From the NCBI GenBank assembly GCA_001603275.1, contig LUYM01000005.1, forward strand, positions 1-44,112: DNA of 44,112 nt. The letters run 5' to 3'. The translations under genes and the position numbers were made by a program. The notes beneath the pieces are model-generated. The model saw only the letters and a program-made list of their open reading frames with translations, was not told where the DNA came from and ran no database searches. This DNA comes from Actinomycetales bacterium Actino_02. GTDB lineage: Bacteria > Actinomycetota > Actinomycetes > Propionibacteriales > Propionibacteriaceae. Positions 1 to 44,112 of the stretch are shown here, in pieces (within the stretch, counting starts at the first letter, position 1; every line of letters begins with the position of its first letter).

Positions 1-585
1 GCCGCGGGCCGCGAAGACTTCGCGGATCGCGTCCGGATCGTTGTAGGGGACGACCAGAGTCTGAGCGGTTGCGGCGGCCGGGACCCCGGCCGAACCGGGC
101 AGGCCGGCCGTGGCCAGGCCCGAGCCGGCGGCGGCCAGCAGGGCGTCCGAATGGCCGTGATAACAGCCGGCGAACTTCACGATCAGGTCGCGTCCGGTGG
201 CGCCGCGGGCCAGCCGGATCGCGGTCATGCAGGCCTCGGTGCCGGTGGAGACGAAGCGCACCTTCTCGGCCAGCGGGACGCGCTCGCGGACCAGCTCGGC
301 CAGTTCGGCCTCGGCCACGGTCGGGGCGCCGAAGGACAGCCCGCGCCCGGCGGCATGCCGGACGGCGGCCACCACCTGCGGGTGGGCGTGGCCCAGGATG
401 GCCGGGCCCCAGGAGCCGACCAGGTCGAGGTACTCGCGTCCGGCCACGTCCCAGACTCGGGAGCCCTCGGCGCGGGACACGAAGACCGGGGTGCCGCCGA
501 CCGAGCCGAAGGCCCGCACCGGGGACGAAACCCCGCCCGGGATCACCGCGCGGGCGCGGTCGAAAGCCTCATTGTTCGTCGTCAT
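1..585 (-). CDS. hemL: glutamate-1-semialdehyde 2,1-aminomutase, N-terminal 195 residues (gene runs off the window)
   Basis: HemL is a PLP enzyme that moves the amino group of glutamate-1-semialdehyde to give 5-aminolevulinate, the last step of the C5 route started by HemA. The visible N-terminal part starts with [18 protein letters not shown] and contains the typical [13 protein letters not shown] segment, the [15 protein letters not shown] cofactor-domain stretch and a CYHGHSD motif. The part carrying the PLP lysine lies beyond the window edge, so the gene is truncated by the window and not visibly broken. Its ATG at 585 overlaps the hemB stop (ATGA), so it is almost certainly translationally coupled to hemB. 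The family assignment is secure; completeness cannot be judged. Confidence 0.95.
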
Positions 586-1562
586 CGCAGCCACCCGGAC
601 AGCTCGAGGGCGGCGTAGGTGAGCACGATGTCGGCCCCGGCTCTCACGATCGCCGTGGTCGACTCGACCAGGGCGGTACGGCGGTCGATCCAGCCGCGTT
701 CGGCCGCGGCGGCGATCATGGCGTACTCCCCGGACACCTGATAGGCGGCCACCGGGACGCTCGATCGGGCGGCGACGTCGGCCAGGACGTCCAGGTAGTA
801 GCCAGCCGGCTTCACCATGACGATGTCGGCGCCTTCGGCCTCGTCCAGCGCGGCTTCGAGGACGCCCTCGCGGCGGTTGGCCGGATCCTGCTGGTAGGCC
901 CGCCGGTCGCCGACCAGGGACGAGCCGACCGCCTCGCGGAAGGGTCCGTAGAAGGCGGAGGCGTACTTGGCGGCGTAGGCCAGGATGCCGGTCTCGAGGT
1001 GGCCGGCGGCGTCCAGGCCGGCGCGGATGGCGGCGACCTGGCCGTCCATCATTCCCGAGGGGGAGACGAAGTGGGCGCCGGCCTCAGCCTGGGAGAGCGC
1101 CTGGCGGACGTACAGCTCGACGCTGGCGTCGTTGTCGACGGAGCCGCCGGGGGTGAGCACGCCGCAGTGGCCGTGGTCGGTGAACTCGTCCAGGCAGGTG
1201 TCGGCGACGATTACCAGGTCATCGCCCACCTCGGCGCGGACGGCTGCCAGGGCTCGGTTCAGGATGCCGTCCTCGGCGTAGCCGCAGCTGCCTGCGGGGT
1301 CCTTGTCGGCGTCGTCCGGGACCCCGAACAGGACCAGTCCGCCCAGCCCGGCCTCGACCGCGCGAACCGCCTCGGCGCGCACCGAATCCAGGCTGTGTTG
1401 GACGACCCCGGGCAGCGAGCCGATCGGCTTCGGCTCGGCCAGGCCGTCCGCCACGAAGACCGGCAGCAGCAGCTGGGCCGGCTGCGGACGGGTCTGCGCG
1501 ACCAGCCTGCGGATCGCCGGATTGGTGCGCAGCCGACGGGGACGCCGGACCGGTGGGTTCAT
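582..1562 (-). CDS. hemB: delta-aminolevulinic acid dehydratase (porphobilinogen synthase)
   Basis: HemB condenses two aminolevulinate molecules to porphobilinogen in the cytosol. The 326-residue length is normal. The two active-site lysines are visible at K199 (in [15 protein letters not shown]) and K251 (in VMVKPAGYY), the latter forming the Schiff base. The metal loop at 121-134 reads [15 protein letters not shown]123 and C133 match the zinc-type enzymes, but the position of the middle cysteine is Asp125, as in magnesium-type enzymes, so the site looks hybrid. The gene is followed by hemL with an ATGA overlap. Upstream, a 163-bp gap separates it from the divergent HNH gene, so hemB-hemL must have its own promoter, cut off from the rest of the heme genes by the 1726-6496 insert. 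Confidence 0.97.
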
Positions 1563-1725
1563 GCTCGTGCTCCTGCGTGGACGCTAGTGGCGGAGTTCCC
1601 ATTCTCGCCCATGGGCTGGAGGGTGGCGATTCCGGGTCAGGGGACGTGCGCGGGGGACGGTTCTCTCGGTCTGTAATCGAACAGATGTGCGACAAAGTGT
1701 CGGTGGTGGGTGGTGGAATCTATCT

Positions 1726-3075
1726 ATGACGACGAGCAGCAGCCTCCTTCCGGCCAGCCAGGTGCTGGCCGAGGTCGACGCGCTGCTGGATCGGGTCGCG
1801 CCGCGGGAGCAGCGCATGGATCCGGCTGATCGGCTGGCGTTGGTGCGGTTGGCTCGGCGGGTGCGGAGCCGGGTGGACGCGTTGGCATCTGTGGTGACTG
1901 CCGAAGCTGAGCGGTCCCATGCTGCCGAGAAGGCTGCGGGGACGGGTTTGGGTTCCTGGATCGGGATGGGCGAGACGGTCTCTCGTCGGGAGGCGGCCGG
2001 TGCGGTGCGTCAGGCTCGCTCGTTGGGTTCGCATCCGGTGGTGGGTGAGGCTGCGGTGGCCGGGAAGCTCGGCACCGGTCAGGTACGGGCGATCACTGGG
2101 CTGCTGGACGGTCTGGCGCCTCAGTTGAGTGGTGAGCAGGTGGCGCAGGCCGAGGAGTTGTTGGTCGGCTGGGCTGGTCAGCTGGATGCGGATCAGCTGA
2201 CCCGGTCGGCCGGCAAGGTGCTGGCTGCGGTCGCGCCGGCCACGGCGGCTGAGACCATGGAGGCCCGGCTGCAGCGTGAGGCGGAGGCTGCGCATCGGCA
2301 GCGGTCGTTGCGGTTCTTCTTTGAGGGTGCCTCGGTGCGGTTTGATGGGTCGCTGCCCAGGCTCGCGGCCGAGGCCTGGATCGCGCAGCTCGACGCGATG
2401 GCTGAGCAGACTCGGCGGACGTTGCTGGAACGGCGTGACCGGCTGGCTGAGACCTTGACGCCGGAGCAGCGGCGGGCTGATGCGCTGATCGCGCTGATTC
2501 AGGCCGGTGGCAAGGGCAAAGAGTCCTGGGGTGGCCGGGTGCTGGTGCAGCTGGACTATGCCCAGCTGTTGGCCGGTGCGGCTGGGGCGGGGCTGGTTGG
2601 CGCTGGGCAGCAGCTACCTGCGGGCGAGTTGCGACGGATCTGCTGTGACGCCGAGATCATTCCGGTCGTGCTCGGCTCCAGCTCTGAGGTGTTGGACGTC
2701 GGACGGACCGCACGCCTGGTGACTCCGGCGATTCGGACTGCGCTGCTGGTGCGTGATCGCGGCTGTGTGTTCCCCGGCTGTGATGCTCCCGCCGCTCGTT
2801 GCGAGGCTCATCACATCGTTCCCTGGTGGGCCGGCGGCCCGACCGCCCTCTCGAACCTCGCCCTCCTGTGCCACAGCCATCACCCGCTGGTCGAACCCGC
2901 CCACGGCCCCCTCCGCGACCAATGGCAACTCCGGATCGCCCCCGACGGCCTACCCGAGTTCACCCCACCGGCCCGGATCGACCCCACCCAGCGACCCGTG
3001 CGGCACCACCGCCACACCAGACAACCCGCCGACTCGCCACCCGCCCCGGCCACCGGCCCACCCCCGGCCGCGTGA
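1726..3075 (+). CDS. DUF222 / HNH endonuclease domain protein
   Basis: This 449-residue protein has the common actinobacterial architecture of a long helical DUF222 (13E12-repeat) region, roughly residues 10-320, followed by an HNH nuclease motif at about 342-390 with RDRGCVFPGC, CEAHHIVPWWAGG and LLCHSHH, which supply the cysteine pair and the metal-binding histidines. The tail after residue 400 is rich in proline and histidine. The ATG at 1726 begins MTTSSSLLPASQ and follows a GGTGGTGGG stretch; an in-frame GTG at 1687 would add 13 residues without a convincing ribosome site. Such genes occur in many copies in actinobacterial genomes and their biological role is not established; nuclease activity is inferred from the motif. 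It is convergent with the OLD-family gene, 28 bp away. Confidence 0.85.
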   Translation: MTTSSSLLPASQVLAEVDALLDRVAPREQRMDPADRLALVRLARRVRSRVDALASVVTAEAERSHAAEKAAGTGLGSWIGMGETVSRREAAGAVRQARSLGSHPVVGEAAVAGKLGTGQVRAITGLLDGLAPQLSGEQVAQAEELLVGWAGQLDADQLTRSAGKVLAAVAPATAAETMEARLQREAEAAHRQRSLRFFFEGASVRFDGSLPRLAAEAWIAQLDAMAEQTRRTLLERRDRLAETLTPEQRRADALIALIQAGGKGKESWGGRVLVQLDYAQLLAGAAGAGLVGAGQQLPAGELRRICCDAEIIPVVLGSSSEVLDVGRTARLVTPAIRTALLVRDRGCVFPGCDAPAARCEAHHIVPWWAGGPTALSNLALLCHSHHPLVEPAHGPLRDQWQLRIAPDGLPEFTPPARIDPTQRPVRHHRHTRQPADSPPAPATGPPPAA

Positions 3076-3103
3076 GGTGCCGGCGAGCCTGAGCTGGATC
3101 TGC

Positions 3104-4912
3104 CTATGAGAGCGAGGGTTGGCCGTTTGCCGTGCGGATCATGTTCACCAGCGCGAGTACTGGCTTGTGCAGTCCGAGACTTTTCAGGCTGCCTTCCGGC
3201 CAGTTCTCGATCACATGCCGTGCGATGGCCACCTTGTCGGGTTGCCGCTTTTCGCGGAATCGCAGCGGATTGCTCCACTTGCTCTTACTGGCGAGCAAGT
3301 GCGACTTCGGATGGACGGCGGCCACAGCCGCTTCGATCAGATCGCGCGGCACGTAGTTCTCGATCGTGTAGCCGTCCGTGATCCACGCATGGCCGGGGCC
3401 ATCAGAGGAGTTGAACTCGTCTCGGACCCGACGTTTGGTGGCATTCACGGGCTTGTGTGCGGAGGTTCGGTCGCTGTCGATTACCACGGCGAGGTGTCGG
3501 TTCAGGCGACGGAGGCTGATGAAGTCATTCACCTCCTCTTCATGTTGCGTCACAGCCAGGCCCGGGTCGGCCGGATCCTCGGGCGTCAGGTGGCGCAACA
3601 GGCCACCTCCGTAGAACATGATCGTGTAGTGGATGCCCTCGATCAGGCGGGGGTCGATCTCCTTGATCCAGTGCCGGATGTAGAGACGATCCGACGGGCC
3701 CTCCACCCAGATCGCAGCGTTGCTCTGCAGCAGATCTGAGGGCCGGTAGCCGAGGTCAGCACACACGCTCGCGACCTGGCTCGGCGTTCCTGCGGAGGTC
3801 ACCACGGTGCCGGAGTCGGTCATTGTGAGGTGGAAGATACGACCGAACTCATAGTCAAGAAGGTGAGCACTGTGGGTAGCAATGAAGTACTGGTTGTCGG
3901 TCTGCTCCGCAAGATAGCGAACGAGTCGGCGTTGAAGGAGTGGGTGCAGGTGAACCTCGGGCTCCTCGATGCCGATGATCGTCTCGCTCAGGAGCGTTGC
4001 TGCCGCGGCGAGCATCACCACCTGCTGGACGCCCGTCCCTAGGCTGTCGAGTGGCAGGACAGTGCGTCCGCGTTCGACTTGAATGGTGCTCGCATCGAAG
4101 GGGATGTGGAGTGTCGCGGAACTGTCATCAAGGACGTGGCGGACGAACCCGTTGATTCGCTCGAACTTCGCCCGCGCGTCATCGCGCTCGCGCCCGATCG
4201 TGTTGGGACTCTCGAGCTGCTGCAGGCGCGCAATGAGGCCGACTCCATCGAACAGGCCAAGGGCGTCAGCATCCGCCCCTGTCAGTGGGCGTACCTGTCG
4301 GAAGGCTTGGACTGTTCGTACGGTCGGCAGCCTGTCGATGATGTGAGGTGTCAGTTGTCGGAAAAGCCTCTCGGTGAACTCGACGGCGTCGCCCGAGAAG
4401 TAGCTGTTCCCGTGTAGCGCATTGAGTGCATTCATGGGGTCGATACGACGCGTCCGCAGATACGCAGACAGTTCCTTGGCGGGCGGAGGGTTCGCTGCCC
4501 ATGTGCCATTCTGTCCCGCGTCTCGCCTCGAAGTGGCCAGTCGGTATCGGAGCTCGACCCCATAGGCCGAGGCAATGCCGGGAGCAGACTCAAGAGCAGC
4601 TATGGCTCCGGAGAGAGTCGAGTTGTTGTGCTCATCAGTGCGCAGATTGACGGGGAATCGTGGGAAGTAGAGCCGAAGGTGCGTTTCCCAATCTTGTGGG
4701 AGGGCCCGTTGCGGCCTGTCGAGGTCAGTTGACGGAGTGCTCGGACGTCGGCTGAGCATTGTGTTGAGGAACCGGAGCACATTGGACTTTCCAGCGTTGT
4801 TCTGACCCGCAAGGAGGTTCACTCGACCAAGTGGTGCGAAGGTTGCCTCTTCGCTCGCGAAACTCCGGTAGCCGCTGAACCCGAACCCGTGGAGGAGAGG
4901 CGTGTCTGGCAT
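3104..4912 (-). CDS. OLD-family ATP-dependent nuclease (ABC-type ATPase plus TOPRIM)
   Basis: The 602-residue protein has an N-terminal SMC/ABC-like ATPase domain: Walker A GQNNAGKS at 36-43, a signature-like LDSLGTGVQQVVML region, Walker B IIGIEEPEVHLHP with the glutamates near 316-317, and an ATHSAH switch histidine near 347. The C-terminal TOPRIM domain starts with WVEGPSD (E404) and has the acidic pair in VVIDSDR (D479, D481). This is the OLD ('overcoming lysogenisation defect') layout, associated in known members with DNA cleavage and phage defence; defence here is inference. The ATG at 4912 has an AAGGATGGGGG ribosome site; an in-frame ATG lies three codons upstream. No UvrD-like helicase is adjacent, so this is not a Gabija pair. 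The region looks less GC-rich than the flanking heme genes, suggesting acquisition. Confidence 0.88.
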   Translation of the reverse strand: MPDTPLLHGFGFSGYRSFASEEATFAPLGRVNLLAGQNNAGKSNVLRFLNTMLSRRPSTPSTDLDRPQRALPQDWETHLRLYFPRFPVNLRTDEHNNSTLSGAIAALESAPGIASAYGVELRYRLATSRRDAGQNGTWAANPPPAKELSAYLRTRRIDPMNALNALHGNSYFSGDAVEFTERLFRQLTPHIIDRLPTVRTVQAFRQVRPLTGADADALGLFDGVGLIARLQQLESPNTIGRERDDARAKFERINGFVRHVLDDSSATLHIPFDASTIQVERGRTVLPLDSLGTGVQQVVMLAAAATLLSETIIGIEEPEVHLHPLLQRRLVRYLAEQTDNQYFIATHSAHLLDYEFGRIFHLTMTDSGTVVTSAGTPSQVASVCADLGYRPSDLLQSNAAIWVEGPSDRLYIRHWIKEIDPRLIEGIHYTIMFYGGGLLRHLTPEDPADPGLAVTQHEEEVNDFISLRRLNRHLAVVIDSDRTSAHKPVNATKRRVRDEFNSSDGPGHAWITDGYTIENYVPRDLIEAAVAAVHPKSHLLASKSKWSNPLRFREKRQPDKVAIARHVIENWPEGSLKSLGLHKPVLALVNMIRTANGQPSLS

Positions 4913-5257
4913 GGCCCCCATCCTTGCGCCTACCGTAGACACCCGGGGTCGAAACCACGAACCTCGCGCATGGCCGGAGGACGGTTGGGTCGTTATGGGT
5001 GCCGCTCGTCTGGCGCCCGACCGGTCGGCGCATGCACTGAGGTTTTCGAGTTCGTGATGGAGATCGGGTGCTCGCGGCGGCGCAGCCCCCAATTCTTGCG
5101 GCCGCGATGATCGTCCGGTGCGCACCCGCCAAGGCTGCCGGGTGGGGCAGCAGGCTGACCCCAACTTCGCTGCTTGACGGCTCTCTGCTACCGATCCTCT
5201 ACAACCTTTCGCGTGATTCTCGAGCGAGTTGCTCCGCGGCCGGATAGGTTGTGAACC
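4913..5257. other. divergent intergenic region between OLD nuclease and membrane-anchored protein
   Basis: These 345 bases separate two divergent genes and must hold promoters in both directions. No RNA gene, riboswitch or repeat of the families found elsewhere in the window could be recognised. No open frame in it resembles a protein. Confidence 0.5.
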
Positions 5258-6496
5258 GTGGAGCAGCCTCATATTGAGCGGCCTGGAGAACTCCAAAGGT
5301 CTAGGGTGGTAAGAAGCGCGAAGAGCGCGACTATCGATCTTGCCGCCAAGCAAAAAACCCCACGATCGTATGTGGTGCGCATTGGGATCTTCATGCTCGC
5401 GGCACCATGTGATACCCCACCCAAGGAGGCCATAGTCGATGGCCTGCGGGAGGGCCTCCAGGCCGATCCGCGAGTAAGCGAAGTCGAGTTCACGGACCAG
5501 CGATTGGTTTGGATGAGACGGCAGACCTTCTATCCGGCCTCTAGAGAGCCAAACGAGGATGAGCTTCTATCCGGCTCTGATCATTTCCACAACGTGGTGC
5601 TTTCGGACCCCGTTACGTTCATCGTGAAGGTTCCCAAGAAGAACCAGCCGGAGTTCATGGGGTACAGCGATCATCCTGCGGATACGTACTTCGTTGCGTG
5701 GGATGGCCGCACAGCGACGGTCGGTTGGGAGGTGAAGTCGGACATCAAGACGCTGCCGCACGCGGGTGGCCAGGTTGTGGTTGAGGTTCTGAACGCTGCC
5801 GCGAGGCACGCCGGCGTCGGGCTTTACGTTCAAGCGTGTAGCCCGGGATGCAAAAACCTCTTCATGCACGGCGACGTGCTCTTGGTGCAGGTTAGCAGCG
5901 CGACGAGGCACTCCGTCGCCGAGCGGCGGGGGCCGCGACGGTCGACGGTGGTGGAGGCCCCGGTTGCGGAGGGGTCTCTCGACGCGGTCGATCGTTTCGC
6001 CAATTGGATGCGGGGTGACTGCTTCCACTTTGCCGCCTTCAAGAACTACTCGCAGCGCCTGGTGGCGCTCGACCAGGTTTCGCACAGAATGGTCGAGGAG
6101 CTGTTGCGGATTCAATACCGCCGTACAACCCGCTCCGCCATGCCATGGTGGCGCAGAGTGCTGACTTGGCGGCCTGGCCTTGCGGATCGCGCTCGCGCTC
6201 GAAAGCTTGTGAGCGGGATATGGCTCGCCGCCGCCCGCCACGAGGCGCTCTTGACTGAGTGGCATGAGTTCCACGATGACTTCACCAAGTCAGTTGAGGA
6301 GCGCTCAACGCGGCCGATGTTCGAGGCGGACTTCGACAGTGATGAACGGGCTGTCCAGCGTCAGGACCTTGGGTTTATCACGAATGCTGTGAGCCACACG
6401 GCGAGCCGTCTCGATGCCCGACTCGTCGCGATAGTCACGCTGGTCGCTGCCCTTGGCGGCATTGTCGGCGCACTCTTGGCTGCAGCGATGTCCTGA
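5258..6496 (+). CDS. unrecognised 412-residue protein with C-terminal transmembrane anchor
   Basis: I do not recognise this family. The first 380 or so residues are soluble, with a mixed beta/alpha composition and several tryptophan- and charge-rich stretches (for example WDGRTATVGWEVKSD and NWMRGDCFHFAAFKNYSQR). The last 25 residues form one clear hydrophobic segment, about 389-410 (VAIVTLVAALGGIVGALLAAA), so the protein is probably tail-anchored with its bulk in the cytoplasm. It starts at a GTG (5258) with a weak upstream GG-rich signal. It is divergent from the OLD nuclease gene and, like it, looks less GC-rich than the neighbours. A membrane protein next to an OLD nuclease in an insert inside a housekeeping operon suggests accessory, possibly defence, function. 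That is context only. It ends 28 bp from the convergent hemCD. Confidence 0.7.
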   Translation: MEQPHIERPGELQRSRVVRSAKSATIDLAAKQKTPRSYVVRIGIFMLAAPCDTPPKEAIVDGLREGLQADPRVSEVEFTDQRLVWMRRQTFYPASREPNEDELLSGSDHFHNVVLSDPVTFIVKVPKKNQPEFMGYSDHPADTYFVAWDGRTATVGWEVKSDIKTLPHAGGQVVVEVLNAAARHAGVGLYVQACSPGCKNLFMHGDVLLVQVSSATRHSVAERRGPRRSTVVEAPVAEGSLDAVDRFANWMRGDCFHFAAFKNYSQRLVALDQVSHRMVEELLRIQYRRTTRSAMPWWRRVLTWRPGLADRARARKLVSGIWLAAARHEALLTEWHEFHDDFTKSVEERSTRPMFEADFDSDERAVQRQDLGFITNAVSHTASRLDARLVAIVTLVAALGGIVGALLAAAMS

Positions 6497-6524
6497 CCCG
6501 CGAAGCGCGGCTCGGTGTCTCCCT

Positions 6525-8168
6525 CTAGGCATGCGCGGTGAGGCGGGGCTGTGCGGGGGCTACGCGGAGGGTGGCGTCGGCGATAGCGGCGGCGAGGGGG
6601 CGGGTCGCGGTCGCGGCGACGTGGAGGCCGAGTTCTGTAGACACTCTGGCCGCCGAAGGGCCGAGGGCAACGACCTTGGGGCCGGGGAGACCGGCGGAGG
6701 CGACGGCAGAGCGGGCGACGGAGCCGGCGGTGACGATGAAGGCGTCGATGGTGCCGGCTTGCCAGCGGGAGACCACGGACTCGGGTAGCGGGAGGCTCAG
6801 CGTCCGGTAGACGGCGACGTTGTGGACGTCCCAGCCCTTGGCGACAAGACCTGCGGTGGGCTCGACGGAGTGGTCGGCGGCGCCGGGGATGAGGATGCGG
6901 CCGGGTTCGGCGGAGAATGCGGCGACCAGGGCGGCACCGTTCGCGGGCTGGGCGACCAGGGTGGGGGTAAGGCCTGCTTCTGTGAGAGCGGCAGCGGTGG
7001 CTGGGCCGACGGCGGCGAGCTTTGCGGTGAGGGGGCGTCCGGCAAGGGCCTCGACTAGGGCGGGGACGGCCTTGGCGGAGCTGAGCACGAGCCAGTCCCA
7101 GTCCTCGGCCAGGGCGGCACGCAACTCATCCAGAGGCAGCGGCTTCTGCTCGGTGAAGGCGGCCAGGATCACGTCGGCGCCGGCGGCAGTCAGGGTGGCC
7201 GCGGTGCCGGAGGGGGCCCGCTCGGGGACCAGGATGGTCCGTCCAGCCAGGGGTTTGGGCTTGTCAGCGGTCAGATCGACGAGGTCGGCCGCACCGGCCG
7301 CAAGCAGCTGGTCGGCTACCTGACGTCCCAACTCCTCGGCGGAAGCGGACGCCCCGGAGACGTGTTCGGTGAGCTGGGCGGTGCCGTCCACGGCGGTCAC
7401 GGTGGCGACCAACTCCAGACGTCCGTCGGCAACCACCGCATGCGCGGCGACCGGGGCCGCGCAGCCGGCCTGCAGCCGGAGCAGCACGGCGCGCTCGGCT
7501 AGCGCGGCCAGCCGGGAGGCCGGGTCGTCCACCTCGGCCAGCGCAGCCCGCAGCTCGTCCGACGCATCGGCGCGGCACTCCAGGGCCAGCGCGCCCTGGG
7601 CCGGGGCCGGCAGGAACTCCGACGGATCCAGGCGCTCGGTGATGGCCGCAGCCAAGCCCAGCCGACGCAGTCCGGCCGCGGCCAGCAGCACGGCGTCCAG
7701 GTCGGCCCCAACTCGGGAAAGCCGGGTCTCCACGTTGCCGCGGATCGCTACCGGCTCCAGATCCGGACGCCGCAGCAGCAGCTGCGCGGCCCGCCGCGGC
7801 GAACCCGTCCCCACTCGCGCCCCGACCGGCAACGCGGCCAGACTCAGCCCGTCGCGTGCGCACAGCGCATCGGCCAGATCCTCGCGCTCGGGCACGGCGG
7901 CCAGCACGAAGTCGGCGTTCGGCTCGGTCGGCAGATCCTTGAACGAATGGACGGCCAGGTCGGCCTCGCCGGCCAGCACGGCCGCCCGCACGGCCCCGAC
8001 GAAGACCCCGGCTCCGCCCAGGCTGGCCAGGGGTGCGGTGGTCACATCGCCATGCGTGGTGACCCGGACCAACTCGACCTCATGCCCGTGCGCCCGCAGC
8101 AGGTCGGCGACCATCCCGGACTGCGCCCAGGCCAGCTTGGAACCGCGGGTGGCCAGCCTTAGCTTCAT
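6525..8168 (-). CDS. hemCD: fused porphobilinogen deaminase and uroporphyrinogen-III synthase
   Basis: The 547-residue protein joins two consecutive heme enzymes. Residues 1 to about 305 are hydroxymethylbilane synthase (HemC): ATRGSKLAWAQS at the N-terminus, the catalytic aspartate D78 in HSFKDLP, RGNVETRL at 143-150, and C236 in LQAGCAAPV, which carries the dipyrromethane cofactor. Residues from about 308 (GRTILVPERAPSG) to the end are uroporphyrinogen-III synthase (HemD), a poorly conserved family, here recognised by WDWLVLSSAKAV and the position in the pathway. Fusion would pass the unstable hydroxymethylbilane directly to ring closure. The ATG at 8168 shares one base with the hemH stop (TGATG). 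It is the last gene of the long minus-strand run and is separated from hemB by the 1726-6496 insert. Confidence 0.93.
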   Translation of the reverse strand: MKLRLATRGSKLAWAQSGMVADLLRAHGHEVELVRVTTHGDVTTAPLASLGGAGVFVGAVRAAVLAGEADLAVHSFKDLPTEPNADFVLAAVPEREDLADALCARDGLSLAALPVGARVGTGSPRRAAQLLLRRPDLEPVAIRGNVETRLSRVGADLDAVLLAAAGLRRLGLAAAITERLDPSEFLPAPAQGALALECRADASDELRAALAEVDDPASRLAALAERAVLLRLQAGCAAPVAAHAVVADGRLELVATVTAVDGTAQLTEHVSGASASAEELGRQVADQLLAAGAADLVDLTADKPKPLAGRTILVPERAPSGTAATLTAAGADVILAAFTEQKPLPLDELRAALAEDWDWLVLSSAKAVPALVEALAGRPLTAKLAAVGPATAAALTEAGLTPTLVAQPANGAALVAAFSAEPGRILIPGAADHSVEPTAGLVAKGWDVHNVAVYRTLSLPLPESVVSRWQAGTIDAFIVTAGSVARSAVASAGLPGPKVVALGPSAARVSTELGLHVAATATRPLAAAIADATLRVAPAQPRLTAHA

Positions 8169-9211
8169 CAGGCTCGTCCCGTCCCGGGCACGGTCGGCAG
8201 CTCCCGGCGCGGGTTCGCGCAGCAGCCACCGGAGCAGAAGTCGCCGGCCTCCGGCTCGGGGGACGGCGCGGCCAGCTCGGCGGCGATCCGCCCGGCCAGG
8301 GCGGTCACGAAGCGCGGATCGGTGCCCACGGTCGGCGTCCGGACCAAGCGAATGCCCAGCTCAGCGGCGGTATCGCGGGCCTGGGTGTCCAGGTCCCAGA
8401 TCACCTCCATGTGATCGGACAGGAAGCCGATCGGCACCAGCACCACCGCGGTTGCGCCCTCGGCGGCGTAGGCGCGCAGGGCGTCGTTCACGTCCGGCTC
8501 CAGCCAGGGCATGGTCGGCGGGCCGCTGCGCGACTGGAAGACCAGGTCCCACGGCTTGGTGATTCCGGTAGCCGCTGCCAGATGGCCCACTACCTGCTCG
8601 GCCACCCAGCGGTGCTGGCTGACGTACGCATCCCCGGACGGGCCGGACGCCCGGGCCGCCGAGGTCGGCACCGAATGGGTGGTGAAGACCAGCCGGGTGC
8701 CCGGGTCATCGAGTGAGATGTCACCGGGCAATGATTCGAGCAGCAGTGCGGCGATGGTGCCGGCGAACTCGGGCAGATCGTAGAAGGGAGACAGCTTGCG
8801 CACGGCCAGGCCCAGGTCGGACGCAGCGAGTGCCGTGCCCAGATCCTCCCGGTACTGCCGACAGCTGGAGTAGCCGGAGTAGGCGGCCGTGGCGACGGCC
8901 AGGAGCTCGCGGCGACCGGACGCGGCCAGTTCGGCGAGCACGTCCGACACGAACGGCGGGGAGTTCCGGTTGGCCAGAGCCACCTCGATCGGCGAGCCCT
9001 GAGCATCGAGAGCCTCGGCCAGCGCCGTCCGCAACGCTCGGTTCTGGGCGTTCAGTGGGCTCACTCCACCCAGAGTGAAGTAGTGCTGGCCGACCTCGAC
9101 CAGCCGCTCGGGCGGAATCCCGCGGCCGGCGGTGACCCGCTCCAGGAACGGCACGACCTCGTCGACCCCCTCCGGGCCGCCGAAACCGAGCAGCAGGACG
9201 GCGTCGGTCAT
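8168..9211 (-). CDS. hemH: ferrochelatase, probably coproporphyrin III ferrochelatase (CpfC) with iron-sulfur cluster
   Basis: The 347-residue enzyme inserts iron into a porphyrin; beside HemQ and HemY the likely substrate is coproporphyrin III, giving coproheme. The N-terminus DAVLLLGFGGPEG, the YSGYSSCRQYRED segment, and the TTHSVP and GFLSDHMEV motifs are characteristic. Cys117 together with Cys326, Cys330 and Cys331 in the C-terminal DFCSGGCCAN matches the arrangement that binds a [2Fe-2S] cluster in actinobacterial ferrochelatases. The ATG at 9211 overlaps the hemQ stop (ATGA); in-frame codons further upstream belong to the shadow of hemQ. Tightly coupled to hemQ before it and hemCD after it. 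Confidence 0.95.
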   Translation of the reverse strand: MTDAVLLLGFGGPEGVDEVVPFLERVTAGRGIPPERLVEVGQHYFTLGGVSPLNAQNRALRTALAEALDAQGSPIEVALANRNSPPFVSDVLAELAASGRRELLAVATAAYSGYSSCRQYREDLGTALAASDLGLAVRKLSPFYDLPEFAGTIAALLLESLPGDISLDDPGTRLVFTTHSVPTSAARASGPSGDAYVSQHRWVAEQVVGHLAAATGITKPWDLVFQSRSGPPTMPWLEPDVNDALRAYAAEGATAVVLVPIGFLSDHMEVIWDLDTQARDTAAELGIRLVRTPTVGTDPRFVTALAGRIAAELAAPSPEPEAGDFCSGGCCANPRRELPTVPGTGRA

Positions 9212-9864
9212 CGCAGCACGCGGGGCAGGTCGGACGGGCTGATCCGGTGCCCGGTGAAGAACGGCACCTCGAGCCGGACGTGCCTGCGCGCGCCGGAGCC
9301 GCGCAGGTGCCGCATCAGGTCGGTCAGGTCGACCAGCTCGTCGGCCTCCAGGGCCAGCAGCCACTCGTAGTCGCCCAGCGCGAATGCGGCGACCGTGTTG
9401 CTGAGCACCTGCGGGAACTCGCGCCCCTGCGCGCCATGCTCGGCCAACAAGGCGCGACGCTCGTCCTCGGGCAGCAGGTACCACTCATACGAGCGGACGA
9501 ACGGGTAGACGGTCAGCCAGGTCTTCGGCTCGGCGCCGCGCAGGAAGGCCGGGACGTGCTCGCGGCTGAACTCGGCCTGCCGGTGCACCCCGAAGCCGGA
9601 CCAGGTCAGGTCGACCGCCCCACCAAGCCCCTCCCGCTGGAAGCGGCGCTGCGCCTCCTGCAGCCGCTCGGCCGAGTCGCCGTGCAGCCAGACCAGCAGG
9701 TCGGCCTTGGCCGGCATCCCATGGACGTCGTACAGGCCGCGGGTGGTGACCCCGCCCTCGGCCAGCTCGCCGATCAGTTCGGTGACGTCGGCGGCCACGT
9801 CCACCGGGGCCGGGCCGCGGCGGGTGAAGACGGCATAGCAGGTGTAGCTGATCGCATCAGTCAT
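9208..9864 (-). CDS. hemQ: coproheme decarboxylase (HemQ/ChdC)
   Basis: HemQ oxidatively decarboxylates two propionates of coproheme III to give heme b, the last step of the gram-positive coproporphyrin-dependent route. The 218-residue length and the C-terminal EVPFFTGHR fit the family. By spacing, Y120 (in TVYPFVRSYEWY) corresponds to the catalytic tyrosine, H143 (LLAEHG) to the proximal heme ligand, and H103 (REHVPAFLRG) to the distal histidine that acts as a base in actinobacterial members. It begins MTDAISYTCYAVF at an ATG that overlaps the hemY stop, and it ends in overlap with hemH, so the three final heme genes are coupled in translation. Confidence 0.96.
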   Translation of the reverse strand: MTDAISYTCYAVFTRRGPAPVDVAADVTELIGELAEGGVTTRGLYDVHGMPAKADLLVWLHGDSAERLQEAQRRFQREGLGGAVDLTWSGFGVHRQAEFSREHVPAFLRGAEPKTWLTVYPFVRSYEWYLLPEDERRALLAEHGAQGREFPQVLSNTVAAFALGDYEWLLALEADELVDLTDLMRHLRGSGARRHVRLEVPFFTGHRISPSDLPRVLR

Positions 9865-11315
9865 GAATCGACCCTAACTCCGGCGGCGGTTTCGCGTGCA
9901 GGGGTGGCTTGCGAGGTGGGGGTGGTGGCGGCGTCTAGGGCGGCGGCGGCCTGGCGGCGTCCATCGGCAATGCAGTCGGGCACCCCGACTCCACGCAGTG
10001 CCGAGCCGGCGATCCGCCAGCTGGGCAACTCGGCCAGGGCGGCTTCGGCGGTGGCGATCCGGTCCAGGTGTCCGACGGTGTACTTCGGCATCACCGAGGT
10101 CCAGCGGGTGAGCCGGGTCAGGAACGGAGCCCCGGTGGCGCCCAGCACGGTGCCCACGTGGGCGATCACCGTGGCCAGCAGTTCGTCGGTGTCGGCCGTG
10201 GCGATCGGGCCCAGGCGTTCGGGGACGAAGGCGCGGATCAGCACCTGATCACCCTCGGCGCGTCCAGCCCACTTGGCCGAGCTGACCGTCACTCCGCTGA
10301 TCGGGGCGGCTTGTGCTTCCAGCCAGCCGTGGGTGGTCACCGGGACCGGGAAGGCGGACGCCCGGTAGCCCAGGTTGATCACATTCGAGGTAGCCAGTGG
10401 CACGTCAGCCAGGGCTGCCGCGGCGGACGGGGCAACCTCGGCCAGCAGTTCGGCGCTGCTGCGGACGCCGCCGGCCAACACCACGGCGTCGGCCTCGACC
10501 ACGGTTCCGTCGCTCAGTTCGGCGTGCGCTCCGCCGCCCTCGGTTGGGGTCAGCGAGCGCACCGAGACGCCGGTGCGCACCTCAGCTCCGGCTGTGGTGA
10601 GCCGGTCGGCGACGGCGTCTACCAGGGAGCCCAGGCCGCCACGCAGGGTCTGGAAGGGCGAGCCCGGCCCGCGGGTGCCCGAGGCCCGGCGAGCCGCGCG
10701 GGCCTTACGGCCCGAAGCCAGCGAGGCCAGGATCAGGCTGCGGTGGGCCGCCTCGTCCGAGCGCAGGCTGGGCAGCACGGCGTCCAGGCTCAGCTCGTCC
10801 ACGCTGGCCCCGTAGATGCCGCCGACCATGGGGTCGGCGAAGCCGGTGACGATGCCGCCTCCGAGCCGGCGGCGCAGGAAGGCGCCGATGGCCACATCGT
10901 CGGTGCCCAGTTGGCGGGGGAGCATCAGGTCGAGCCCGGCGCGCAGCTTGGCGCCCACCGAGAGGATGCCGGTGGTGGCGAAGGGCAGCAGCCGGGTCGG
11001 CAGCACCATGCCCATCCCGGCCGGGATCGGACGCAGCTTGTCCCCGGACCGCAGATACACCTGCCGCGACCCCGAGGTGCCGATCAGCTCGTCGCCGAGC
11101 CGGACCTCGCGGGCCAACTGAGCGGCCGCCGGACGGTAGCTGACGAACGAATCCGGGCCGTGCTCGATCAGGAAGCCATCGACGCTCTCGGTGTGCAGCT
11201 TGCCGCCGAGCCGGTCATCGGCCTCGACCAGCACCACCTCGGTGCCGGGCCGAGCGATGGCCTCCCAGGCTGCAGCCAGCCCGGCGATGCCGCCACCGAC
11301 GACCAGCAGCCTCAC
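9861..11315 (-). CDS. hemY: coproporphyrinogen III / protoporphyrinogen oxidase (HemY/CgoX type)
   Basis: This FAD enzyme of 484 residues oxidises a porphyrinogen to the porphyrin. Given its neighbours HemH and HemQ it most likely acts on coproporphyrinogen III (CgoX role). The N-terminus RLLVVGGGIAGLAAAWEA is the FAD-binding Rossmann motif, followed by VEADDRLGGKLHT and the EHGPDSFVSYRP segment typical of the family; MVGGIYGASVDELSLDAVLP is another family signature. The chosen start is the GTG at 11315, which overlaps the stop of the radical SAM gene (GTGA), the same arrangement as at most junctions here. An in-frame GTG at 11342 would add nine residues. The stop overlaps the hemQ ATG. Confidence 0.93.
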   Translation of the reverse strand: MRLLVVGGGIAGLAAAWEAIARPGTEVVLVEADDRLGGKLHTESVDGFLIEHGPDSFVSYRPAAAQLAREVRLGDELIGTSGSRQVYLRSGDKLRPIPAGMGMVLPTRLLPFATTGILSVGAKLRAGLDLMLPRQLGTDDVAIGAFLRRRLGGGIVTGFADPMVGGIYGASVDELSLDAVLPSLRSDEAAHRSLILASLASGRKARAARRASGTRGPGSPFQTLRGGLGSLVDAVADRLTTAGAEVRTGVSVRSLTPTEGGGAHAELSDGTVVEADAVVLAGGVRSSAELLAEVAPSAAAALADVPLATSNVINLGYRASAFPVPVTTHGWLEAQAAPISGVTVSSAKWAGRAEGDQVLIRAFVPERLGPIATADTDELLATVIAHVGTVLGATGAPFLTRLTRWTSVMPKYTVGHLDRIATAEAALAELPSWRIAGSALRGVGVPDCIADGRRQAAAALDAATTPTSQATPARETAAGVRVDS

Positions 11316-12508
11316 TTGGCGGCCTTGGGCTGATAGGGGCACAGCGGGTCGGACTCAAGCGGATCACCGGTCCAGGCGTAGGCGCGGGCCCGGGAGCCGC
11401 CGCACCAATCCTGGAACTCGCAGACCCCGCAGCGTCCCTTGAACTGGGACGGGTCGCGCAGCGCGCGCATCAGCGGATCGTCGCGGTACAGCTCGACCAG
11501 CGAGCGCTGCTTGACGTTGCCCACGCTGATCGGCAGGAAGCCGGACGGGGTGACCTCGCCCAGGTTGGAGATGAAGACGATGCCGTTGCCGTCCCGGATC
11601 CCGAAGGCCCGCGACATCGGATGCGTCTCGAGGTCTTCCTTGCTCTTGCCGGCCCGCAGCAGCGGCTGGGCGATCAGCCGGCGGTAGTGCATGGCCTCGG
11701 TGGTCTTCACCCGGAACGGCGCGTCCTTGTTCACCCCCGCGGCCCACAGCAGCCAGCGCTCGGCCTCGCCGGGGCTGAGTTCGGTCAGCTCGGAGCCGCG
11801 CCCGATCGAGATCAGGAAGAACAGGCTCCACTGCATCAAGGTGTGCCGGCTGAGCAGCTCGTAGACCGCCGGCAGGTCGGCCGCGGTGTTGGCGGTGACC
11901 AGGGTGTTCACCTGCACCGACAGGCCAGCATCGGCGGCATCGTCGAGCGCGGTGAGAGTGGCGTCGAAGGTGCCCGGCACCATCCGGACGCCGTCGTGGT
12001 ACTCCGCGGTGGAGCCGTCCAGGGATAGCGAGATGGCCTGGATGCCGATCTCCTTCATCCAGAACATCCGCTCCCGGGTGAGCAGCGGGGTGACCGCCGG
12101 AGCCAGGGATACCCCGATCCCGCGGGCGGTGGCCGCAGCGACCAGCTCGGGCAGGTCGGCCCGGCGCAGCGGGTCACCGCCGGTCATCACCACATGGGGC
12201 AGTGCCTCGTCCGGGCCGGCGAAACCGAGGATGTCGTCGAGCAGCGCGATGGCCTCGGACGTGGTCAGCTCACCGGGGGCCGCGTCGGGCATGGCCGTGG
12301 CCCGGCAGTGCCGGCAGGCCAGCCCGCAGGCATTGGTCAGCTCCCAGTAGATGATCATCGGAGCGCGCTGGTAGGCCCAGCCGTCCGGCTTCACCGAGCC
12401 GATGCCGTGCGAGGGACGTCCGGCGCCCGGGTGGCCGGCGCCCGGGTGTCCGGCGCCCGGGTATCCGGGGTGGGCGTGGCCGGGGTGTCCAGTGCTGGCG
12501 GGATGCAT
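11312..12508 (-). CDS. radical SAM/SPASM protein related to AhbD/NirJ, with His-rich N-terminal repeats
   Basis: The 398-residue protein has the radical SAM cluster C61-x3-C65-x2-C68 (TNACGLACRHCRATA) and a C-terminal SPASM-like set C360, C363, C369 and C390. This is the pattern of AhbD, which decarboxylates coproheme to heme without oxygen, and of NirJ. Lying inside a heme operon beside hemQ, it could be an oxygen-independent alternative to HemQ; other porphyrin or peptide chemistry cannot be excluded. The first 35 residues are low-complexity, rich in His, Pro and Gly, encoded by a 15-bp tandem repeat, and are unlike the family. The ATG at 12508 starts one base after the hemE stop and has a GGAG site inside hemE. 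The stop overlaps the hemY GTG. Confidence 0.85.
   Translation of the reverse strand: MHPASTGHPGHAHPGYPGAGHPGAGHPGAGRPSHGIGSVKPDGWAYQRAPMIIYWELTNACGLACRHCRATAMPDAAPGELTTSEAIALLDDILGFAGPDEALPHVVMTGGDPLRRADLPELVAAATARGIGVSLAPAVTPLLTRERMFWMKEIGIQAISLSLDGSTAEYHDGVRMVPGTFDATLTALDDAADAGLSVQVNTLVTANTAADLPAVYELLSRHTLMQWSLFFLISIGRGSELTELSPGEAERWLLWAAGVNKDAPFRVKTTEAMHYRRLIAQPLLRAGKSKEDLETHPMSRAFGIRDGNGIVFISNLGEVTPSGFLPISVGNVKQRSLVELYRDDPLMRALRDPSQFKGRCGVCEFQDWCGGSRARAYAWTGDPLESDPLCPYQPKAAK
12420..12488. repeat. 15-bp tandem repeat encoding a His/Pro/Gly tail
   Basis: About four units of a 15-bp sequence (plus-strand form close to GCGCCCGGGTGTCCG), some degenerate, encode five-residue HPGAG-type repeats in the N-terminus of the radical SAM protein. 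The unit length keeps the frame, so copy number can change without breaking the gene. Confidence 0.8.
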
Positions 12509-12509
12509 A

Positions 12510-13538
12510 TCAGTGCTCCGGAGGGATCGAGTGGACCAGCTCGACGAGCCGGGTGAGGACGTCCGGGTCGGTGTCCGGCGGGACGCCATGACCCAGGTTG
12601 AAGACATGTCCCGGTGCGGCGGCACCGCGGGCCACGACATCGCGAGTGGCCGCCTCGAGGGTGGCCCAGTCGCCGCTGAGGAGGGCCGGATCGAGGTTTC
12701 CCTGCAGCGGGACGGCCCCGCCGAGCAGCTGATTGGCCTGGTCAAGCCCCAGATCGGAGGCCACGCCGATCACGTCGGCTCCGGCGGCCAGCAGGTCGGG
12801 CAGCAGGTTTGCGGTGGCCGTGCCGAAGTGCACGCGGGGGACGCCCAGGTCGGCGATGGCCGCGAACACCGCGGCCGAATGGGGCTGGACGTTGCTGCGG
12901 TACTCGGCCGGGGACAGCCGGCCCACCCAGGAGTCGAACAGCTGCAGGGCCACGGCCCCGGCCTCGACCTGGGCGCGCAGGAAGGTGGCCGTGATCCCGG
13001 CCACCCAGCCCAGCAGCCGGTTGAAGGTCTCCGGATCCTCGGCCAGCAGCGCTCGGGTGGCGGGCAGGTCGCGGTTGGGCCGGCCCTCGATCAGGTAGGA
13101 GGCCAGGGTGAACGGGGCGCCCGCGAAGCCGATCAGCGGGGTGGCACCGAGTTCGGCCACGGCACCGGCAACCCCCGCCTTGACCGGCGCCAGGGCGTCG
13201 GGGTCTAGTTCGGGGAGGTTGGTCACGTCGGCCGCGCTGCGGATCGGCGACTCCAGCACCGGGCCGACGCCGGGGACGATCTCGACGGCGATCCCGGCCA
13301 GCCGCAGCGGAACCACGATGTCGGAGAAGAAGATGCCGGCGTCCACGTCGTGCCGGCGGACCGGCTGGACGGTGATCTCGGCGGCCAGCTCCGGAGTCAG
13401 ACAGGCCTCCAGCATGGACGTGCCTTCACGCAGCGCGCGGTACTCCGGCAGCGAGCGGCCGGCCTGGCGCATGAACCACACCGGACGCCGGCTGACCGGA
13501 CGTCCGTGGTAGGCGGCGAGCAGGGGAGCCTCGGTCAT
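12510..13538 (-). CDS. hemE: uroporphyrinogen decarboxylase
   Basis: HemE removes four acetate carboxyls from uroporphyrinogen III to give coproporphyrinogen III, committing the intermediate to heme and not to corrin or siroheme. The 342-residue length is standard. The N-terminal PVWFMRQAGRSLPEYR motif contains the substrate-binding Arg/Gly/Arg loop, and DAGIFFSDIVVPLR holds the conserved active-site aspartate. The C-terminal half has FNLGHGVPPDTDPDVL. The ATG at 13538 overlaps the stop of hemA (ATGA), and the stop lies one base before the radical SAM start. It competes with CobA, encoded two genes upstream in the same run, for the same substrate. Confidence 0.97.
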   Translation of the reverse strand: MTEAPLLAAYHGRPVSRRPVWFMRQAGRSLPEYRALREGTSMLEACLTPELAAEITVQPVRRHDVDAGIFFSDIVVPLRLAGIAVEIVPGVGPVLESPIRSAADVTNLPELDPDALAPVKAGVAGAVAELGATPLIGFAGAPFTLASYLIEGRPNRDLPATRALLAEDPETFNRLLGWVAGITATFLRAQVEAGAVALQLFDSWVGRLSPAEYRSNVQPHSAAVFAAIADLGVPRVHFGTATANLLPDLLAAGADVIGVASDLGLDQANQLLGGAVPLQGNLDPALLSGDWATLEAATRDVVARGAAAPGHVFNLGHGVPPDTDPDVLTRLVELVHSIPPEH

Positions 13539-14779
13539 TGCGGGACCTCGATTCCGAACAGGGTGTGCAGGGCGTGGGAGTAGTCCTCGAGCTCGCCGGT
13601 GCGGGCCAGTTCGGCCGCACGCAGCGACGGGGTGTGCAGCAGTGCGTTCGAGACCCGGCGCAGCGAGTGTGCCACCGCAGCGGCGGTCTCGGTGTCGTAG
13701 CGGCGGTTGGCCGACTCGATCTCCCGCTCGATGAACTGGGTGACATGTGCTCTGATCGCGGTGACCGCCGGAGTGGCTTGGCGTCCCTGCTCCAGATGCA
13801 GGTAGGTCTCCACGCCGCGGTTGACCAGGTCGCGGGCGTGCAGTACCGCGGCGGTCTGAGCGGCCGGGGCGGCGGCGCCCACCTCGTCCAGATCGATCAG
13901 GTCGACGTTGGCCAGGTTGTCGGCGTCGGCGGCAACATCGCCCGACAAGGACAGATCCAGGATCGGCAGCAGCGGTGCGCCGGCCCGGGCCGCGGCCAGC
14001 TGGAAGGTGCCCAGGATCGGCTCGCCGCGATGCTGGCCGCCACTGCAGGTGACTACCAGTTCGGTGCTGGCCAGGGTTGCGTCCAGCTCGTCCTCGCTGA
14101 TCGGACGGACGTCGTGGCTGGCGGCGAACTGCGCGGCCCGGCCGCTGGGGGAGTAGACCGACAGCTCGGTGCAGCCGCGGCGCAGCAGGGCTGCGGTGAC
14201 CACTCGGGCGTAGCTGCCGGTGCCGATCAGCAGCACCCGGCGTCCGGCCAACGGGAAGTGGCGCTGCTCGACAAGGTCGAGGCCGACCTGGGCAAGGGAG
14301 CGTCCGGCCTCACCCAGACCGCTCTCGCTGGCCACTGCTTTCGCCGTAGTGAGGGCGGCATCGAAGAGCCGGTGCAGGGCTGCGCTGGCCCGGGGGCCGG
14401 CATCGGCGAGAGCGTTGCGAACCTGGCCGATGATCTCGGCCTCGCCGACCACCATCGAATCCAGACCGCTGGCCACCTCCAGCAGATGCTGCACGGCGAC
14501 ATCCGCGGCGTACACCTCGAACTGATCGACCAGGTGCCGATCGGCGGGAGCCAGCGTCTCGCGGATAGCGGTGAGCACCAGCTCGAGGCCGCCGTGGAAG
14601 GTGGGTGTTTCTACGTAGAGCTCGAACCGATTGCAGGTGTTCAGCAGGATTCGTCCGGGGACGTCGGCCCGATCAAGTCGGGCCAGGATGGGTTCGGAAG
14701 CCGCGCTCAGCCGGGCCAGCTCGTCCAGGGCTACCAGGTTGTGGTTCACGCCGACGCTGGTCACAGGCACGCTTTGCAT
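13535..14779 (-). CDS. hemA: glutamyl-tRNA reductase
   Basis: HemA reduces glutamyl-tRNA to glutamate-1-semialdehyde with NADPH, the first committed tetrapyrrole step and the usual control point. The 414-residue form starts MQSVPVTSVGVNHN, which aligns with the normal family N-terminus. The catalytic cysteine is C49 in LLNTCNRFELY; the NADPH domain shows LIGTGSYARVVTAALLRRG. The start is uncertain: an in-frame GTG at 14866 overlaps the cobA stop in the GTGA pattern common in this run and would add 29 Pro/Ala-rich residues not expected in the family, while the ATG at 14779 has no strong ribosome site. I prefer 14779 on protein grounds. It is followed directly by hemE. Confidence 0.92.
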   Translation of the reverse strand: MQSVPVTSVGVNHNLVALDELARLSAASEPILARLDRADVPGRILLNTCNRFELYVETPTFHGGLELVLTAIRETLAPADRHLVDQFEVYAADVAVQHLLEVASGLDSMVVGEAEIIGQVRNALADAGPRASAALHRLFDAALTTAKAVASESGLGEAGRSLAQVGLDLVEQRHFPLAGRRVLLIGTGSYARVVTAALLRRGCTELSVYSPSGRAAQFAASHDVRPISEDELDATLASTELVVTCSGGQHRGEPILGTFQLAAARAGAPLLPILDLSLSGDVAADADNLANVDLIDLDEVGAAAPAAQTAAVLHARDLVNRGVETYLHLEQGRQATPAVTAIRAHVTQFIEREIESANRRYDTETAAAVAHSLRRVSNALLHTPSLRAAELARTGELEDYSHALHTLFGIEVPQ

Positions 14780-14862
14780 GGTAGCCGCTGGTTCCGGCTC
14801 GACCCGAACTGGGGCGACGGCTGGGGGCGTCCGCTTTCCGTCCGTTGCGGGGCTCTGCAGAG

Positions 14863-15615
14863 TCACCGGTGGAGCAGGTCGAGCCCGACCACCGAGCCGA
14901 TCACGGTGAGTGCCGGTGGCTGGATTCCGGCCTCGGCGGCCAGTGCCGGCAGGGTGTCGACGGTGCCGCGGACGACCTGCTGGTCGGGGGTGGTCGCCTG
15001 GGCCACCACGGCGGCCGGCGTCTGGGCGTCCAGGCCGTGCGAGACCAGCGCCGCGCAGATGTCGGCCAGGTGCCGGACCCCCATCAGGATCACGATGGTG
15101 CCGGCGGTCTTGGCCACCACCTCCCAGTTGACGGTGCTGGACGGGTGGGTCGGGCCGACGTGGCCGGAGACCACAGTGAAGCCCTGGGTGAGGCCGCGGT
15201 GGGTGAGCGGGATGCCGGCCAGCTCGGGGCCGGCGATGGCCGAGGAGACGCCCGGGATCACTCGCACCGGGACGCCGGCTTCGGCGCAGGCGAGCCACTC
15301 CTCGCTGCCGCGGCCCAGCACGAACGGGTCGCCGCCCTTGAACCGGACGACACTGGCGCCGGTAGCGGCATGTTCGATGAGCAGTTGGTTGATCTCGGCC
15401 TGGTCGGTGTGCCGGCCGCCGGGCAGTTTGCCGACGTCGATCAGGGTGGCGCCGGACTTGACCTCGTCCAGGCAGGCCAGCGGAGCCAGGTGGTCGTAGA
15501 GCACGACGTCGGCGTTGCGCAGGGCGCGCAGGCCGCCGACGGTGAGCAGGTCGGGGTCGCCGGGGCCGCCGCCGACCAGGATCACTTCCCCGGTCTGAGC
15601 AGGGCGGACGTTCAT
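14863..15615 (-). CDS. cobA: uroporphyrinogen-III C-methyltransferase (SUMT)
   Basis: CobA uses two S-adenosylmethionines to methylate C2 and C7 of uroporphyrinogen III, giving precorrin-2, the branch point to cobalamin and siroheme. The 250-residue protein shows VILVGGGPGDPDLLTVGG, VRFKGGDPFVLGRG, and VIPGVSSAIAGPELAGIPLTHRG, all standard for single-domain SUMT. The ATG at 15615 has a good AAAGGAA ribosome site. It sits between the corrin genes upstream and hemA downstream. The 64-bp gap after the cbiX-cysG-cobH stop is the largest clear break in the run, and no terminator hairpin was seen in it. Confidence 0.96.
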   Translation of the reverse strand: MNVRPAQTGEVILVGGGPGDPDLLTVGGLRALRNADVVLYDHLAPLACLDEVKSGATLIDVGKLPGGRHTDQAEINQLLIEHAATGASVVRFKGGDPFVLGRGSEEWLACAEAGVPVRVIPGVSSAIAGPELAGIPLTHRGLTQGFTVVSGHVGPTHPSSTVNWEVVAKTAGTIVILMGVRHLADICAALVSHGLDAQTPAAVVAQATTPDQQVVRGTVDTLPALAAEAGIQPPALTVIGSVVGLDLLHR

Positions 15616-15679
15616 GAGGTTCCTTTCGCTGTGGCGGAAGCGGGTCGGATGGGAGTTGGTTTGGTGGTCGGCGGACGGT

Positions 15680-17785
15680 TCAGCCGGTGCGTCCGTCCGG
15701 GCCGCAGAGGGCGTTCAGGGCGGCCACGGTGACCGCGCTGCCGCCGCGGCGTCCGTGGACGACCAGGTACTCCAAGCCGAGTTCGTTGGCGGCCAGGGCC
15801 TGCTTGGATTCGGCTGCGCCGACGAAGCCGACCGGGATGCCGAGCACCGCGGCCGGGGCCAGGGCCGGCTCGGCGGCGACCACTTCGAGCAGGTGGAACA
15901 GCGCGGTCGGGGCGTTGCCGATGGCGACCACGGCCCCGGGCAGCAAGGGGCGCCACAGCTCGACGGCCGCAGCGGTCTTGGTGGTGCCCAGCTCGGCGGC
16001 CAGGGCGTCCAGCCGCGGATCTCCGAGCAGGCAGAGCACCTGGTTGTCGCGCGGCAGCCGAGACCGGATCACGCCGCTGGCCACCATCTTCGAATCGCAC
16101 AGGATCGGGGCGCCGGCCCGCAGGGCTGCGGTGGCGGCGTCCGCGAAGCCGTCCGACCAGGCCAAGTCGTCGACCAGGTCCGGCTGACCGGATGCGTGCA
16201 CCATTCGGATCGCGGCCGCCCGCAGCCCGTCCGGCACCCGGCTCAGGTCGGTCTCCGCCTCGATGATGGCGAACGACTGCCGGTAGATCTCCGCCCCGTC
16301 CCGCAAGTACTCCTTCGTCCCCCCCATCACGGGGACGGTTCCATTACCGTCCACTGAGGTATCCGGGTCGGCGGCGGCGGTCTCGTCCATCGCGGGACGC
16401 AGGTCCGCAGAAGAGGGGACTGTCCCCCTTTCTGCAGTGTCGTGGTCCATCGCGGGAAGGCGATCGGTCGGCTGGACGGTAATGGAACCGTCCCCGCATC
16501 TTGTGCTGACAGGGGTGGACGGTAATGGAACCGTCCCCGAGGACCAGGCGGCGACGAGGTGGTCGCGGACGGCGCGGGAGCGGCGCGGATCGCCGCCGGC
16601 CAGGACGGCCACCGACAGGCCGTCGATGGTGGCGGTGGCCGGAGTCCAGGCCGAGCCCTGGTCGGCCCGGTCGGCGCGGACGCAGAAGGTGTGCCGGGCC
16701 TCGGCGGCCGCAGCCACCTGCGCATTGGTCTCCGGGTCGTCGGTAGCGGCCAGGACGTACCAGGCGCCGTCCAGATCGGACTCCAGGAAGGTGCGCTCGC
16801 GCCAGCCGATCTTCCCGGCCTCGGCCAGCGCGGCCAGCGCCGGATGCAGTTCGGGGGCGATCACAGTCACCTCGGCCCCGGCTGCCAGCAGCTTCGGCAC
16901 CCGGCGCCGGTTCACGCAGCCGCCACCGACCGCCACGACCTTGCGTCCGGTCAACAGCAGGCCGCTCAGATAGGCCGACGAACCGGCCTCGGCACGCAGC
17001 TTCAGGACGCCCTCCCGGTAGCGCTGGACGACCACCTCGGCCAGCTCGGTGCAGGCCCCGATCACGTCGGCTACCCGCACTTCGATCTCGGGATGGGCGG
17101 CCACGAACTCGGCGGTCTGCTGGTGCACCCACTGGTCGAGCCGTCCGGTGAACAGGAAGTGCGGCATCACCACGATCCGCCGGCTGCCGCTCGCTGCGGC
17201 CTGGGCCAGCGCCTCGGGCAGCGACGGCCGAGCCACCTGGATAAACGCCGCGGCCACCTGCCGATAGCCGCCGGCCTCGAACAGCAGCCGGGTCAGCCGG
17301 ACGTGGTCGGCATTGGTCTCGGCGATGCTGCAGCCGCGCCCGACCAGGATCACGTCGGTATCGTCCGCCGCCCACTCACCGCGGGCTGCGTCGATCCGCT
17401 GCCGGACCGCAGCCAGCAAGGCCTTCGGTGAGCCCAGGTGCCGGGTGTAGGCCACGGCGGCATCCGGCTGAGTGGCCTGGGCGTCGGCGATCGCCTCGGG
17501 GATGTCGTCGCGGACGTGGCCGCCACTGCCGATCATCAGCGGCACCACCACGGCCCGGCCATGCTCGGCCAGCAGCGGGGCCAGCGCGTCCGCGATCGGC
17601 GGCTCGGTGAGCTCGACGAAGCCGGCTTCGACCTGGACGTCCGGTAACAACGCCTGCACCCGGGCCACCAACTCCGCGGCTTGGGCCGCCCCGGCGGCCA
17701 CCCGGGTGCCGTGGCCGGCGATCACCAGCGGCGGGGTGGCCGCGGCGGGCGCGGAAGGGGTGGGCGACAGGTTCGGGTGGCTCAT
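15680..17785 (-). CDS. cbiX-cysG-cobH: three-domain fusion: CbiX cobaltochelatase, CysG-type precorrin-2 dehydrogenase, precorrin-8X methylmutase (CobH/CbiC)
   Basis: The 701-residue reading frame joins three enzymes. Residues 1-265: sirohydrochlorin chelatase of the long CbiX type with two half-domains, including GHGTR, MIGSGGHVRDD and MPHFLFTGRLDQW histidines. Residues about 270-410: NAD-dependent precorrin-2 dehydrogenase, with GRKVVAVGGGCVNRRRV and VLAATDDPETN. Residues about 488-701: precorrin-8X methylmutase, with YLRDGAEIYRQSFAII and SKMVASGVIRSRL. These would convert precorrin-2 to cobalt-factor II and later move the C11 methyl to C12. The 75-residue linker (412-487) is encoded by DNA carrying three copies of the dispersed palindromic repeat plus a GGGGACTGTCCCC palindrome, all in frame. 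An internal ATG at 16327 could start a separate CobH but lacks a clear ribosome site. Its ATG overlaps the cbiEGH stop. Confidence 0.88.
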   Translation of the reverse strand: MSHPNLSPTPSAPAAATPPLVIAGHGTRVAAGAAQAAELVARVQALLPDVQVEAGFVELTEPPIADALAPLLAEHGRAVVVPLMIGSGGHVRDDIPEAIADAQATQPDAAVAYTRHLGSPKALLAAVRQRIDAARGEWAADDTDVILVGRGCSIAETNADHVRLTRLLFEAGGYRQVAAAFIQVARPSLPEALAQAAASGSRRIVVMPHFLFTGRLDQWVHQQTAEFVAAHPEIEVRVADVIGACTELAEVVVQRYREGVLKLRAEAGSSAYLSGLLLTGRKVVAVGGGCVNRRRVPKLLAAGAEVTVIAPELHPALAALAEAGKIGWRERTFLESDLDGAWYVLAATDDPETNAQVAAAAEARHTFCVRADRADQGSAWTPATATIDGLSVAVLAGGDPRRSRAVRDHLVAAWSSGTVPLPSTPVSTRCGDGSITVQPTDRLPAMDHDTAERGTVPSSADLRPAMDETAAADPDTSVDGNGTVPVMGGTKEYLRDGAEIYRQSFAIIEAETDLSRVPDGLRAAAIRMVHASGQPDLVDDLAWSDGFADAATAALRAGAPILCDSKMVASGVIRSRLPRDNQVLCLLGDPRLDALAAELGTTKTAAAVELWRPLLPGAVVAIGNAPTALFHLLEVVAAEPALAPAAVLGIPVGFVGAAESKQALAANELGLEYLVVHGRRGGSAVTVAALNALCGPDGRTG
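16331..16352. repeat. dispersed palindromic repeat inside coding linker
   Basis: One plus-orientation copy of the repeat with core GGACGGTTCCATTACCGTCC (7-bp arms, 6-nt loop). It lies inside the cbiX-cysG-cobH frame, immediately before the CobH domain. Confidence 0.9.
16415..16427. repeat. GGGGACTGTCCCC palindrome in coding linker
   Basis: A 13-bp perfect palindrome (6-bp arms around one base) that recurs at 34355-34367. It is found near the longer palindromic repeats in both places, so the two motifs probably belong to one repeat family. Confidence 0.75.
16474..16538. repeat. two further dispersed palindromes in coding linker
   Basis: Two minus-orientation copies of the core palindrome, at 16474-16495 and 16517-16538, starting 43 bp apart. 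The 43-bp spacing equals the period of the tandem array at 22143-22250. Both are translated as part of the fusion linker. Confidence 0.9.
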
Positions 17786-20202
17786 CGGTTCATCCAGTGG
17801 TAGTCGCGTGGGGTCACCATGGCGGTGCCGCCGACGCCGGCGGGCAGGTAGCGGGTGGTCGAGGAACCGATCACGACAAGGGAGTTCATGTTCACCACGG
17901 ACGGGTCGAAATCGGCGATCGTCGACAAGGTGACCCGCTGGTCGGGCCGGTCGGCCTCCTCGACCACGGCGATCGGCGTGGTCGCTGGCCGGTGTTCGGC
18001 GAAGATGGCCACCGCGTCGGGCAGGTGATGCAGCCGGGTCCGGCTGCGCGGGTTGTAGAGCACGGTGACCAGGTCGGCCTGCGCCGCGGCCCGCAGCCGT
18101 TTGGTGATGGTGTCCCAGTCGGTGTGCAGATCCGACAGCGAAATGGTGGCGTGGTCGTGGCCCAGCGGTGCCCCCAGAATCGCGGACGCGGCCAGGCTGG
18201 CGGTCACACCCGGGACGATCTCCACGTCGATCCCGTCGGTGCCCTGCTCGAGGGTGGGCGAGGCCATGGCGTAGATGGCCGGGTCGCCGGAGCAGACCAG
18301 GGCCACCTTGTTGCCCTGCCGGGCCAGTTCGATGGCCGTGGCGGTCCGCTCGGCCTCCTTGCCCATCGGGGTGGACGCGATCCGCACCCCGGGGGCCAGC
18401 AGATCCTTGATCTGGGCCACATAGGGCCGGTAGCCGACCACCACCGAGGCCTCCCGGACGGCGGCCTGTGCCCGCGGAGTGGTCAGATCCCGGGAGCCGG
18501 GGCCGAGCCCGACCACGGTCAGTTTGCCGCGGGCCGGGAGCCGTCCGATGGCGCAGGTGGCCTGTGGCGTCCGCTGCTTTTCGACGATCAAGCTCGCCCC
18601 GTGGGCCAGCACGGACGCCTCGGCCACGCTCGGGGTGCCCACCGCCCGCAGCGGGGCCTCGCTGGGGTTCGGCACGTCCTGGGCGGCCAGGACCTCGGCA
18701 GGATAGGTCACCAGCGGGATGCCGAGTTCGACGGCCAAGGCGACCAGGCCCGGCTCGTCGGCTTTCGCATCAACCGTTGTCAGTGCGGCAAGGGAGGTCA
18801 GGGCCAGGCCGGCCTCGGTGAGGCTCTCGGTGAGCAGTGCTCGCAGCGCGGACGACTCGGTGCCGGCATTGCAGCCCAGCCCGGCGACCAGGCTGGGCGG
18901 GTTCAGCACCACGGTGGGCAGCGCGGACGGCTCGGTGAGCCGATCGGTGACCAGGATCAGCCCGGCCAGCTCGGAGTCGTCGGTTAGCCCATCGGTCGCC
19001 TGACCGGTCTGCACGGTGACGTTCGCGGGCAGCGCGGGCAGCGGCCACGGCTGGCTGCGGACGACCCGCACCGGACGTTCGTCCAGGATCGCCCGGGTCA
19101 CCTCGGCGACGGCTCCCGACCACGGCCAGCCGAGGGTGTCCAGGCCGGGCAGGCCGACCGCATCGGTGGCGGTGGTCAGCACGGCAGTGGCGTCCAGGCC
19201 GTCGGCGAGTCGGCGGGCCAGCTCGTTGGCACCGCCGGTATGCCCGCCGACCAGGGGAATCGCAAAGCGTCCGGCTTCGTCCAGGACGACCACACCTGGG
19301 TCGGTCAGCTTCGATTGGAGCAGAGGAGCAATGATCCGGGTGGTCGCACCCAGAGCCAGGTGAGATATCACCAGATCACATTCGGCCCAGGCCTGGGGCA
19401 GACCGGCGACCGCCCCCGCGGTGTATCGCCGGGTGGTCACGCCCAAGATGGCGTCCACCCGGTCGGCCCGCGCCTGGCTGGCCAACCCTGAGGTGACTTG
19501 GCCGATCACCGGCTCGGGCCGCCCGGCCACAGCGGACGTGGCGGCGTCCACTGCGGGGCCTGCGGGGCTGGCCTCGGCGACCAGCCCGGCCCAGGCCGGA
19601 TCGGACGCGGTTGGCGGCCGGTCCAGGATCAGCACCACATTCGGTTCCACCGGCTCGGCGGTGAGCGCCTCGGCTCCGGTGAGCACTCGCACTCGCTGGT
19701 CGGGCTCACCCAGCCGCTCGGCCAGCACCCAGTGACGCTCCAGTTCGCTCAGCCCGGCGGCCAACTCGCGGATGCCGTGCTCGGCCGAGGTGAACACCGC
19801 CACCTTCGCGCAGTCCCTAGCCAGCCGCAGGGCTGGCTCCAGCGGACGGCCGTGCACGCTGACCACGGCGGCGTCGTCCCAGGGCAGACCGACCGCGGCG
19901 AACGCCAACGCGATGGATGACACGGCGGGCACCACCTGCGGCCGCAACCCGTGGCGGCGCAGCGCGCGCAGCACCCCGAAGTAGCCCGGGTCGCCGCTGG
20001 CCACCACCAGCACGTCCGCTTCGGTCGGCAGGGCGAGAATCTGATCGACGGCGACACTGAGCGCGCCCAGAACGATCCGGCGCTCAGGCGCCACGGCCAG
20101 GGCGTCCAACTGGCGGGTGCCGGCCACCACCCAATCGGCGTCGGCCGCAGCCGCCCGCAGCCGGTCGTCGGGGGCGCCGAGCAGGCCGTGGACGGTGATC
20201 AC
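17782..20202 (-). CDS. cbiEGH: three-domain fusion: CbiE methyltransferase, CbiG hydrolase, CobJ/CbiH C17-methyltransferase
   Basis: The 806-residue protein has CbiE (about 1-195; VHGLLGAPDDR, VVASGDPGYFGV), the C5-methylating half of CobL; CbiG (about 215-540; LVGGHTGGANELARRL, VAGLGCNAGTESSALRALL), which opens the delta-lactone and releases the two-carbon fragment in the anaerobic route; and CbiH/CobJ (about 557-800; LTVVGLGPGSRDLTTP, VCSGDPAIYAMASP, YNPRSRTR), which methylates C17 with ring contraction. Bringing CbiH and CbiG together makes chemical sense, because ring contraction is followed by lactone opening. CbiEGH fusions are reported from propionibacteria. The GTG at 20202 overlaps the cobM stop and has an AAGGAG site. 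CbiT, the other half of CobL, is separate at 28289. Confidence 0.93.
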   Translation of the reverse strand: MITVHGLLGAPDDRLRAAAADADWVVAGTRQLDALAVAPERRIVLGALSVAVDQILALPTEADVLVVASGDPGYFGVLRALRRHGLRPQVVPAVSSIALAFAAVGLPWDDAAVVSVHGRPLEPALRLARDCAKVAVFTSAEHGIRELAAGLSELERHWVLAERLGEPDQRVRVLTGAEALTAEPVEPNVVLILDRPPTASDPAWAGLVAEASPAGPAVDAATSAVAGRPEPVIGQVTSGLASQARADRVDAILGVTTRRYTAGAVAGLPQAWAECDLVISHLALGATTRIIAPLLQSKLTDPGVVVLDEAGRFAIPLVGGHTGGANELARRLADGLDATAVLTTATDAVGLPGLDTLGWPWSGAVAEVTRAILDERPVRVVRSQPWPLPALPANVTVQTGQATDGLTDDSELAGLILVTDRLTEPSALPTVVLNPPSLVAGLGCNAGTESSALRALLTESLTEAGLALTSLAALTTVDAKADEPGLVALAVELGIPLVTYPAEVLAAQDVPNPSEAPLRAVGTPSVAEASVLAHGASLIVEKQRTPQATCAIGRLPARGKLTVVGLGPGSRDLTTPRAQAAVREASVVVGYRPYVAQIKDLLAPGVRIASTPMGKEAERTATAIELARQGNKVALVCSGDPAIYAMASPTLEQGTDGIDVEIVPGVTASLAASAILGAPLGHDHATISLSDLHTDWDTITKRLRAAAQADLVTVLYNPRSRTRLHHLPDAVAIFAEHRPATTPIAVVEEADRPDQRVTLSTIADFDPSVVNMNSLVVIGSSTTRYLPAGVGGTAMVTPRDYHWMNR

Positions 20203-21011
20203 TGGGGCTCCTTGGTGATGAGTGCGCTGCCGTCGGCGGCCCGGAACTCGTGCCGGAAGCCGGGGTGGTACAGGTGGCTGCGGGTGGTCGAGGTCTCGGC
20301 CAGCGCCGGGCCGACCAGCACCACGGTGTGCTTCCACAGCTTGTGTTCGCGCATGGTCGCCGACAGCTCGTCCAGCCGGCAGCGCAGCAGCAGCTGGTCG
20401 GGCCAGCTGACCCGGTAGCCGACGATGCAGGGGGTGTCGGCCGGGTAGCCACCGGCCAGCAGCTCGTCCTGCAGCACCTTGTTGCGGGCCGCCGACAGGT
20501 ACAGCGCCATGGTGGCGCCATGGGCGGCGAAGCCGCGGACGGTTTCCCGGTCCGGCATCGGGGTGCGGCCACCCTCCAGCCGGGTCAGGATCAGGCTTTG
20601 GGAGACCTCCGGGACGGTGATCTCGGCGTCGGCGGCCGCGGCAGCAGCCGAGAACGCCGAGACGCCCGGGATGGTCCGGTGGGCGAGGCCGAGTTGGTCG
20701 CAGACCCGGCGCTGCTCGGCGGTGGCGCCATAGATGCTCGGGTCACCGGTGTGCACCCGGGCCACCAGCAGCCCCTCGTCGCGGGCCCGCTCGTACAGCG
20801 GCGTGATCTCCTCCAGGGACGCACTGGCCGAGTCGACCAGCAGCGCTCCCGGCTTGAGGTTGGCCACGATTCCGGCATCGACAAGGCTGGACGCCCAGAT
20901 CACGATGTCGGCTGCGGCGATCACGGCGGCCCCGCGGACGGTGATCAGGTCGGACGCGCCCGGCCCGGCGCCGACGAAAACCACCTCGCCGACGGGGGTC
21001 TCGGCGCTCAC
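20199..21011 (-). CDS. cobM: precorrin-4 C11-methyltransferase (CobM/CbiF)
   Basis: CobM adds the C11 methyl to precorrin-4 or its cobalt form. The 270-residue protein has the tetrapyrrole-methylase signatures VVFVGAGPGASDLITVRG, VHTGDPSIYGATAEQ, and IPGVSAFSAAAAA, plus EVSQSLILTRLEGGRTPMP, which is specific for CobM/CbiF over its relatives. The start is a GTG at 21011 overlapping the cobI stop (GTGA); the stop overlaps the cbiEGH start. It is the second gene under the cobalamin riboswitch. Confidence 0.96.
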   Translation of the reverse strand: MSAETPVGEVVFVGAGPGASDLITVRGAAVIAAADIVIWASSLVDAGIVANLKPGALLVDSASASLEEITPLYERARDEGLLVARVHTGDPSIYGATAEQRRVCDQLGLAHRTIPGVSAFSAAAAAADAEITVPEVSQSLILTRLEGGRTPMPDRETVRGFAAHGATMALYLSAARNKVLQDELLAGGYPADTPCIVGYRVSWPDQLLLRCRLDELSATMREHKLWKHTVVLVGPALAETSTTRSHLYHPGFRHEFRAADGSALITKEPQ

Positions 21012-21769
21012 AGTCGGCCGCCGATGCCGTCGCGGGCCGGGACGATCTGCACCGTGGAGAAGTAGGGTGCGCTGGTTTCGGTGACCTCGGCGAGCGGGGT
21101 GATCGTCTGGTCCGGACGGCCGAGGTTCACCCCGAGGATGCCGTCCCGGCCGGATGCGGCCACCAGGGCCCGCAGTTCGGCCAGCTGGCGTCCGCCCTTG
21201 TAGGCGACCACGGTGTCGGAGTGGGCCAGGGCGTCCCGGACGGTCTCCAGCCCGGCCGTGGCCGGCACCAGGGTGAGCGACTCGGTGCCCTCGACCAGCG
21301 GCGTCCGGCTGGCCGCGGCGAGAGCTTGCATGGCAGTGATGCCCGGCACGACCGACACGTCAACGCCGGGCATCACCGCCTGTACTTGGGCGGCGAGGTA
21401 GGAGAACGTCGAGTAGACGCTCGGATCGCCGACGGTGGCGAAGGCGACCGTGGTCGCCCCCGCGGAGAAGGCATCGACCGCCGCCTGAGCGGAGGCCTGC
21501 CAGGATTCGATGCGCGCGCTGCCGACGCCGCGCCGCTGGGCCATGCTGAACGGGATCCGGCACAGCTTGGCCTCGGATTGCGGGCAGGCGGCCAGGACGA
21601 TCTGCTCGGCGCGTCCGGCCGCGTCGGCGCTGGTTTCGGTGGCCGGCACCAGGATCACGTCCGCCCGCTGCAGGACGGCGACCGCCTTGACGGTGATGAG
21701 TTCTGGGTCGCCAGGACCCACGCCCACCCCAACCAGAGTGTGCGTCGGGGGAGCAGGCGTTGCCGCCAT
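21008..21769 (-). CDS. cobI: precorrin-2 C20-methyltransferase (CobI/CbiL)
   Basis: CobI methylates C20 of precorrin-2 (or cobalt-factor II). The 253-residue protein shows LVGVGVGPGDPELITVKAV, ATVGDPSVYSTFSYL, VVPGITAMQALAA and a C-terminal VNLGRPDQTITPL segment, fitting CobI/CbiL. The ATG at 21769 is preceded by a strong GAGGAGG site. It is the first gene after the cobalamin riboswitch, so its translation or transcription is the most direct target of B12 feedback. It overlaps cobM by four bases. Confidence 0.95.
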   Translation of the reverse strand: MAATPAPPTHTLVGVGVGPGDPELITVKAVAVLQRADVILVPATETSADAAGRAEQIVLAACPQSEAKLCRIPFSMAQRRGVGSARIESWQASAQAAVDAFSAGATTVAFATVGDPSVYSTFSYLAAQVQAVMPGVDVSVVPGITAMQALAAASRTPLVEGTESLTLVPATAGLETVRDALAHSDTVVAYKGGRQLAELRALVAASGRDGILGVNLGRPDQTITPLAEVTETSAPYFSTVQIVPARDGIGGRL

Positions 21770-21794
21770 GGAGCCTCCTCAGGTTTCCGCGCCC

Positions 21795-21930
21795 GATGTG
21801 TTGCTCGGCAGCGAGGCGAGTTCCTGGCTCCCGGAATCGCTTCCGGTCACAGTGGCGGGACCGCCCCGGACTCGCCCTTTCGGGGCTCACCGGAGTTCCT
21901 GCGCTGATCGCTGCGGGGCTCAGTCTGGCA
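21795..21930 (-). promoter_or_regulatory. cobalamin (B12) riboswitch upstream of cobI
   Basis: Read on the minus strand, the leader contains CAGGAACTCCGGTGAG, then GAGTCC, GGCGGTCCCGCCACTGTG, then the B12 box GAGCCAGGAACTCGCC. This is the order and spacing of the cobalamin riboswitch core. It ends close to the cobI ribosome site. Binding of adenosylcobalamin would be expected to repress cobI and, through coupling, the genes below it. The 5' boundary is approximate. Confidence 0.93.
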
Positions 21931-22016
21931 CACTCGGCGGGGTCGGATTGACCAGTGGCGAGATGCTGACCGCGTCCCCATCGCAGAGCGCCGGTGTTTC
22001 GGACGGGAGTCTTGTC

Positions 22017-22128
22017 GCCGGGTCGGGGAGCCTGCTCTCGAACTCCGTGGCTGGGTTCGGTGGTCGGGTATTGCGGGGTGGGGTGCGGGTTTTCCTTTAG
22101 GTTCTTCGAACGGTCTCCCCGTCCCGGC
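22017..22128. repeat. 112-bp hairpin element, copy 1
   Basis: The element begins GCCGGGTCGGGGAG and ends CTCCCCGTCCCGGC, so its ends are inverted repeats; here the left arm has drifted inside. The middle contains CGAACTCCGTGG and TTCCTTTAGGTTCTTCGAA, conserved in all four copies. With flanks, 22004-22131 repeats at 22273-22400 with only two differences. It lies just upstream of the cobI riboswitch. Confidence 0.9.
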
Positions 22129-22142
22129 TTCCGCGGTCTGGT

Positions 22143-22271
22143 GGGGACGGTTCCATTACCGTCCAGGCCTGTCATCGCGATTCGTGGGGACGGTTCCATT
22201 ACCGTCCAGGCCTGTCATCGCGATTCGTGGGGACGGTTCCATTACCGTCCGGCCTGGTCAGCGGGGTGCTG
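22143..22271. repeat. 43-bp tandem array of palindromic repeats
   Basis: The core palindrome occurs at 22143-22164, 22186-22207 and 22229-22250, exactly 43 bp apart, with identical 21-bp spacers between the first two pairs. The third unit decays into GGCCTGGTCAGC, a follower also seen near 35115. It is flanked on both sides by copies of the 112-bp element. Confidence 0.92.
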
Positions 22272-22285
22272 GCGGGAGTCTTGTC

Positions 22286-22397
22286 GCCGGGTCGGGGAGA
22301 CTGCTCTCGAACTCCGTGGCTGGGTTCGGTGGTCGGGTATTGCGGGGTGGGGTGCGGGTTTTCCTTTAGGTTCTTCGAACGGTCTCCCCGACCCGGC
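22286..22397. repeat. 112-bp hairpin element, copy 2
   Basis: Almost identical to copy 1, 269 bp away. The similarity with copy 4 continues past the right end, through TTGTTCGCCGAGT and CGACCTGGG (to about 22428), up to the cobD leader. The closeness of copies 1 and 2 suggests a recent local duplication. Confidence 0.9.
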
Positions 22398-22459
22398 TTC
22401 CTTTGTTCGCCGAGTACCACGACCTGGGGAAGGCGATGGGCGAGAGTGAAGGAGTGGGC

Positions 22460-23413
22460 ATGGCGCGGACGGGTGTGCTGACCGCCGCCGGGCTGGTGCT
22501 CGGCTGGCTGGCCGATCAGGCGATCGGCGATCCGCGGCGCGGCCATCCAGTGGCTGGCTTTGGCCAGCTGGCTACTGCTTTTGAGCGAGTCAGCTATGCC
22601 GACCGGCGAGTCAATGGGGTACTCAACGAGGTCGTGCTGGTCAGTGCCGTCGCCGGACTCGGGGTGGTGCTGAGTTCTGGCGCGCGACGTCCGGTTGCCC
22701 GGGTGTGCCTGACTGCGCTGGCCACCTGGACGGTGCTCGGCGGACGGTCACTGGCTCGCGAGGCAGAGGCCGTCGCCGCCCATCTGGCCGCCGACGATCT
22801 GGACGCTGCCCGCGAGCAGGTCAGCCACCTGGTGAGTCGGGATCCGCAGACACTGGACGCCGACGGCGTCGCCCGGGCCGCCCTGGAATCGGTGGCCGAG
22901 AACACCTCCGATGCCGTGGTGGCGCCGCTGTTCTGGGGGGCGGTGGCGGGAATACCGGGGCTGCTGGCCTACCGGGCGATCAACACCCTGGACGCCATGG
23001 TCGGCTACCGCAATGCCCGCTACGGCAACTTCGGCTGGGCCGCGGCGAAGCTCGATGATGCGGCCAACTGGCTGCCGGCTCGGCTGGCCGGGGCGCTGGC
23101 GGTGGCGGCGGCACCGGTGGTCGGAGGCGATCCGGGCCAGGCTGTCCGGGCCATCGTCGAACAGTCCGGGGCCCACCCCAGCCCGAATGGCGGGGTGGTC
23201 GAAGCCGGTTTCGCCGGGGCGCTCGGGGTCCGGATCGGTGGACGAAACAGCTACGGCGGCGTGGTCGAGGACCGCGGCGAGCTCGGCTTCGGGTCGGCCC
23301 CGACGGCGTCCGATCTGGTCCGGGCGAATCGGCTGGCGCTGGCGGTCTCGGCCGGATCGGTGCTGGTCAGCGCCGGATTAGCCGCGCTGGTGCACCGAGG
23401 CCGGCTGCGATGA
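22460..23413 (+). CDS. cobD: adenosylcobinamide-phosphate synthase (CobD/CbiB)
   Basis: CobD attaches aminopropanol or its phosphate to adenosylcobyric acid, forming adenosylcobinamide. The 317-residue membrane protein has an N-terminal hydrophobic segment followed by LADQAIGDPRRGHPVAGFG, then SRDPQTLDADGVARAALESV, SDAVVAPLFWGA and NTLDAMVGYRN, all typical of the family, with further hydrophobic segments at both ends. The ATG at 22460 has an AAGGAG site six bases upstream. The sequence further 5' is repeat-derived. It is divergent from cobI, and the stop overlaps the cobK start. It uses the product of the CobC-like domain encoded at 25163-27616. Confidence 0.94.
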   Translation: MARTGVLTAAGLVLGWLADQAIGDPRRGHPVAGFGQLATAFERVSYADRRVNGVLNEVVLVSAVAGLGVVLSSGARRPVARVCLTALATWTVLGGRSLAREAEAVAAHLAADDLDAAREQVSHLVSRDPQTLDADGVARAALESVAENTSDAVVAPLFWGAVAGIPGLLAYRAINTLDAMVGYRNARYGNFGWAAAKLDDAANWLPARLAGALAVAAAPVVGGDPGQAVRAIVEQSGAHPSPNGGVVEAGFAGALGVRIGGRNSYGGVVEDRGELGFGSAPTASDLVRANRLALAVSAGSVLVSAGLAALVHRGRLR

Positions 23414-24147
23414 GAGTGCTGCTGCTTGGCGGCACAGCCGAGGCCCGCGAGCTGGCCGCGGAGCTGGGCGAGCACGAGGTGATCGTCTCTCTGGCCGGAG
23501 CCCTCTCGGCTCCTCACCCGGTGGTCGGGGAGGTCCGCTTTGGCGGCTTTGGCGGCGCGGACGGCCTGGCCGACTACCTGCGTGCGCACGCCGTCGAGGC
23601 CGTGATCGATGCCACCCACCCGTTCGCGTCCCGGATCAGCGGCAACGCGGCGCTGGCGTGCGCGAGGACGTCCATCCCGTTGCTGCGGCTGGAGCGACCG
23701 AGCTGGGCCGAGCGGGAAGATGCGTCCAGCTGGCATTGGGTCGACGACCTGGCTGCGGCCCGGGTGCGCGCCGAGGAGTTGGGCAGTCGAATCCTGCTGG
23801 CGGTCGGACGACAGTCGCTGACCGCTTTTGACGGCTGGCGACCGGGGCTGGTGGTGGCCCGCGCCATCGAGCCGCCCGCCTTCACGCTCCCGGACGGCTG
23901 GCTGCTGGTCCGTGGCCGCGGCCCGTTCGCGCTCGCCGACGAATTGGCGCTGCTGCGCGAGCACCGGATCGAGGTGCTGGCCGCCAAGGACTCCGGCGGG
24001 CCGACCACGGCCAAGCTGGACGCCGCAGCCGAACTCGGCGTGGCCCTGGTGATGGTGCGCCGTCCACCGGCCCCGGACGGGGTGGCCGCGGTGGCGTCCG
24101 TGGCTGAGGCGCAGCGGTGGCTGGCTCAGACCCGGCGCAGCAGGTAG
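23410..24147 (+). CDS. cobK: precorrin-6A reductase (CobK/CbiJ)
   Basis: CobK reduces precorrin-6A (or the cobalt form) with NADPH. The 245-residue protein starts MRVLLLGGTAEARELAA, a Rossmann-like nucleotide site, and includes VIDATHPFASRISGNA and LLRLERPSW, both characteristic of CobK/CbiJ, and AKDSGGPTTAKLDAA near the C-terminus. The ATG overlaps the cobD stop (ATGA). Its 3' end overlaps the end of the convergent cobF by 22 bp, so the two coding regions share their last codons in opposite directions. Confidence 0.95.
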   Translation: MRVLLLGGTAEARELAAELGEHEVIVSLAGALSAPHPVVGEVRFGGFGGADGLADYLRAHAVEAVIDATHPFASRISGNAALACARTSIPLLRLERPSWAEREDASSWHWVDDLAAARVRAEELGSRILLAVGRQSLTAFDGWRPGLVVARAIEPPAFTLPDGWLLVRGRGPFALADELALLREHRIEVLAAKDSGGPTTAKLDAAAELGVALVMVRRPPAPDGVAAVASVAEAQRWLAQTRRSR

Positions 24148-24881
24148 GTGTCGAAGACCCAACCCTTGGCGGCGATGGCCTCGTTGCGAACTCGGAGCAC
24201 CTCGTCGCGTACCTCGGCCAGCGGGCCGGCGATCAGGATCTCGTCCGGAGTGCCCAGGTAGGCGCCCCAGTACAGCTCGAGGCCGGTCGGGTCGATGCTG
24301 GCGAAGACCTGATGCTGGTCGAGCATCACCACGACGTCGTCGATCCCGTCCGGCATGCCCGAACGCAGCAGCCGGGCCGGGCTGAGTTGGACGGCCCGTC
24401 CCTGCCGGTTGAGCGGGATTCGGTGCCGAGCGGCCAGTGCGAAAGCGCTACTGATCCCGGGAATCACCGCGAGGGAGATCGGGTTCGGGGCGGCCGCGAC
24501 CAGCTCGGTGCAGATCGCCAGCGTGCTCTCGTACAGGCCCGGATCGCCCCAAACCAGGAAGCCGCCGACCTCGCCCTCGCCGAGCGCTGCGCCGACCGCG
24601 TCACTCCATTGAGCCAGCCGCTCGGACCGCCAGCGGGCCACCGCCTGGTCGTAGTCCGGAGCGCTGCGCCACGGACGCGGCGGGTCGGCCAGTTCGACGA
24701 TGCGAAGCGGGGTGCTGCGATGCCGGGCGATCACCGCGCGCCGAGCCTGAACCAGGTCGTCCAGCTCGTCGCCCTTGACCACGACGAACAGCACGTCGAG
24801 GCGTCCGATGGCGGCGACGGCCTGCAGGGTGAGCCAGTCCGGGTCGCCGGCCCCGATCCCGATCAGCAGCAGTTCACGCAT
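24126..24881 (-). CDS. cobF: precorrin-6A synthase, deacetylating (CobF)
   Basis: CobF methylates C1 of precorrin-5 and releases acetate in the aerobic cobalamin pathway. The 251-residue protein starts MRELLLIGIGAGDPDWLTLQAV and has VKGDELDDLVQARR, GGFLVWGDPGLYEST and VIPGISSAFALAARHRIPLN, a set specific to CobF among tetrapyrrole methylases. The ATG at 24881 follows a short leader with no strong ribosome site. A 281-bp repeat-filled gap separates it from the cobB-cobC gene upstream in the same direction. Its presence is notable because the fused CbiG in this window belongs to the anaerobic scheme, where CbiD is used for C1 methylation. Confidence 0.93.
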   Translation of the reverse strand: MRELLLIGIGAGDPDWLTLQAVAAIGRLDVLFVVVKGDELDDLVQARRAVIARHRSTPLRIVELADPPRPWRSAPDYDQAVARWRSERLAQWSDAVGAALGEGEVGGFLVWGDPGLYESTLAICTELVAAAPNPISLAVIPGISSAFALAARHRIPLNRQGRAVQLSPARLLRSGMPDGIDDVVVMLDQHQVFASIDPTGLELYWGAYLGTPDEILIAGPLAEVRDEVLRVRNEAIAAKGWVFDTYLLRRV

Positions 24882-24969
24882 CGGGTCACGCTATCGCGAG
24901 CCCGTCCGTCCGCCCCACTCCGGGCTCTGGTCCTCGCCTCGCTACGTCTGGTTCGAGCCGCTACGCGAG

Positions 24970-25155
24970 CTCGGGTAGCGAGGCGCATCTCGGGTAGCGA
25001 GGCGCGGGGAGGGTGGCGAGGGGAGGGTGGCGCGGTGGGGACGGCTTCGCTACCGGTTGGGCTGCTTCGCTACCGCTGGATGGGTAGCGAAGCAGGGGGA
25101 CGGGTAGCGAAGCCGACGGGATGGGTAGCGAAGCAGTGGGACGGGTAGCGAAGCG
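24970..25155. repeat. array of GGGTAGCGAAGC motifs with inverted copies
   Basis: Four plus-strand copies of GGGTAGCGAAGC start at 25082, 25102, 25123 and 25143, 20-21 bp apart. Two inverted copies (GCTTCGCTACC) start at 25044 and 25064, and two variants GGGTAGCGAGGC at 24973 and 24992. The array fills the gap between cobF and cobB-cobC, which are transcribed in the same direction. Confidence 0.9.
25062..25095. terminator. perfect 13-bp hairpin within the motif array
   Basis: CTGCTTCGCTACC at 25062-25074 and its exact complement at 25083-25095 enclose an 8-nt loop. It lies downstream of cobB-cobC and could end or attenuate transcription before cobF. There is no T-run, so a terminator role is a guess. 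Confidence 0.4.
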
Positions 25156-25162
25156 CGGTGGC

Positions 25163-27616
25163 TCAGCCGCAGACGAGCGCGCGGAGGGCGGCGACGAGGG
25201 CGTCGGCGACCGCGGGGACGGGCACCTTGACTCGGATCCAGGTCGGGCCGAGGCCGGGGAAGGACTCACCGCGGCGCACCGCGAAACCGGCCCGGGCCAG
25301 CGCCGGACGCACCGAGTCCGAACCACAGGAGGCCGTGTCGATCAGGACGAACGGGGCGTCCGAGGTGAGCGTCGGGAAACCCGCTGCGGCAAGGGACGAC
25401 ACCAGATGAGCTCGATGAGCGGCCAACTCGGCGTAGCGGGCGGACGCCTCGGCGCGGGCCGCGTCCGTGCTGGTGGCGACCATGGCTGCCGCAGCCGGGG
25501 CCGAGATCGGCCAGGACGGCTGCGCCTGCTCCAGCCGGGCGATCAGCGCCGGGTCGCCGACCACATAGCCGACCCGCAGCCCGGCCAGCCCCCAGGTCTT
25601 CGACAGCGAGCGCAGCACCAGCAGGCCGGGCATCTCCGTGCTGATCAGGGACTCGGCTTCGTCGGTGGCGTCCATGAAGGCTTCGTCGACCACCAGCAGC
25701 CGTCCGGCACCGGCGGCGAGCAGCGCCTCGCGGGAATGTAGCCAGCCGGTCGGGTTGGTCGGGTTGCCGACGAAGACGGCGTCCGCCCAGGTCGGCAGGT
25801 CGGCCAGCGGCGGGGTGGACGGCTGCAGCGGTAGCAACCAGCGCTGGACGGCATGTCCGGCCGCCCGGAGTGCGGCCTCGGGCTCGGTGAACTGCGGGTG
25901 CACCACCAGCGGATGGGCCGCGGTGAGCGTCCTGGCGATCAGAGCGAAACCCTCCGCGCCGCCGGCGGTCGGCAGCACCATCTGCGGCGGCACCCCGTGC
26001 GCGGCGGCGATCGCGGCTCGGGCCTCGGTCGCGTCCGGATAGCTGCCCAGGCCGGTCATGGCGTCGGCCAGCACCTCGGTCAGCCAGTCCGGCGGACCGG
26101 GCAGCATCACGTTCACGGCCAGGTCGATCAACCCTGGCGCCAGATCGTGGTCGCCGTGGTGCCGCAGGTCGATCCCGTCGATGCGCGTGTCGCCGTTGCT
26201 GCGGCCAGCGGCATCCGTCGGCGCAACCGGACGAACGACGGTCGCCGCGTAACAGGACACGGCCTCGGCGAACCGCTGGGCCAACCCGGGATGGCCGGCC
26301 CAGTGCAGGTGCAGGTAGGAGGCGTGCAGGCTGGGCCGTCCGCTGCCGGACGGGTCCAGCGAGAAGCCCTCGGCACGGTCGGCCCAGCCCCAAGCAGGGG
26401 CGTCCCCACTGGCCGGCGTCGTCTGGGTCCGGTGGAACTCGTGCCCAACCACGCGCTCATCAGCCCTGGTCAGCAGGGTGTCGGCGGGAGCGATGGCCTC
26501 CCGGTAGCCCAGGGTCAGCCGCGGCGTCATTCGGGCGGACGCGGCCAGCGCGCCCACCATCGGATGCCCGTCGAGCTGCTCGGCCAGATACAGCTGGCCG
26601 GCGCATTCGGCCACCGTGGGCAGCCCGGACGCGACGGCGTCGGCAATCGAGGCGCGCAGGCCGGCGTTGCCGCTCAGCTCGACCGCATGCATCTCCGGGA
26701 AGCCGCCGCCGATGTACAACCCGGCAACGCCGTCCGGCAGCCGAGCCGCCGTCAGCGGATCCACCTCCACGACCTCACAACCCGCGGCGGTGAGCAACTC
26801 GGTGGTCTCGGCATAGCGGAAGGTGAACGCGCGCCCGGCCAGCACCGCGATCCGCGGACGCCCGGCGACCGGCGACACCACCTCGGTCGGACGCCACGGC
26901 TCGACCTCCAACTCCGGTGCCGAGGCCGCCAGCGCCCGCACCGCGTCCAGCTCGACATGGGCAGCGATATGGGTGGCCAGCGCCGCGATGGTGGCCGCCG
27001 ACTCGTCCCGTTCGGCGGCCGGAACCAGGCCCAGATGTCGCGACGGTGCGCTGATCTCCGCACTGCGCGGGACGGCGCCCAACACCGGCCAGCCGGCCTC
27101 GGCGAAGACCGCGCGCAGCTCGTCGGCATGCCGAGTGCTGCCGACCCGGTTCAGGATCACTCCGCCCACCCGCAGCTCCGGATCGAAAGCGGCCAGGCCG
27201 AGGGCGGCGGCAGCCGCCGTCCGCGACGACGCGGCCCCGTCCACCACCAGCAGCACCGGGGCGTCCAGCAGCTTCGCCACGTGGGCGGTCGAGCCGAAGC
27301 CGTCGCGGCCCAGCTGCCCGTCGAACAGCCCCATTACCCCTTCGACAAGGGCAATCTCGGCCGGGCGCGGGGTCAGTGCGCCGTGCAGGAACAGTCGGGG
27401 CACCAGCTCTTCGCTGGTCAGCACCGGGTCGAGATTGCGTCCGGGACGCCCGGTGGCCAGACCGTGATAGCCGGGGTCGATGAAGTCCGGGCCCACCTTG
27501 AACCCGGCCACCTCGAGCCCGGTAGCGCGCAGTGCGGCCATCAGGCCGGTGGCGATCGTGGTCTTGCCGGCCGAGGAGTTGGCGGCCGTGATCACCAGCC
27601 GCGGAATGCTCACCAT
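25163..27616 (-). CDS. cobB-cobC: fusion: (hydrogeno)cobyrinic acid a,c-diamide synthase and CobC-like PLP aminotransferase/decarboxylase
   Basis: The 817-residue protein begins with CobB/CbiA (about 1-440): P-loop NSSAGKTT at 13-20, GFKVGPDFIDPGYH, LVEGVMGLFDG, and the glutamine amidotransferase site LYIGGGFPEMH with the nucleophile cysteine near 336 in VAECAGQLYLAE. It amidates the a and c carboxylates using ATP and glutamine. From about 470 it is a class-I/II PLP enzyme of the CobC/CobD type: VGNPTNPTGWL, VVDEAFMD and the PLP lysine near 673 in LRSLSKTWGLAGLRVGY. This half probably makes the aminopropanol phosphate linker from L-threonine phosphate. ATG 27616 overlaps the cobO stop; a GTG one codon on is equally possible. 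Confidence 0.92.
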   Translation of the reverse strand: MVSIPRLVITAANSSAGKTTIATGLMAALRATGLEVAGFKVGPDFIDPGYHGLATGRPGRNLDPVLTSEELVPRLFLHGALTPRPAEIALVEGVMGLFDGQLGRDGFGSTAHVAKLLDAPVLLVVDGAASSRTAAAAALGLAAFDPELRVGGVILNRVGSTRHADELRAVFAEAGWPVLGAVPRSAEISAPSRHLGLVPAAERDESAATIAALATHIAAHVELDAVRALAASAPELEVEPWRPTEVVSPVAGRPRIAVLAGRAFTFRYAETTELLTAAGCEVVEVDPLTAARLPDGVAGLYIGGGFPEMHAVELSGNAGLRASIADAVASGLPTVAECAGQLYLAEQLDGHPMVGALAASARMTPRLTLGYREAIAPADTLLTRADERVVGHEFHRTQTTPASGDAPAWGWADRAEGFSLDPSGSGRPSLHASYLHLHWAGHPGLAQRFAEAVSCYAATVVRPVAPTDAAGRSNGDTRIDGIDLRHHGDHDLAPGLIDLAVNVMLPGPPDWLTEVLADAMTGLGSYPDATEARAAIAAAHGVPPQMVLPTAGGAEGFALIARTLTAAHPLVVHPQFTEPEAALRAAGHAVQRWLLPLQPSTPPLADLPTWADAVFVGNPTNPTGWLHSREALLAAGAGRLLVVDEAFMDATDEAESLISTEMPGLLVLRSLSKTWGLAGLRVGYVVGDPALIARLEQAQPSWPISAPAAAAMVATSTDAARAEASARYAELAAHRAHLVSSLAAAGFPTLTSDAPFVLIDTASCGSDSVRPALARAGFAVRRGESFPGLGPTWIRVKVPVPAVADALVAALRALVCG

Positions 27617-28224
27617 TCGATCCCCGCCTGCCCCTTCTGGCCGGCGTCGAACGGGTGCTTGCGCTTGCCCATCTCGGTCACCGTGGTGGCGAGCTCGCAC
27701 AGCTCGGCCGGCGCAGAGCGCCCGGTGATCACCACGTGCTGAGCGCCCGGACGATCCCGCAGCGTGGCCACCACCTCGGCCAGATCCAGCCAGCCCCAGT
27801 TCAGCGGGTAGGTGAACTCGTCCAGCACGTACAGCTGGTGACGCTCGGCGGCCAGCCGGGCCGCGACTTCGGCCCAGGATTGTCGGGCGGCCTCGGCCTG
27901 TTCGTCGCGATCCTCTGCCTTGCGGACCCAGCTGCGTCCGGCGCCGCTGGTGAACCAGGCCACCTCGCCGCCGACCCCGCTGCGGGCGTGCTCGGCGCCG
28001 AGCGCCTCCAGCGCGACCCGCTCCCCGCTCAGCCATTTGCCCGACTTGATGAACTGAAAAACCCCGATTGACCAGCCCTGATGCCACCCGCGCAGGGCCA
28101 GGCCCATGGCTGCCGTGGTCTTGCCCTTGCCGTCCCCGGTGTTCACGATCAGGGCCGGACGCTGCCGCCGCTGCCGGGTGGTCAGCCCGTCGGAGGGCAC
28201 CGCGGTCGGCTCACCGGACGGCAT
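27610..28224 (-). CDS. cobO: corrinoid adenosyltransferase (CobO/BtuR type)
   Basis: CobO transfers the adenosyl group from ATP to the reduced cobalt of a corrinoid. The 204-residue protein has the P-loop variant GDGKGKTT at 30-37 (ALIVNTGDGKGKTTAAMGLA), the FQFIKSGKWLSGE segment and YVLDEFTYPLNWGW, all standard for the BtuR/CobO family. It ends KGQAGIEW, and the stop overlaps the start of cobB-cobC, so adenosylation and a,c-diamidation, which are neighbouring steps, are coupled. It is divergent from cbiT, with 64 bp between the starts. The ATG at 28224 gives the usual length for the family. Confidence 0.96.
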   Translation of the reverse strand: MPSGEPTAVPSDGLTTRQRRQRPALIVNTGDGKGKTTAAMGLALRGWHQGWSIGVFQFIKSGKWLSGERVALEALGAEHARSGVGGEVAWFTSGAGRSWVRKAEDRDEQAEAARQSWAEVAARLAAERHQLYVLDEFTYPLNWGWLDLAEVVATLRDRPGAQHVVITGRSAPAELCELATTVTEMGKRKHPFDAGQKGQAGIEW

Positions 28225-28288
28225 CGGGATCCTCGCAAGGGCTGTTCATGGCCCCTGATTGTGCCCGATCCCGGTTAGGGTGCTCGCC

Positions 28289-28876
28289 ATGGACGACCAG
28301 CCCGCCGACCGCCGCCAGCTCAGCGCCGGGCTCCCCGACGAGGAGTTCGCCACCGACGGGCTGCTCACCAAGCGCGCGGTGCGCGCCTACGCCCTGGCCA
28401 TGCTCGCCCCGCGGGCCGGCGAACTGCTGTGGGATCTCGGCGCGGGCACCGGCTCGATCAGCATCGAGTGGTGCCGGCTGCACTCGTCCAACCGGGCCAT
28501 CGCCGTCGAGCGGGACACCGAACGGGCCGAGCGGATCGGCGCCAACGCCGTCCGCTTCGGCGTGGCCGGGCAGCTGGACATCCGGGTGTCGGCCATCGAC
28601 GCCGAACTGGCCGCCCTGCCCGCACCGTCCGCCGTCTTCATCGGCGGCGGGGTGACCGCCGAAACTCTCGAGCACTGCTGGCAGCGATTGAGTAGCGGCG
28701 GACGCCTGGTCGCCCACGGGGTCACCGCCGAGACCGAGGCCGTGCTGGCCCAGGTCTACCGCGAACACGGCGGCGAACTGGCCCGGATCGGGGTCGAGCT
28801 GGCCGAGCCGATCGGACGCTTCACCGGCTTTCGTCCGCTGCGCACCGTGACCAGTTGGGCCGGCACGAAGGACTGA
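28289..28876 (+). CDS. cbiT: precorrin-6B C15-methyltransferase, decarboxylating (CbiT)
   Basis: CbiT methylates C15 and decarboxylates the C12 acetate side chain. The 195-residue protein shows the N-terminal LPDEEFATDGLLTKRAVRA, the SAM-binding WDLGAGTGSISIEW and AVERDTERAERIGANAVRFG, and FIGGGVTAETLEHCW, all typical of CbiT or the C-terminal half of CobL. Here it is separate from CbiE, which is fused to CbiG and CbiH. The ATG at 28289 begins MDDQPADRRQL; an upstream TTG would add ten residues and is not supported. It is divergent from cobO and lies upstream of the riboswitch-controlled cobalt transporter genes. Confidence 0.94.
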   Translation: MDDQPADRRQLSAGLPDEEFATDGLLTKRAVRAYALAMLAPRAGELLWDLGAGTGSISIEWCRLHSSNRAIAVERDTERAERIGANAVRFGVAGQLDIRVSAIDAELAALPAPSAVFIGGGVTAETLEHCWQRLSSGGRLVAHGVTAETEAVLAQVYREHGGELARIGVELAEPIGRFTGFRPLRTVTSWAGTKD

Positions 28877-28924
28877 CCCGGCTGGCGCCATCCCAGAACT
28901 GGGCAATCGTGCGTAGTCAGCGCG

Positions 28925-29050
28925 AATCATGCCAGGATGGCGGAGTCGTCCACGAACGGAACCCGGTGCGAATCCGGGACGGTCGGGCCACTGTGACCTC
29001 AGCGATGGGGGAGTCAGATACGCGCGTGGACGGAACGTTCCTTAGGCCAC
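28925..29050 (+). promoter_or_regulatory. cobalamin (B12) riboswitch upstream of cbiM
   Basis: The plus-strand leader has GGAACCCGGTGCGAATCCGG, then GACGGTCGGGCCACTGTGACC, then a B12-box-like GGGGGAGTCAGATACGC, the order of the cobalamin riboswitch core. A possible expression hairpin follows (CGTGG about 29025 pairing with CCACG about 29047), just before the AAAGGGAA ribosome site of cbiM. It would lower cobalt uptake when B12 is plentiful. Ends are approximate. Confidence 0.9.
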
Positions 29051-29074
29051 GTCACCTAGAAAGGGAACTCGCTG

Positions 29075-29755
29075 ATGCATATCGCTGAGGGATTCCTTCC
29101 TGTCATTCACTGCGTCGCTTGGTACGCAGTCTCCGCTCCGTTCGTCATTCACGGGGCCCGCACAGTCATCACCGAAGCCAAAGAGCACCCCGAATCGCGG
29201 CTACTGCTGGCCGCCGCCGGTGCCTTCACCTTCGTGCTGTCCTCGATCAAGCTGCCCTCGGTCACCGGCAGCTCCTCGCACCCGACGGGCACTGGCTTGG
29301 GGGCGGTGCTGTTCCGTCCGCCAGTGATGGCCTTCCTATCCACCATCGTGCTGCTGTTCCAAGCGCTGCTGCTGGCCCATGGCGGGATCACCACCCTGGG
29401 AGCCAACGTGTTCAGCATGGGCATCGCCGGACCGTGGGTCGGCTACTGGTTCTGGACGCTGTCGAACCGGCTGGGCTGGCATCGCAATGTCGGGGTGTTC
29501 CTGGCCCTGGCCTTCGCCGACCTGTCCACCTACCTGGTCACCAGCGTCCAGCTCGGGCTGGCTTTCCCGGACCCGGTGTCGGGGCTGGCCGGCTCGGTGG
29601 CCAAGTTCGCCGGGGTCTTCGCCATCTCGCAGATTCCGCTGGCCGTCGCCGAGGGCATCCTTGGGGTGCTGGTGTTCCGGCTGCTGACTGACGTTGCCGC
29701 CCCCGAGTTGCGCCGACTCGGCGTCCTTGGCGCGGCCAGGGAAGCGGTGGCCTGA
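29075..29755 (+). CDS. cbiM: cobalt ECF transporter, membrane component CbiM
   Basis: CbiM is the substrate-capture membrane component of the cobalt energy-coupling-factor transporter. The 226-residue protein begins MHIAEGFLP, whose free N-terminus and His2 are required for metal binding in this family, and contains [21 protein letters not shown], the conserved metal-site loop with His. Several hydrophobic membrane segments follow, including [22 protein letters not shown]. The AAAGGGAA ribosome site lies about nine bases before the ATG. It follows a cobalamin riboswitch and is the first gene of cbiMNQO. Confidence 0.97.
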
Positions 29756-29756
29756 G

Positions 29757-30095
29757 ATGAGCAAGAAGACCTGGACCACCCTCGCCTTGATCGCCGCCCT
29801 GGTGATCATCTTCGCAGTCAGCTTCGTCGTCGGCGGGCTGCACACCAACCCGGACGAGCGCTTCGCCGGGACCGATTCGGTGGCCACCAGCACCATCGAG
29901 GAGTCGAACCCGGGCTACCAGCCCTGGTTCGAGCCGTTCTTCCGGCCCGAATCCGGCGAGGTGGAGTCCGGCCTGTTCGCGCTGCAGGCCGCCATCGGCG
30001 GCACCGTCCTCGGCTTCGCCATCGGTGCGCTGTGGGGTCGCCGACGCGGTGAGCGGACGGCACTGGCTGCGGCGCCCGCCGAACCCACGCCCTGA
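29757..30095 (+). CDS. cbiN: cobalt transporter component CbiN
   Basis: CbiN is the small partner of CbiM needed for cobalt transport. The 112-residue protein has one membrane segment near each end: residues about 6-27 (TTLALIAALVIIFAVSFVVGGL) and about 78-94 (AAIGGTVLGFAIGALWG). The exposed loop between them contains FAGTDSVATSTIEESNPGYQ and PWFEPFFRPESGEVESGLFALQ, the CbiN signature. The ATG lies one base after the cbiM stop. It ends in a TGATG overlap with cbiQ. Confidence 0.93.
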   Translation: MSKKTWTTLALIAALVIIFAVSFVVGGLHTNPDERFAGTDSVATSTIEESNPGYQPWFEPFFRPESGEVESGLFALQAAIGGTVLGFAIGALWGRRRGERTALAAAPAEPTP

Positions 30096-30853
30096 TGGCG
30101 CACGGTTTGGCGCTCGATCACGCCGCGTGGTCCAGCCCGTGGCGGGCACGTTCAGTGCGCGACAAGGGCGTCCTCTCGCTCGGTCTCCTGCTGGCAGCCA
30201 TCTGCCTGCCGCCGATTCCCGGCGGCCTGGTGGTGGCGGTGCTCAGCCTGGCCCTGCTGCTGGGCCCGATTCGGGTGGGCTGGACGCGACTGGCCCGGAT
30301 CGGCTGGCTGCCGCTGGTCTCGATTCTGATCGGAGTGGCCACCGTGGCAGTGAGCGTCAGCTGGGATGCCGGGCTGCGGCTAGAGGTGACCGACGCTGGG
30401 GTGGCGACGGCCGTCCAACTCGCCGTCCGGGCGCTGGCGGCGACCTTGGCCATGTTCACCCTGGCCTGCTCGACGCCGATGATCGACCTGCTCTCCGGGC
30501 TGCGTCGGCTGCGCGTCCCCGACCCGCTGATCGAGATCGCCGCGCTGATTTACCGGTTCAGCTTCGGGCTGTTGGAGAGCGCCGGGGCGGTTCACGCGGC
30601 CCAAGAAGCCCGGTTGGGCTATGCCTCCCGGAGCGCGGCGATGCGGTCGGCCTCGATGGGGGTGGCTGCGCTGTTCGTCCGCTCCTGGGAGCGGGCGCGG
30701 CGGCTCGAGGACGGCCTGGCCGGACGCGGCTACGTCGATGCGCTGCGCACTCTCGAACCGGCGCGGCGGCGCTCGTCCGGCTTCCTGATCGCGAGCATCG
30801 CGACGGTGGCCCTGATCGCCATGGTGGCCGGGGGTTGGCAGGTGCTGCGATGA
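30095..30853 (+). CDS. cbiQ: cobalt ECF transporter transmembrane protein CbiQ (EcfT)
   Basis: CbiQ is the integral membrane coupling protein linking CbiM to the ATPase. The 252-residue protein begins LDHAAWSSPWRARSVRDKGVLSLGLL, as in the CbiQ family, followed by about five hydrophobic segments. The two short Ala-Arg-Gly-type coupling motifs that touch the ATPase are visible in AAQEARLGY and LEDGLAGRGY near the C-terminal third. The start overlaps the cbiN stop (TGATG) and the stop overlaps the cbiO start (ATGA), so the complex is made from one coupled message. Confidence 0.94.
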   Translation: MAHGLALDHAAWSSPWRARSVRDKGVLSLGLLLAAICLPPIPGGLVVAVLSLALLLGPIRVGWTRLARIGWLPLVSILIGVATVAVSVSWDAGLRLEVTDAGVATAVQLAVRALAATLAMFTLACSTPMIDLLSGLRRLRVPDPLIEIAALIYRFSFGLLESAGAVHAAQEARLGYASRSAAMRSASMGVAALFVRSWERARRLEDGLAGRGYVDALRTLEPARRRSSGFLIASIATVALIAMVAGGWQVLR

Positions 30854-31665
30854 GTCATCGGCAGTTGTCCGGGCACGGTCTGCGGGTCGGCTTCGATGGC
30901 CGTAGCGTGCTCGACGGCGCCGACCTGACCGTCCCGCGCGGCGGCAGGATGGCGCTGCTCGGCGCCAACGGTTCGGGCAAGACCACCTTGCTGCGGACGC
31001 TGTCCGGCGCGGTGCGGCCCAGTGCCGGCGAGGTGCGGGTGGACGGCGTCGGTGTCGACTACGGCCGGGCCGGGCTGCGGGCGCACCGCCAGGTCGTCCA
31101 GCTGGTCGCCCAGAACCCCGACGATCAGCTGTTCGCCGCCGACGTGTTTCGCGACATCTCCTTCGGCCCGCTGAATCTCGGCCTGTCCGAGGCCGAAGTG
31201 CAGGAGCGAGTCGATCACGCGCTGGCCGTGCTGTCGATCGAGGACCTGGCCGAACGCCCGATCCATGAGCTGTCCTTCGGGCAGCGCAAGCGGGTGGCCA
31301 TTGCCGGAGCGCTGGCCATGCGTCCGTGCGTGCTGCTGCTGGACGAGCCGACCGCCGGCCTGGACCCGCAGGGAGTGGACGAGCTGGTGGCCGCCCTCGA
31401 AGCCTTACTGGCCGACCACACCACCGTGGTGGTCGCCACCCATGAGGTGGATTTCGCCTTGTGGTGGGCCGATACCGCGGCCGTGCTGGTGGACGGACGG
31501 GTGCACTGCGGCGAGCCGTCAGAGCTGCTGTCCGATGCTGCACTGGTCGCGGCCGCCCGATTGCGCCGCCCGATCGTCCATCAGGTCGCGGACGCGCTGG
31601 GGATGGCCGCATCCGGGATCACCGAAGTGGGCAGCCTGGTGGCCGCCTTGCGTGGGCGGGAGTGA
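30850..31665 (+). CDS. cbiO: cobalt ECF transporter ATP-binding protein CbiO (EcfA)
   Basis: The 271-residue ABC ATPase powers the cobalt transporter. It has Walker A GANGSGKTT at 38-46, Q-loop VAQNPDDQLFAADVFRDISF (the form typical of ECF ATPases), signature LSFGQRKRVAIAGAL, Walker B VLLLDEPTAGLDP, and switch histidine in VVATHEVDFAL. The ATG overlaps the cbiQ stop. It ends 22 bp before the end of the convergent cobQ gene. Only one ATPase gene is present, consistent with a homodimer in the cobalt-specific type. Confidence 0.97.
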   Translation: MSHRQLSGHGLRVGFDGRSVLDGADLTVPRGGRMALLGANGSGKTTLLRTLSGAVRPSAGEVRVDGVGVDYGRAGLRAHRQVVQLVAQNPDDQLFAADVFRDISFGPLNLGLSEAEVQERVDHALAVLSIEDLAERPIHELSFGQRKRVAIAGALAMRPCVLLLDEPTAGLDPQGVDELVAALEALLADHTTVVVATHEVDFALWWADTAAVLVDGRVHCGEPSELLSDAALVAAARLRRPIVHQVADALGMAASGITEVGSLVAALRGRE

Positions 31666-31687
31666 GCCTATGTCGTCGGCTCGAGCC

Positions 31688-33127
31688 TCAGGGGCGCGCC
31701 AGGTGCAGCAGGGCGTCCAGGTCGGCGTGCTCTTCCAGGGCGTCGGCCAGGTGATCGAGCATCTGGGTGCGGCGCTCGGCATAGCCGGGCTGATCGGCGA
31801 CCGGCTGCCAGTCCGAGCCGACGGTCCCGGCCAGTTCGGTCAGCCAGGCCCGGCGGAAGTCGTCGTTCTCGAACGCCCCGTGCCAGATCGTCCCCCAGGT
31901 GTTGCCGACCCGCACCCCGTCCAGGAAGGCCTCGCCGCCGGTGGGCTCGACCACGCCGTGGTGAATCTCGTAGCCGGTCACCGGGTGACCTTGCCAGCTT
32001 CCGGACGGGCGGCCCAGCTGCTTCTCGGCGCTGAACCGGACCCGGGCCGGCAGCAGGCCGAGCCCCGGCTCGGTGCCGCGCGCAGACTCGATCGGGTCGT
32101 CGATCAGCTCGGTGAGCATCTGGTAGCCGCCGCAGATGCCCAGGATCGGGCCACCAGCCGCAGCCCGCGCGACCAGGGCGTCGGCCAGACCGAGGCGGTG
32201 CAGCCAGTCCAGGTCGGCCAGCGTGCTGCGGCTGCCGGGCAGCACCACCAGATCGGCGGTGGCCAGATCGGACGGATTCGCCGTGACGAAGACGTCCAGT
32301 CCCGGCTCGGCGGCCAGCGCGTCCAGGTCGGTGGCGTTCGAGATCCGCGGGAACCGGATGGCGGCCACCCGCAGGCTGCCGGCCCGTCCGGGCTGACGGG
32401 GCCATTTGGCGAAGGCCAGCGCGTCCTCGGAATCCAGCCAGACCTGGTCGAGCCAGGGCACCACCCCGAAGCAGGGCAGCCCGGTGCGTGCGGTCAGTTC
32501 GACCAGCCCCGGATCGAGCACCGACTGGTCGCCGCGGAACTTGTTGATCAGATAGCCGGCCAGCAGGCTGCGGTCGGCGTCGTCGACGATCGCCCAATGC
32601 CCATAGATCGAGGCCAGGACGCCGCCGCGGTCGATGTCTCCGACCAGCACCACGGGCAGCCCGAATCGGCTGGCCAGCCCGAAGTTCACGTAGTCGCCCG
32701 CGCGCAGGTTGATCTCGGCAGGGGAGCCGGCCCCCTCGGCGATCACCAGGTCGTAGCCGGCCTCGAGTTCGGCGTAGCAGTCGTAGGCGGCCTGGGCCAG
32801 CTGGGTGCGTCCGGTCGCATACTGGCCGGCCTCCAGAACGCCGCCCGGCTGACCGCGCAGCACCACGAAAGCCCGGCGATCGGTGCCCGGCTTGAGCAGC
32901 ACCGGATTCAGCACGGCGGACGGCTCGACGCCGGCGGCCTGCGCCTGCAGGTATTGGGCGCGGCCGATCTCAGAGCCGTCCGGGCAGACCATCGAATTGT
33001 TGCTCATGTTCTGCGCCTTGAACGGGGCCACCTTCAGCCCGCGACGGGCGAACGCCCGGCACAGCCCGGCCACGATCAGCGACTTGCCCGCGTCCGACGA
33101 AGTGCCCGCCACCAGGATTCCTGCCAC
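31688..33127 (-). CDS. cobQ: adenosylcobyric acid synthase (CobQ/CbiP)
   Basis: CobQ amidates the b, d, e and g carboxylates of adenosylcobyrinic acid a,c-diamide with ATP and glutamine. The 479-residue form starts at the GTG at 33127 and gives AGILVAGTSSDAGKSLIVAGL, with the nucleotide-binding GTSSDAGKS. Family motifs follow: PFKAQNMSNNSMV, GAGSPAEINL, GDIDRGGVLAS, and the amidotransferase cysteine in ILGICGGYQML with GYEIHHG downstream. GTG is chosen over an ATG 21 codons upstream because of the GGGAGG site eight bases before it and the normal N-terminus. It is divergent from cobT with 77 bp between the starts. Confidence 0.96.
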   Translation of the reverse strand: MAGILVAGTSSDAGKSLIVAGLCRAFARRGLKVAPFKAQNMSNNSMVCPDGSEIGRAQYLQAQAAGVEPSAVLNPVLLKPGTDRRAFVVLRGQPGGVLEAGQYATGRTQLAQAAYDCYAELEAGYDLVIAEGAGSPAEINLRAGDYVNFGLASRFGLPVVLVGDIDRGGVLASIYGHWAIVDDADRSLLAGYLINKFRGDQSVLDPGLVELTARTGLPCFGVVPWLDQVWLDSEDALAFAKWPRQPGRAGSLRVAAIRFPRISNATDLDALAAEPGLDVFVTANPSDLATADLVVLPGSRSTLADLDWLHRLGLADALVARAAAGGPILGICGGYQMLTELIDDPIESARGTEPGLGLLPARVRFSAEKQLGRPSGSWQGHPVTGYEIHHGVVEPTGGEAFLDGVRVGNTWGTIWHGAFENDDFRRAWLTELAGTVGSDWQPVADQPGYAERRTQMLDHLADALEEHADLDALLHLARP

Positions 33128-33204
33128 CTGCGCATCCTCCCACGACCAGCCGGACGCCCCGTCCGGACGCCATTCGTACCAGCCAACCAACCAAGGAGAA
33201 CCCG

Positions 33205-34245
33205 ATGAGTCCGATCGTCCGCACGCCGGTCCAGGCGCCGAGCAATGCCGCCTATGCCGCCGCCCGTCAGCTCAGCGACGGCCAGGCCAAACCGCTGGGC
33301 GCCCTCGGCGACCTGGAGAGCTTGGCCGCCTGGGTGGCCGCCTGCCAGGGAGTGTGCCCGCCGCGGCAGCTGGACGACGTGCGGGTGGTGGTGTTCGCCG
33401 GCGACCACGGCGTCGCCGCCGATCAGGTGTCGGCCTACCCGGCAGCGATCACGGTGGCCATGGTGTACGGCATCGCCGGCGGCCACGCCGGGGTGTCGGC
33501 GCTGGCCGCGGCCAATGGGGTGCGGGTGTCGGTCTACGACCTGGGAGTGGCCGCCGACTTCCCCGACCTGCCGGCCGAGGTCTCCCGGTTCAAGGTGCGC
33601 GCCTCGTCCGGGCCGATCCAGCTGACCGACGCGCTGAGCATCGAAGAGGTCGAACAGGCGCTGGCCGCCGGTGACCAGATCGCCGCCGAGCAGATCGCCG
33701 ACGGCGCGCAGCTGCTGATCGCCGGTGACCTGGGGATCGGCAACACCACCATCTCAGCTGCGCTGATCGCGGCAAGCCTGGGCCTGAGCGCGTCCGCGGT
33801 GACCGGACGGGGCACCGGGATCGACGACGGCACCTTGGCTCACAAGACGGCGCTGATCGACGCCGCGCTGGCTCGGGCCGGTCAGCGGGTGGCCGACCCG
33901 GTGCAGCGGCTGGCCGCGCTAGGCGCCGCCGACTTCGCCGCTGCCGTGGGCTTCATCAGCGGGGCTGCCCGGCGCGGCGTCCCGGTGCTGGTGGACGGGG
34001 CGATCGCCGCCGCCGAAGCGCTGGTGGCTGAGGATTATGCGCCGGGCACCAAGGCCTGGCTGTGGGCCGGGCATCGCTCCACCGAACCGGGTCAGGCGCT
34101 GGCGCTGGACCGGCTCGGGTTGCGCCCGCTGGTCGATCTGTCGATGCGGCTGGGCGAAGGCAGCGGCGCCGTGGTTGCCGTGCCGATCGTCCGCGCCGCA
34201 GTGGCCGCCCTGACCGGCATCGCCCAGCTCGCCGACCTGACCTAG
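33205..34245 (+). CDS. cobT: nicotinate-nucleotide--dimethylbenzimidazole phosphoribosyltransferase
   Basis: CobT activates the lower-ligand base by transferring phosphoribose from nicotinate mononucleotide, forming alpha-ribazole phosphate. The 346-residue protein shows QLSDGQAKPLGALGDLE, VVVFAGDHGVAADQVSAYP, AGDLGIGNTTISAAL, TGRGTGIDD and the catalytic glutamate region MRLGEGSGAVV, all standard. An AAGGAG site lies seven bases before the ATG. It is divergent from cobQ. Downstream, from 34262, lie dispersed palindromic repeats. The base used (dimethylbenzimidazole or another) cannot be told from the sequence. Confidence 0.97.
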   Translation: MSPIVRTPVQAPSNAAYAAARQLSDGQAKPLGALGDLESLAAWVAACQGVCPPRQLDDVRVVVFAGDHGVAADQVSAYPAAITVAMVYGIAGGHAGVSALAAANGVRVSVYDLGVAADFPDLPAEVSRFKVRASSGPIQLTDALSIEEVEQALAAGDQIAAEQIADGAQLLIAGDLGIGNTTISAALIAASLGLSASAVTGRGTGIDDGTLAHKTALIDAALARAGQRVADPVQRLAALGAADFAAAVGFISGAARRGVPVLVDGAIAAAEALVAEDYAPGTKAWLWAGHRSTEPGQALALDRLGLRPLVDLSMRLGEGSGAVVAVPIVRAAVAALTGIAQLADLT

Positions 34246-34261
34246 GTCCGCCGGGACGAAA

Positions 34262-34367
34262 GGGGACGGTTCCTGTTACGTCCCAAGATCTCTCCCGGTG
34301 TGACGAATGTGACGAATGGGGACGGTTCCTTTTTCGTCCGTGGCTCACCGAAAAGGGGACTGTCCCC
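34262..34367. repeat. cluster of dispersed palindrome variants
   Basis: Variants of the palindrome family lie at 34262-34283 (core GGACGGTTCCTGTTACGTCC) and 34318-34339 (core GGACGGTTCCTTTTTCGTCC), with the GGGGACTGTCCCC form at 34355-34367. Arms are shorter here (GGACG/CGTCC). They fill most of the 276-bp gap between cobT and the small ferredoxin-like gene. Confidence 0.85.
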
Positions 34368-34521
34368 TTCTCTGTGAGCGGGCAGTCCCGTCCCGGCGAT
34401 GGATGGACGCCGGGGTGCCCGCTCGGCTCCGTCGCCCGTAGGCTCAGCAGGACGGGAGTGAAATCGCCGGCCTCGGTGTTATCGCCGATGTTCGACACCA
34501 GCGACCAGGAGGGTGGAGAAG

Positions 34522-34755
34522 GTGGCCAGAAAGACCTACTTCGGACCGATCGTGGATGTCTCCTTCGATGGAGCGGTCTGTCAGCATGCGGCCGAGTGCG
34601 TCCACGGGATGCCGAGCGTGTTCGACACCGGGCGCAAGCCGTGGATCGACCCGGGAGTCGCCACTTCCGACGCGGCGGCCGACGAGTTGCGTGCCGTGGT
34701 CGGACGCTGCCCGTCCGGAGCCCTGGCGATCGTGGAGCACGAGGTGGTCCGATGA
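34522..34755 (+). CDS. small YjdI-like iron-sulfur (divergent ferredoxin) protein
   Basis: The 77-residue protein resembles E. coli YjdI, a one-domain divergent 4Fe-4S family: a CQHAAEC pair (C20, C26), RKPWIDPG in the middle, and GRCPSGAL (C63) near the end. Only three cysteines are visible; a fourth ligand might be His22, so the cluster type is uncertain. The GTG at 34522 lies nine to ten bases after an AGGAGG site; another GTG three codons upstream sits too close to that site. The stop overlaps the start of the acetyltransferase gene, the same pairing as yjdI-yjdJ in enterobacteria. Function is unknown. Confidence 0.8.
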   Translation: MARKTYFGPIVDVSFDGAVCQHAAECVHGMPSVFDTGRKPWIDPGVATSDAAADELRAVVGRCPSGALAIVEHEVVR

Positions 34756-35042
34756 GCGCGCCCGTGGTCACCGACAATGCCGAGTTGCAGCGCTTCGAGG
34801 CGCATCTGGACGGGAAGCTGGCCGGATTCGCGGAGTATCAGCTGACCGACGAGCTGGTCGTCTTCACCCACACCGAAGTCGATCCGGCTTTCGAAGGCAA
34901 TGGAGTCGGTTCGGCGTTGGCTCGATTCGCCCTCGACCAGCTCCGCGACCAGGGCACCCGCAAGGCGCTCCCGGTCTGCCCGTTCATCAAGGGCTGGATC
35001 CAGCGCCACCCCGACTACCTCTCGGTCACCTACGGCGCCTGA
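34752..35042 (+). CDS. small GNAT-type N-acetyltransferase (YjdJ-like)
   Basis: The 96-residue protein has the compact acetyltransferase fold of the YjdJ family: a beta-strand region with GKLAGFAEYQLTDELVVFTHTEV and the acetyl-CoA loop in AFEGNGVGSALARFALDQLRDQG, then VCPFIKGWIQRHPDY at the C-terminus. Its ATG overlaps the stop of the YjdI-like gene, so the pair is cotranslated. The substrate is not known. Palindromic repeats begin five bases after its stop. Confidence 0.85.
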   Translation: MSAPVVTDNAELQRFEAHLDGKLAGFAEYQLTDELVVFTHTEVDPAFEGNGVGSALARFALDQLRDQGTRKALPVCPFIKGWIQRHPDYLSVTYGA

Positions 35043-35046
35043 CCCC

Positions 35047-35112
35047 GGGGACGGTTCCATTACCGTCCGCCCTTTTTCAGCGGGTTTGGTGGGGACGGTT
35101 CCATTTCCGTCC
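35047..35112. repeat. two dispersed palindromes downstream of the acetyltransferase
   Basis: Copies at 35047-35068 (core ending ATTACCGTCC) and 35091-35112 (core ending ATTTCCGTCC), starting 44 bp apart. The second is a one-base variant. They lead into copy 3 of the 112-bp element. Confidence 0.9.
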
Positions 35113-35148
35113 GGTCTGGTCAGCGGGTTTGGTGGCCGGAGTGTTGTC

Positions 35149-35259
35149 GCCGGGTCGGGGAGACCGTTCTCGAACTCCGTGGCCGGGTTCGGCGTTGGGT
35201 GCGGTCGGGTCCGGCTTGGGTCTTCCTTTAGGTTCTTCGAACGGTCTCCCCGTCCCGGC
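35149..35259. repeat. 112-bp hairpin element, copy 3
   Basis: The best-preserved copy: the left end GCCGGGTCGGGGAGACCGTT is complementary to the right end, apart from one base (a T in GTCCCGG), giving arms of about 21 bp. The central loop differs in sequence from copies 1 and 2 but keeps CGAACTCCGTGG and CCTTTAGGTTCTTCGAA. Confidence 0.9.
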
Positions 35260-35268
35260 TCTCTTGGT

Positions 35269-35333
35269 GGGGACGGTTCCATTTCCGTCCGCACTGGTCA
35301 GCACGATTCGTGGGGACGGTTCCATTACCGTCC
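35269..35333. repeat. two dispersed palindromes between hairpin copies 3 and 4
   Basis: Copies at 35269-35290 and 35312-35333, again 43 bp apart. The spacer between them (GCACTGGTCAGCACGATTCG plus one base) is related to the spacer of the array at 22143-22250. Confidence 0.9.
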
Positions 35334-35373
35334 ACGATTCGCCGACTTCCTCTGCCTGGGTGGGGGTGTTCTC

Positions 35374-35485
35374 GCCGGGTCGGGGAGACCATTCTCGAAC
35401 TCCGTGCTCGGGTTCGGCGGCTGGGTGCTGCTGGGTGGGGTTCGGGTTCTCCTTTAGGTTCTTCGAACGGTCTCCCCGGCCCGGC
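35374..35485. repeat. 112-bp hairpin element, copy 4
   Basis: Same ends and conserved motifs as the other copies, with a different central loop. The right flank (TTGTTCGCCGAGT, CGACCTGGG, to about 35514) matches the right flank of copy 2 before cobD, so the repeated unit is longer than the hairpin alone. Confidence 0.9.
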
Positions 35486-35580
35486 TCTCTTGTTCGCCGA
35501 GTGCCGCGACCTGGGTACAGGCGTTCGATGAGAACGGACGCGGTCGGTCTAGGTCGCCGAGCAGTGGCAAGGTGAAGGAC

Positions 35581-36846
35581 GTGAGTGCGACGGTCTGGGC
35601 TGGTCATCCGGCCGGGACGCCCGGACATCGGCGGCTGGTGCTTGGCCTGATGGCCGGCGGCCTGGCCAACTTCTCGCTGATGTATTACGTCCAGCCGCTG
35701 CTGCCGCTGCTGGCCCGCCACTACCAGGTGAGCACCGCCGACTCCGCGCACGCCCTGTCGGCCACCACCCTCACCATGGCTTTCGGGCTGCTGCTGATGG
35801 GCCCGCTGGCCGACCGAATCGGACGCGTCCCGCTGATGCGCTGGTCGCTGCTCACCTCGGGAGTCATCGGCATCGTCAGCGCCGTGATCCCGTCCTGGGA
35901 CGGCCTGGTGATCGTCCGCGCGCTGCTCGGGCTGAGCCTGGCTGGCTTCCCGGTGGCCGCTCTGGCCTACCTGCGCGAAGAGGTGCTGGCCGCCGATCAC
36001 CTGCGGACGAATGCCGCCTACATCGCCGGCACGGCACTGGGCGGTGCGGTGGGACGACTGCTGCCCGGCCCGTTGGCAGAGCTCGGTGGCTGGCCGCTGG
36101 CCAGCCTAGTGATGAGCGGCATCACCCTGAGCGCCGGCCTCGTCCTGGTGCTGCTGCTGCCGCAGTCGCGTCGCTTCGAACCGCATCGGCCCAGTACGCG
36201 CGAGGTGCTGCTGGGCGTGGTCAGCGCTCCGCGCGACCCGGTGGTGGCGCTGCTGTGCGTGGCCGCGTTCGTGGCCAACGGCACTTTCGTGGGCGTCTAC
36301 AACGCCATCGGCTTCCGGTTGCAGGCACCGCCCTTCTCCCTGGGCGTGGGCGCTTCGCTGCTCTATTTGGCCTACCCGGTCGGCATCGCCGCGCCCGGCA
36401 TCGCCCGTCGACTCGCCGACCGCAACGGACGCGGTCTGGCTGCGGTGATCACCTTCGCTGCTCTCGGGGTAGCGGTGATGGCGATTTCGCTGCCGTCGCT
36501 GGTGGCGATGTTCGTCGGCTTGGGTGCGGTCACCTTCGTGTTCCTCGGGCTGCACTCGCTGCTCAGCGGCTGGGTTGTCGACCGGGCTCGACGCCGTGGA
36601 CGCGGCACCGCCCAGGCGTCCGGGGCGTACCTGCTCGCCTTCTACACCGGCAGCACCCTGGCCGGCGCACTGGCCACCTCCTTGTGGGCCGGCACTGGCT
36701 GGCTCGGGGTCGAGCTGATGGGGCTGCTGCTCTGCGCGATCGGGGTGGGGGTGGCCGCGCTGGCCAACTCGTCCGACCGCGGCGCCGTCCGTCCGGCTGC
36801 AGTGACTGAGCCCGCCGAGCCCGAGGTCAGCGACGCCGCCAACTAA
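35581..36846 (+). CDS. major facilitator superfamily transporter
   Basis: The roughly 421-residue protein has twelve predicted hydrophobic segments and the MFS loop signature GPLADRIGRVPLMRW between segments 2 and 3, with ADRNGRGLAAV as the equivalent in the second half. The opening MYYVQPLLPLLARHY and the overall layout suggest the drug/metabolite proton antiporter group (YnfM-like); the substrate cannot be told. Two GTG starts are possible, 35572 and 35581; I prefer 35581 because GAAGGAC lies just before it. The gene lies downstream of copy 4 of the hairpin element and ends 19 bp before a large inverted repeat. Confidence 0.88.
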   Translation: MSATVWAGHPAGTPGHRRLVLGLMAGGLANFSLMYYVQPLLPLLARHYQVSTADSAHALSATTLTMAFGLLLMGPLADRIGRVPLMRWSLLTSGVIGIVSAVIPSWDGLVIVRALLGLSLAGFPVAALAYLREEVLAADHLRTNAAYIAGTALGGAVGRLLPGPLAELGGWPLASLVMSGITLSAGLVLVLLLPQSRRFEPHRPSTREVLLGVVSAPRDPVVALLCVAAFVANGTFVGVYNAIGFRLQAPPFSLGVGASLLYLAYPVGIAAPGIARRLADRNGRGLAAVITFAALGVAVMAISLPSLVAMFVGLGAVTFVFLGLHSLLSGWVVDRARRRGRGTAQASGAYLLAFYTGSTLAGALATSLWAGTGWLGVELMGLLLCAIGVGVAALANSSDRGAVRPAAVTEPAEPEVSDAAN

Positions 36847-36864
36847 CCTCGCCCTGGGATGAAA

Positions 36865-36924
36865 GGGGACGGTTCCTGTTACGTCCCATCGCCGGTCTCT
36901 TGGGACGTAACAGGAACCGTCCCC
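36865..36924. terminator. 23-bp inverted repeat built from two palindromic repeats, between convergent genes
   Basis: A repeat copy at 36865-36887 (GGGGACGGTTCC to ACGTCCC) and its exact inverse at 36902-36924 enclose a 14-nt loop. The long hairpin sits between the ends of the MFS gene and crcB, where a bidirectional terminator is expected. There is no T-run, so the terminator role is inferred from placement and strength of the stem. Confidence 0.6.
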
Positions 36925-36934
36925 GGCATTCGGG

Positions 36935-37303
36935 TCAGAGGGCGCCGAGCCAGAAACCGAGGGCGGCGCCGGCCACGCTGAGCACCAGCATCCCGGCGGT
37001 GTGGACGGCGAAGGCCAGCCATCGCTGGGCCCGGCCCAGCCGGACGGCCTCGACCGCCGCCGTCGAGAAGGTGGTGTAGCCGCCGAGGAACCCCGTGCCG
37101 ATCATCTGCCGGATCGCCGGATCGCCGCCATGGAACGTCCACACCCCGACCAGCAGGCCGAGGGCGAACGAGCCGGTGACATTGATCACCGCAGTGCCGA
37201 GCAGCAGGCGTCCGCGCGGAGCCCAATGTCCGAACTGAGCGTCGACGATGAACCGGATCACGGCCCCGAAGCCGCCGGCCAAGGCCACCAGCAGCCCGAT
37301 CAT
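36935..37303 (-). CDS. crcB: fluoride channel subunit CrcB/Fluc (second of pair)
   Basis: The 122-residue membrane protein belongs to the CrcB/Fluc fluoride channel family. It has four hydrophobic segments, NVTGSFALGLLVG in the second and GTGFLGGYTTFSTAAVE in the third, the latter holding the conserved polar and Phe residues of the ion path. Fluc channels are dual-topology dimers; in many actinobacteria two adjacent genes give the two orientations. The ATG at 37303 overlaps the stop of the upstream crcB (ATGA). An upstream in-frame extension has no support, as the family starts here. Confidence 0.93.
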   Translation of the reverse strand: MIGLLVALAGGFGAVIRFIVDAQFGHWAPRGRLLLGTAVINVTGSFALGLLVGVWTFHGGDPAIRQMIGTGFLGGYTTFSTAAVEAVRLGRAQRWLAFAVHTAGMLVLSVAGAALGFWLGAL

Positions 37304-37791
37304 CGCCGTCCCCTTCGCAGCCAGCGGACGGGCAGTCGCACCGCCCGCACTCCGACGAAGGCCGCAGCCACCCCGAGCAGCACACTGCCGACCGAGTAGC
37401 CCAGCCCGACAAGCCACGATGCTGAGCCGATCAGCCCGAACGACTCCACGGCGAAGGTGGAGTAGGTGGTGAAACCACCCAGCATCCCGGTGCCCAGGCC
37501 CAGGCGCAGCCCGCGCCGCCAGCCATGGTCGCGTCCGCTGATCGCCAGCCCTTCGAGCAGTGCGCCGAGCAGGAAGGCGCCGGCGAGATTGATCCAGAAG
37601 GTCGTCCACGGCCACTGGCCCGGTGCCGGCGCGAAGGACGATTCCAAGGCCGCGCGCACCGCGGTGCCAACCGTCCCACCCAGCAGAATCACCCCGAGCC
37701 AGGCCGGACGCACCGGCAGGTGCACCAGGCGCAGCCCGGGGATTGTGTGGCTTTCGGGGGCCGCTCCTACCACTGCGTCGATGCCTTCCAA
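37300..37791 (-). CDS. crcB: fluoride channel subunit CrcB/Fluc (first of pair)
   Basis: This 163-residue CrcB/Fluc protein has an N-terminal extension of about 30 residues before the first membrane segment (WLGVILLGGTVGTAVRAALE). Family motifs are INLAGAFLLGALLEG and GTGMLGGFTTYSTFAVES. The C-terminus is strongly basic (VRWLRRGRR), while the partner has few charges there, fitting opposite membrane orientations of a pair. Its start overlaps the end of the universal stress gene by 25 bp; a later start near the first membrane segment cannot be ruled out. The stop overlaps the second crcB. Confidence 0.92.
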   Translation of the reverse strand: MEGIDAVVGAAPESHTIPGLRLVHLPVRPAWLGVILLGGTVGTAVRAALESSFAPAPGQWPWTTFWINLAGAFLLGALLEGLAISGRDHGWRRGLRLGLGTGMLGGFTTYSTFAVESFGLIGSASWLVGLGYSVGSVLLGVAAAFVGVRAVRLPVRWLRRGRR

Positions 37792-38309
37792 TCGACGACG
37801 GCCAACGGCACGATCACCACCGGACGATGCTGATGCCGGGACAGCCGCAGCGCAACCGAGCCGGCCACGAACTCCCGCAGCCGCTCGGTGGCCGTGGGGT
37901 GCTTAGCGCCGACCATGATCACCGACGCATCCACCGCGCGAGCCAGGTGGGTCAGCGCCCGATCGGCCCGTCCGGCGAGGTAGTGGAACTCCCACGGTCC
38001 GGCGTGGTCGGCCAGCACACCCGCCAGGTACTCGCGGATCTGGGTCTCGCGCTGCTCCCAGGAGTCGTCGGCCTGATCAGGGTCGAGGCCGGAGTGGCGG
38101 ACGGAGCCATCGGCGAACTCCTCATCGACGATCCGGGACGGATCGGAGTACCCGAAGTGAATCGGGACGCCGCCCAACGCGTCCGACCAGGCGGCCGCGG
38201 TGAGCGCCACCAACTCGGGCTGGCCAGGGACGACGCCGACGACGAGCGGGTGCCCGGGCAGCGGGATCATCCGTTCGGGGCTCGGCTGAGGTACGTGACG
38301 AGGCGACAT
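37767..38309 (-). CDS. universal stress protein family (UspA-like)
   Basis: The 180-residue protein has one Usp domain: VVGVVPGQPELVALTAAAWSDA near the N-terminus, and the ATP-loop-like VGAKHPTATERLREFVAGSVALRLSRH followed by RPVVIVPLAV at the C-terminus, matching the G-x2-G-x9-G pattern loosely. ATP binding is plausible, not certain. It starts at ATG 38309 after a strong AGGAGG site; longer in-frame upstream codons belong to a shadow frame. It is the first gene before the two crcB genes and overlaps the first by 25 bp, so the three probably form an operon. Confidence 0.85.
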   Translation of the reverse strand: MSPRHVPQPSPERMIPLPGHPLVVGVVPGQPELVALTAAAWSDALGGVPIHFGYSDPSRIVDEEFADGSVRHSGLDPDQADDSWEQRETQIREYLAGVLADHAGPWEFHYLAGRADRALTHLARAVDASVIMVGAKHPTATERLREFVAGSVALRLSRHQHRPVVIVPLAVVDWKASTQW

Positions 38310-38501
38310 GTCGACCTCCTGTCCGGGCGCGCACGCCCGCAACGACGCACAGGAACCATCAGCCGGACGGCGGTTCGGGCGAGCCCCGGTGGGATCCATC
38401 ACCGGCGACCACGATAGCCGCCGAGTGGCTCGTCGCCCGGATTCGTCCGGACGTGACAGGCTGGGCTCGCGGACGATCCGGCCAGCGGCAAGGAGATGCA
38501 G

Positions 38502-39713
38502 ATGACGCACACGCGTCCGGACAAGCACGATCCGGCAACGGTCGGTGAGGGGACGTGGGCCGTCCACGGCGGCAACGAGCCCGATCCGGGGACGGGGGCG
38601 CTGCGCCGTCCGCTGGTGATGGCGAACTCCTACCTGCTGCCGCCGGATCCGGAGGAGATGGACTGGTCGAACCCGGGTGCGCTGGTCTACACCCGCACCA
38701 CCGGTGCTAATCAGTTGGCCTTGGAGACCAAGCTGGCTGCGCTCGAAGGGGCGGACGCCGCGATCACCTTCGCCTCCGGGGTGGCCGCCCTGCACGCGGT
38801 CTTCTTCTCCCAGCTCAAGACCGGCGATCACGTCGTGGTCTCCGACGTCACCTACGAGGCGGTCTGGCGGCTGTTCACCGAGCTGCTGGCCGAGCGCTAC
38901 CAGATCGAGGCGACCTTCGTCGACGTCAGCAACCTCGACCAGGTGCGGGCTGCGATGCGTCCGAGCACCAAGCTGGTGCACGTCGAGACGGTCGCGAACC
39001 CGACCACCAAGGTGGCCGACATCGCCGCGCTGGCCGAGATCGCCCACGCCGGCGGCGCGCTGCTGGTGGTCGACAACACCTTCACGCCGCCGCCGCTGTA
39101 CCGTCCGTTGGCCGACGGTGCCGACCTGGTGATCCACTCGCTGACCAAGTACATCAACGGTCACGGGGACGCCATGGGTGGGGCCATCATCGGAGCGTCC
39201 GACCTTGTCAACCAGGTGCGGACGGATTCGCTGACCGACCTGGGTGCGGTGATTTCGCCGTTCAACGCCTGGCTGATCCTGCGCGGCTCGGTGACCCTGC
39301 CGCTGCGGCTGGCTCGGCATCAGGCCAGCGCCCAGCGGGTCGCCGAGTTCCTCGAGGCCGACCCTCGGGTGGCTTTCGTCGCCTACCCGGGGCTGGCCTC
39401 GCACGCCGAGCATGAGCTGGCCGTCCGGCAGTTCGGCGGACGGGGCTTCGGCGGAATGCTGGCCTTCGCCCTGGACGGCGACTCCGAGCTGCAGAACCGC
39501 TTCGTCAACCAGCTGCGGGTGATCACGTCCGCGGTTTCGCTGGGTCACGACGAGTCGCTGATCGTCCATTCCGGTCCGTCCGGACGTGGTGGCACCGAGC
39601 ACTATCCCGAGCCGTTCCGTCGCTACGGCCACCTGCGGCTGTCGGTCGGACTCGAGGACGCCGACGACCTGATCGCCGACCTCGCCGCCGCCCTGAACGC
39701 TGTCTGTCCCTAA
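38502..39713 (+). CDS. trans-sulfuration PLP enzyme (cystathionine gamma-lyase / gamma-synthase family)
   Basis: The 403-residue protein belongs to the Cys/Met metabolism PLP family. The PLP lysine is K216 in IHSLTKYINGHGDAMGG; other motifs are YTRTTGANQLALETKLAALEG, ASGVAALHAVF, ETVANPTTKVADI and VVDNTFTPPPLYRPL. The family includes cystathionine gamma-lyase, gamma-synthase and methionine gamma-lyase, which motif reading alone does not separate. The ATG at 38502 has AAGGAG six bases upstream; the ATG at 38496 abuts that site and is less likely. It is convergent with the cysteine synthase-rhodanese gene, 26 bp away, which suggests linked sulfur amino acid metabolism. Confidence 0.88.
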   Translation: MTHTRPDKHDPATVGEGTWAVHGGNEPDPGTGALRRPLVMANSYLLPPDPEEMDWSNPGALVYTRTTGANQLALETKLAALEGADAAITFASGVAALHAVFFSQLKTGDHVVVSDVTYEAVWRLFTELLAERYQIEATFVDVSNLDQVRAAMRPSTKLVHVETVANPTTKVADIAALAEIAHAGGALLVVDNTFTPPPLYRPLADGADLVIHSLTKYINGHGDAMGGAIIGASDLVNQVRTDSLTDLGAVISPFNAWLILRGSVTLPLRLARHQASAQRVAEFLEADPRVAFVAYPGLASHAEHELAVRQFGGRGFGGMLAFALDGDSELQNRFVNQLRVITSAVSLGHDESLIVHSGPSGRGGTEHYPEPFRRYGHLRLSVGLEDADDLIADLAAALNAVCP

Positions 39714-39739
39714 CCCCCGGTACGCCGTACGGCGCGGGC

Positions 39740-41071
39740 TCAGCTGGTGGGCAGGCCCGCCTCGAGCCAGGCGCCGACGCCGCCGGCCACGCTCTTCACA
39801 TTCTGGTAGCCCTGCGCTTTGAGCAGGAGCAGCGCGTACAGCGAGCGGACGCCGGCTGCGCACACCGTCACCACCGGCGCGGACGGGTCGGACGGCAGCC
39901 CGTCCAGGCTGCCCGCTGAGAGCTGGGGCAAGGGCAGCGTCACCGCTCCGGGGATGCTCACCCGGGCCACTTCCTCAGGATTGCGAACGTCCAGAATCGT
40001 CACCCCGGACGCCTGCAAGGACGCCGCCGTGGCCGCGTCGATCACGTCCGGACCGGCCTGAGCCAGCCGGAAGGCCGACTCCAGATGCTGTGCGAACGGG
40101 TTGCTCGGCGCGGGCGGCGCCGCGGCCTGCTCCGGCGGGAACAGGTCGGGCAGATGCCGGCGGAACGAGGACAGGTACTTGTAGGCGTTATCGGGGAAGA
40201 TCACCACGGCGACCACGCCCGGCTCGTCCGGAATCGCCCGCAGCGCTCCGGCCAGGGCCAGGCCCGAACTCGGCCCGGCGATGACGCTCTCCACCTGGTG
40301 CAGGTGCCGGGCCTGGGCGTAGGCGTCGTCATCGGAGACCTCGAGAATGGCGTCGTACTCGTCCGGAGTGAAGAACTCGGTGACCGCCAGCGCCCGACGG
40401 CTGCGGACGCCCGGAATGTCGTGCCCGTCGGTGGGGTGCACTCCGATCACCTGCACCTCGGGGTTGCGCTCCTTGAGGTAGCGCCCGGTGCCGGTGATGG
40501 TTCCGCAGGTGCCCAGCGAGGCGACGAAGTGCGTGATGGCGCCGCCGGTCTGCCGCCAGATCTCCGGTCCGGTGGTGCGGTAGTGCGCGTCCGGATTGGC
40601 CGGGTTGGCGTACTGGTTCAGCTGTGTCCAGCCCGGACGTTCGGCCAGCTCGGACGCCTTGGCCATCGCCCCTTCCGGCTGGCCGGGCATTGGGCACAGG
40701 TCGTCGTCCAGCTCGACCAGGTCGGTGCCGAACAGTCGCAGGGCCGTCCGCTTCTCGGCGGGAATGGCCTTCGACAAGGTCGCCGCGAAGCCGTAGCCGC
40801 GGGCATTGGCGACCAGGGCCAGGCCGATTCCGGTGTTGCCGGAGGTCGGCTCGACCAGGTTCTCCAGCGCCTCGCCGCGCTCCTCGGCGTCGCGGACGAG
40901 GTTGGCCGCCACCCGGTCCTTCACTGCGCCGAAGGGGTTGTACCACTCCAACTTGGCGTAGATCTTGGCGTGCTGGAACCCGGTGAACCGCAGCCGCACC
41001 AGCGGGGTCGGGTTCTCCTCGTCGGGGAGCAGTTCCAGGATCGACTCGTAGGTGCGGGTGGCGTGGGACAT
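39740..41071 (-). CDS. cysteine synthase / cystathionine beta-synthase-like PLP enzyme fused to a rhodanese domain
   Basis: Residues 1 to about 335 form a fold-type-II PLP enzyme: the PLP lysine K51 in WYNPFGAVKDRVA, the substrate loop TSGNTG at 76-81, and ASLGTCGTITGTGRYL as the phosphate-binding loop. Residues about 345-443 are a rhodanese domain, ending in LDVRNPEEVARVSIPGA and the active-site cysteine C404 in VCAAGVRS. The fusion suggests that sulfur carried as persulfide by the rhodanese part is used or made next to the PLP site; that is inference. The ATG at 41071 has an AAGGAAG site. Longer upstream frame is unlikely. Confidence 0.9.
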   Translation of the reverse strand: MSHATRTYESILELLPDEENPTPLVRLRFTGFQHAKIYAKLEWYNPFGAVKDRVAANLVRDAEERGEALENLVEPTSGNTGIGLALVANARGYGFAATLSKAIPAEKRTALRLFGTDLVELDDDLCPMPGQPEGAMAKASELAERPGWTQLNQYANPANPDAHYRTTGPEIWRQTGGAITHFVASLGTCGTITGTGRYLKERNPEVQVIGVHPTDGHDIPGVRSRRALAVTEFFTPDEYDAILEVSDDDAYAQARHLHQVESVIAGPSSGLALAGALRAIPDEPGVVAVVIFPDNAYKYLSSFRRHLPDLFPPEQAAAPPAPSNPFAQHLESAFRLAQAGPDVIDAATAASLQASGVTILDVRNPEEVARVSIPGAVTLPLPQLSAGSLDGLPSDPSAPVVTVCAAGVRSLYALLLLKAQGYQNVKSVAGGVGAWLEAGLPTS

Positions 41072-41611
41072 CGGCTTCCTTTGCTTATGCCGGCCGGGCT
41101 GCGGCCGTCCCCTGATGAAGCGGCTGTATGGCCTTGGATATTCCCGCATACACGAGCATTCAGCAAGTGCTGGAGCGGGGGCAGACCCCGGAACCCGGGG
41201 CCAGGTGGCCTGCCCGGCCGCGGTCGCGTCCGGCCGCGGTCGCTCCGGTGGCGGCGCGCTGCGCCATCTGCACCTCGAAGGTCAATTCCGTCCGACGGGT
41301 CGCAGGTACGGCTGAGGGGATGGACGGGGACGCCATTCGGGGGTGGCGGCGACGGAAGCGGGTCCTCGCCGGCAAGGCAGTGGACGATCTGGCCGCCGCC
41401 CCTGGGGAAAGCCTGTGAGTCGATCCCATCTCTCCTAGCAGATTCGATTCAGCAGGCAGTCCGATAGACGTTCGTCCAGGGATCGCGGTGATCGCCTTGA
41501 CCGCTGACCGGCTCAGTCACTAATCTGCCTGAGAGCGTTTTCATTCGCTGCTCGCCAGCGGCTCATCATCGTGACGCGTCCACCGCCGGACGCCTTTGAC
41601 GGAGGCAGACA
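41072..41611. other. 540-bp divergent intergenic region
   Basis: Between the divergent cysteine synthase-rhodanese and GH94 genes. It holds a short direct repeat (CCGGCCGCGGTCGC twice, near 41215-41245) and a LacI-type operator candidate at 41530-41543. A 96-codon frame from 41128 has no ribosome site and no recognisable features. No RNA gene was seen. Confidence 0.5.
41530..41543 (+). promoter_or_regulatory. possible LacI-family operator upstream of GH94 gene
   Basis: TGAGAGCGTTTTCA is a 14-bp imperfect palindrome around a central CG (10 of 14 positions symmetric), matching the general TGAAARCGYTTTCA pattern bound by LacI-family regulators of sugar genes. It lies about 70 bp before the TTG start. 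No regulator gene is in the window. Confidence 0.5.
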
Positions 41612-44086
41612 TTGCAGTACGGCCACTTCGACGACGCTGCCCGCGAGTACGTCATCAACACCCCGCACACGCCCTACCCGTGGATCAACTACCTCGGCTC
41701 TGAGCAGTTCTTTTCGCTGCTCTCCCACCTGGGCGGCGGCTACTCCTTCTATCGGGACGCCCGGATGCGCCGCCTCACCCGGTACCGCTACAACAACGTC
41801 CCCACCGATGCCGGCGGACGCTACCTGTTCATCAACGACGGCGGGGACGTCTGGACGCCGACCTGGTTGCCGGTCAAGGCCGAGCTCAGCCACTTCGAAG
41901 CCCGGCACGGCCTGGGCTACTCCACGATCACCGGCGAGCGCGGCGGCCTGCGAGTGGCCACCACCTACCTGGTGCCGCTGGGTGAGAACGCCGAGGTGCA
42001 CAAGGTCGTCCTGACCAACACCTCCGATGCCGCCAAGCAGGTCAAGGTCTTCTCCTTCGTCGAGTTCGCGCTCTGGAACGCCAACGACGACCAGACCAAC
42101 TACCAGCGGAATCTCTCGATCGGCGAGGTCGAGGTCGAGCCGCTCAGCCCGTCCGGTGGGACGGCCATCTACCACCGCACCGAGTACCGGGAACGCCGCA
42201 ACCACTACGCCGTCTTCGCGGTCAACGAGCAGGCGGCGGGCTTCGACACCGACCGAGAGACCTTCCTGGGTGGCCCATTCCGCGGCTTCGACGAGGCGGA
42301 AGTGCCGCAGCGCGGCGCCTCGGCCGACTCGGTGGCGTCCGGCTGGTACCCGATCGGCTCGCACGGCAACGTGATCGAGCTGGCCCCCGGCGAGAGTCAC
42401 TCCCTGGTCTACGTGCTCGGCTACCTCGAGAACGACGTCGAGAACAAGTGGGCCGACGACGCCAAGCAGGTGATCAACAAGGCCGGTGCCCACGAGCTGC
42501 TGGCCCGATTCGCCACTCCGGCTGCGGTGGACGCCGCTGTCGAGGCCCTGCGCACCTACTGGACTGAGCTGTTGTCGACCTTCACGGTGAATTCCAGCGA
42601 CGAGAAGCTGGACCGGATGCTCAACGTCTGGAACCAGTACCAGTGCATGGTCACCTTCAACATGTCGCGGTCGGCTTCCTACTTCGAGACCGGTATCGGC
42701 CGCGGGATGGGCTTCCGCGATTCGAACCAGGATCTGCTCGGCTTCGTCCATCTGGTTCCGGATCGGGCCCGCGAGCGGATTCTCGACATCGCCGCGACGC
42801 AGCTGCCGGACGGCAGCGCGTACCACCAGTACCAGCCGCTCACCAAGCGCGGGAACAACGACATCGGCTCGGGCTTCAACGACGATCCGCTGTGGCTGAT
42901 TGCCGGCGTGGCCGGCTACCTGAAGGAGACCGGCGACTTCTCGATCCTGGACGCCGAGGCCCCCTTCGACAACGAGTCGGGCACCGAGGCGCCGCTGTGG
43001 GAGCACCTGGTTCGCTCCTTCGAGTTCACTACCAGCAACCTGGGCCCGCACGGCCTGCCGCTGATCGGACGAGCCGACTGGAACGACTGCTTGAACCTGA
43101 ACTGCTTCTCCAGTGAGCCCGGTGAGTCCTTCCAGACCACCGAGAACAAGGCCGGCGGAGTGGCCGAGTCGGTGTTCATCGCCGCTCAGTTCATTCTCTA
43201 CGGGGCCGACTTCGCCGAGATGGCCGAGCGCCGCGGGCTGACTGAGGTTGCCGCGGACGCCCGGGCCAAGGTCGAGACGATGCGGACGGTCATCCTCGAG
43301 CACGGCTGGGACGGCGAGTGGTTCCGCCGGGCCTACGACTTCTTCGGCAAGCCGATCGGTACCGCGGCCGACACCGAGGGCCAGATCTGGATCGAGCCGC
43401 AGGGCTTCGCGGTGATGGCCGGAGTCGGCATTGGTGACGGCCCCGAGGACGCGGCATCTCCGGCGATCAAGGCACTGGATTCGGTGCGCGAGTTGCTGGG
43501 CACGCCGCACGGCCTGGTGCTGCAGTACCCGGCCTACCGCAGCTACCGGATCGAGCTGGGCGAGGTGTCCACCTACCCGCCGGGCTACAAGGAGAACGGC
43601 GGCATCTTCTGCCACAACAACCCGTGGGTGATCATCGCCGAGACCAAGGTCGGCCGTGGCGATTACGCCTTCGAGTACTACAAGAGGATCGCGCCGGCCT
43701 ACCGCGAGGAGCTCAGCGACGTCCACAAGCTCGAGCCGTACGCGTATGCCCAGATGATTGCGGGAAAGGAAGCCGTTCGGGCCGGTGAAGCCAAGAATTC
43801 GTGGCTCACCGGGACGGCCGCGTGGAATTTCGTAGCGGCGAGCCAGTATCTCTTGGGCGTCCGTCCGGATTACGATGCGCTTGTGATCGACCCGCAGTTG
43901 GGGCCGGACCTGCCCAGCTTCACGGTCACCCGCCGCTTGCGCGGTGCGACCTACGAGATCAGCGTGACCAATTCCGGTCGGCGCGGCTCGCGGGCCGCGC
44001 TCGTCGTCGACGGTGTGCCGGTGGAGGGCAACAAGGTTCCTTACGCTCCGGCTGGGGCGCGGGTGAGGATTGAGGCGACTCTATAG
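41612..44086 (+). CDS. GH94 glycoside phosphorylase, probably cellobiose phosphorylase
   Basis: The 824-residue protein matches the length and motifs of GH94 cellobiose phosphorylases, which split cellobiose with phosphate to glucose 1-phosphate and glucose. The N-terminus [18 protein letters not shown] is typical. Later come [18 protein letters not shown] (substrate site), [13 protein letters not shown] with acidic residues D489 and D492 (the general acid lies in this segment), [13 protein letters not shown] and the C-terminal [18 protein letters not shown]. Cellobiose is preferred over relatives such as cellodextrin or chitobiose phosphorylase on overall resemblance only. It starts at a TTG (41612) seven bases after GGAGG. 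A LacI-type operator candidate lies upstream. The stop is 24 bp from the window end. Confidence 0.92.
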
Positions 44087-44112
44087 ATTCCAGCGGTCGG
44101 ACGCGCTCGGGG

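Follow-up and report, generated by a model that had tools for sequence, protein, structure and literature searches.

Two ancestral genes, cysG and cobH, have very probably been joined by the insertion of palindromic repeats, giving one open reading frame and most likely one polypeptide, to judge from the sequence of the locus and of its relatives. The frame lies in the 44,112-nt stretch of contig LUYM01000005.1 analysed here (hereafter the window). An earlier note on this DNA had described it as a triple fusion of CbiX, CysG and CobH in 701 codons, and this was borne out by an open frame on the minus strand (ATG start, 15680-17785) and by Pfam matches to all three domains. Bacteria have many fused domains, yet the event behind a join can seldom be seen. 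In this case, defined repeat families account for much of the linker, and the likely prior state is represented by a close relative (G015).

The fused frame and its linker

In coding order, the frame runs from CbiX through the CysG precorrin-2 dehydrogenase domain and a repeat linker to CobH, with a computed product mass of 72.6 kDa. The features of the locus are as follows, in the direction of translation after the whole frame.

15680..17785, minus strand: fused open frame of 701 codons, CbiX-CysG-linker-CobH/CbiC (open frame reading, Pfam, NCBIfam)
16544..17785, minus strand: CbiX-CysG part, residues 1-414 (Pfam, comparison with G015)
16328..16543, minus strand: linker, residues 415-486; missing in the 17 relatives read
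16517..16538, minus strand: REP-A copy 1, exact, read as GTVPLPS (pattern search, frame reading)
16474..16495, minus strand: REP-A copy 2, exact, read as GDGSITV, 43 nt after copy 1 (pattern search)
16445..16457, no strand assigned: 13-nt direct repeat GTCCATCGCGGGA, second copy, flanking REP-B (read off the sequence)
16405..16437, no strand assigned: REP-B palindrome, read as TAERGTVPSSAD; 29-nt core at 16407-16435 with 2 mismatches to the search consensus
16385..16397, no strand assigned: 13-nt direct repeat GTCCATCGCGGGA, first copy, flanking REP-B (read off the sequence)
16331..16352, plus strand: REP-A copy 3, exact, read as DGNGTVP, in the opposite orientation to copies 1 and 2 (pattern search)
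16327..16330, minus strand: GTGA, perhaps what is left of an ancestral 4-nt overlap; in the fusion, the TGA that it contains (16329-16327) is out of frame
16319..16325, minus strand: run of 7 G at the join (read off the sequence)
15680..16327, minus strand: CobH (precorrin-8X methylmutase), residues 487-701 (Pfam, G015, solved structures)

Pfam placed CbiX in two stretches of the fused protein (best at residues 25-128), NAD_binding_7, which is only the precorrin-2 dehydrogenase part of CysG, at residues 278-383, and CbiC/CobH at residues 499-694. The CobH part aligned over nearly its whole length to solved precorrin-8X methylmutases (10 distinct sequences, best E value 4.7e-69). Adjoining frames on the same strand encode tetrapyrrole methylases and CbiG (Pfam), and a cobalamin riboswitch (21796-21927, minus strand) lies upstream of the fused frame on its strand. 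A scan of genome contigs returned two loci, one with CobH and the other with CysG residues only. The source genome is a draft of 31 contigs, rated 100% complete and 0.09% contaminated, and the fusion is known from this one genome.

The linker, which the note had placed at residues 412-487, is best set at residues 415-486 (72 residues; 216 nt between Trp414 and Met487). Over half of it is repeat DNA, with ∼95 of the 216 nt in neither REP-A nor REP-B. Its layout in coding order is a head-to-tail REP-A doublet, REP-B and an inverted REP-A. REP-A is a 22-nt palindrome (GGGGACGGTTCCATTACCGTCC), and the three core palindromes described earlier in the linker proved to be three exact copies of it, each translated in a different way. 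In the window as a whole, 11 matches to REP-A at ≤3 mismatches were found versus none in 100 shuffles, far above chance. A further palindrome, GGGGACTGTCCCC, had been taken for a member of the same family, but it marks a second family, REP-B, which lies beside its own transposase gene (L032). This 13-nt core occurs in the window at 16415-16427 and 34355-34367; searched alone at ≤2 mismatches it is not over-represented (five window matches versus 3.72 expected). Within the 121 nt between REP-A copies 2 and 3, only the REP-B surroundings recur, at 20 other places. REP-B is flanked by direct repeats at another locus as well (L125, around 1522), there of ∼19 near-identical nucleotides with an ATG; such repeats may be a trace of the mode of REP-B insertion.

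Comparison with relatives

The nearest relative compared, G015, shares 92-94% of residues with the fused protein (250 of 270 in CbiX, 136 of 144 in CysG and 195 of 211 in CobH; 89% and 92% over longer matches). In relatives, G015, G018 and G027 among them, a single match already covers CbiX and CysG. At the G015 junction (GAGGTGAGCGGCTCATGACC), cysG and cobH are separate genes with no repeats between them, the cysG stop and the cobH start share the sequence ATGA, and the cobH start is preceded by GAGGTGA. The region around cysG was read in 33 other family genomes (the 30 for which loci were available among the 125 matching family genomes, plus three more in which the two genes had been seen adjacent). 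The genes were adjacent on one strand in 17 of these and on opposite strands in eight; in the other eight, no cobH lay in the stretch. Alignment of the locus in relatives had been named beforehand as a check, and its outcome was uniform: cysG and cobH are separate and the junction is free of repeats in all 17 relatives with same-strand adjacency, and it is at the repeat block that the alignment to G015 is interrupted. The overlap is exactly four nucleotides in 10 of the 17, with the start one base before the stop, and longer, 1 nt or absent in the rest. Neither REP-A, REP-B nor the 13-nt core (≤1 mismatch) was found in the 66.5 kb of stretches from these relatives. An apparent presence of repeats in three of the 17 was rejected, having come from the 13-nt core at four mismatches, which gave 8-23 matches per stretch where strict patterns gave none. 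Equal open-frame lengths had also suggested a repeat-free fusion in G068, which was rejected on the TGA at its junction. In a wider scan of 198 family genomes, 125 of which gave a match, only the window's own match spans both parts among the matches listed down to an E-value limit, with five candidates scored per genome; a fusion appearing as two matches might escape notice in such a list.

Over window positions 6577-39704, the alignment with G015 consists of eight collinear blocks at 83-93% identity. Four of the gaps between them hold repeats (16302-16550, 21963-22447, 33143-34516 and 35073-35530), and two contain no REP-A (24899-25032 and 28871-28885, with ∼1.9 kb more in G015 at the latter); that at 23763-23853 is the edge of the two G015 stretches compared. 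Since the REP-A copy at 35047-35068 falls within an aligned block, most but not all REP-A copies coincide with alignment gaps. No REP-B was found in G015 at ≤3 mismatches, and the REP-B insert in the linker is therefore probably younger than the split from G015. In another genus, CobH matches in two genomes (G110:C1:1090210-1091025 and G109:C21:5478-6293) are 77% identical to the CobH of the fusion, compared with 62% for the other copy in G110, a likeness in sequence that may point to transfer.

The lengths at the junction suggest how two genes could have become one frame. The alignment gap at 16302-16550 measures 249 nt here versus 50 nt in G015, a difference of 199 (3 × 66 + 1), and the distance from Trp414 to the ATG is 216 nt versus 29 nt, a gain of 187 that is likewise 3n+1. 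Before the insertion, the two genes would have overlapped, usually by four bases (ATGA or GTGA), as in most of the relatives read. A cluster of REP-A and REP-B would then have inserted near the 3′ end of cysG, beside cobH, and its net gain of 3n+1 would have brought translating ribosomes out of the frame of cysG and into that of cobH, bypassing the cysG stop. Because a 4-nt overlap leaves the cobH frame open across the cysG stop, a stop-free 3n+1 insert can fuse the genes without loss of that stop, and the out-of-frame TGA at 16329-16327 would be the ancestral cysG stop, still in place. The insertion would also have removed the ribosome-binding-like sequence that stands ahead of cobH in G015. 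Its product would be a single CbiX-CysG-CobH frame with a mostly repeat-encoded linker, translated most likely as a single polypeptide, which we infer to be one working protein. The rule is simple, in that overlapping genes plus a stop-poor 3n+1 insert yield a fusion, and it makes one origin of interdomain linkers testable. A broader reading is tentative and rather unlikely as a whole: that stop-poor repeats are a ready-made fusing linker at 4-nt overlaps, that they have produced a working trifunctional B12 enzyme, and that slippage in the run of seven G may switch the fusion.

Repeat families and their transposase genes

Across the genome, 207 copies of REP-A were found at ≤2 mismatches, with none for a reversed control. 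All 58 doublets listed have a period of 43-45 nt (40-47 nt searched) and mostly related spacers, and the linker doublet is one of them, with a 43-nt period. The core GGGGACTGTCCCC is the center of the longer REP-B palindrome, which has 12 distinct genome sites at ≤3 mismatches (22 matches counted over both strands), besides looser copies in the stretches read. Five of the six frames of the REP-A core are free of stops, as are all six of REP-B. The genome has two Y1_Tnp genes, L031 (262 codons) and L032 (275 codons), both above the PF01797 cutoff (56.7 and 54 bits) and both encoding an HVH sequence (HUH motif). L031 lies between REP-A repeats of opposite orientation, (+) at one flank and (−) at the other, and its protein matched the whole of NCBIfam model NF047646 (REP-associated tyrosine transposase) at 67.9 bits, below the cutoff of 80. 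L032 is bordered on both sides by REP-B, the orientation of which tells little because REP-B is a near-perfect palindrome. As REP-A flanks L031 and REP-B flanks L032, the linker holds members of both families. Each family probably owes its mobility to a Y1/HUH transposase of its own, of the RAYT/TIRYT kind, and it is these enzymes that would have moved the repeats. A search of 41 genomes found REP-A in 8 (29 copies in G015), and Y1_Tnp was present in 5 of 7; the two need not occur together, since G009 has four REP-A matches and no Y1_Tnp match.

The expectation that these repeats otherwise lie between genes was upheld in a survey of 71 repeat clusters, part of the genome's total, drawn from the window and 49 further stretches (holding those of the 100 listed REP-A places, out of 207, that lie outside the window, plus three further sites; REP-A copies beyond the 100 were read only where they fell inside these stretches). 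No coding-like frame crosses 69 of the 71 clusters. As the scan required at least 30 coding-like codons on either side, repeats at gene ends were not counted as intragenic. The two clusters in frame with coding-like sequence on both sides are the fusion linker and a site in a gene that looks like cobS from its sequence, where an exact REP-A core (L114:7916-7937) encodes the motif GTVPLPSA. As a second intragenic insert this site was rejected, because the matching segment in relatives is alike in residues and has no indel (G015 reads GTVPVPSA, and five of the seven further relatives read GSVP-), leaving it as a native motif and the linker as the only true intragenic insert found in the survey. 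The palindrome itself is present at the G015 site (L157) with two changes and is missing in the seven more distant relatives. The motif may have been overwritten by a repeat, may be the source of the REP-A family or may match it by chance. The REP-A core at L114 contains a TTA codon, which is rare (of 3,265 codons in seven frames of the window, 2 are TTA, and the linker holds one of these).

Alternative explanations

A small frame-changing event at the overlap might instead have fused the genes before repeats colonized a dispensable linker. Small indels can fuse overlapping genes, and repeats elsewhere in this genome do gather in clusters of up to seven; however, no fusion without repeats was seen in the 17 informative relatives or as a spanning match among those listed for the 198 family genomes, making this order of events unlikely. 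It is highly improbable that the fusion is an assembly or sequencing error hiding a frame break between two separate genes with a repeat cluster between them. The genome is a draft, and a slip or sequencing error in the G7 run at the join would break the fusion frame, but it is rated as complete and almost free of contamination, the REP-A copies are exact, and both flanking domains are intact and in frame. Insertion of the repeats as the fusing event is the reading that we retain, and the earlier proposals that repeats created the join and serve as protein-linker material are supported by the relatives and by G015. The proposal that they now maintain it is not, as the linker has no clear coding signature. 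Its codon score is −0.19 versus 0.37-0.41 for the domains, and a linker turned protein-like was rejected on this ground, although among the six frames of the linker the fused one ranks first (the others range from −0.28 to −0.51). Frames at other repeat clusters average −0.39 (standard deviation 0.15, 294 frames). The top rank of the fused frame is a slight hint against a linker of raw repeat only, and weak adaptation is therefore still allowed.

Openness of the linker frame was likewise rejected as proof of selection, since 112 of 414 frames (27%) are open over 208 nt at the 69 other clusters; with one phase in three suitable, ∼9% of such inserts would be open and in phase by chance, and selection is not needed to explain an open linker. 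An adaptive fusion, in which CysG and CobH channel intermediates or are held at fixed stoichiometry and selection keeps the linker open, would fit the rank of the fused frame, the existence of a bifunctional CbiX/CobH family in NCBIfam (NF004449) and the constraint on both halves relative to G015 (dN/dS by NG86 of 0.21 for CbiX, 0.15 for CysG and 0.15 for CobH), values that may reflect mostly the time before fusion. Against it stand the low codon score of the linker, the frequency of chance fusions and the position of CysG and CobH at steps that are not known to be consecutive, and we consider it very unlikely. The locus might also make two products, with the long frame incidental and CobH restarting at an internal ATG, at the GTG before it or at a TTG after it. 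The note had proposed such an ATG at 16327, and it is found exactly there, as Met487, about where CobH starts in G015; a few codons further on, AAGGAG precedes a TTG by 3 nt. However, no ribosome-binding sequence was seen by eye ahead of the ATG, the GAGGTGA of G015 being gone, and the start sits at the base of a perfect 25-bp stem that pairs REP-A copy 1 with copy 3 (predicted RNA fold, −124.7 kcal/mol; z = −7.38). No stop codon separates the parts of the fused frame, which makes the fusion protein the expected product by default, and a restart at 16327 would add to it rather than replace it unless ribosomes fall off. These sequence features disfavor a restart at the ATG, and a two-product locus appears decidedly unlikely.

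Relation to known systems

Repeats within genes are already known, and repeats that produce a gene fusion are unusual. According to the main text of PMC3733652, REPs of the GTAG and CGTC families occur inside ORFs, over half of them as dimers or groups encoding 20-30 residues; clusters encode 43-82 residues, and the authors suggest that they are tolerated in flexible linkers or loops. The repeats described here resemble these in being palindromes inside an ORF, but they join two ancestral genes rather than lying within one, and the 5′ GT(A/G)G head of the GTAG family is absent (REP-A starts with GGGGAC and REP-B with CCGCAG). None of the words fuse, fused, fusion and Actinobacteria appears in that main text. 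In the available text of PMC2817692, RAYT genes, whose GTAG repeats have the head GT(A/G)G, are flanked by two repeats in inverted orientation, and L031 with its inverted REP-A flanks has this layout. PMC3733652 also describes, in its main text, TIRtrons and TIRYT repeats: RAYT-like Y1 genes are flanked by terminal palindromes, of which some belong to dispersed families arranged as dimers or clusters, and a GGGGWSAS motif is common to some terminal repeats only. REP-B in one orientation (GGGGACAG) fits this motif, and REP-A (GGGGACGG) does so at 7 of 8 positions. The CGTC REPs of the same text have a terminal CGTC, an 8- to 9-bp stem, a loop of 4-5 nt, a CCA tail and no transposase; REP-A ends in ACCGTCC, but its copy 2 folds into a 7-bp stem with a 6-nt loop, and REP-A flanks a transposase gene.

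Rickettsia palindromic elements are ∼150 bp long and inserted within single genes, as far as the available text of PMC10969869 describes them. They share with the present repeats the placement of mobile palindromes in frame in protein genes, but here the units are 22-33 nt long, clustered and fusing two genes. As with those elements, the repeats lie in frame within a conserved gene and are absent in its orthologues, and residues encoded by them are predicted to be part of the protein. The NCBIfam family NF004449 (sirohydrochlorin cobalt chelatase/precorrin-8X methylmutase) by its name places chelatase and methylmutase on one chain, without a CysG domain; the fused protein scored 119.8 against a cutoff of 298, and the best stretch was the CobH part only. 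No repeat-made fusion of two bacterial genes was found in the titles and abstract openings listed by searches of the open-licence literature. A repeat-made gene fusion extends the known insertion of repeats into proteins, in Rickettsia and other REP-rich bacteria, to the fusion of genes.

Other features of the window

A third, related palindrome family (GGGGACGGTTCCTGTTACGTCCCA) occurs in the window at 34253-34285, 34309-34341, 36856-36888 and 36898-36924, an inverted copy included. Around REP-A clusters, a 129-nt sequence is present in four copies within 22004-22401 and 35136-35489, the others being 64-98% identical to the first. Clustered inverted repeats with GGTAGCGAAGC arms at 25042-25154 are unlike both REP-A and REP-B. 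The window also holds a second cobalamin riboswitch (28912-29043, plus strand) and a fluoride riboswitch (38343-38412, minus strand).
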